A stretch of DNA of 39,530 nucleotides from an uncultured Methanobrevibacter sp. (GTDB taxonomy: Archaea > Methanobacteriota > Methanobacteria > Methanobacteriales > Methanobacteriaceae), in the NCBI GenBank assembly GCA_902764015.1, contig CACWUH010000004.1, positions 1-39,530 of the forward strand. The letters are read 5' to 3'. Position 1 is the first letter of the stretch; the number at the start of each line of letters is the position of its first letter. The position numbers were made by a program, and so were the translations under genes. Positions 1 through 39,530 of the stretch are shown one piece after another. The notes beneath the pieces were generated by a model. That model was given only the letters and a program-made list of their open reading frames with translations, ran no database searches and was not told where the DNA came from.

Positions 1-54
1 TTCAGGAGGTAATTGGTCTATTGCTCTTTCTAATAAATCTTCATATTTGTCCAT
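1..54 (-). CDS. Translation initiation factor aIF2 subunit beta, N-terminal fragment
   Basis: This is the first 18 codons of a gene that runs off the left edge; the peptide begins MDKYEDLLERAIDQLPPE. That opening matches the conserved N-terminus of archaeal aIF2-beta, which helps the aIF2 heterotrimer deliver initiator tRNA to the small ribosomal subunit. A good ribosome binding site (AAGGAGAG) lies a few bases before the ATG. It lies directly downstream of mcm on the same strand, the order I recall for Methanothermobacter (MTH1770 and MTH1769). The identification rests on a short peptide plus this gene order. Confidence 0.8.
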   Translation of the reverse strand, partial: MDKYEDLLERAIDQLPPE

Positions 55-175
55 AATTATCTCTCCTTATAAAATTAGTATAAGTATAATATATTAAATT
101 TGGTCCTAATCATTTATTAATGTATTGCATGTTTTAAAAGTATTTTATAAAAAAATGAAAAATTGAATATTTAGA

Positions 176-2185
176 CTATACGCGTCTAAAGTATCCGGTA
201 GTCGGTTCGTAGATAACTCCTTTCTGAACAAGGTTCCTTACGATTTGCTGAGTTTTATCTTCACTCAATCCATATTTCTCGCTCATATTGGAAAGTAATA
301 CGTTTAATGGCACTTCTCCACCATAATCTTCTTCAATCTGTTTGATTTCTTCGGTTACACGTTGTATTTTGTCCCTTTCGTTTTTTGGTGTTCCTGATTC
401 GCCAATACGGTCGATATCAATTTCACCGGTTTCAGGGTCCATACCTATCTTTTGAAGACATGCAAGCTGCAATTTGACGGCCTTGTTGGCATCCTCTACT
501 TCCACCTTGTCCTTAAGCTTGATTTTGGCGCTGGCTTCTGCCAAACGGATGGTTGCTTCCAACTGCCTTGCAGTGATTGGAACTGCTCCCTGCTCTTCCG
601 GATTGCTGTTTCTTGTATTTACATAAAACTCTCTTAAAATCTTATTTGCCTCATCGGTCAAATGGGGATTGACATTCTTTCGTGCATATGCAATATATTT
701 CCTAAGCAGGTCAGGTTCGATTTCATAGTCGATTGAAGTGTACTGGTGGGTTTTAAGGATGTGCTCCGCCAATTCCGAATCCTTTTCCCTGCTTGGCTTG
801 TCTTCAATGACAAAGATCAAATCAAAACGAGAAATGATTGGGGCAGGCAGGTCAATCTGTTCTGCAAGGATTTTATAAGGGTCAAACCTTCCGAATTTAG
901 GGTTTGCAGCTGCAAGGACAGAACATCTTGAATTCAATGTTGCCATGATTCCTGCCTTTGCAATACTTACGGTCTGCTGTTCCAATGCTTCGTGAAGCGC
1001 TGAACGGTCTTCTGCACGCATCTTGTCCAGCTCGTCGACACATACGTTTCCCTGGTCTCCAAGCACCAGTGCACCCGCTTCAAGGGACCATCCGCCAAGC
1101 TCGTCCCTGACTGCTGCTGCGGTCAATCCGGCACCACTTGTACCCTTACCGCTTGTGTAGATACTTCTTGGGGCAAGCCTGGAAACGTATTTCAATATTT
1201 GGGATTTACCTATACCTGGGTCTCCGACAATCAGAATATGGATGTCTCCCCTTAGTTTGGTTTCATCTTCGAGCTGTTTTGAAGCTCCTCCAAACAACTG
1301 AAGTGCAATGGCTTCTTTAACTTCTCGATATCCTTTGATTGACGGTGCTGTTGATTTGATAATTTTTTCGTAAATGTGAGGGTCCTGTGACAGTTCAATG
1401 ATTTTTTCCTCATCTTCTTCGGAAAGCTGCAGCTCTTCAAATTCCTGTTCCAGCGGTTCGATATGATTCACATAAATGTAATTCTTGAATTTTCCGCTTC
1501 TCTCTTCTCTGAAGGTCTTCAATGTACCTGTAATCCTTACCTTGTCTCCAGGGTTCAAGTCATCAACCAAATCGTCCTCCAGAATCATCAGCATCTGCTT
1601 AGGCTCGGTTCCTCCGGAGAGATTCTCTAAAGGTTCCTGCATTCTTGCTGTTTGGGTATCGATGTATTTTGATTCCTCCTGAAGCAGTCTGAATGACCTT
1701 CCGCCACATTCACTGCATAATGACGGTTCTATGATGTGGTTTCCAGATGTCTGTTCGACCTCATGCAGTCTCATGCATCCTCTACATTCAAAAACACCGG
1801 TTTCAATACGAGGTCTTATCTCATCTGTTTTTCTCACAATCCCATCTGCAGCAACGAATGTTCCGATGTATTTACTTAAGAGGTCTTTCAATTGAACCTG
1901 GTTGGTTAAATTTTCAAATCGGATATTAATGTCTGCATCCTTAACCAGGGGGTCAATGTTTTTAATCGCAATCTGCGCTGCCTGAATAACCTCTTCAGGC
2001 TTTTCGATTAGCAAATCGGCTAACTCGGGATCAAACATTTCCAATGAATGGTAATTCACGGTAAGCGATCGCTCATCGGGATACTTTTCAAGTATCTTGA
2101 ATACATCGTCCTTATATGATGTCGCAAAAAATTCCTCGAATTTTGCAGTTGATGTTTGTGTTTTGCTAGTAGAGTTCATTGTCAT
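176..2185 (-). CDS. mcm: Replicative DNA helicase MCM
   Basis: This is the archaeal minichromosome maintenance helicase, which unwinds DNA ahead of the replisome as a hexameric ring. The 669-residue length is normal for a single archaeal MCM. In order, it has an N-terminal domain, a zinc ribbon with cysteines at 134, 137, 157 and 160, an OB-fold region, and the AAA+ core. Walker A is GDPGIGKSQ at about 321-329, Walker B is VCVDELDK at about 381-388, and an ISRFD arginine-finger motif follows. The C-terminal 90 residues form the usual winged helix. The start has ATGs at residues 1 and 3 and no clear Shine-Dalgarno sequence; a TATA-like element lies about 15-20 bases upstream, so the transcript may have little or no leader. 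aIF2-beta follows on the same strand. Confidence 0.97.
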
Positions 2186-2296
2186 AATATTAATTTTTTA
2201 TACTTAAAAAAATTTGCCCAAGAGCATCTGAAAAGTAATATTAATATACTAGTAATAAATATATCTATAATTAATAGATTTATTTTTGAGGTTAAT

Positions 2297-2716
2297 ATGA
2301 GAAAATCTAGATTAAGCTTATTCAAATCCACTTCAATGATGATTTCCGTTGTTGGAATTATCATGATAGTATCTACAATTATTGTTGTGGCATATGTAGG
2401 TTACAGCATGGTTTCAAGTGGCATCACAAATGAGATATCCTCTGGAACCCAATATGATGAGCTTGCCGAGTTAAGGTCTTCATACAACAACCTGTCTGTC
2501 AAGTTCGATAACATAAAGGCGACTTATTACGCCGGCGGTCCTGACGACGTCAAGGTTTATAATGATGCAAAAATAGAGTTGTCACGGGCAGATTCGGCCA
2601 TTCAGAATGTTCAAAGTGCTTTGGATGCGGGTAAACCATCCAATGAGGTTGACAGCAGGATTGACTTTGCCAAAGAAAAACTTAAGACAGCCAATCAAGC
2701 CTACAACGAACTTTAA
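2297..2716 (+). CDS. Small membrane-anchored coiled-coil protein, unknown function
   Basis: I do not recognise this 139-residue protein. The ATG at 2297 is preceded by GAGGTT at 2288-2293, which favours it over an in-frame start further upstream. A short basic N-terminus (MRKSRLSLFK) leads into one hydrophobic segment at about residues 15-35. The remainder is polar, probably helical and coiled-coil-like (about 75-139), and would face outwards if the basic N-terminus stays inside. The gene diverges from mcm across about 110 bases of A+T-rich DNA and converges on rlmE with a one-base gap between stops. A structural role at the cell surface is possible but is only inference. Confidence 0.75.
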   Translation: MRKSRLSLFKSTSMMISVVGIIMIVSTIIVVAYVGYSMVSSGITNEISSGTQYDELAELRSSYNNLSVKFDNIKATYYAGGPDDVKVYNDAKIELSRADSAIQNVQSALDAGKPSNEVDSRIDFAKEKLKTANQAYNEL

Positions 2717-2717
2717 C

Positions 2718-3350
2718 TTATTTTCTTTTTCTCTTTTTTTTATTCGGCATATATTCAAGCCCAACTACATACATTTCAGAACTCTTTTTGCGTGATGATG
2801 CAGGCTTTGTGGTTCTTACATGCCTGAACTTGCTTTTGAGTGAATCGAGCATTTCCTTATATTCTGGGCCCTGAAACACCTTCATGACAAGGTTTCCTTT
2901 TGGTTCTAAAATGTTTTCGGCTATTCCGATGACTGCATATGTCAAATCGATTGATCTCAACTGGTCGATGTTCTTGATGCCGGAAAGCGAAGGCGATGCG
3001 TCTGACATGACGACCTTTGCTTTTCCTCCGATGATTTCCATAATCTTTTCCTGGACTTCAGGGGTTGTGAAGTCGCCTCTGATTCCGTAATAGTTTTCCT
3101 CGTGGAATTTCTTGAACCTGTTTAGGTCAACTCCGACAACGATTCCGTCCTCGCCCACCTTTTCAAGGGCGACCTGTGACCATCCGCCCGGTGCTGCGCC
3201 AAGGTCAACTACGGTATTTCCCTGCTTGATGAGTTTGTACTTTTTGTCAAGTTGTTTGAGTTTATATGATGCTCTTGAACGATAATCTTCCTTCTTTGCT
3301 CTTTTGTAATAGGGGTCATTGTGCTTTTCCATTTGCCATTTGCTTCCCAT
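2718..3350 (-). CDS. rlmE: 23S rRNA 2'-O-ribose methyltransferase, RlmE/FtsJ family
   Basis: This SAM-dependent enzyme methylates the ribose 2'-OH of a uridine in 23S rRNA in the family's characterised bacterial member. From the ATG at 3350 the protein is 210 residues. The catalytic K-D-K-E tetrad is visible as Lys30, Asp117, Lys157 and Glu192, and the SAM loop is DLGAAPGGW at about 49-57. The tail is very basic (KKKRKRK), fitting RNA binding. I chose 3350 over a start 30 bases further upstream because the protein then begins [15 protein letters not shown], as in relatives, and GAGGG precedes it. Its start lies one base after the stop of the phosphodiesterase gene, so the two are probably co-transcribed and translationally coupled. 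Confidence 0.93.
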
Positions 3351-3351
3351 T

Positions 3352-3882
3352 TCAATCCCTCTTGTATTGGTCAAAATCAAGTGCGCTGCATACCGGTGAG
3401 CCGATTTTCACGATTTCCACATCGACTGCCTTGTCTTTAATTTCAAGAAGCATCACGGTTCTGTCGGCAAGCCTTGGAACGATTGGGCTTCCAGGATTTA
3501 GAAGCAGGATTCCTTCCTTCTGCTCTATTTTCGGCTGATGTGAATGTCCCGAAACCAGAATGTTCACATTTAGTTCTTTTGCCAGATACAAAAGCTGGTC
3601 GCTGTCTGCTCTTGGATAGACCTCTCCATGTATGACTCCAATTTTCAGGCCTTCCGCTTCAATGACCTTTGCTTTCGGCAGGTCGATTCCATTTGCCCGG
3701 TCCATATTTCCCTGAACTGCCATGACCGGAGCGATCTCTTCCAGTTCATCCATTACTTTCGGGGAAGTCAAATCTCCAGCATGTAAGATTAATTCAACAT
3801 TGCTGAATGCTTCAAGCACTTTTTGAGGCAATATTCTTGCTCTGTCAGGTATGTGGGTGTCTGAAATTAAACCAATCAACAT
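3352..3882 (-). CDS. Metallophosphoesterase, MJ0936/YfcE-type phosphodiesterase
   Basis: This 176-residue protein is a calcineurin-like phosphodiesterase. The five metal-binding blocks are in order: SDTHIPDRA near the start, HAGDLTSP at about 35, QGNMDR at about 58, IHGEV at about 84, and SGHSHQP at about 111. The family includes MJ0936 and bacterial YfcE, which hydrolyse phosphodiesters such as bis-pNPP in vitro; the natural substrate is unclear. It is the first gene of a two-gene unit with rlmE. The 126 bases before it are shared with divergently transcribed purP. Confidence 0.92.
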
Positions 3883-4008
3883 TTTTTTTCAATCCTCAAT
3901 AATTCAATTAAATCATTTGTTAATTATCATTATTAAATTTTCAAACAAAAACTATTATAAATTGCTAAAAATATATTTATATATATCATTCTTTTAGGAG
4001 AAGATAAA

Positions 4009-5052
4009 ATGGGAGAAGTAAAAAAGGAAGATATTTTAGATATTTTGGCTGGTTATGATAAAAGTGAAATCACAATAGCCACTCTCGGAAGTCACACTTC
4101 TTTACATATTTTGCAAGGTGCAAAAGAAGAAGGATTTAGAACCGCTATCGTTTGTGAAAAAGGAAGAGAAGTTCCATATGACATAGTCAATGAAGACGTT
4201 CAGCAACAGCTCAGAGATATGAACGCAATCGTTGTTCCTCACGGATCTTTTGTCGCATATGCTGGTCTTGACAATGTTGAAGATAAGTTCAATGTCCCAA
4301 TGTTCGGAAACAGAGACGTGCTCAGATGGGAAGCTGAAAGAGACAAGGAAAGGGCACTGCTTGTTGAAGGCGATGTAAGAATTCCATTCAAATACAATGA
4401 TCCTTCTGAAATTGACCGTCCGGTAATGGTCAAGTTCCCAGGCGCAAGAGGCGGAAGAGGCTACTTTGTAGCATCATCCCCAGAAGAGTTCGATGCAAAA
4501 ATCGATGCCATGAAAGCCCGTGGATGGCTGGACGACAGTGACGTGGAAGCTGCACACATTGAAGAATACGTTTCAGGCTGCAACTACTGTATCCACTATT
4601 TCTACTCAGCCCTTGATGATAAGGTAGAACTGATGGGTATGGATACAAGATACGAATCAAGCATTGACGGATTTGTAAGGATGCCTGCCAAAGACCAGCT
4701 GGACATTGATTTAAGTCCATCATATGTTGTTACCGGTAACCACCCTGCAGTTATTCGTGAATCCTTACTTCCACAGGTATTTGACATTGCTGACAAATTA
4801 ACCGAAAGCGCTAAAAAACTGGTTGCTCCTGGATTGAACGGACCGTTCTGTATGCAAACATTAGTGAACGATAATCTTGAAGTGATCTGTTTTGAAATCA
4901 GTGCAAGAACCGACGGTGGAACAAACACATTCATGGATGGTTCTCCTTACTCATACCTGACATACGGCAAACCAATGAGTATGGGAAGAAGAATTGCTCT
5001 TGAAATCAAAAACGGTATAGAAAGAGATGAATTAGAAAAAATAATAACATAA
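4009..5052 (+). CDS. purP: Formate-dependent FAICAR synthetase PurP
   Basis: PurP (5-formaminoimidazole-4-carboxamide ribonucleotide synthetase) converts AICAR, formate and ATP to FAICAR in archaeal purine synthesis, replacing the folate-dependent bacterial step. The 347-residue length is near the usual 350-360. The N-terminus contains [16 protein letters not shown], the family's AICAR-binding opening, and an ATP-grasp fold follows, with the glycine-rich loop [10 protein letters not shown] at about 144-153. The [22 protein letters not shown] stretch near residues 296-317 carries the metal-binding glutamate. AGGAG at 3996-4000 lies eight bases before the ATG, and TATA-like DNA lies at about 3953-3986. 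Confidence 0.96.
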
Positions 5053-5069
5053 ATTTGTTATTATTTTTT
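5036..5069. terminator. Bidirectional hairpin terminator between purP and the DUF5518 genes
   Basis: A 14-base perfect inverted repeat has arms AAAAAATAATAACA (5036-5049) and TGTTATTATTTTTT (5056-5069) with a six-base loop. It overlaps the purP stop codon. Each strand ends in a T-rich run, so it could end both convergent transcripts. Confidence 0.75.
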
Positions 5070-5393
5070 TGTCCATGCACCAACAAAACCGACAAATGCA
5101 CCGATAATGAATATCATTGCCGCTAAAGCGATTATTCCATTTTGAGTTAAGAAAAATCCATCGAATTGGCCCATATATCCCTGGAATGTCAGGACAATGA
5201 TAGGTGTTGATGCGATTGCACCGCTTAATGTTCCGGCTTTCCAGTCGTTCTGACCGTATCCTGCATATAGAAGTCCTATTGATGCAAACGGATAGAGCCA
5301 ATCTGAAATCTGCCATCCGAATAATATGAATGCGCCGGCTATTGCCGCTCCAAATACCAAAGCCTTAAAATTAAAATCTGTAAACTTGTTCAT
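5061..5393 (-). CDS. DUF5518-like small membrane protein (second of tandem pair)
   Basis: This 110-residue protein of unknown function has three or four hydrophobic segments, at about 9-25, 32-47, 55-72 and 85-106, with glycine and alanine inside the helices. It resembles its upstream neighbour in size, helix layout and the way it ends near a charged KK tail, so the two look like an old tandem duplication. The start has GGAGAT a few bases upstream. DUF5518 membrane proteins are common and often clustered in Methanobacteriales; the family assignment is from memory of sequence style, not a search. Confidence 0.75.
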   Translation of the reverse strand: MNKFTDFNFKALVFGAAIAGAFILFGWQISDWLYPFASIGLLYAGYGQNDWKAGTLSGAIASTPIIVLTFQGYMGQFDGFFLTQNGIIALAAMIFIIGAFVGFVGAWTKK

Positions 5394-5408
5394 TTCATAT
5401 CTCCAAAA

Positions 5409-5780
5409 CTATTTATCTTTAGAAGCTAGCGCTCCTCCAACTGCTCCTGTAATTCCCATTACTATTGCATAATAAATTAAAGTTTCGACAACGGCTATTA
5501 AACTTGTAACTCCGGAGATTGTAAATCCGGTCAAACCTCCGAAGAGGCCGGCAAAGCTGCCGCCAAATGTTGCAACTAAAATGAATAGTACTGCAGCAAG
5601 GATTGTTCCCAATGCTCCGGCAAGCGCGGCATTCCATAAACCACCCAATATTCCGGAATGGGCAATATATCCGGTAATGAATCCTACAATCAATAATCCT
5701 ATAAATTCATAGGGTGCAAAGAATGCCTTCACAATAATTGCAAGTATGAAACCGATAAATACTGCGCTCCATTTAGCCAT
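5409..5780 (-). CDS. DUF5518-like small membrane protein (first of tandem pair)
   Basis: This 123-residue protein has about four membrane segments, rich in Gly, Ala, Ile and Phe: about 4-20, 24-42, 48-75 and 90-117. It ends in a short charged tail (ASKDK). No catalytic motif is visible. It is followed after 15 bases by a second protein of the same type on the same strand, so the two are probably one transcript. Function is unknown; I assign it to the DUF5518 group by overall pattern only. Confidence 0.75.
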   Translation of the reverse strand: MAKWSAVFIGFILAIIVKAFFAPYEFIGLLIVGFITGYIAHSGILGGLWNAALAGALGTILAAVLFILVATFGGSFAGLFGGLTGFTISGVTSLIAVVETLIYYAIVMGITGAVGGALASKDK

Positions 5781-6129
5781 AATATCACCGTTTAATATAA
5801 TTATTTAATCTCATTATTATAAGTTTTTATCTTTTTTTTGAGTTTTAATGGGGAATCTAATCTTTTGGCACAACTGGAAAATTGATTCATTTTTGAAAAA
5901 TTATACTCTCTTTAAAATATTGCTTTTTGCTTGTAAAAACTTAAATAATTTTTATATATAATGTAAACATTTTTATAGTCGAAAAATTATGAAAAAATAT
6001 ATATACGGCAGATAATAGATATTTAACCGCAATTGGTGACTATTTGTTTTCATGATTTTTTTGAAGATGAATTGCCTAAAATTGCAGATGCCATGCCATC
6101 ACATTGTAAAAAAATGAGGGGTACGTAAT
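5781..6129. other. A+T-rich intergenic stretch with a probable promoter
   Basis: No convincing gene is seen in these roughly 350 bases; the short ATG-initiated frames stop within ten codons. TATA-like DNA (TTTTTATATATAATG, about 5949-5963) could drive the rightward gene, leaving a leader of about 140 bases. GAGGGG at 6116-6121 is a good ribosome binding site for the ATG at 6130. The left end must hold the promoter of the DUF5518 pair. Confidence 0.5.
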
Positions 6130-7184
6130 ATGAACTGGAAAAATTTCAATACAAATTATCGGTACAATTCAAAACATAATATGCACAAAATCAGGGAAAT
6201 GGTGCGGGAAATAATGGAAGAGGATGTCAATCCGCAAACTCTTGATTTTCTGTTCAGATATAATTCTAGAATATATCCTAAAACCACTCATGTTGAATTG
6301 GACTTGCCTGGTGAGTTTGAAGAAGTTAAGGACACGGCGGTCTTCATATTGAATGGGACTGCAAAAAGTTGGATTATCTCGAAGCCGTATCTAAGGGAGG
6401 CATTGTCAAAAGGGATGCATTAGTCAATGCTGAACAGCAGGCTGGTGTATTAGGGTTTAGCAAAGCTGTAGACATATTTGAATACAGCCTTTTTGAAACC
6501 ATTCAGGAAAAAAGGTTATGTTATCCGGTCGTCGTAACGGACCATGATTATGGCGTTGAATACAAGGATTACGAAATTGAGGGGAGATCTTTTAGAATCC
6601 ATTTTAGAATATTTAACAAGGAAAAAATCAACAAAATTTTAAATACTTTGAAAGCAAAAGATTATAATAATCAGGTATTATCGAATACGGACTATATTCG
6701 ATTTGTCTATTGCCTTATATTTGCAAGTAAGGACTTTGCAAAAGAAGTTATTGAAGAATTGGTCTATTTGTTTGCAACAATCGAAAATATCAGTTCAACT
6801 CAGCAAATCGATTTGTTTTTGGCTTTTAAAATGATTATAAAGTTCAGATTTGGTGATGATTTAAAAAGAAAAGAGGAGTTGTTAGAAATGGTTATTAAAA
6901 GTGTGCACGAATCAAGGCATGATGAACTCAATGGATATGAAGCAAAGCAGAAAAGCATTGAAGAATTAAAAATGGATTATGCCACATTAAAAGCTGAAAT
7001 GGATAATGTTATTTCTGAAAAGGATAATCTTATTTTTGAGAAGGATAAGGTTATTTCTGAGAAAGATGAGGTGATTGAGGTTATTAATAGGGATAATGAA
7101 ACTATGCAAAATGAGCTTGACGAAAAGAATGTTTGGATTGAAAAAGCTAAAAAGGTTCTTGCAAAGAATCATATATTCCTTTAA
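6130..7184 (+). pseudogene. Frameshifted Rpn/PD-(D/E)XK-transposase-like protein with coiled-coil tail
   Basis: Two overlapping frames appear to be one broken gene. Frame one runs 6130-6423 (97 residues) and frame two is open past 7184. Similarity of layout suggests the join lies near GCAAAAAGTTGG at about 6361-6372, where a -1 shift reads on as ...AKKLDYLEAVSKGG. The fused product would be about 350 residues. Its middle (PVVVTDHDYGVEYKDYEIEG, then a helical LNTL...LIFASKDFAKEV region) resembles the Rpn-type nuclease/putative transposase proteins abundant in Methanobrevibacter; that is from memory, and no clear nuclease triad is visible. The C-terminus is a coiled coil with VISEKDN-like heptads. 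Alternatives are programmed frameshifting or an assembly error at the five-A run. The strong ribosome binding site suggests recent decay. Confidence 0.6.
7005..7067 (+). repeat. Three 21-bp tandem units encoding heptads
   Basis: Units at 7005-7025, 7026-7046 and 7047-7067 encode NVISEKD, NLIFEKD and KVISEKD, followed by a decayed fourth. Each unit is exactly one coiled-coil heptad, so gain or loss would change length without changing frame. Confidence 0.75.
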
Positions 7185-7199
7185 TTCTTATTTTGGCTA

Positions 7200-9806
7200 T
7201 TAATATATATCTTTCAGTTTGTCCCTGATTTGGTCAAGTATCGCCTGATGCATTCTTTTTGTAAACTCTCCCTTATCGTTCTGATTCAGGACATCAAGAT
7301 ATCCCTGTGAAACCAGATTGAATGCAAATGGACTTGGAATAACTGTATCAATTGTTTTTATCTCCATTTCTCCTGAATCGACCATACTGATGACTTTCAA
7401 GGCATTCTTAATGTCCATGTAGTCTTCCATTGCTTCCCTTCTTGATTCCTTTAAAATCGGAAAACCGTCATCCATGTCCTGGACGAATTTGAGAAGTATC
7501 TTTCCCCGCACCTGCTGGCGACCCACAGACTTTGATTCTCCCTTGTATCTTCTAAGGGTCATCAAAGACCTTCCGGCACAGTGCCTGAATCGTGATGCCA
7601 ATGTTTCTGTTTTATTAAGTGAATTTGTCAAGATTCTTTCAAAGTTCTCCGGATTCAGCTGCCTGAAGGATTCCAAACCTCCTATTGTGCCGTCCGAGCT
7701 CAGGTAAAATCCATTGTCGGATATTGATATCGTGACATTGGTGTTGTATCTCTGGGCAACTATGTAGGCGACTGCACGGGAGAGCGCATCATTAACTTTC
7801 CGGCCAAACAGCGAGTGGAATATGACGAATTTCCTGCCTCCGAATCCCTTGTAGTATTCAATGAGCAGGCATCTGTTGGATGGGATTTTGGCGTACTTGT
7901 ACTGCTCGACGAAGTATTCGTAAATGGAATTTGCCGCAAAGTCATCGACATAGAGATAGTCGTAGATGAACTCCATTATCTCCTCCTTGCTTCTGCGGTA
8001 CTCGAATCTGGCTTCCATGAACGAGCGGAACTTCTGTATCTCCATTGCAAGGTCAAAGGATAGTGGCAATTGCTGTGAAAACCATGACGGTATTGTTGGC
8101 GGTCCGCTTGCGGGGGTCACGTTGATTGTCATTCCCTTGCCGTAGTTGAACCTGTAGGTTCGCCCTCCCAGAACGAATGTGTCTCCCTTTTTCAACCTCT
8201 CCATGAATGACTCTTCGATTTTGCCCACCGTTTCGCCATCGCATTTGACAAGAACTCCCGATGAATCCGGTATGGTTCCGATGTTTGTTGAATAAAGCAT
8301 TCTTGCCAGCTTTCCACGCTTTCCGAACGTGTTTTCATTATAGTCAATCCAGATTTTGGCATAGACATATCTCTCTTCAAGTTCGCTGTATTCTCCGCTG
8401 AGATAGCTCAATATGTCTTCGTAGTCATCCCTTTCGAGATCCTTGTAGCAGTAGCTTTTGCGTATCACGTCGTATGCATAATCGATGTCCCACGGGTTTT
8501 CAATGCTCATTCCGTAGATATGCTGGGCCAAAACATCCAAACAGTTTTGAGGTATCGATATCTTGTCTATTTTTCCTTCCTTGGCGTTTTTAAGTAGCAC
8601 TGAACATTCCACCAGATCGTCACGGTCTGTGACAATGATTCTGCCTTTCGATTTCTCATGCAACCTATGTCCGCTTCTCCCGATTCTCTGAAGCGCCCTT
8701 GCAACCGATTTCGGCGAGTTTATCAAAACCACCAGGTCGATATATCCGATATCGATTCCAAGCTCCAGGGATGTTGACGAGACGACCGCCTTGAGTTTTC
8801 CTTCCTTCAGCTTGTTTTCGGTTTCAAGGCGCACTTCCTTTGAAAGCGAGGAGTGGTGGGCCATTATGTTGGAATCGCTGTAGTGCATCGGATACATCTT
8901 CTTCAGGTTGTAGACAAACCTTTCCGTTCCGCTTCTCGTGTTTGTGAATATCAGCGTTGTCTTGTTTTCCTGTATCAGGTCATCCAACAGATCATACATT
9001 CCAAGCCGGGTGTCCTCCTCATCGGCAAGCACGATGTCGCTTACCGGACACATCACTTCCATGTCAAGCTCCTTCAGGTAGTTCACATTGACTATTTGGC
9101 AGTTCCTCTCGACTCCGTATTCATATCCCACCAGAAACCGCGCAACCTCTTCAATTGGGCTGACGGTTGCTGACAGCCCTATCCGAGTATACTGTCCGAT
9201 AAGATGCTGCAACCTCTCCAGTGACAGGCTTAAATGCACTCCCCTCTTGTTTTCGGCCAATGAGTGTATTTCATCGATGATGACATATTTGACATGGCTC
9301 AGCTTTTCCCGGAACTTCGGGGCAACAAGCAGAATAGACAATGTTTCCGGAGTAGTAATCAGGATATGCGGGGGCTTTTTGAGCATCTTCTGGCGTTGGT
9401 ATTGTGTGGTGTCGCCGGTTCTAACGGCCTTTCTGATTCCCAACTCACGCCCGGCAATCCTTTCTATTCCCTCAAGTGGTTCGTCCAGGTTCTTTTCGAT
9501 ATCGTTGTCCAGCGCCTTTAGGGGCGAGATGTAGATGCAGTAGACCTTGTCTTCCAGTTCATCCTTTTCTGCCAATGCGGTCAGTTCGCTGATTACGGAT
9601 AAAAATGCCGTCAGTGTCTTTCCGGACCCTGTCGGTGATGAGATAAGTATATTGTTGCCTTTGTGGATGTCTATGATTGACATTTTCTGGGCAGGGGTGA
9701 AATCCTCGAATTGGGAGTCGAACCATTGCCTCACCCAGGGGTGGAGCGTCTTGAAAATCTGCTTTTTGGAATAGGTTTTTGTCTGCTCTTCAATCATGTT
9801 CATCAT
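7200..9806 (-). CDS. lhr: Large superfamily 2 helicase, Lhr type
   Basis: This 868-residue ATP-dependent helicase matches the core length of archaeal Lhr, a DNA-repair-linked enzyme that translocates 3' to 5' on single strands. The Walker A motif SPTGSGKT lies at about 57-64, motif II is DEIH at about 178-181, and the second RecA domain carries [26 protein letters not shown] and [12 protein letters not shown] winged-helix region and the Lhr-specific C-terminal domain follow. The N-terminus offers ATGs at codons 1, 2 and 4. It stands alone on its strand; the stop lies 15 bases from the end of the frameshifted gene on the other strand. Confidence 0.94.
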
Positions 9807-10041
9807 CGGCTCTTTGGAATTTTCATATTGTCATGTTTCAGATTTCTATTTGTATTTTCGTTGTTATAATTTTAATTGTATTTTTTGTACAGTCGGGAAA
9901 TCATGGCACTATTTTTTTAACCAGTATATTCAATTTTTTAAATATTTTTTAGAATTGTATATTTATTTAATGGGATTTAATGAATATTACTCAAAAAAAT
10001 ATAAAAATAGTTAAATAGTTTATTTTCCATACAATTATACA

Positions 10042-10062
10042 TAGTCTTAGGACTAAGGTGGT
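10042..10062. promoter_or_regulatory. Leader of the SDR gene: overlapping palindromes and strong ribosome binding site
   Basis: TAGTC-TTAG-GACTA (10042-10055) and CTTAG-GA-CTAAG (10046-10057) are overlapping inverted repeats just before AGGTGG (10056-10061). Either an operator or alternative small hairpins next to the ribosome binding site would fit. The repeats are short and could be chance. Confidence 0.35.
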
Positions 10063-10069
10063 ATAAAAA

Positions 10070-10840
10070 ATGAAAAATTATTTTGATATTAAAGACAAAG
10101 TTGCAGTAATCACTGGAGCTTCATCAGGTCTTGGCTGGCAAATCGCTCAGGCATATGCAAGCCAAGGTGCAAAATTAGCATTATTCGCTAGAAGAGAAGA
10201 AAGACTTCAAGAAAACGTTGCTGACATCGAAAAAGAATTCGGAACCGAAGTAATGTATGCAGTTTGTGACGTAGGTGACTACGACAGCATCACCGCAGCA
10301 GTTGCAAAAGTTATGGATGCTTACGGAAGAATCGACATCTTAGTTAACGCAGCAGGTATGGGTAACAACAAACCGGTCATGGACCAATCCAACGAAGAAT
10401 GGGAAAGACACATCCACATCGACTTGAGCGGTGTATACTACATGTGTAAGGCCGTCGGTGAAATCATGATCAAGCAGGAATATGGTAAGATCATCAACAT
10501 CGGTTCAATCCACTCAAGGGTAATCTTCCCTGGAGGAGGAATCAGTGCATACTCCTCAGCTAAAGGTGGAGTAATGAACCTCACCAAAAACCTGGCTGTT
10601 GAATGGGCTCCATATAACATTACCGTAAACGCTATCGGTCCGGCAGTATTTGAAACAGAATTGACTGTTGACTCCATCGAATTGCCTGGATTCATGGATC
10701 TTATCAAAGCATACTGTCCTGCAGGCCGTTTGGGTAAACCTGGTGAATTGGACGGTATTGCAATCTATCTTGCATCCGACGCATCCAGTTTCTGTACAGG
10801 TCAACTGATCTGTATCGACGGTGGTTGGACAGCTATCTAA
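10070..10840 (+). CDS. Short-chain dehydrogenase/reductase, probably NADP-dependent
   Basis: This 256-residue classical SDR oxidoreductase has the cofactor loop TGASSGLG at 15-22, the NAAG structural motif at about 93-96, and catalytic Ser146, Tyr161 and Lys165. Arg41 and Arg42, just after the second beta strand, suggest NADP(H) is preferred. The overall sequence resembles 3-oxoacyl-ACP reductase and gluconate 5-dehydrogenase relatives, but the substrate cannot be named. A strong AGGTGG ribosome binding site and uniform codon choice (GAA, AAC, ATC) suggest good expression. It is monocistronic: a clean hairpin terminator follows and Lhr is divergent. Bacterial origin is possible but not shown. 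Confidence 0.9.
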   Translation: MKNYFDIKDKVAVITGASSGLGWQIAQAYASQGAKLALFARREERLQENVADIEKEFGTEVMYAVCDVGDYDSITAAVAKVMDAYGRIDILVNAAGMGNNKPVMDQSNEEWERHIHIDLSGVYYMCKAVGEIMIKQEYGKIINIGSIHSRVIFPGGGISAYSSAKGGVMNLTKNLAVEWAPYNITVNAIGPAVFETELTVDSIELPGFMDLIKAYCPAGRLGKPGELDGIAIYLASDASSFCTGQLICIDGGWTAI

Positions 10841-10866
10841 ATAAGAGATTTTCTCTTATTTTTTTC
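10840..10866 (+). terminator. Hairpin terminator after the SDR gene
   Basis: Arms AATAAGAGA (10840-10848) and TCTCTTATT (10852-10860) with a TTT loop are followed by a T run. The stem begins within the stop codon. Confidence 0.75.
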
Positions 10867-10924
10867 TATTTTTTTTAGATACTTTTTCTTAAAGATTATA
10901 TATTTTTAAAATCTAATTATAACT

Positions 10925-11770
10925 ATGTCAAATTTAAGTTTTGAAGAAGCAATTAACAATCTCTCCGATGATGATGTCAAGGTAAGAAAGGAAGCTATCG
11001 AGGCATTGGTCGGAGTTACTGATGAAGATGCTATTGAACCGTTAATTAAAGCCACCACTGATGAAAACGCTCAAGTCAGATTCAAGGCTGCCGAAATATT
11101 GGGCAGCATGGGCGATGTGGCAGTTGACAAACTAATTGATGAATTTACAAGTGCAGAAGGAAAAGACAAACGTTTCCTTGCTTTTGCACTCAAGGAAACT
11201 GAAGACAAGAAGGTCATTCCCTATTTTGTAGAAGCGACTGGTGATGAGGACTTTGGAGTTAGAAAGGTTGCGGTGCGTGCATTGGGCGAGCTTCAGGCTG
11301 AAGACGAGCTGGATTCAATTGCAAAATGCCTTGAAGATGAAGATTGGGGAGTAAAGCTTGCAGCCATCCAGGCATTAGGGGACCTTGCAAGCGATGAGGC
11401 AATCCAACTGATCAAGGATGCAAGAAAGGCTGAAGATGATAAGGACTTCAAGAAATCATGCAATAAGGCCATCAAGAAAGCTCAGAAAAGACAAAAGGCA
11501 AAAGAGTCTGGTGAAGCTGTTGTAAAGGTCATTCCAATGAGTACAATAAAGGAAATGGAAAAGACCAATCCTCAAAAGGCCATCAAGGAATATGAACGCT
11601 ATGTCGAGGCAAAACAGACCAAGGATGCTCCATACAAAAGACTGTGTGTGCTTTACCGGAAAGCCGATGACTACGACAATGAGGTCAGGGTCATAGAAAC
11701 GGCAATCGAGGTGTTTGACGGCACCAAAAAGGTTGACTACTTCAAAAAAAGGTTGGCCAAACTGAAATAA
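10925..11770 (+). CDS. HEAT-repeat protein with TPR-like C-terminus
   Basis: This 281-residue soluble protein is built from helical repeats. Residues about 5-165 contain four to five HEAT/PBS-lyase-type repeats with the pattern VRxxAxxALG (VRKEAIEALVG, VRFKAAEILGSMG, VRKVAVRALGEL, VKLAAIQALGDL). The last 70 residues look like one or two TPR hairpins. Such proteins are scaffolds; no enzyme motif is visible. TTATATAT at 10896-10903 is centred about 25 bases before the ATG, and no Shine-Dalgarno is present, so the mRNA is probably leaderless. The stop codon directly abuts the stop of the omega-amidase gene on the other strand. Confidence 0.85.
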   Translation: MSNLSFEEAINNLSDDDVKVRKEAIEALVGVTDEDAIEPLIKATTDENAQVRFKAAEILGSMGDVAVDKLIDEFTSAEGKDKRFLAFALKETEDKKVIPYFVEATGDEDFGVRKVAVRALGELQAEDELDSIAKCLEDEDWGVKLAAIQALGDLASDEAIQLIKDARKAEDDKDFKKSCNKAIKKAQKRQKAKESGEAVVKVIPMSTIKEMEKTNPQKAIKEYERYVEAKQTKDAPYKRLCVLYRKADDYDNEVRVIETAIEVFDGTKKVDYFKKRLAKLK

Positions 11771-12598
11771 TTATTTTGGGATGACTTCGTAGAGGTCTTT
11801 CCTTTTATTCTTTAAGACGGGAATCTCTTCCCTTACTTTTTTTATTTCATCCAAATCAATTTCACAAATAATCAGTTCTTCTTTTTCGCCTGCCTGGGCT
11901 ATGACTTCGCCCCAGGGATTTGCAACAATCGAATGGCCGTAGCTGTGATAGCTCGCATCCAAATTCAGTGCAGGTGCAACGCCAATGCAGAAGACCTGGT
12001 TGTCCAGTGCCCTTGAACGGAATAAAAGTTCCCAATGGGCCGGCCCGGTGGTCTGGTTGAATGCTCCTGGATAAAATAATGCCAATGCTCCCTTTTCAGC
12101 CATTATTCTTGCAAGCTCAACAAAGCGGACATCATAGCATATTCCGATGCCGATTTTTCCAAAGTCTGTGTCCACAACAGTGAATTCATCACCAGCAGTC
12201 AAAACATCGGATTCCTTGAAAGTGATCCTGTCCTTGACGTCAATGTCAAAAAGATGCATTTTCCGGTGTTTGGCTATAATATCTCCTGTTTTATCAAAGA
12301 GGTAGCTGGTGTTATATAGTCTGTCGCCTTCCCTTTCGGGAATCGAACCGGCTAAAATGTAAACGCTATTGGCTTTAGCTAGCTTAGAAATAGTATTCAA
12401 TGTGTGGCTGCCGTGTTCCTCTTCACCATATTCAATAAACTTGTCATTGGAATAGGGGCAGTTGAACATTTCGGGCAAAATTATAAAATCAGCATTGCCA
12501 TCTACACTATCGGCTATCATTGAAGTGGCTTTTTTAAGATTCCTCTCCTTGTCATCAACCACATTCATCTGACAAAGGGCAAGCTTGATTTTGTTCAT
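11771..12598 (-). CDS. Omega-amidase, Nit2-type carbon-nitrogen hydrolase
   Basis: This 275-residue nitrilase-superfamily protein carries the catalytic triad Glu43 (LPEMFNCPY), Lys113 (KMHLFDID) and Cys154 (GICYDVRF). The stretches KMHLFDIDVKDRITFKES, YPGAFNQTTGPAHWELL and RALDNQVF closely follow eukaryotic Nit2, which hydrolyses alpha-ketoglutaramate and alpha-ketosuccinamate to 2-oxo acids and ammonia. The role here is likely repair or salvage of these by-products of glutamine and asparagine transamination. The start has no good ribosome binding site and lies only about 25 bases after the terminator of the upstream gene, so its promoter must sit inside that hairpin or the upstream gene. Confidence 0.92.
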   Translation of the reverse strand: MNKIKLALCQMNVVDDKERNLKKATSMIADSVDGNADFIILPEMFNCPYSNDKFIEYGEEEHGSHTLNTISKLAKANSVYILAGSIPEREGDRLYNTSYLFDKTGDIIAKHRKMHLFDIDVKDRITFKESDVLTAGDEFTVVDTDFGKIGIGICYDVRFVELARIMAEKGALALFYPGAFNQTTGPAHWELLFRSRALDNQVFCIGVAPALNLDASYHSYGHSIVANPWGEVIAQAGEKEELIICEIDLDEIKKVREEIPVLKNKRKDLYEVIPK

Positions 12599-12613
12599 GT
12601 TAACACAAAAAAT

Positions 12614-12642
12614 AGAAAAAAAGTATGAATTGAATCATACTT
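12614..12642 (-). terminator. Hairpin terminator after the zinc-ribbon membrane protein
   Basis: On the minus strand AAGTATGA and TCATACTT pair around a six-base loop and are followed by seven T residues. The hairpin overlaps the TAA stop of the upstream gene. Confidence 0.75.
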
Positions 12643-13354
12643 AAGCGATATCTGCTGATTTAATGGTGTTTTCGATATCTTCAGAAGTAAGGGAGTTTTC
12701 AGAAGATCCGGTTACCTTGAAGACATATAGTTTTCCATCACTGAACATTGAAACGTATCGGGTGTAGTCCCCATCAGCATTTTCTAATAGCATATTTGAT
12801 GAGTTTCTACCGTCTAGAGTTATTGTTTCAACGAGTTCGACATAATCGCCGCCCTCTTGGGCGTGACTAATTCTTTGCTGGGTTATGTCTTTTAGGGAAT
12901 TGGCATCACTTGTAATGTTGTAATACTCTATTGTTGTATTTTCCTCATTCAGGAAAAATTTGGCTCCAGGATGTTCTTCATCGCTTCCATTCACTTCTTC
13001 CCAAGCACTTGGGTATTTAAATGAAAAATCCCCTTCCTTGAATTCAACCAAATCATTTGATTGGATTACAGGGTTGGAGCCGCCGCCAGCATTCTTGTGG
13101 GTTCCCATATAGACAATTCCACAAATAACAATTAAAGTTATAATTAAAATGACTCCAATAACGAGCTTGTTCTTTTTAAGGATAGTAACAATGCCGTCGT
13201 CATTATCAGTTTTTTTCTCTATAATTGGTTTTTCTTGGAAAATATCCTCTTTTTTAGGTGCTACAACTTTTGGTTTGGGAAATTCATAACCGCAATTTCC
13301 GCAAACGGGAGCACCGTCATAACTAGGATTTCCACATTCGGGACATTTTTTCAC
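12641..13354 (-). CDS. Zinc-ribbon, single-membrane-helix protein with PsbP-like outer domain
   Basis: This 237-residue protein has a zinc ribbon at the N-terminus (CPEC at 4-7, CGNC at 18-21), a charged linker, one membrane segment at about 64-82 (VIGVILIITLIVICGIVYM), and an extracytoplasmic domain from about 95. The outer domain contains FSFKYPSAWEEV and a late YVFKVTGS...NTIKSADIA, the pattern of PsbP-like/MttA-type stress proteins often seen in Methanobrevibacter. The zinc ribbon would lie inside the cell. Function is unknown; surface sensing or lipoprotein-like roles are guesses. GGAGG-like sequence (TGGAGGTAAATC) precedes the start. It is divergent from the next gene with about 70 bases between. 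Confidence 0.8.
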   Translation of the reverse strand: MKKCPECGNPSYDGAPVCGNCGYEFPKPKVVAPKKEDIFQEKPIIEKKTDNDDGIVTILKKNKLVIGVILIITLIVICGIVYMGTHKNAGGGSNPVIQSNDLVEFKEGDFSFKYPSAWEEVNGSDEEHPGAKFFLNEENTTIEYYNITSDANSLKDITQQRISHAQEGGDYVELVETITLDGRNSSNMLLENADGDYTRYVSMFSDGKLYVFKVTGSSENSLTSEDIENTIKSADIA

Positions 13355-13423
13355 AGATTTACCTCCATTAAGATTAACATTTATTATTTATATTATAAAA
13401 ATATATTTAATTAATGTGATAAC

Positions 13424-13903
13424 ATGGCGGATGAGAAAACTATTAATCTTGATGACATAAATTATGCGGTCTATAAAATCGGAGAATGGAAAAATCATTA
13501 TGAAATTAACCAAATAGGTCTGTCCCGAGAAATACCGGTTACCAAAAACACAATAACTCATATAAAGTTTTCAATGGATGAAATCAGAAATTCACAATTC
13601 TCCATTTCGGATAGGACTGTCAACGGGTTTGTAGCCATTGCAATGCAATTGAATCCTAAAGTCCAGGAAATGGAATTGGGCGAGGCCATTGAACTTGAGG
13701 AAAAGGAATATCAAAATATCCTATCTGAACTGGACGGTCTCGACGTTTTGAGTGATGATGAAAGCATTCCGCTTGATGGTGAGGAGTATCTTATCTATAA
13801 ATTGGAAAAGGACTGTCATGTAACAACTTCACTTCCGGCAAATGAGTTCACTCAGAAATTCTATGATGAGGAACTGAAAAGAATTGAAGATGCTCTGGAC
13901 TAG
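13424..13903 (+). CDS. Unknown acidic 159-residue protein
   Basis: I do not recognise this soluble, acidic protein. It has two halves with a similar layout: each contains a YAVYKI or YLIYKL strand (residues about 14-19 and 122-127) followed by charged residues and a threonine/serine stretch, so an internal duplication is possible. No signal peptide or catalytic motif is visible. GTGAT five bases before the ATG is the likely ribosome binding site. Its last four bases overlap the end of nucS on the opposite strand. Confidence 0.72.
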   Translation: MADEKTINLDDINYAVYKIGEWKNHYEINQIGLSREIPVTKNTITHIKFSMDEIRNSQFSISDRTVNGFVAIAMQLNPKVQEMELGEAIELEEKEYQNILSELDGLDVLSDDESIPLDGEEYLIYKLEKDCHVTTSLPANEFTQKFYDEELKRIEDALD

Positions 13904-13916
13904 AAGAAATCCAGAG
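13893..13916. terminator. Hairpin across overlapping stop codons
   Basis: CTCTGGA (13893-13899) and TCCAGAG (13910-13916) form a seven-base stem around a ten-base loop that holds both convergent stop codons. It may serve both transcripts, though no long T run follows. Confidence 0.5.
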
Positions 13917-14685
13917 TTACTTTCTTGTCTCTTTTTAACTCACGCGGAGGCTCGACGGATACGAATTCGATGCCTTCCTCTTCAATCATCTCCAACGCAT
14001 CATCCATGATTGATGGCGCAACAAGCAATCCCCTAATCTTTTTCTTTTCGGCTTCGACTTCCCTTAGGTAGTCATTGTCGGTGTTTTCCATATCCTGGAT
14101 GTATCTCCTGAGCTGCTTTACGGCAGTCACTCCGGCTTTTCTGGCCTTAAGTTCTAGAATCATCAGATTGTTGTCGCTGTCCTTTCCTAAAATGTCAATG
14201 AAACCGTGTTCAACGCTGTATTCTCTTGTGGTTGGCTTGAATCCTTCCTCAATGATATGGGGCTTTTCCATTATCATGTCGCTCATGTCCTTTTCATATC
14301 CTGCCTGCTCAAGCTCTTCAAAGTCCTCGACATTGGCATAGTTTATGAATTGGATGTGCTTTATCTCAACGGTCAAAAGCTCCTTTGGAGTCCTTCTGTG
14401 GCTTTCCAGAAACAGGTTGTCATTTTTGATGTAGGTTCTTGTTCTTGATTTTGGAGGCTGCCAGTTCACGGGTTCGACCTTCTTTTCCTGATGTATTAAA
14501 AATGCCCCATCAGGCTTGATCATTATTATGCGCTCTCCCCAGTTCAATTCACTCAGGGCCCTTCCTTCATAGTTTACTTTGCAGCATGCAAAAATGAGTA
14601 TCGTTGCCCTTTTTCTGAGGGCCTCTTCAATCAAATCATAAGCATCTTCGCAGTTAGGTTTTTCTAAAATTTTATATTTCATCAC
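13900..14685 (-). CDS. nucS: Mismatch-specific endonuclease NucS/EndoMS
   Basis: NucS cuts both DNA strands at mismatches or branched DNA and works with the PCNA clamp in archaea. The 261-residue protein has an N-terminal DNA-binding domain and a RecB-like nuclease domain with Asp164 (GFIDILGKD), Glu178 and Lys180 (LELKARKAG), then a conserved QLRRYIQDM helix. The last residues, KVTLDFF, resemble a PCNA-interacting (PIP-like) peptide. Two adjacent ATGs are possible starts. It is monocistronic and convergent with the 159-residue gene. The absence of MutS/MutL in many archaea makes this a candidate main mismatch-repair enzyme. Confidence 0.94.
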   Translation of the reverse strand: MMKYKILEKPNCEDAYDLIEEALRKRATILIFACCKVNYEGRALSELNWGERIIMIKPDGAFLIHQEKKVEPVNWQPPKSRTRTYIKNDNLFLESHRRTPKELLTVEIKHIQFINYANVEDFEELEQAGYEKDMSDMIMEKPHIIEEGFKPTTREYSVEHGFIDILGKDSDNNLMILELKARKAGVTAVKQLRRYIQDMENTDNDYLREVEAEKKKIRGLLVAPSIMDDALEMIEEEGIEFVSVEPPRELKRDKKVTLDFF

Positions 14686-14746
14686 AATAACATTGTTTAG
14701 ATTAATTTAAATATTTTGTTTTCAAAATCAATTATTATAGTTTAGT

Positions 14747-14761
14747 GGGGGAATTTCCATT
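14747..14761 (+). promoter_or_regulatory. Strong ribosome binding site before a possible ATT start
   Basis: GGGGG at 14747-14751 lies seven bases before ATT at 14759, in frame with the hydrolase. Starting there adds 15 residues (including EEYFEEKKEYFT), giving an N-terminus like that of the paralogue. No ATG, GTG or TTG is available in this stretch. Confidence 0.4.
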
Positions 14762-14803
14762 TACGACGAGGAATATTTTGAAGAAAAAAAAGAGTATTTC
14801 ACC

Positions 14804-15754
14804 ATGGATTCGTTTGAATTCCAGAGCGGTGAGGTGATTGATGATGCTGTTGTTGAATATATGACATTCGGAACTCCGAAATACGATGAAAACGGAGTCA
14901 TCAATAATGCTATTGTTTATTGTGCAGGATCTCTTGGAACATTTGCCGGAATAATTAAGATTCTGCCTTTGACCGAAAAGGGCGATGCATTCGATGCGGA
15001 CAAATACTTTTTCATCAGCATGTCCGCCTTGGGCGCTCCTGGGTCATGTTCCCCTTCTGGAACCGGTTTGAAAAGAAAGTTTCCGGAATATTCCCTTGTG
15101 GATGTCGTCAATTTCCAGAAGCAATTCTTGAGCGAAAAGTTCGGCATTGAACACGTCTTGGGATTGATAGGCAATTCGATGGGAGGATTCATCGGTCTGA
15201 CACAGGCCATTGAATATCCTGATTTCCAGGACTTTATCATCTGTGGTGTAAGCAGCTACAAGGTTGCGGGCCATGACTACATCCTTTCAAGATTTGTCGA
15301 CGAAATCATTACCTCCGATCCGGATTATGCAAAGGGTGAAATGACCTATTCGCTGATAAGGACCTTGAGATTGGCGAACCTTGCTGAATTCAACTTCGGG
15401 CTTTCAAAAGAGGCCTTAAGGGCAATGTCCAATGAGGAATTGGCCTGCGAATTCGAAACATTTGGAAACGAGATGCTTGAAACCGACATCTATGACTTGA
15501 AATACTGCAATGCCTCCTGCATGAACTTTGACGTTGAGGACGGTTTGGGTAAAATCACCTCTAAAGTTTTAATCATTGCATGCAAGCAGGACCCTCATTT
15601 CCCTCCGGAGCTGGATGGTATTCCGATGTCTGAAATGATTGAAAATTCACAATTGCTCATAATGGATTCAGAACTCGGGCATTTGTGTTTCAATGAACTT
15701 GAAACGATTTCTGATGAGCTGAAGGAATTTATGGAAGGTTTTGATGATTGTTGA
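14804..15754 (+). CDS. MetX-like alpha/beta hydrolase with intact catalytic triad
   Basis: This 316-residue protein has the alpha/beta hydrolase fold of the homoserine acetyltransferase (MetX) group. The nucleophile elbow is GNSMGG (Ser125), the acid is Asp263 (KQDPHFPPE), and the histidine is His293 (ELGHLCF). The opening MDSFEFQSGEV...VEYMTFGTPKYDENG is typical of MetX relatives, but the length is short and acyltransferase activity is not assured; an esterase or other acyl enzyme is equally possible. The annotated ATG is probably not the true start: the frame stays open upstream to a stop at 14738, with an ATT at 14759 placed eight bases after GGGGG. A paralogue lies at 16127. Confidence 0.85.
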   Translation: MDSFEFQSGEVIDDAVVEYMTFGTPKYDENGVINNAIVYCAGSLGTFAGIIKILPLTEKGDAFDADKYFFISMSALGAPGSCSPSGTGLKRKFPEYSLVDVVNFQKQFLSEKFGIEHVLGLIGNSMGGFIGLTQAIEYPDFQDFIICGVSSYKVAGHDYILSRFVDEIITSDPDYAKGEMTYSLIRTLRLANLAEFNFGLSKEALRAMSNEELACEFETFGNEMLETDIYDLKYCNASCMNFDVEDGLGKITSKVLIIACKQDPHFPPELDGIPMSEMIENSQLLIMDSELGHLCFNELETISDELKEFMEGFDDC

Positions 15755-16019
15755 GATTTCAGATTATGGCGAAAGGAACGGCAGGAAATTCATTGAGTAT
15801 TCCGTTTCGGGCCTGTCCAAAGACCAATTGGATTATCTGAAGGCTAATTTGGAAGAGGATATTGTTGTAAACGATGATGTTTTGGCATTGACGATGCATT
15901 TTAGCGATGAATTGTATCCCTTTCAGAGTGAGGTTGCAAAATTCAGACTGGATGATTTCATTGCCCGAGAGGAAATTGAAATGACTGTGTTCCTGTCAAG
16001 TTTTCTTGAAGATATGTAA
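15744..16019 (+). CDS. Small acidic protein coupled to the hydrolase, unknown function
   Basis: I do not recognise this 91-92-residue protein. It starts at one of two adjacent ATGs (15741 or 15744), which overlap the end of the hydrolase gene by about 11-14 bases, so translation is probably coupled. It looks like a compact alpha/beta domain: MIVEISDYGERNGRKFIEYSV, then a helix, then LALTMHFSDELYPFQSEVAKF. No signal peptide or membrane segment. Its position between two hydrolase paralogues suggests a linked role, which is inference. Confidence 0.72.
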   Translation: MIVEISDYGERNGRKFIEYSVSGLSKDQLDYLKANLEEDIVVNDDVLALTMHFSDELYPFQSEVAKFRLDDFIAREEIEMTVFLSSFLEDM

Positions 16020-16126
16020 TATATTTCATACTTTAATCTTTTAGGCGGCAATCGTTACTTATTTTCCATTTCTTAAAAAAATTTATATGTTTTCGGAGAG
16101 TATATATTATTATAAAGGGGTTTATC

Positions 16127-17101
16127 ATGTATATCGAAAAAAACATGTATGTAATGGATTCATTTGAATTCGAGTATGGCCGGGTCCTTGAGGATGTCGA
16201 AGTCGAGTATCATACCTTCGGCGATCCGAAATATGATGAGGATGGATTCATTACAAATGCAGTCCTATTTTTTTCAACATTCAGAGGAATCTATTCATTC
16301 TTAAGGCAGTCCCAGCAGTATATAGTTGATAACAGTACTGTGATGGATGATTTTTATTTTATAGTGGTTCGTTCTTTAGGAACTTCGGAGTCCTGTTCCC
16401 CTTCATCCACGGGATTGAACTATAATTTTCCAAGATATACATTCAGGGATATAATAAACTTCAAAAGGCAGTTTTTGGCTGAAAAATTCAAGATTAAAAA
16501 AATCCTAGGCTTGGTGGGCGAAGGCATTGGAGGCTATCAGGTTCTGACTTGGGCATGCGAGTTTCCGGATGACATGGATTTCATTTTCCTCATCAATACG
16601 GCCGCAAAGGTTTCCGGCTATAGATTCATTATTTCAAAGACTTTGGAGGCCATTATAGATTCAACCGAGGATTATTATACTGACGGATATAGCGCTTCAA
16701 AAAGCAAAAGCATGATTGCAATCAATACATTGCTGTTTGCGCATTCCTCGTCCAAAAAGACATTTGACAAGATGGACAATGATGAGATTCTAGCGATATT
16801 TGAAGATTTCAACGATGTGTGCTTCTTCAGAGACATCTACGATTTCAAGTTCAGGAACGACTGCGATATGGAATATGACGTTGTAGATAAATTGCCAAAT
16901 ATAAAGGCAAAATCATTGTTCGTTGGAACCAACAACAATTATTTCCATTCTGAATTGGATATGGTACCGTTCAGGGAACTGGTTCCCGATTCAATCGTAT
17001 TGATACAAGAGGATGAAAAAGAAGATTATAATTTTGAAGAAAATGATTATTCTCTAATTGGTAATCAGGTAATAGACTTTTTAACCCAATTCATAAAATA
17101 A
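16127..17101 (+). CDS. MetX-like alpha/beta hydrolase paralogue lacking all triad residues
   Basis: This 324-residue protein is clearly homologous to the gene at 14804: both share MDSFEF, VEY.TFG.PKYDE.G, CSPS.TGL and a FPxYxxxDxxNFxxQFLxEKF block. The nucleophile elbow has changed from GNSMGG to GEGIGG, so Ser is Gly133. The acid position reads NNN instead of KQD, and the histidine region (IQEDEKEDYNF) has no histidine. It should therefore be a pseudoenzyme, perhaps a partner or regulator of the active copy. The reading frame is full length and has its own promoter-like TATA (about 16082-16090) and AGGGG ribosome binding site (16114-16119), so it is a maintained gene rather than a wreck. Confidence 0.85.
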   Translation: MYIEKNMYVMDSFEFEYGRVLEDVEVEYHTFGDPKYDEDGFITNAVLFFSTFRGIYSFLRQSQQYIVDNSTVMDDFYFIVVRSLGTSESCSPSSTGLNYNFPRYTFRDIINFKRQFLAEKFKIKKILGLVGEGIGGYQVLTWACEFPDDMDFIFLINTAAKVSGYRFIISKTLEAIIDSTEDYYTDGYSASKSKSMIAINTLLFAHSSSKKTFDKMDNDEILAIFEDFNDVCFFRDIYDFKFRNDCDMEYDVVDKLPNIKAKSLFVGTNNNYFHSELDMVPFRELVPDSIVLIQEDEKEDYNFEENDYSLIGNQVIDFLTQFIK

Positions 17102-17103
17102 TG

Positions 17104-17133
17104 TGTTAAAGCTAGCTTAGCTAGCGTTTAACA
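17104..17133. terminator. Long hairpin at the 3' end of nadA and the pseudo-hydrolase
   Basis: TGTTAAAGCTAGC (17104-17116) and GCTAGCGTTTAACA (17120-17133) pair over 13 bases with one bulged G and a three-base loop. On the nadA strand the arm encodes the last residues MLNAS and the loop is the TAA stop. It sits just after the convergent hydrolase stop codon. Confidence 0.7.
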
Positions 17134-18031
17134 TGTGTTCAACTGCTTTTCTGGATTTATCTGCCACATCCTTAGGCAATGTGACTTCCGGAGCCTCATT
17201 GACAAGCGCATCCCTAATCTTTTCAAGGGTATGCAGCTTCATCGTTTCACAGATTGCTCCTTCAAGCATAGGATAGAGCTTTTTGCCTGGAACTTCTGCA
17301 TTGATTCTTGTAATCATGTCTATTTCGGTTCCGATTACGAATTCCTCCTTGTCGCTTTCGGCAATGTGTCTTAACATTCCTCCGGTTGACATGACTTCAT
17401 CGCATGCCTTTTGAACTTCAATTTTGCATTCGGGGTGGCAGATTATCTCGGCATTCGGATATTCCTTTCTTTTGAGTTCAACGTCCTCGACATGGAACAG
17501 CCTGTGGACATAGCAGTGGCCGTCACTTGGAACGGGAATGATTTCCTTGTCGGTCTTTTCCGCAACATGGGTTCCCAGATTCTTGTCAGGTCCGAACAAT
17601 ATTTTATCATGAGGCAAACTTTCTGCAATCTTTACCGCATTGGCGGATGTGCATAATGTGTCTGCGTGCTGCTTTGCCTCTGCAATGCTGTTCACATAGA
17701 GAATGACGCCGGCATCAGGATGTTCCTCCTTTGCTTTAAGCAGTTCCTCTTCAGGAAGCATGTGCGCCATAGGGCATTCCGCTTCAAGCGTTGGAATGAC
17801 AATCTTCTTGTCCGGATTCAGGATGAATGCGGTTTCCGCCATAAAGTCGACTCCACAGAATATCACCAAGTCTTTATCATCAATTTCAGAAGCCTTGATG
17901 CATAATTCAAGTGAATCGCCTAAAAAATCGGCAATTTCCTGAACCTCTTTTGGCTGGTAGTTGTGCGCAAGTATTATTGCATTCTTTTCTTCTTTCAATT
18001 TCAATATTTCTTCCTGAAGTGCGTTATTCAT
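17117..18031 (-). CDS. nadA: Quinolinate synthase
   Basis: NadA condenses iminoaspartate with dihydroxyacetone phosphate to make quinolinate, using a [4Fe-4S] cluster. From the ATG at 18031 the protein is 304 residues, the normal length. The three likely cluster cysteines are Cys86 (ECPMAH), Cys173 (GHCYVH) and Cys261 (AICETMK). The conserved HNYQPKEVQEIADFLGDSLEL opening and GVDFMAETA block are present. I chose 18031 because GAGGG lies five bases upstream; longer starts at 18043 and 18052 are weaker. The start overlaps the end of the MscS gene by eight bases, so rnz, mscS and nadA form a tightly packed operon. nadC lies nearby but divergently. Confidence 0.95.
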   Translation of the reverse strand: MNNALQEEILKLKEEKNAIILAHNYQPKEVQEIADFLGDSLELCIKASEIDDKDLVIFCGVDFMAETAFILNPDKKIVIPTLEAECPMAHMLPEEELLKAKEEHPDAGVILYVNSIAEAKQHADTLCTSANAVKIAESLPHDKILFGPDKNLGTHVAEKTDKEIIPVPSDGHCYVHRLFHVEDVELKRKEYPNAEIICHPECKIEVQKACDEVMSTGGMLRHIAESDKEEFVIGTEIDMITRINAEVPGKKLYPMLEGAICETMKLHTLEKIRDALVNEAPEVTLPKDVADKSRKAVEHMLNAS

Positions 18032-18779
18032 GTTTTCCCTCATTTTCCACATATTTTCTTATTTCGTTTGTGATTATTAATTTATATTTGTCTTTGCTAT
18101 TAAAGTCTTTTACCCAAAATGACACCTTCACCTTGCTTTGCTTGAAGCTGATTTCTCGGGCATAGACGTCAGGCGTCGGGTCTTTTAAAATTTCATCATA
18201 CTCGGAAATCCTTTTGGTGATGTGGTCTCTGAACTCTTCAATGTCAACGTCCAATGCCAATCCGGCTATTATATCCACCCTATACTTTTCCGGAGCCTTG
18301 TACTGCAGGTAGGGGTCATTTGTCATTGTTGAGTTGGGAATATGGTCTCTGACTCCGATGTCATCGACGATGATTGTTGATCTAAGCGTAATTCTTTCGA
18401 CAACTCCCTTTTTGCCCTTGACTTCAATCGTGTCTCCGACTTTAACGCTTTTGCCCAGAATCAGTATGATTCCGGAAAACAGATTTGAGATTATGTCCTT
18501 TGCAGCAAAACTCACGGCAATACCGACAATACCCAAGCTCAACAGGGTTCCGGCCAGATTGATTCCGAAAATCTGCAGAATGACCATCAATGCGATGAAA
18601 TAGATGATGTAATTGATTATGTCCCTGACGAGATAAATACCTGTCATGTCCTTCTTGAATCTGTTCATCCTGTTCATCAAAGATGCAACGACTCGCGTTA
18701 GTATTGATGCTGCAATAATGATGACTAGTATATAGATTAAAGCTATCTTAGGGTCATTTGTTGTTGGTATATTCATCAT
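18024..18779 (-). CDS. Small mechanosensitive ion channel, MscS family
   Basis: This 251-residue membrane protein opens under membrane tension to release solutes. The first segment (about 9-28) and a second (about 48-68) precede the pore helix, which contains AGTLLSLGIVGIAVSFAAKD at about 71-90 and the conserved SNLFSGIILILGKSVKVGDTIEV that leads into the beta domain. A soluble alpha/beta domain ends the protein. Its start overlaps the rnz stop as ATGA, and its own stop overlaps nadA. Length fits the minimal three-helix MscS class. Confidence 0.92.
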   Translation of the reverse strand: MMNIPTTNDPKIALIYILVIIIAASILTRVVASLMNRMNRFKKDMTGIYLVRDIINYIIYFIALMVILQIFGINLAGTLLSLGIVGIAVSFAAKDIISNLFSGIILILGKSVKVGDTIEVKGKKGVVERITLRSTIIVDDIGVRDHIPNSTMTNDPYLQYKAPEKYRVDIIAGLALDVDIEEFRDHITKRISEYDEILKDPTPDVYAREISFKQSKVKVSFWVKDFNSKDKYKLIITNEIRKYVENEGKHE

Positions 18780-19684
18780 TTGCCTCTAACGATTATTTCC
18801 ATATAGTCTCTTGCGAGTTCGGTATTTTCAAAGATTTCGCGAGCTTCCTTTAACATTATCTGGGCATACTCTTCTCCGTATCTTGTGCTGATGTGGGTTA
18901 TCATCAGTTTTTCGCTTTTTGATTCACGGGCAACGAAGGCGGCGTCATGTGCGGTGGAATGGCCATAGTCGAGGGCATTCTGCGCTTCATTTTGTATGAA
19001 TGTCGATTCATGAATGAGAAGTGTGCTGTCTTTTGCAAACATGACCATCTCTTCGCAGGGGCGGGTGTCTCCGGAATAGGTTATCTTGATTCCTTTTCTT
19101 GGGGGTCCGAGAACCTGTTCGGGCTTTATGACTTTGCCGTCAATTTCAACCTCTTGGCCATTGTGCAGTTTTCCAAAGGCAGGGCCTACGGGAACGCCCA
19201 ATTCAATGGCCTTTTCACGCAAAAACCGTGGCTTTTTCTTTTCTTCAATGGAATAGGCCAATGACGGAACATTGTGTCTTACGCTTTGCGCCTTGATGAC
19301 ATACTCTTCTGTCTCTTCAACGATTCCAGTGTCAATTTCAATAAATTCGATAGGATATTCGATTGCACAATAGCCCAAGCTATAGATTGCATCCTTTATC
19401 TTGTTCAATCCTTTTGGCCCGTAGACTGTCAGTTTGGATTCCCTTCCATTCAGGCTCAATGACTGCAGCAGTCCCGGAAGGCCTAGAATGTGGTCTCCAT
19501 GAAAATGGGTGATAAATATCTTTGATATTTTCATAGGGCTTACATTGGTAAACAATAATTGCTTCTGTGTTCCCTCGCCGCAATCGAACAGGAAAACATC
19601 GCCGAATGCCTTAATGGCAATTGAGGGATGATTCCTCTCTTTTGAATGGACTGCGGATGAGGTTCCTAAAAATGTCACTTCCAT
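18776..19684 (-). CDS. rnz: Ribonuclease Z (tRNA 3'-processing endonuclease)
   Basis: This enzyme removes 3' trailers from tRNA precursors. The 302-residue metallo-beta-lactamase protein has HFHGDH at 60-65, the KPEQVLGPPRKGIKITYSGDT block at about 188-208 and the later HSTAHDAA and THISTRY motifs with zinc ligands. The N-terminus MEVTFLGTSSAVHSKERNHPS is typical of RNase Z. A GTGAT sequence lies just before the ATG. It is the first gene of the rnz-mscS-nadA unit and is divergent from nadC across 68 bases. Confidence 0.95.
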   Translation of the reverse strand: MEVTFLGTSSAVHSKERNHPSIAIKAFGDVFLFDCGEGTQKQLLFTNVSPMKISKIFITHFHGDHILGLPGLLQSLSLNGRESKLTVYGPKGLNKIKDAIYSLGYCAIEYPIEFIEIDTGIVEETEEYVIKAQSVRHNVPSLAYSIEEKKKPRFLREKAIELGVPVGPAFGKLHNGQEVEIDGKVIKPEQVLGPPRKGIKITYSGDTRPCEEMVMFAKDSTLLIHESTFIQNEAQNALDYGHSTAHDAAFVARESKSEKLMITHISTRYGEEYAQIMLKEAREIFENTELARDYMEIIVRGK

Positions 19685-19752
19685 AATTTATCACTTTCAT
19701 ATTTATAGAATTAGTTATATATTCATAATTATATTAAATTTTAGGTGATTTT

Positions 19753-20577
19753 TTGGATAAGATTATTGAATATATGCTGGCTGAAGATGAAGGATTTGGG
19801 GATGTGACCTCAAATGCCGTCATCGAAAAGGACAAGATTGTAAACGCCTCCATAGTATCAAAGGATGAGGGCATTTTGGCAGGTATTGATGTTATTCGCC
19901 AATTATTCGAGGAATATGGTGTTGAAATTACGCTTTGTTTGAAGGAAGGTGTCAGAATATCCAAAGGCGATCTGCTGATATCATTCAGGGGAGATGCAAG
20001 AACAATACTGCTTCTAGAGCGCACTGCCCTGAACCTGCTCATGAGAATGAGCGGCGTGGCCAGTGCGGCGGCCGAATATGTCGATTTGGTAAAGGATTAT
20101 GATGTGATAATTGCAGGCACCCGCAAGACCTCTCCTGGAATAGCAAAATTCGACAAGCATGCCCTGAATGTCGGAGGGGCAGACACCCACCGCTTCGGCC
20201 TGGATGACATGGTTTTAATCAAGGACAATCACATAGCGGTCTGCGGAGCTCCTTTGGATGCGCTTCTTAAGGCCAAAAAGAACACCAGCTTTTCCAAAAA
20301 AATCGAAATTGAGGTTGAATCATTGGGCGATGCAATAGAATGCGTCAAAAACGGTGCAGACATCGTCATGCTTGACAACATGTCTGGTGAAGAGGTCAAA
20401 GAAGTTATTGATGAGCTTGAAAAGCTCAACATTCGCCAGGATTCCCTGATTGAAGTTTCAGGTGGCATCACCAGGGACAATATTCTCGATTATGTCGAAT
20501 ACGGTGTGGACATAATCTCGATTGGGGCGCTGACTCACTCCTCAAGAAGCCTGAATTTCAGTCTTAAAATAGAATGA
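19753..20577 (+). CDS. nadC: Nicotinate-nucleotide pyrophosphorylase (carboxylating), NadC
   Basis: NadC converts quinolinate and PRPP to nicotinate mononucleotide, the step after NadA. The 274-residue protein has the phosphoribosyltransferase motifs TRKT at 123-126, HRFGLDD at 146-152 and KDNH at 157-160, plus SGGI near residue 237. The start is a TTG at 19753 with AGGTGA at 19743-19748; the usual EDEGFGDVTS opening follows at once, so the TTG is well supported. It is divergent from rnz, while nadA is the last gene of that opposing operon, so both NAD genes share the control region at 19685-19752 in opposite directions. A methyltransferase gene follows after 18 bases. Confidence 0.95.
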   Translation: MDKIIEYMLAEDEGFGDVTSNAVIEKDKIVNASIVSKDEGILAGIDVIRQLFEEYGVEITLCLKEGVRISKGDLLISFRGDARTILLLERTALNLLMRMSGVASAAAEYVDLVKDYDVIIAGTRKTSPGIAKFDKHALNVGGADTHRFGLDDMVLIKDNHIAVCGAPLDALLKAKKNTSFSKKIEIEVESLGDAIECVKNGADIVMLDNMSGEEVKEVIDELEKLNIRQDSLIEVSGGITRDNILDYVEYGVDIISIGALTHSSRSLNFSLKIE

Positions 20578-20604
20578 CTCCACATGCATTGATGTTTGAT
20601 TTTT

Positions 20605-21432
20605 ATGAAAGGCAATGATACAAAACATATCAGCGAGTTGGAATTCTGGGCTGGAAATGTGGAAAGGGAAGGCATACTGCAGAATTCCTTTTATGAAACG
20701 TTTTATGTTTCTGACTTTAAAATCGACCCTGAAGACTATATTGGAAAGGCAATACTGGACATAGGCTGCGGGCCTAGGGGAAGTCTGGAATGGGCGGACA
20801 TGGCCGGCTTGAGGATAGGCCTTGACCCGCTTGTCAACGAGTACTATAAGCTTGATGGGGGAACATTGTCCCATAAGATGAAATATGTCAGCGGATATAG
20901 TGAGGACATGCCGTTTCCGGATGAAACATTCGATTTTGTATTTTCAATCAACTCCCTTGACCATGTCGATGATTTGGACGAGACGATATCCGAAATAAAG
21001 AGAGTCTTAAAAATAGGGGGCATCTGCGGCATAATTGTGGATGCAAACCACAAGCCGACAGTCAACGAACCGATCACAATCGATTTGGATTTGAAGGACA
21101 AGTTTTCGGACATTTTTGATGTAATCGATGAAAGGGCCTATGAAACCGTCTACAAGACAGGCTTTAGGCACAATCTCGATGACCCTACATTCTATGATTT
21201 TGATAATGGGGAGGTTAGGCCGGCAATTCTTCTTTTGAAATTGAGAAAAGTCAAGCAGTATGTGGCAGATTTTGATAAAACTCCTAAAAAGGATGCAGAT
21301 TCCTTCAATATCTTATTCAATCAGAATAAAAAATTGAAAAAAGAAAATATGGAATTGAAAAAACAGGTAAAGGCATTCAAAGACAGAAAGGTCGTGAAAT
21401 TCGCCGATAAATTTAAATCCGCCAGGAAATAA
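20605..21432 (+). CDS. SAM-dependent class I methyltransferase with coiled-coil tail
   Basis: This protein has a Rossmann-like SAM-binding core: ILDIGCGPRGSLEW is motif I, DMPFPDETFDFVFSIN covers the middle strands, and LKIGGICGIIVD is the post-motif strand (methyltransferase-11 type). The substrate cannot be told. The C-terminal 40 residues are basic and coiled-coil-like (LFNQNKKLKKENMELKKQ), which may mediate pairing or nucleic-acid contact. I take the ATG at 20605 as the start; a TTG at 20596 is in frame and also possible, and no strong ribosome binding site decides. It follows nadC closely and is probably co-transcribed. Confidence 0.83.
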   Translation: MKGNDTKHISELEFWAGNVEREGILQNSFYETFYVSDFKIDPEDYIGKAILDIGCGPRGSLEWADMAGLRIGLDPLVNEYYKLDGGTLSHKMKYVSGYSEDMPFPDETFDFVFSINSLDHVDDLDETISEIKRVLKIGGICGIIVDANHKPTVNEPITIDLDLKDKFSDIFDVIDERAYETVYKTGFRHNLDDPTFYDFDNGEVRPAILLLKLRKVKQYVADFDKTPKKDADSFNILFNQNKKLKKENMELKKQVKAFKDRKVVKFADKFKSARK

Positions 21433-21441
21433 CGATTCTAA

Positions 21442-22962
21442 TTATAATCTCAATGACAGTTTTTCCTTCAGCTCCTCATTGCTCATTTCGGTAATGAATG
21501 TTTCATCGCTGCTTATGGCCTTCTCGGCCAGATTCAGCTTGCTTTTGCTCATCTCGTCAATCACTTCTTCAAGGGTTCCTTTGGTGATGAACCTGTAAAC
21601 CATCACATCGCTTTTTTGCCCGATTCTATGCACACGGTCCGTTGCCTGGTTTTCTATTGCAGGATTCCACCACAGGTCATAATGGATGACGTTCTGGGCG
21701 GCCGTCAGGTTCAGGCCCACTCCTCCCGTCTTGAGCGTGGCGACCAGAATCTTGCAATCTCTATTTTCCTGAAAGTTAGAAATCACCTCATTTCTCTTTT
21801 GCTGGGAAAGCGAGCCGTGCAGGAACGCTACATCGGTTTTCATCTTTTTGGAAACCAATTTTTGTATTATCTCTCCCATCTGGGCATACTGTGTGAATAT
21901 TATGACTTTCTCGTCCATGTCCAGGATGTTTTCAAGAATCGTAATCAAAAGTTCCATCTTTCCGGATTCTGAAATCTTTGGATTGTCTGAACGCAGATAC
22001 TGTGCCGGATGGTTGCATGCCTGCTTCAGTCCGGTGATGATGTTCAGGATGATTCCTCGCCTCTCGATGCCGGTCTTTCCTTCCAAATCCTCAAAGATGC
22101 CGTCCATTATGGCATTGTATAACTTGATTTGCTTGTTTGTCAGGCTGCAGTATATGTCGTTGACAATCTTGTCTGGAAGTTCGTCCTTGATGTTGTCGTC
22201 GGTCTTGAGGCGCCTCAGGACAAATGGCTTTGTTATTGTTTTGAACTTCTCCAGGGTTTTCGTTTCCTCCAGCCTCTCGATTCTCATGACGTAATTGGCC
22301 TTGAAGCTGTCCAGACTTGAGAGATACCCTTTGTTTACAAAATCGAATATGGACCAGTAGTCAGTTAATTTATTCTCAATCGGCGTACCTGTCAGTGCAA
22401 CTTTTGTTTTCGCCTCGACCTTTTTTATGGCTTTTGTCTGCTGGGTGTTCGGGTTCTTGATGTTTTGGGCTTCATCAATGACGCACATGAACCATTTCCT
22501 GTCCATGAATACGTCCAAATCAAGCCTGATTACTCCATAAGATGTCAGCATAATGTCATATTCCTCAAAGGGAAATGTCCTGTTTGATCCGTGATAAATA
22601 TAATATGACAGTTCCGGCGTGAACTTCTTTATTTCGTTTTCCCAGTTGGAAATCAGTGTCGGAGGAACGATAATCAGTGATGGCTCGCTGTCCAGGGGAT
22701 TGGTCTCCTTAAAGTGAAGTATTGTGGTCAGGACCTGAACGGTCTTTCCGAGCCCCATGTCATCTGCCAGAATGCATCCGAAATTGTATTTGGCATTAGA
22801 AACAAGCCAGGAATAGCCAATTTTCTGATAAGGCCGTAACTCGCCTGTAAATGATTTGGGAACATCATAGGCTTTTGTTTCGCTTATCATCCTTTTGAAT
22901 TTCTTGAAATCATTAGGATTTTTCAGCTGACTTTTGATTAGTTTTTCAGATTCCTTGTCCAT
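21442..22962 (-). CDS. Compact SNF2-family ATPase/helicase
   Basis: This is a Swi2/Snf2-type DNA translocase of 506 residues from the ATG at 22962. Walker A is DDMGLGKT at about 67-74, motif II is DEAQ at about 163-166, and the second lobe has KVIIFTQYAQM, ATLKTGGVGLNLTAA and the arginine-finger block ATDRVHRIGQ. Archaeal and bacterial relatives usually carry an N-terminal SWIM zinc-finger and extra domain of several hundred residues; here the protein begins about 40 residues before the helicase and has no such region. I prefer 22962 because AGGT lies six bases before it; an ATG at 22989 has no ribosome binding site. Likely role is remodelling protein-DNA complexes. Confidence 0.9.
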   Translation of the reverse strand: MDKESEKLIKSQLKNPNDFKKFKRMISETKAYDVPKSFTGELRPYQKIGYSWLVSNAKYNFGCILADDMGLGKTVQVLTTILHFKETNPLDSEPSLIIVPPTLISNWENEIKKFTPELSYYIYHGSNRTFPFEEYDIMLTSYGVIRLDLDVFMDRKWFMCVIDEAQNIKNPNTQQTKAIKKVEAKTKVALTGTPIENKLTDYWSIFDFVNKGYLSSLDSFKANYVMRIERLEETKTLEKFKTITKPFVLRRLKTDDNIKDELPDKIVNDIYCSLTNKQIKLYNAIMDGIFEDLEGKTGIERRGIILNIITGLKQACNHPAQYLRSDNPKISESGKMELLITILENILDMDEKVIIFTQYAQMGEIIQKLVSKKMKTDVAFLHGSLSQQKRNEVISNFQENRDCKILVATLKTGGVGLNLTAAQNVIHYDLWWNPAIENQATDRVHRIGQKSDVMVYRFITKGTLEEVIDEMSKSKLNLAEKAISSDETFITEMSNEELKEKLSLRL

Positions 22963-23164
22963 ATTCTTACCTAGATATATTTTGGTCATTTTTTGTTAAT
23001 AGTGTTTGTTAAAAGCTATTCAAAAAAATCATGAATTCGAATTTTCACATTTGAATAATTTTTCAAAAAATCGTGTTCGGCTTGCTAAAAAACAAAGTTT
23101 AATAATAATCCAAAATAAAATATAATACAGATAGTAAATTTTTATATCTTATTATGGTGATTCA

Positions 23165-24247
23165 ATGGTAAAAATAGCTAAGTTAGCTTTGGAAGACGGA
23201 ACTGTCTTAAAAGGCGAAGCATTCGGTTATGAAACCACCAAACTTGGAGAGCTTGTTTTCTCTACTGGTATGGGAGGATACACCGAATCTCTGACTGACC
23301 CGTCTTTTAAAGGAGAAATATTAATGTCCACTTATCCTCTGGAAGGAAATCATGGGGTAAGTGAGGAATGGTATCAATCTGACAAGATTCAGGTTGAAGG
23401 ATTTGTTTGTCGTGAGGTCTGCCGTGAGCTTTCAAACTTCGGGCCTCAAAAGACACTGGACGAATTTTTAAGGGAGTTCGAAACCCCTGGAATCAGCGGA
23501 ATCGACACCCGTGACTTGACACTCAAAATAAGAGAAAGGGGTTCACTTAAAGCCGCAATCACAACTGAAGACATCGATGACGGTGAACTTCTGGAAATGG
23601 CAAAAGCGCAACCAAGCATTGAGGATGTGGATGTTGTGCCGTTGGTTTCCACAAAGGAAATCAAGATTTTCAATGAGGATGCAGACAAAAAAGTTGCCCT
23701 GATTGACTGTGGTGTCAAGAAAAACATCATCAACTCATTTTTGGAAAGGGACATTGGAGTAATACTGTTCCCATATGACACCGATTATAAAACCGTTCTG
23801 GATTACTCTCCTTCAGGATTGATGATTACATCCGGACCCGGCAACCCTGACAGGGTGTCCGAGACTATCGCAACCATGAAGAAGCTGTCAAACAGGTTGC
23901 CTATTTTCGGAATCTGCATGGGCCAGCAGCTGATTGCAAAGTCATTCGGCGCAAGGTCATACAAGATGAAGTTCGGCCACCGTGGTGAAAACCAGCCGGT
24001 AAAGGATCTGAACACAGGAAAAGTGTTCATCACATCACAGAACCACGGTTTTACTATTGACAAGGAATCCTTGAAGGAAACGGATTTGGTGCTGACCCAG
24101 ATTAACCTCAACGACGGAACTCCTGAAGGAATTTCACATAAGGAGCTGCCGTTGCATTGCATACAGTACCACCCTGAAGCAGGACCTGGTCCAAACGACA
24201 CAAGACACATTTTTGACGAATTTAACCAAATGATGGATGATTATTAG
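23165..24247 (+). CDS. carA: Carbamoyl-phosphate synthase small (glutaminase) subunit
   Basis: CarA hydrolyses glutamine to supply ammonia to CarB for carbamoyl phosphate, used in pyrimidine and arginine synthesis. The 360-residue protein has the N-terminal CPSase domain ([14 protein letters not shown] opening) and a class I glutamine amidotransferase domain with nucleophile Cys in FGICMGQQL (about 246-254) and the His/Glu pair in [11 protein letters not shown] near residue 336. GGTGAT a few bases before the ATG is the ribosome binding site. TATA-like DNA lies in 23115-23150. carB follows after 15 bases. Confidence 0.97.
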
Positions 24248-24262
24248 ATAGGGGGATTGCAT

Positions 24263-27200
24263 ATGCCAGTAGATAAAGATATTAAAAAAGTATTGATTAT
24301 TGGTTCCGGACCTATCCAAATAGGACAGGCAGCGGAATTCGATTATTCAGGTTCACAAGCATGTAAATCACTAAGGGAAGAAGGCATTGAAACAGTGCTG
24401 GTCAACAGTAATCCTGCTACAATCCAGACCGATTTGGGAATGGCAGATACTGTTTACACTGAACCGTTAACTCCTGAAGTCGTTGCAAAAATCATTGAAG
24501 AGGAAGATATTGATGCTATTTTACCAACCATGGGCGGACAGACCGGACTGAACATTGCAACAGGACTTGGAGACTTGGGATTATTGGAAGGAATCAAGGT
24601 GATAGGTTCTGATGTTCAAACCATTAAAGATGTAGAAGACCGTGACCTCTTTGCAAACCTCATGGAGGAAATCGGAGAGGAGATTCCAAAATGCCAAGCC
24701 GTTGAAAGCGTGGATGCGGCACTCGAAGCGGTTGAGGAAATCGGCTATCCGGTCATCGTAAGGCCGGCTTTCACATTAGGTGGAACCGGTGGCGGAATCG
24801 CCCACAACGAAGAGGAACTTATTGAAATTGCAAATCACGGACTTGATATGAGTTTCATCAACCAGGTTCTCATTGACGAATCTGTTCTCGGATGGAAGGA
24901 AATAGAATTTGAAGTGATGAGGGATAAGGAAGACACCTGTATCATCGTTTGTACCATGGAAAACATAGATCCTATGGGAATCCATACCGGAGACAGTGTT
25001 GTAGTTGCTCCTATCCAATGTCTATGTGATGAAACCATACAGAAGATGCGTGACGCATCAATCAAGATTATCAGGGCATTAGGTATTCGCGGAGGATGTA
25101 ACATTCAGTTTGCACTGAACCCTGAAACCGATGAATATAAGGTTATTGAAGTTAATCCTCGTGTGTCAAGAAGTAGTGCGCTTGCTTCAAAGGCGACAGG
25201 TTATCCTATTGCCAAAATCTCATCAAAAGTTGCATTGGGACTCACATTGGATGAAATCAAAAACGACATTACCAAAGAGACCCCGGCATCATTCGAGCCT
25301 GCCATCGATTATGTGGTTATCAAAATCCCAAGATGGCCGTTCGACAAGTTCAAGGGAATCAGCCGTGAAGTCGGAGTTCAGATGAAGGCAACAGGGGAAG
25401 TTATGGCTATTGGAAGAACCTTTGAGGAAGCCTTCCAGAAGGCATTGAGATCCCTTGACATGGGCTTTGACGGATTCGAATATGTTGAATGGACTGAAGA
25501 TGACCTGGCACATCCTACAGATTTGATTTATTTCCAAATCTATTCAGCAATCAAGGATGGAATGGACATTGATAAAATCAGGGAATTGACCAAAATAGAC
25601 AATTTCTTCCTGTACAAAATCAGAAACATTGTCAACTTCGAAAACGATGTCACTGCTGATAAGTTAAATGATGAAGATTACCTGAGAAAGGCAAAGCAGA
25701 TGGGTTGTTCTAACAAACGCCTGGCGGATCTCTCCGGCCAGACTGAAGAGTACATCAGAAACCTACTTAAAAGATACAACATCAAGCAGTCCTACAAGAT
25801 GGTGGACACCTGTGCTGCAGAATTCGAGGCAAAGACTCCATACTACTACAGCAGCTATGATGAGGGCAATGAACTGGTGTCAACCACCAAGAAAAAAGTC
25901 GTTATTTTAGGTGCAGGGCCAATCAGAATAGGTCAGGGTATCGAATTCGACTACTGCTGTGTGCACTCATCCCTTGCTTTGAAGGAAGATGGAATCGAAA
26001 CGATACTAATCAACAACAACCCTGAAACAGTAAGTACCGATTATGACATTTCAGACAAGCTGTTCTTCGAGCCTCTGACATTTGAGGATGTCATGGGCGT
26101 AATCGAACAGGAAAAACCTGACGGTGTAATCGTGCAGTTCGGAGGTCAGACCTCAATCAACCTTGCAGTGCCTCTGGCCAATGCAGGTGTCAAGATATGG
26201 GGAACCTCATATGACAGCATCGACAGGGTTGAAGACCGTGAACTGTTTGCAGAGCTCTTGGAAAAACTGCACATCCACCAGGCTCCATATGGAACAGCAA
26301 ATTCATTTGAAGAGGCAAAGGAGATTGCTGAGAGAATCACATTCCCTGTCCTTGTGCGTCCGTCATACGTAATAGGCGGAAGGGCAATGGAAATCGTTTA
26401 TGACATGAATGAGCTTGAGGAATATATGGAAGAGGCAGTTAAGGTATCGCCGGACCATCCGATTCTGGTCGACAAGTTCCTTGAGGACGCAATCGAGATT
26501 GATGTGGACCTCTTATGCGACGGCGAGGATGTGTTCATTGCAGGAATCATGGAACACATCGAGGAAGCGGGAGTCCACTCAGGAGATTCCGCATGCGTGA
26601 TACCTCCACAGACACTTCCAAAGCATATCCTGGATACCCTTCGTGAAAACTCTAAGAAATTGGCTTTGGAGCTGGACGTCAAGGGTCTTATGAACATTCA
26701 GTATGCGGTAAAGCTTGATGAGGAAATGGTCTACATCATCGAAGCCAACCCTCGTGCAAGCAGAACAGTTCCGTTCGTGAGCAAGGCTATAGGTGTGCCT
26801 CTTGCAAAGGTTGCAACATGGATAATGAACGGCGCCAAGTTAAAGGACTTCGGTCTGGAAAAGGAAGTCAAGATAGATCATGTAGCCGTAAAGGAATCCG
26901 TGTTCCCGTTCCTGAAACTGCCTGAATCAGATACTGTGCTCGGGCCTGAAATGAAATCAACCGGTGAAAGCATAGGTATAGACGAAAGCTATGGAATGGC
27001 ATTTTATAAGTCACAGCTTTCAGCAGGTATGGAACTGCCTAAGGAAGGAAAGATTTTCATCAGCGTCAAGGAAGCCGACAAGAAGAAAATCAGGCCAATC
27101 GCTGAAAAGGCCGCCAATCTAGGATTTGACCTTGCAGCAACTGCAGGCACAGGCGATGCAACAGGACTTGATTCAGTTGAAAAGGTCCTGAAGGTTTCAC

Positions 27201-27439
27201 AAGGATCTCCTAACATCAAGGATGCAATCCTGAACAAGGAAATCGATTTGATTATCAACACATCCGAAGGCAAGCAGTCCGCAAAGGATGGCTATATCAT
27301 AAGACGTCTGGCTATCGAGCTGGGAATACCTTATGTTACCACATTGAATGGTGCAAGAGCTGTTCTGAACGCTATTGAAGCTGTGCAGAATAGTGAAATC
27401 AACGTAAAATCATTAAACGAATATGTAGATGGAGAATAA
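24263..27439 (+). CDS. carB: Carbamoyl-phosphate synthase large subunit
   Basis: CarB makes carbamoyl phosphate from bicarbonate, ammonia and two ATP. The protein of 1058 residues is a full-length single chain (some methanogens have it split in two). It contains two duplicated ATP-grasp halves, starting with [17 protein letters not shown] near residue 15 and again with [16 protein letters not shown] near 550, and a C-terminal MGS-like allosteric domain from about 930 ([12 protein letters not shown]). I start at the ATG at 24263, seven bases after GGGGG; the TTG six bases earlier would be too close to it. A hairpin and T run follow. Confidence 0.97.
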
Positions 27440-27466
27440 TCATTCTCTATCCTTCAGCTTTTTTTT
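27432..27466 (+). terminator. Hairpin and T run after carB
   Basis: GAGAAT (27432-27437) and ATTCTC (27442-27447) flank the stop codon, and eight T residues follow at about 27459-27466. It probably ends the carAB transcript. Confidence 0.55.
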
Positions 27467-27601
27467 AATTAACCTTTTTTATAATCTATTGTTAAATATC
27501 AGCTTTCCAGTTATTATAGGAAATGATGATAAAATATACCTAATTTTCATCAAAAAATTTCAAATCAACAAAGTTTTTGAAAGAGTCTTATTTTAGTCAC
27601 T

Positions 27602-30187
27602 TTGATTCTGCTGATGTTTTTTAGTATTGCATGCGTAAGCGCTGCTGACGACAACCAGACGGATGAAGTGGCCATACAGGATGATACAATTTCACAAGAC
27701 ATATTGACTGAAGACGATAGTGATTTCGGCAATTTTTCAAGTTTAAAGGAAGAAGTTTCCAAAAGTCAGGGATTTAAATATCTGGAACTGGACAAGAACT
27801 ATAAATTCGACCGAGAATCAGACCCTGATTTGAACAATGGGGTCAAAATCGATATTGATGACTTTGTAATCGACGGTAAGGGTTATGAGGTAAGCGGAAA
27901 TGGTGAAGCCAGGATATTTGATATTCAGGCAAACAATGTCACTTTGAAAAATATCTATTTTATCAATGGAAATTCGAGTTCCAATGGGGGAGCGGTATAT
28001 TTCAATGGCAACGGAACTGTGGAAAACTGTTACTTCACAGATAATGTCGCAGCGAATAATGGTGGTGCAATCTATTTCAATGGAGCAGGAACAGTAATCG
28101 GTTGCGGATTTACAGCCAGTGCCGCAGCGAGTGACGGTGGAGCAATCTATTTCAAAGGAACAGGAAATCTGACAGATTGTTATTTCGACAAGAACATGGT
28201 TGATGGGGACAATGTTCATGGTGGTGCGGTCTATTTCAATGATGATGGGGATATGGCAGGTTGTAACTTCACAGAAAACCAGGCACATGGAATAGTTAGT
28301 ACTGGTGGTGCAGTCTATTTCAACGGCAATGGAAACGCATTTGATTGCAGTTTCACCGATAACCAGGCAAATGGAGAGAACTACAGTTATGGAGGAGCAT
28401 TGGCCTTCAATATGGAGGGTAATGGAATTGGTAATATAGATTACTGTAACTTCACCAACAACCAAGTAACAACTGCAGATTATATATCAGGATTGGCTCT
28501 TGGCGGAGCAGTGGAAATTCGAAACAAAAGGACTGTTGTGACCAATTCTCAATTTACAAGCAACTCCGCATCGAATGGAGGTGGAGCAATCGATTTAGGC
28601 TATGGAACAATAGCCAACTGTAGCTTCACATACAACACTGTAACCGATGCAGATGATAAAAGAGGTGGAGGAGCAATATACCTGTCCTTTGGAAATGTAA
28701 CCGATTGTGACTTCACTGAAAACGTGGCATGTGGCCAATCCGCTTGCGGTGGAGCAATCTGTGTTGACAAGGATGCTGATGGAAATATTACAGGCTCCAG
28801 ATTCACAGGCAATAACGCTATAAACGGCGGTGCAATCTGTTTCTATAAGGATGGAAGCATAGATGACTGTAACTTCACACACAACCAGGCATCAAGAGGA
28901 GGAGCAATTTATTTCGAAAGTAACGCAATTGTGACCAACTCCCAATTCAACAATAACGCTGCACTCTTTGACATTTATTATAGTGGTGGAGCGATATATG
29001 TTTCCAATAACGGAACAATAGATTCCTGTGAATTCACAGGCAATGCTGCTTGGTATGGCGGAGCTGTGGCAGCCAATAATGGAACAATAACAAACTCCAA
29101 CTTCACAGACAACTGGGCAATTAATGGAGGAGCCTTAAACGCTGGTGACCTTGTGGTATCTGATTCCAACTTCACAAACAATAAGGCAGACACTGGGGGT
29201 GCAATCAGCATTTACGGCGATTTGACAGTCAATGGAGGCATTTTTGAAGGCAATGTCGCAACCGATGGGACCAACAATATTGCTTCAAATCGCAATGGAA
29301 AAATAATACTGAATAACACCACTCCAAAGGATCTTGGGCCATTTTATCTTGCAGGTCTGTCTGCAACAGTCAGCAACATTACCTATGGTGGCGTTGTAAA
29401 CATCATGGCCAATGTAACCGATATGTATGGAAATCCAATCAAAAACGGCACAGTATCAGTGACAATCAACTCCAAAACATATTCCGCAACAATTGATAAT
29501 GGAACCGCAACAATAGATGTTCCTAAGTTGAATGCCGGAACATACAATGGCATCGAGGTTGTCTACAATGGAAATGGAACTTACGCTAAATCCTTCGAGG
29601 AGGTGGACTTCACTGTTTCAAAGGCAAATGCCGCAATAACTGCAGGTGATGCAAGCTACATCATCAATTATGATGGATCATACTCAGCAACACTTAAGGG
29701 TGTAGTCGGCGAGAAAGTTATATTCACCTTGAACGGCAAGAATATCGGTTCAGCAGTTACCAATGCAAAGGGTGTTGCAACAATAAAGCTAACGGCCAAA
29801 ATCCTGAAAACTGCAAAAGCCGGAACCAGGAATCTGATTATCAAATTAAGCTCCAGCAACTACAATCCGGCAAGCAAAACCGTGAAAATAAAAATCAACA
29901 AGGAAAAAACAAAAATAGTTGCCAAGAAGAAAACCTTCAAAAGGAAAGTCAAAACCAAAAAATATTCCATAACCTTGAAAAACAGCAAGGGCAAGGCAGT
30001 CAAGAAGGTAAAGGTCACTATCAAGATAGGCAAGAAAACCTTCAAGGCAAAAACAAACGCTAAAGGGAAGGCTGTCTTTAAAATCAAGAAAATGACCAAA
30101 AAAAGAACCTACAAGGCAAAGGTCACCTTTAAAGGCAATGCTTACTACAACAAGGTAACAAAAAAAGTTAAAATTAGAATCAAATAG
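27602..30187 (+). CDS. Adhesin-like secreted beta-helix protein with Ig-like and basic C-terminal domains
   Basis: This 861-residue protein is a cell-surface adhesin-like protein of the Methanobrevibacter type. A hydrophobic signal core (ILLMFFSIACVSA) is followed by an acidic stretch, then from about 100 to 560 a right-handed beta-helix of roughly 25-30-residue repeats with the pattern GGAIYF...C.FT.N.A. An Ig-like (Big-1 type) domain lies at about 590-680, another at about 685-765, and the final 100 residues are a lysine-rich Ig-like domain that should bind acidic wall polymers. The TTG at 27602 is the only standard start, has no good ribosome binding site, and gives no positively charged n-region; upstream codons LYS-SER-LEU follow a TGA at 27578. 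The start may be damaged or non-standard. Confidence 0.82.
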   Translation: MILLMFFSIACVSAADDNQTDEVAIQDDTISQDILTEDDSDFGNFSSLKEEVSKSQGFKYLELDKNYKFDRESDPDLNNGVKIDIDDFVIDGKGYEVSGNGEARIFDIQANNVTLKNIYFINGNSSSNGGAVYFNGNGTVENCYFTDNVAANNGGAIYFNGAGTVIGCGFTASAAASDGGAIYFKGTGNLTDCYFDKNMVDGDNVHGGAVYFNDDGDMAGCNFTENQAHGIVSTGGAVYFNGNGNAFDCSFTDNQANGENYSYGGALAFNMEGNGIGNIDYCNFTNNQVTTADYISGLALGGAVEIRNKRTVVTNSQFTSNSASNGGGAIDLGYGTIANCSFTYNTVTDADDKRGGGAIYLSFGNVTDCDFTENVACGQSACGGAICVDKDADGNITGSRFTGNNAINGGAICFYKDGSIDDCNFTHNQASRGGAIYFESNAIVTNSQFNNNAALFDIYYSGGAIYVSNNGTIDSCEFTGNAAWYGGAVAANNGTITNSNFTDNWAINGGALNAGDLVVSDSNFTNNKADTGGAISIYGDLTVNGGIFEGNVATDGTNNIASNRNGKIILNNTTPKDLGPFYLAGLSATVSNITYGGVVNIMANVTDMYGNPIKNGTVSVTINSKTYSATIDNGTATIDVPKLNAGTYNGIEVVYNGNGTYAKSFEEVDFTVSKANAAITAGDASYIINYDGSYSATLKGVVGEKVIFTLNGKNIGSAVTNAKGVATIKLTAKILKTAKAGTRNLIIKLSSSNYNPASKTVKIKINKEKTKIVAKKKTFKRKVKTKKYSITLKNSKGKAVKKVKVTIKIGKKTFKAKTNAKGKAVFKIKKMTKKRTYKAKVTFKGNAYYNKVTKKVKIRIK
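27980..29290 (+). repeat. Beta-helix repeat array inside the adhesin gene
   Basis: About 17 imperfect units encode GGA(I/V)YF, a turn, then C.FT.N.A or S.FT.N.A, spaced roughly 60-90 bases. They are diverged, so recombination between units would be limited. Confidence 0.7.
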
Positions 30188-30219
30188 GAGTATATTCTAC
30201 TCCTAACATCTCTTTTTTT
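30185..30219. terminator. Hairpin and T run between convergent genes
   Basis: TAGGAGTA and TACTCCTA (30185-30205) form an eight-base stem starting in the adhesin stop codon and a run of eight or more T residues follows. It probably ends the adhesin transcript. Confidence 0.75.
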
Positions 30220-30813
30220 TTAGTTATTGTACAGATAATCCTTGATGTTGATACCGCATGAAGGGCATTCCTCTTCACCGATTTTCAACCTGCTTTTGCA
30301 CTTAGGACAGAAGTTGAGCTGAACCTTGTACGTTTTACTTTGATCAATTATAATATTGACCTCTATTCTTTCGGTGATGTGTGATTTCAAAATGGATTTG
30401 TCCCAATCATTGTCCATAAGGAGCTTTTTGTAGTAGAATGCCTCGGTCATCGTGTCGTAATGGCCTATGATGTCGTCGCCTTTTTTGATGTAGAATTTCC
30501 TTATCTTATGGTCAAAAAGTATTTCCCCTTCCCTTTCCTTTTTGTTGAATTTCGTTCCCTTTATTCTGCCCTTGGGTCTTTTTTCGGGAAAAGGGGGCAG
30601 CTCCATATTTTCATACTTGTTTTCAAGGTCGCATTCGACAAGCAAATCATAATCGAAATTGCAAAAGAACAGAGCATCCCTTTCATATAAAGCATCAGAT
30701 AATTTACTGAACTCTCCATAATCCTTGTTATTGTATTTGACACGGTATACGTTGCCGGTCTTTACGATATTCCTGTAGAAGTATCTTATTTCCTGGGAGT
30801 TGATAGTAATCAC
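30220..30813 (-). CDS. Zinc-ribbon protein with duplicated DNA-binding-like module
   Basis: This 197-residue protein has two related modules: residues about 22-57 (VYRVKYNNKDYGEFSKLSDALYERDALFF...) and about 106-139 (KFYIKKGDDIIGHYDTMTEAFYYKKLLMDNDWD). Each reads as three short strands then a helix with (A/E)AxxxRD-like residues, a layout I associate with AP2-type DNA-binding domains found in many Methanobrevibacter proteins. The C-terminus is a zinc ribbon with cysteines at 169, 172, 183 and 186. The start is probably GTG at 30813; AGGTGAT overlaps it, so an internal non-standard start cannot be excluded. Function unknown; nucleic-acid binding is inference. Confidence 0.75.
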   Translation of the reverse strand: MITINSQEIRYFYRNIVKTGNVYRVKYNNKDYGEFSKLSDALYERDALFFCNFDYDLLVECDLENKYENMELPPFPEKRPKGRIKGTKFNKKEREGEILFDHKIRKFYIKKGDDIIGHYDTMTEAFYYKKLLMDNDWDKSILKSHITERIEVNIIIDQSKTYKVQLNFCPKCKSRLKIGEEECPSCGINIKDYLYNN

Positions 30814-30932
30814 CTAGCTAAAAAAAGTCATTCTGATGCTTACTAATAGTATATATTTTTTAATATATTACTCTTTTTAATGCGAAATTTTTTTAAGGCG
30901 GATGGCGTTTGAATAGGTATTGGGGAAATCTG

Positions 30933-30975
30933 AAATCTAATACTTAATAACCCTCTAATAAAAGTGATTAGATTT
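30933..30975. repeat. Nine-base inverted repeat in an intergenic region
   Basis: AAATCTAAT (30933-30941) and ATTAGATTT (30967-30975) are perfect complements 25 bases apart. It lies at the downstream end of the small minus-strand frames and might be a terminator or a chance feature of A+T-rich DNA. Confidence 0.4.
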
Positions 30976-31095
30976 TAGTTTTGGGGATTTATGAATTCTT
31001 TTTTTCTTCTCTTTCTTTTCTCTTGCGTTCACTTCTTCAACTTCTAATTTTGAAATGGAATGAGGTTGATGGTTTGTGGCCATCAATAAAATCCG

Positions 31096-31227
31096 TTAAT
31101 TTTCTTTGTTTCTTGAATTTTCGAGTTTCATTTCCATTTCTTCAATTTCTCTCATTTTACGTTCTTTTCTTTCTTTAAGTATTTTTTCCCAACTTGCTCT
31201 TGCTCTTTCTTTTGGTACGAAAAACAT
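31096..31227 (-). CDS. Small charged protein of 43 residues
   Basis: This short frame begins MFFVPKERARASWEKILKER and continues as a charged helix to a TAA. GGTGA lies four bases before the ATG, a good ribosome binding site. It starts 38 bases after the stop of the proteasome-like gene on the same strand, so it could be the last gene of that operon. After the TAA the same frame stays open for another 46 codons to 30955, including an ATG at 31083 and a KLEVEEVNAREKKEKKK stretch. It may thus be a truncated 90-residue protein. No family is recognised; the lysine/glutamate bias makes chance possible. Confidence 0.5.
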   Translation of the reverse strand: MFFVPKERARASWEKILKERKERKMREIEEMEMKLENSRNKEN

Positions 31228-31265
31228 ATTTTCACCATATATCTCTAAATTGTCTTTTATAATAT

Positions 31266-32373
31266 TTAAATGATTTCATTGTTGAATTTAATCCATTTGA
31301 AGCCATTGGCTTTTGTCATTAATGAGATGTGACTATTCATGCTCACATATTCATCTTCTGAAGATATTTTCTGTTTCATTGCTGTTAAACGAATTATTTC
31401 ATCTGCTAAAATACAAAGTAAGTGATTTGGAATGAATTCTATTGATTTTGAAGTTTCACATATGCCTTTTGATTTGAAATTAATAATTTCATCATTAACA
31501 TCTGAGTATTCAGTTGTAATTGTGTTTTCAACGATTTCTATAATTTTATCATGTGTGTTAATTTTTTCTTCTTTGAGCTTTGATTTTAATCTATGAACTA
31601 TTACTTCATTTGTTTCATTAATATATTTGCTAATAAAATCAATAAACTCATCATGCACTCCTGTAAAGAAAGCATAACCTTCTTCGTTAATAGCATAAAT
31701 TCTTATGAGAGTGTCTTCAAAATCAATTTTGGATTCGAGTTCCTCATAGATTATTCCATCGTGGTCATTGCAGTGGGGCATTGATTTCAAAATATGATGG
31801 ATAGGGACTGTTTATATTATGTCCGGATATTATCACTCCGGTTCCTTCATATTTAAGATTCCATGAAAACATTTGCCAAAGAAGTTCTGTGTATTTTTCT
31901 TTGTCTTTGTTTTCAGGAATGATATCTTCAAATTCATCATTAAATGAGGAATATTTTTTAATGAAAGGATATGTTCTCCTTTTCCTTCTGGTTTCAATGA
32001 CATTATCAAAGCTGTTTTCTGCAATTTCAACTTTCAAATCTTCTTTAAATTTGTCAGCAACGAATTCAATGTATTCATCACATGATGATGTGGGACAATA
32101 CTTGGCCAAAAAGTCAATGAACTTGTTTTTGATTTCTTCAATTGTTTTCAGCTTTTCAAAGTCAGTATTTCTAATGAACTCATTGATAATTGTTTCCATT
32201 GGAATATTTTCGAATTCCATATTGCCGTTTATCATCATCTGTGCGGGATGAATGTCGGATAATTTGTAGATCTTTTGCATGCCTTCGTATTTCTTGTCCA
32301 TAGGTGTTGTCAAGCCATCATCACTTGCAAAAATATGTCTTCTTAAATTAACGATAGTAAACTGTACTGTCAT
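31266..32373 (-). pseudogene. Proteasome-like Ntn-hydrolase protein split by a frameshift
   Basis: Two overlapping frames, 31765-32373 and the frame ending at 31266, appear to be one gene of about 368 codons disrupted by a +1 shift near 31767-31800. The first begins MTVQFTIVNLRRHIFASDDG from the ATG at 32373 (GTGAT just upstream), placing Thr directly after Met. Counting that Thr as 1, Asp is at 17 and Lys at 33, the catalytic spacing of proteasome beta and HslV subunits. KIYKLSD and ETIINEF then resemble uncharacterised proteasome-like proteins of bacteria. The second half ends LTAMKQKISSEDEY...GFKWIKF, resembling the C-terminus I recall for that family. It is not the standard 20S beta subunit. 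Assembly error or programmed frameshift remain possible. Confidence 0.65.
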
Positions 32374-32630
32374 TATAATCACTAATATCATATTATATGC
32401 TCTGACATATATACTTTTAATGAAATAAAATCAATATTGCTTTTAAATTAAAAAATAACGATTTTAAAGCAATATTTACATGAACATATGAAAAATTTAA
32501 ACGATTTTAAATTACTTGTTTTTTAAAAAAATTAATTTTTTAGGCTCAATATCCTAAAATTTGCTTTAATTGTCCTTTGTTCATCAAAAATGAAAAAATA
32601 TTTTAATAAAAAAGATTAGATTTTACATTA

Positions 32631-33785
32631 ATGTTTACAATATCAAATGGGATTATCCTCAAAGGCCAGGATTTGGTTCCAGTTCGTGAAAACATCGTTG
32701 TGGACGATGGAAAAATCATTGAAATTGCAAAGGATGCAAAAGAAGGCAAAATCATTGATGTAGATGGGGCTGTAGTATGCCCGTCATTTGTCAATGGCCA
32801 CATTCACATCGGCGACTCCATAATAATGGATGAAGGCTATGGCCTTTCATTGGCCGAGATGGTGAAGCCTCCAAATGGTGTCAAGCATGTTGCCCTTTCA
32901 AATGCCGAAGATGAGGACATAATCAATGCCATGAGGCAATCAATGATTGAAATGATTGATTCGGGAACGACCCACTTCATAGACTATCGTGAAGGTGGAA
33001 TCAAGGGTGTCAGGCTTCTGAAAGAGGCCGCTCAAGGCCTTCCAATCAAACCCGTAATTTTGGGCCGTGACGACAGTTTCTATGGTGATGATCCTGATTT
33101 GGGCAAGGTCAAAAAGGCAATACGTGAGCTTTTGAAAGTTGCCGACGGCATCGCTCCAAGCGGATTTGGTGAAATCACTCCTGAAGTTGCAGATTTAATC
33201 GCTGAGGAATGCAACAAACAAGGTAAAATCTCATCAATCCATGTCGCTGAATCCGAATCCAACCAGATTGAGTCATTAAACAACAATAACACTACCGAAA
33301 TCGCCAAGGGCGTCAGAAGCGGTTTTGACCAGTTGGTTCATCTGACAAACCCGAAGGCAAATGATCTGGAGATGGTGGCTGAATCGAATCAGAATGTTGT
33401 GGTGTGCCCGAGGGCAAATGCAACCTTAAGCGTCGGCGTGCCGCCTTTACATAAGATGCTTGAGTTAGGAATTAAGCCATTGCTTGGAAGCGACAACGTG
33501 ATGCTCAATTCGCCTAACATGTTCAGGGAACTGGAATTTACGAATAAAATAATGGCTGTTTATTATAAAAGTTGCATTGACCCTAAAGAGCTGGTCAAAA
33601 TGGCAACGACAAATGTCTGCGGATTTGAAATCAACAATGTAGTCGAAAAGTCAATGATTCTAGAAGACCATCCCGCCGAGTTCATCGTGTCAAAATCTTT
33701 TTCTAATAATCCATACCTTAATATATGCAATCGTGCAGAAACGAAAAATATATTATATACCATTAACAAAAAACTTAATGTATAA
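32631..33785 (+). CDS. Amidohydrolase-superfamily metal-dependent hydrolase
   Basis: This 384-residue protein is a TIM-barrel amidohydrolase of the cytosine/guanine deaminase-like branch. Metal ligands are visible: His57 and His59 (NGHIHIGDS), His204 (SIHVAES), His237 (LVHLTN) and Asp288 (GSDNVM). A short N-terminal beta-sandwich domain with VDDGKIIEI precedes the barrel. The substrate is unknown; deamination or amide hydrolysis of a ring compound is likely from family knowledge. No ribosome binding site is present, and A+T-rich TATA-like DNA lies about 25-30 bases upstream, so the transcript is probably leaderless. A universal stress protein gene follows after a short gap. Confidence 0.88.
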   Translation: MFTISNGIILKGQDLVPVRENIVVDDGKIIEIAKDAKEGKIIDVDGAVVCPSFVNGHIHIGDSIIMDEGYGLSLAEMVKPPNGVKHVALSNAEDEDIINAMRQSMIEMIDSGTTHFIDYREGGIKGVRLLKEAAQGLPIKPVILGRDDSFYGDDPDLGKVKKAIRELLKVADGIAPSGFGEITPEVADLIAEECNKQGKISSIHVAESESNQIESLNNNNTTEIAKGVRSGFDQLVHLTNPKANDLEMVAESNQNVVVCPRANATLSVGVPPLHKMLELGIKPLLGSDNVMLNSPNMFRELEFTNKIMAVYYKSCIDPKELVKMATTNVCGFEINNVVEKSMILEDHPAEFIVSKSFSNNPYLNICNRAETKNILYTINKKLNV

Positions 33786-33827
33786 TATTTATGGACATGA
33801 ATCCATTTATTATGGGAGATGTTAATG

Positions 33828-34250
33828 ATGTATAAGAAGATATTGGTTCCTACAGACGGTTCAGAATTTGCTAAAAAGGCTGAGAAACATGCATTGTTCT
33901 TGTCAAAAGTCAGTGGGGCCGAAATAATCGCTGTGAGCGTCACAGAAAATAATTTCGTTAACGGACTTCCATTGGACGATGAGGTATACCAGCTGAATCA
34001 AATCCTAAAGGAGAGATCCGAAGAGAATCTCAAGGAATTCGATGAATTGAATGAGGAGGATTTGAAGATTACTCATATAATCAGGGAAGGTTCACCTGCC
34101 AGAGTCATTCTGGAGGTTGCCCAGGAAGAGGATGTTGACCTGATTGTGATGGGAAGTTCTGGTAAATCCGGTTTCGACAGGTTCATTATGGGCAGTGTAG
34201 CAGACAAGGTCGTAAATTCGGCCAAATGCGCAGTGCTTGTTGTCCATTAA
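33828..34250 (+). CDS. Universal stress protein, UspA family
   Basis: This 140-residue ATP-binding-type USP starts MYKKILVPTDGSEFAKKA and ends with the nucleotide loop GSSGKSGFDRFIMGSVADKVV, which fits G-2x-G-9x-G(S/T). Such proteins are induced by stress and form dimers. ATGs at 33819, 33825 and 33828 are in frame; GGGAG at 33814-33818 makes 33825 or 33828 the likely start. It lies between the amidohydrolase and the CBS-domain gene on the same strand. Confidence 0.92.
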   Translation: MYKKILVPTDGSEFAKKAEKHALFLSKVSGAEIIAVSVTENNFVNGLPLDDEVYQLNQILKERSEENLKEFDELNEEDLKITHIIREGSPARVILEVAQEEDVDLIVMGSSGKSGFDRFIMGSVADKVVNSAKCAVLVVH

Positions 34251-34288
34251 GCTTATTATCTTATTATTGTATTTATAAAGGTGTTTTT

Positions 34289-35134
34289 ATGTTAGTTAAA
34301 AGAACAATGTCTAAAAATGTTGTCAGCGTTTCCGTTCCAGGAAACAGAGAAAAAGTTTTAGACTTAATGAGAAAAGAAAACAAGGCAGTACTTCCAGTAG
34401 TCAAAGAAGATACTGATATTTTAGTAGGACTAGTAACTCGTTCTGATTTAATTAATAATCCTGATGAAGAACAAATTGCAATGTTGATGACCAGGGATTT
34501 AATTACAGTTAAGCCTGGTGACGATGTGGTCGATGCGGCTCGCGTAATGATGGAGAATAATGTTAGAAGAGTTCCTGTTGTAAATGATGACGGTGAATTG
34601 GTAGGTATCATCACTTCCTTTGATTTGGTGTCCAAGGCTTTGACCAAGATTGAAGTTCATGACGCTGTTGAAAACTATATGATCACTACCGTCCCTACAA
34701 CCTGGGAAAAGGCTCCATTGAATGTTGCTTTTGAAACCATGAATCAATTCGGATTGAAATCCATTTTAGCTCTTGATGACGATGCTAAACTCTCCGGTAT
34801 TTTGACTGAAACCGATTTCATCTCTGAGATTGAAATCATCTCTGAGAGAAGCGAACACAGTTCCACTGTCGGAACCGAAGGGGACAAATGGTCATGGGAC
34901 AGCACTTCTGTATTGTACATCGAGAAGAACAGCTTGAAGTTCGCAGACAAGACTGTTGCTGATGTCGCTGTAAGCAATGTTGAAGTGGCCAATTCCAAAA
35001 CCAAGGTTTCTGACTGTGCTAAAAAAATGAAATCCTTAAACATTGAGCAGATTCCTGTCATCGGTGTTGAAGGAGACTTGGTTGGCCTTGTAAGAGCAAG
35101 CGATTTAATCAAGGGATTGGTCAAAAACGAATAG
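34289..35134 (+). CDS. Protein with four CBS domains
   Basis: This 281-residue protein consists of four CBS domains (two Bateman pairs), a module that binds adenosyl ligands such as AMP, ATP or SAM and regulates a partner. The repeat pattern (M...VVSV, VLPVV...LVGLVTRSDLI) is seen at about 6-60, 67-125, 133-190 and 225-281. No other domain is present, so it is a regulator acting in trans. The ATG at 34289 has AGGTG at 34279-34283; a longer upstream frame lacks support. The next gene starts eight bases after its stop. Confidence 0.93.
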   Translation: MLVKRTMSKNVVSVSVPGNREKVLDLMRKENKAVLPVVKEDTDILVGLVTRSDLINNPDEEQIAMLMTRDLITVKPGDDVVDAARVMMENNVRRVPVVNDDGELVGIITSFDLVSKALTKIEVHDAVENYMITTVPTTWEKAPLNVAFETMNQFGLKSILALDDDAKLSGILTETDFISEIEIISERSEHSSTVGTEGDKWSWDSTSVLYIEKNSLKFADKTVADVAVSNVEVANSKTKVSDCAKKMKSLNIEQIPVIGVEGDLVGLVRASDLIKGLVKNE

Positions 35135-35141
35135 TGGTACA

Positions 35142-35600
35142 ATGGCTGTTAGTCCAGTATTGGTAGTCAAAGCAGATGACAGTACGGTTGGTGTTCGCGC
35201 GAGACTGTATGATGATTTCTCCGAGCACAAGATTGTATTGAACTCTGTCATTACCTATTGGTGGGCTAATGATTTGCCTGCCGCTGTGAAATTTCTGGAA
35301 CTTTTCGATTCAGTCATCAAAAGAACCATCAATGAGATAATGCCTCACAAGACATTGGACTTGAAATATGATGTCGGGGCAAATCAGGTATTGGAGAAGG
35401 CTTCCGAGATTGAAATAAATCTGATTTCCGTCGTTGCCGATGATGTGGGATTCAAGATTGAAGGCGGCTCATTTTCATTAAATGGACTTCGAAAAGTAGA
35501 AAGCGATTTTGAGGCCAAGGAATTTTCAACAAGTTTCGATCATGTCATCGAAACCCCGGACATTGTTCTGAAAAAGTACCGTGAAATGAATGAGAAATGA
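35142..35600 (+). CDS. Unknown protein linked to the CBS-domain gene
   Basis: I do not recognise this 152-residue soluble protein. It shows a mixed alpha/beta pattern, with VLVVKADDSTVGVRARLYD at the start and a later DDVGFKIEGGSFSLNG. No membrane segment or metal motif is visible. GTGGT lies four bases before the ATG, overlapping the end of the CBS gene region, so the pair is likely one operon and this could be the CBS protein's partner. The gene ends in a hairpin that includes its stop codon. Confidence 0.78.
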   Translation: MAVSPVLVVKADDSTVGVRARLYDDFSEHKIVLNSVITYWWANDLPAAVKFLELFDSVIKRTINEIMPHKTLDLKYDVGANQVLEKASEIEINLISVVADDVGFKIEGGSFSLNGLRKVESDFEAKEFSTSFDHVIETPDIVLKKYREMNEK

Positions 35601-35610
35601 TTCATTTCTC
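35592..35610 (+). terminator. Hairpin at the stop of the CBS operon
   Basis: GAGAAATG (35592-35599) and CATTTCTC (35603-35610) form an eight-base stem with a three-base loop spanning the TGA. A T-rich run follows shortly after. Confidence 0.65.
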
Positions 35611-35757
35611 GCCACCTATTTTTCTTCGAGTATTTTAATTTTGTGGTGAATTTAAATTAATCTTTTTCTAGACTTGTCATTATAATTCATCATTATTTCA
35701 TTTTAATCAATCATTCAATTGATTCATATTAAAAATAGTTTTGTAATGTGGATGAGA

Positions 35758-36420
35758 CTAATCAATTTCATCAATTTCTTTTTTGATGAGTTTGAGCAAG
35801 TCTTTTGCATCTTCCTTTTTGATGTCGGGTGAGGTTCTGATGAAATCGATAAGTTCTGATTTCTTGGCATCGTCCAAATCCGATTGGCTTAATGTTTGGG
35901 CATAGTTTCTTTTTGGATAAAATTCCTTTTTGGCGATTTTCAAAAGTGCGTCCCTTTCATCTTCGGTGATGATGTTTTTTGATGCCGCATTGGAAAAGAC
36001 ATATTTCATGTTGATTAATGGAACAGATAGGGCTTCAAGGCTTTCGCTGTCAAGCATCACGGCTACGTCATCATCGGAATCGACCTCTCCGGTTGCATAT
36101 TGGGTATAGACATAACCCGCTCCAATCATCCCCAATGTGTCAAGTTCGGATGCCCTCAGGGCTCCCATGCTTGAAGCGCCATATACCTTGACGCCGCTTT
36201 TCATCGCATTGAGGATTTCCTTGTGTCCAACTGCGGAGTTCTGGTGGAACACTCCGTCAATGATTGCAATGATGTCCGGACGCTCTTTCATGGCCTGGCC
36301 CAAGTCCCCTCTCTGGATTGGCCTTTTGTAAATCACTTCAACATCGTCTGTTGAATCCAGAATCTCTTTTGCCTCGTCAAAGGGAAGTGACAGGCCTGCA
36401 TAAACTATAATCCTGACCAT
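35758..36420 (-). CDS. tfuA: TfuA-type protein for McrA glycine thioamidation
   Basis: This 220-residue TfuA-domain protein is the usual partner of the methanogen YcaO enzyme. The pair converts the conserved glycine of McrA, the catalytic subunit of methyl-coenzyme M reductase, to thioglycine; TfuA is thought to help with sulfur delivery. The sequence has the family's DGVFHQNSAVGHKEIL and YGASSMGALRASELD blocks. Its ATG lies one base after the ycaO stop, so the two are translationally coupled. The C-terminal 50 residues are charged and helical. Confidence 0.93.
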   Translation of the reverse strand: MVRIIVYAGLSLPFDEAKEILDSTDDVEVIYKRPIQRGDLGQAMKERPDIIAIIDGVFHQNSAVGHKEILNAMKSGVKVYGASSMGALRASELDTLGMIGAGYVYTQYATGEVDSDDDVAVMLDSESLEALSVPLINMKYVFSNAASKNIITEDERDALLKIAKKEFYPKRNYAQTLSQSDLDDAKKSELIDFIRTSPDIKKEDAKDLLKLIKKEIDEID

Positions 36421-36421
36421 G

Positions 36422-37627
36422 CTATCTCACTTTCAAAAATCTGTAGCCTGCCCTTGAAGGGTCAAGTGCGAAAAGTTCCATTTCGGGTATGATGACTCGA
36501 ACCACGCTGACGTCAAGCTCCGGACGGGTCAAATCATAATACAAAATCTTGTCAATGTCGTTTGCCGTCAGTTCATCCTTGACGATTTCCAGATCCTTTG
36601 TGATTGATGTTGTTGACCTGTTTTCAATGCTTGAAAGCTCAATTTTGTCATCCTCTTCCCTGAAGTAATACTTGTTTATTCTTTTCATGCGCTCATAGCC
36701 CGCTTCACGGGCGAAATCCGCTCTGACGGTATCTTCACGGGCACCGTTGATTTGCGTTGCTCTGCTCTGGGCCACTTCGGTCAAGGCCCTCAGGATTGCA
36801 ACTTCAGGGTCAAGATGCGTTCCCATTCCCAGTGTCAGAAGGCCTGCATCTCTTGTCACGGTGTCATCGGCCGATGCGGCGATTGTCGGAACTTTAATGT
36901 CTGCAGTGAAATCCATCAATTTGATTTTAATGCCTTCTGATTCAAACTTATCAATGCTTTCATTGACGATGTTGCTTTCGATGCTTTCCAAATCAATTTG
37001 GGCATAATTCTTGTGGGTCAGCTCAAAGATGCTCCACGCGTCACGCTCAATCACTTCAAATATCCCATGCAGAATGGCCTCCTCCAGGATATTTCCTGAC
37101 GCAAGGCCGTTGGTGTTTGATTTGAACAGGCTTTCGCAGTCATTGCCATGAATATATGGATGATATATTGCATTTGTAGGGATAAAATACTCTTTTCCTG
37201 AAATTATGTCCTTTGCAGGGCTCCACTCTAGTTTCATTGAATCAAGATTTTCCTTTCTGAAATCCTTCGGCAGATTCAGGGATTCGGGATTTATGTAATC
37301 TCCAGTATCGGAAATCTCATCCAATGTTGCAATGGTAACTTCATCGCTTTCCTGCCTTTCGGCTGAGTACCTCTCAAAGCCTTCCATCATCGCTGAAGCT
37401 CTAGCATGGTCTTTTGTGATTCCCTTGCCGCCATAGATGCTCACTGCACCCTCTTCGGCGGTTGGCCTGATTGCAGTGTAGATTGGAATGCCGATTCTGT
37501 CCAGATCGGTGATGTCTGCGATACGTGTGATTCCCGCCGTTTTCAGCTTGTCCTCATTGATTTCAATGGTCCTTTCGGGAGCGATTATTCTGTGGGTTCC
37601 TTTGAAGTATGTCAATTCATCCGTCAT
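36422..37627 (-). CDS. ycaO: YcaO enzyme for McrA glycine thioamidation
   Basis: This 401-residue YcaO-family enzyme activates a peptide backbone with ATP to form a thioamide; in methanogens the target is McrA glycine. ATP-binding residues are visible in VSIYGGKG at about 62-69, AMMEGFERYSAE at about 79-90 and NTNGLASGNILEEAILHG, then EVIERDAW, at about 171-198. The start at 37627 (MTDELTYFKG) is preferred over a start 111 bases upstream that would overlap the M50 gene; AGGA lies about eight bases before it. The protein ends as VR, after DPSRAGYRFL. Confidence 0.95.
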   Translation of the reverse strand: MTDELTYFKGTHRIIAPERTIEINEDKLKTAGITRIADITDLDRIGIPIYTAIRPTAEEGAVSIYGGKGITKDHARASAMMEGFERYSAERQESDEVTIATLDEISDTGDYINPESLNLPKDFRKENLDSMKLEWSPAKDIISGKEYFIPTNAIYHPYIHGNDCESLFKSNTNGLASGNILEEAILHGIFEVIERDAWSIFELTHKNYAQIDLESIESNIVNESIDKFESEGIKIKLMDFTADIKVPTIAASADDTVTRDAGLLTLGMGTHLDPEVAILRALTEVAQSRATQINGAREDTVRADFAREAGYERMKRINKYYFREEDDKIELSSIENRSTTSITKDLEIVKDELTANDIDKILYYDLTRPELDVSVVRVIIPEMELFALDPSRAGYRFLKVR

Positions 37628-37629
37628 GC

Positions 37630-38271
37630 TTATATTCCTAAAATCATTCTTACGATGGTTCCAAAGCCTATTGTCATGGATGCTGCGGTCAGTATTGCTG
37701 CGACAGCTATTGTGGCAATCCAGATTCCCACATTCCACCTAAGCACTTTGGATCCGTCAAGGTTTCCAATTGGCAGCAGGTTGAACACTGCCAAAAAGCT
37801 GTTGACTGAATAACCCACCATACAGGCAGTAAATATTATTACTGAAGTCTCTGATGTAAATGCTGATGGATAGACTGCCGTTCCGATTGCTAAAAATACC
37901 AATGCCAGAGCGATATTGACAACAGGTCCTGCAATGGAGATTCTGCCGTTTATCTCATCGGTCATGTAATTTGCATAGGTATAGACTGCGCCCGGTGCTG
38001 CAAACACGAAGCCAAAAAAGGAAGTAATAAGTGCAAATAGCAATCCTTGTGGCCATAGCTTGAATTCTGCCCAGTAACCGTATTTCATTGACACTAACTT
38101 ATGTCCAAGTTCGTGCAGGATGAATCCGGTACCGACGCCAACCATAATGAATGGAAGGAGGGTCAGTATTGCATTCATGTCTCTTCCACCATTTGCTATT
38201 GCAAAACAGAGTGAAATAACGATAAATGCAATTATTAAATCTCTCACTTCACTACTTGTAAACTTAATCAT
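37630..38271 (-). CDS. Site-2-protease-like M50 membrane metalloprotease
   Basis: This 213-residue protein has five or six membrane segments and the M50 motifs HELGH (His53, Glu54, His57) and NLLPIGNLDG with Asp172 as the third zinc ligand. M50 proteases cut substrates within the membrane to release regulators or process small proteins. The stop codon is two bases before the ycaO start, so it heads a three-gene operon with the McrA thioamidation pair. It has no ribosome binding site and its ATG is about 25 bases from a TATA box. Confidence 0.9.
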   Translation of the reverse strand: MIKFTSSEVRDLIIAFIVISLCFAIANGGRDMNAILTLLPFIMVGVGTGFILHELGHKLVSMKYGYWAEFKLWPQGLLFALITSFFGFVFAAPGAVYTYANYMTDEINGRISIAGPVVNIALALVFLAIGTAVYPSAFTSETSVIIFTACMVGYSVNSFLAVFNLLPIGNLDGSKVLRWNVGIWIATIAVAAILTAASMTIGFGTIVRMILGI

Positions 38272-38289
38272 AATGTTAAGGTATCTAAT

Positions 38290-38301
38290 TTTATATATAA
38301 A
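38290..38301. promoter_or_regulatory. Palindromic TATA box shared by divergent genes
   Basis: TTTATATATAAA is its own reverse complement. Its centre lies about 26 bases before the M24 peptidase ATG (38322) and about 25 bases before the M50 ATG (38271). Archaeal TATA boxes centre about 25-27 bases before the start of transcription, so both mRNAs may be leaderless and share one box. Confidence 0.6.
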
Positions 38302-38321
38302 GTTTTTTCTAAAATATTAGT

Positions 38322-39338
38322 ATGGACCTACATGTTAACAATATTTTAAATGATATGCAGAAAGATGATTTCAACGCTTATTTATTGACAGGCTTTACTA
38401 ATGTGGAATATATCTCAGGATATAGGCCAACCAGTTTTGCATTCTGCATAATAAAGGAGAATCCGGTTATCTATGCTTCCGGAATGGATATGGAATTGGC
38501 CAAAAACAATTCCTCAATTGAAGTGAAGGAATATGAATCATATGATGTGATGATTAGGGAGCTTAAGGAAGATGGCATTGAAAGTTTGGCAATCGAGCCG
38601 GCACTGCCTTACAGCACCTATGCCCGTTTCAAGGACGATTTTGAAATTGGCTCCAAAACATACATCGACAAGCAGAGGATGATAAAAACGCCTCGCGAGA
38701 TTGAAAGGATTGCCCGGGCAACTGAAATAGCCCAGAAATCATTCATTCAGTTGGATATCTTGAATAATGATGGCACCGAAAAGGAAATTGCATTTGATCT
38801 TCTTCGTTTGATGTTGGAGAATGGGGCTTCAAAGGAATCGTTCGACACGATTGTAACAAGCGGAGCCAACTCCAGCCTTCCCCATGCAATACCCGAAGCG
38901 AAGAAATTGGCCGAACCTGTTCTAATCGATTGGGGATGCATATTCGAGGGGTACTGTTCCGACAATACCCGCACCATGGTTTACACCGAACGCCAGCAGG
39001 AAATCTGGGACATTGTGGCCGAAGCGCATGATGAGGCAATAAAGGCGATAAGGCCTGGAATGAAATGTTGTGAAATCGATAAGGTTGCAAGGGACATAAT
39101 CTCTGATTATGGGTATGAAGATAGGTTCATCCACTCAACAGGTCATAGCCTGGGCCTTGACATTCATGAGACTCCGGGATTTTCCGCCCGTGATGAGACT
39201 GTCCTTGAGAAAGGCATGGTGATAACAGTCGAGCCGGGAATATATCTGGAGGGCGAGTTTGGAGTTCGCCTTGAGGATACCGTTGCAGTTTCAAAAAGAG
39301 GAAATGTGATTGGCGATCTGCCTTTGGATATCGCATAG
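38322..39338 (+). CDS. M24-family aminopeptidase (Xaa-Pro type)
   Basis: This 338-residue protein is a creatinase/prolidase-like peptidase that removes N-terminal residues next to proline. The N-terminal creatinase domain (about 1-120) precedes the pita-bread catalytic domain. Metal ligands are Asp203, Asp214, His275 (HSTGHSLGLDIHE), Glu304 (VEPGIYLEG) and Glu318 (RLEDT). No ribosome binding site lies before the ATG, in line with a leaderless mRNA from the shared TATA box. It probably finishes peptide breakdown in the cytoplasm. Confidence 0.94.
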   Translation: MDLHVNNILNDMQKDDFNAYLLTGFTNVEYISGYRPTSFAFCIIKENPVIYASGMDMELAKNNSSIEVKEYESYDVMIRELKEDGIESLAIEPALPYSTYARFKDDFEIGSKTYIDKQRMIKTPREIERIARATEIAQKSFIQLDILNNDGTEKEIAFDLLRLMLENGASKESFDTIVTSGANSSLPHAIPEAKKLAEPVLIDWGCIFEGYCSDNTRTMVYTERQQEIWDIVAEAHDEAIKAIRPGMKCCEIDKVARDIISDYGYEDRFIHSTGHSLGLDIHETPGFSARDETVLEKGMVITVEPGIYLEGEFGVRLEDTVAVSKRGNVIGDLPLDIA

Positions 39339-39413
39339 CATTTCCATATAATAAACTAAAAACAGGAATTGCTAAAAATCGAAGGGGTTCTCTTAAAAGC
39401 TGCCATGCAGCAG

Positions 39414-39530
39414 TCATCTGAAAAAAATAAAGGCTTTGTAGAAATCCTCATTTTTATTGAATTTGAGTTGATCGATAGATGTTGTAGATTGTATTTTTGA
39501 GTTTTGTTTCTTTATTTGATAATTGTAGGC
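39414..39530 (-). CDS. Possible C-terminal end of a gene cut by the window edge
   Basis: The minus-strand frame is open from the right edge to a TGA at 39414, giving 38 residues ending in NEDFYKAFIFFR. The stretch is A+T-rich, so chance is possible and no family is recognised. GCTGC-CAT-GCAGC just beyond it (39400-39412) is a small hairpin that could serve either strand. Confidence 0.25.
   Translation of the reverse strand, partial: AYNYQIKKQNSKIQSTTSIDQLKFNKNEDFYKAFIFFR

Follow-up and report, generated by a model that had tools for sequence, protein, structure and literature searches.

In 2021, Fuchs, Alva, and Lupas described 22 new proteasome homologues (PMC8665760). PMI-4, a proteasome homolog with multiple insertions, carries long insertions after helices H1/H2 and between helices H3/H4 and was represented by about 500 sequences (PMC8665760). 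Its distribution was given as broad among bacteria, with additional occurrences in Euryarchaeota and phages, and HDY66466.1 is the published representative (PMC8665760). No genomic context hinting at function was reported for the new homologues (PMC8665760). The methanogen protein connectase, a monomeric proteasome homologue, ligates a specific substrate (PMC8665760). Hotspots of antiviral cargo are known in phages and satellites, for example, in P2/P4 (PMC9122126).

Here we analyze a gene of a proteasome-related family in a 39,530-nucleotide stretch of DNA from an uncultured Methanobrevibacter sp. (contig CACWUH010000004.1 of assembly GCA_902764015.1), referred to below as the window. The enzyme family is most probably PMI-4, to which it was matched by described architecture and distribution rather than by published sequences. 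PHI, which is described as close in sequence to proteasome subunits and for which no phages are listed (PMC8665760), was set aside. Later papers on PMI-4 were not found in the open-access literature, subscription journals and preprints being outside the scope of that search.

The enzyme gene and its frame break

The gene, at 32373..31266, is on the minus strand, a detail absent from the preliminary description of this DNA, with its start ATG at 32373 and the stop codon of a second frame at 31266. The features of the locus are as follows.

31776..32373, minus strand: N-terminal part of the enzyme (199 aa), with Thr1, Asp17, Lys33, helices H1/H2, and the ISGHN...PS strand pair
inside 31776..32373, minus strand: most of the first helical insertion
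32368..32370, minus strand: codon of Thr1, the predicted nucleophile after removal of Met
32320..32322, minus strand: codon of Asp17
32272..32274, minus strand: codon of Lys33
zone 31770..31800, minus strand: one-base move of the frame relative to the intact orthologue
31266..31790, minus strand: C-terminal part of the enzyme, read in the second frame and ending at the stop codon, with the second helical insertion and the last strands
31227..31096, minus strand: partner open reading frame (ORF) of 43 aa, MFFVPKERARASWEKILKERKERKMREIEEMEMKLENSRNKEN, about 40 nt behind the enzyme; a similar ORF lies behind the orthologue L195

The window gene reads MTVQFTIVNLRRHIFASDDGLTTPMDKKYEGMQKIYKL and has the Met-Thr start, with Asp17 and Lys33 counted from that Thr, that had been reported for it. 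It had further been proposed that the second frame continues the first, that the gene is split by a frame break, and that the joined protein would have about 368 residues, and all three points agree with what was found here. A profile of the family matched the N-terminal part at model positions 1 to 241 (1.7e-26) and the C-terminal part at positions 254 to 408 (2.6e-21), and these consecutive positions indicate that the two parts are successive segments of one protein. A syntenic orthologue in genome G135 (L195), which shares an amidohydrolase on one side and a 197-aa protein on the other, is a single frame of 367 aa that aligns across both window frames. Its residues 1 to 198 align to 32373-31780 with 68% identity, and residues 200 to 367 align to 31775-31269 with 70% identity. 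In each frame, most differences from this orthologue affect third codon positions (102/164 in the N-terminal frame and 80/136 in the C-terminal frame), with pS of 0.75 and 0.64 versus pN of 0.17 and 0.17 in the two parts; a split gene is therefore indicated beyond chance. Since both parts have kept this coding pattern, the break is either recent or an assembly error.

The latter would mean that the gene is intact in the organism, an explanation which concerns the lesion only and fits any reading of the function. The constrained coding evolution of both parts is consistent with it, as is the state of the draft genome, which is fragmented (156 contigs) and 84% complete. However, when neighboring window genes were compared with their syntenic relatives as a control for frame breaks, by tblastn of G135 and G109 genes against the window, all other compared genes were in one frame, and the sole split gene was the enzyme, between 31780 and 31775. 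The same genome has another family copy (contig C1; L215, 15174-16614), which is also split, at a different place. Breakage likewise recurs in other genomes: the orthologue in G109 is split as well, and among the 42 Methanobacteriaceae copies inspected, 13 carry breaks, in many different places. This concentration of breaks in the enzyme family argues against general assembly noise, and we regard an error as unlikely. A C-terminal remnant of a further family copy was observed after the second copy on C1.

The preliminary description had left room for a +1 read-through, and programmed +1 frameshifting that joins the two frames in translation would be compatible with the coding constraint that persists in both parts. 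The intact orthologue, however, needs no shift, other broken copies break at other positions, and the reading frame is uninterrupted in 78 of the 80 best genomic relatives and in 80/80 viral relatives. On the strength of the intact syntenic orthologue and the differing break positions, programmed recoding was rejected as extremely improbable. The frameshift looks like a lesion, and because of the one-base change of frame read from the DNA, the window copy probably no longer yields an active full-length enzyme.

Elsewhere in the window, positions 27602-30187 encode a large adhesin-like repeat protein that the compared G135 genes leave uncovered, save for a C-terminal match at 29708-30184; the G135 ORF responsible for this match sits elsewhere on its contig. 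The protein encoded at 30220-30813 on the minus strand (197 aa) has a zinc-ribbon-like motif, CPKC...CPSC, at its C terminus and is kept as a neighbor in G135 and G109 at 86-88% identity. The window gave no hits in Rfam and tRNA scans.

Fold, catalytic residues, and distribution of the family

The position after Met in the alignment of 161 distinct intact relatives is Thr in 159/160 and Ser in 1, and the aligned columns hold Asp in 161/161 and Lys in 161/161. The distance from Thr to Lys exceeds 33 in some members because of a variable hairpin, with Lys in the same alignment column. The proposal that T1/D17/K33 is conserved among homologues is thus well founded.

An Ntn-hydrolase fold had also been proposed, and structure prediction agrees. 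AlphaFold, given a 67-row alignment, modeled the intact Methanobrevibacter relative L031 with a pLDDT of 87.8 and a pTM of 0.83. In comparison with the PDB, this model gave 199 matches at E<=0.001, and the best 50 listed were all 20S proteasome subunits. The matches to 20S subunits had a probability of 1.00 with TM-scores by target length of only ~0.3-0.58, as the query carries large insertions. The best viral structural match was a phage "proteasome beta type-2 subunit." The model is consistent with the four-layer alpha-beta-beta-alpha proteasome fold, and its helices 98-158 and 251-329 correspond to the insertions after H1/H2 and between H3/H4.

Sequence similarity to known proteasome families is marginal. 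TIGR03634 matched one member below its cutoff (2e-4, over residues 2-56), as did PF00227 (0.013, one member). An hhalign comparison with methanobacterial proteasome beta subunits was weak, with a narrow template alignment, and paired the N-terminal catalytic stretches. Scanning the enzyme's own genome with PF00227 and TIGR03634 did not retrieve the enzyme and did find separate, ordinary alpha and beta subunit genes, in keeping with the earlier view that the protein is distinct from the 20S beta subunit. By curated model score and by the length of ~200 aa expected of 20S subunits, the enzyme falls outside that group. We conclude that it is an Ntn-hydrolase of the proteasome superfamily and no 20S subunit.

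The window parts had no reliable match in searches of Pfam, NCBIfam, and PDB sequences, and the family itself is absent from Pfam and NCBIfam. A HEPN/RES N-terminal domain (PF18870), which scored 20.5 bits against a cutoff of 27.4 with the C-terminal part only and was not listed for intact members in the domain search, was discounted. Matches of the family profile to cullin and apolipoprotein were attributed to general helical similarity.

Relatives were found in 20 of the 100 genomes of the same taxonomic family that were searched, mostly as single open frames of ~370-450 aa beginning MT(S/A)E, and their presence in the genus is patchy (20/67 genomes). The preliminary description had placed the family in a methanogen; its range proved wider, taking in bacteria, archaea, phages, and satellites. 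Scanning GTDB genomes yielded 308 relatives, the best 80 of which cover at least 21 bacterial and archaeal phyla. For intact members, the matches to PHROG 5990 extend along almost its entire profile, at 1e-78 to 1e-124. A quick tree required 8 changes between archaeal and bacterial rows and 11 between mobile and chromosomal ones, numbers that paralogy or binning errors may inflate. The Methanobacteriaceae rows form one supported group on this tree, and recent mobility inside that lineage is not indicated. Because of this grouping, the lineage may have gained the gene once and then expanded it. Genome G109 contains eight enzyme matches, of which several are disrupted or fragmentary.

The small partner and the genomic setting

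Directly behind the enzyme, 142 of 153 loci have a small ORF on the same strand, defined as one with an ATG start and 40-95 aa, beginning between -50 and +55 nt from the enzyme stop. As a control, such an ORF follows 70 of the 414 ORFs of 300-600 aa in the same loci (17%; Fisher p 2e-65, which is nominal, the loci being related). A partner profile built from one half of the loci recognizes the partner in the other half. Significant matches outside the strict positional range start 71-137 nt before the enzyme stop on the same strand and were read as the same ORFs with earlier starts. After profile iteration, the partner was recognized in 72/78 genomic loci, and annotations of satellites, phages, and a plasmid place it after the enzyme. 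In the window, a GGTG stretch upstream of the partner ORF could serve as a ribosome-binding site. This small gene, near-constant behind the enzyme, seems not to have been described before, and the preliminary description of this DNA had overlooked it.

The commonest partner consensus is ..kxyxSxxEfekxyFPks....DpxxlGxxlAxesLxkirxxL, and partners of the methanogen type often start with M[LIFN]F[VI]P. Phage partner types diverge further in sequence with their position kept. Partners diverge faster than enzymes, with a median partner identity of 33% at 50-60% enzyme identity. Small ORFs after the enzyme in L034, L040, L012, and L018 resembled a RelE-type toxin-antitoxin pair when inspected by eye.

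One explanation of this arrangement is that the small partner itself is the substrate of the enzyme, which would be a connectase-like peptide ligase or a site-specific processing enzyme. Connectase sets a precedent in methanogens (PMC8665760), the partner is small, dedicated, and adjacent to the enzyme in nearly all loci, and tandem-duplicated partner ORFs stand behind two enzymes (L004, 647-995; L207, 510-1003). However, no recognition motif conserved across all partners was found, and the insertions occur at places different from those in connectase. Docking was also without confidence: in an AlphaFold model of enzyme and partner, built by translating past the stop codon at a locus that has both genes in one frame, the partner was placed with a pLDDT of 42-72. 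We therefore consider this explanation quite unlikely.

The enzyme was found in 13 phage records, 7 of which are Streptococcus satellite phages, and on 10 plasmids and 162 IMG/VR contigs. In the two Streptococcus satellites inspected, the enzyme-partner pair makes up the element's last genes; in prophage Javan85, the enzyme gene comes last, after the lysin, and in a Providencia phage it precedes the holin. E. coli prophages present two settings, one with the enzyme on the opposite strand, flanked by Q and the lysis genes, and the other with the enzyme beside an HTH gene on the repressor side. Intact enzymes are encoded in E. coli prophages at L218 (7957-9240) and L219 (10786-12189), where they are annotated as hypothetical proteins, and DNA of the phage query had a match in 22 of 5,426 E. 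coli genomes.

It might alternatively be supposed that the enzyme is a quality-control or housekeeping peptidase of the host, like HslV, Anbu, or BPH, that the small ORF encodes its assembly chaperone or adaptor, and that phages merely acquire the pair. Many chromosomal copies do lie amid housekeeping and ordinary metabolic genes, and three Methanobrevibacter genomes share the syntenic location. A housekeeping role accords poorly, however, with patchy presence in the genus, with the frequent breakage of copies, and with carriage on minimal satellites, and no conserved unfoldase or other constant neighbor was seen among the inspected neighborhoods. We judge such a role unlikely.

Known defense genes were not clearly enriched in PADLOC scans of near versus far neighbors, a coarse comparison in which families rather than proteins were tallied. 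PADLOC-DB models searched against five members gave no convincing match, the one weak match being helical (LeoBC, 2.5e-4).

Proposed function and comparison with known systems

For the window, we lean toward a mobile conflict cassette of two genes, a threonine hydrolase and a dedicated small partner, of which this would be a decayed copy. In an intact copy, removal of the methionine would expose Thr1 with no propeptide, and Asp17 and Lys33 would complete the catalytic set. The two large helical insertions probably prevent assembly of a normal 20S barrel. The enzyme may be an active protease or peptide ligase, with the small protein as its dedicated inhibitor, sensor, or substrate, and the pair may serve conflict between mobile elements, for example, in superinfection exclusion, the enzyme being released or redirected upon infection. 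A conflict role would explain carriage as cargo, fast partner divergence, multiple copies, and repeated loss, and it is because cargo positions, patchiness, partner divergence, copy number, and frequent loss fit together in this way that we favor the conflict cassette. Against it count the lack of clear enrichment of defense genes, the low-confidence docking, the weak sequence similarity to proteasomes, the many housekeeping neighbors, and the tree, which does not indicate recent mobility within Methanobacteriaceae. More broadly, and with greater reserve, we suggest as a possibility that bacteria and archaea share a hitherto unrecognized phage- and satellite-borne immune or toxin-antitoxin-like system, in which a tiny hypervariable partner holds, senses, or processes the effector, a threonine protease or ligase of the proteasome fold.

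The PMI-type homologues were published as functional blanks lacking an informative context. A near-constant partner, together with carriage on satellites and prophages that include those of E. coli, makes a conflict role of a proteasome-like hydrolase testable in laboratory strains. If such a role is true, the proteasome fold would join prokaryotic immunity through a new kind of paired enzyme.

Like the antiviral hotspots of the P2/P4 type (PMC9122126), the enzyme pair occupies accessory positions of phages and satellites; it differs from their cargo in that it is not a PADLOC-DB system and that its antiviral activity is hypothetical. PHROG 5990, which intact enzymes match almost end to end, has no named function and carries no functional label. 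The fold and the catalytic residues are common to the enzyme and to the 20S beta subunit, HslV, Anbu, and BPH, whereas the enzyme is about twice as long, contains two large helical insertions, is only marginally similar to them in sequence, and is followed by the small partner. Connectase resembles it as a divergent proteasome homologue without a propeptide that is found in methanogens but is of limited distribution in archaea and carries its signature insertion between strands S3 and S4 (PMC8665760). With PMI-4, the enzyme has in common the proteasome-like fold, T1/D17/K33, two long insertions, the missing propeptide, and the wide bacterial spread plus occurrence in Euryarchaeota and phages (PMC8665760, Table 1). 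The published account offers no informative context for PMI-4, whereas here a small partner ORF and cargo positions were found. The enzyme family is thus one already published and functionally blank, to which the present analysis adds the small partner and the cargo pattern.
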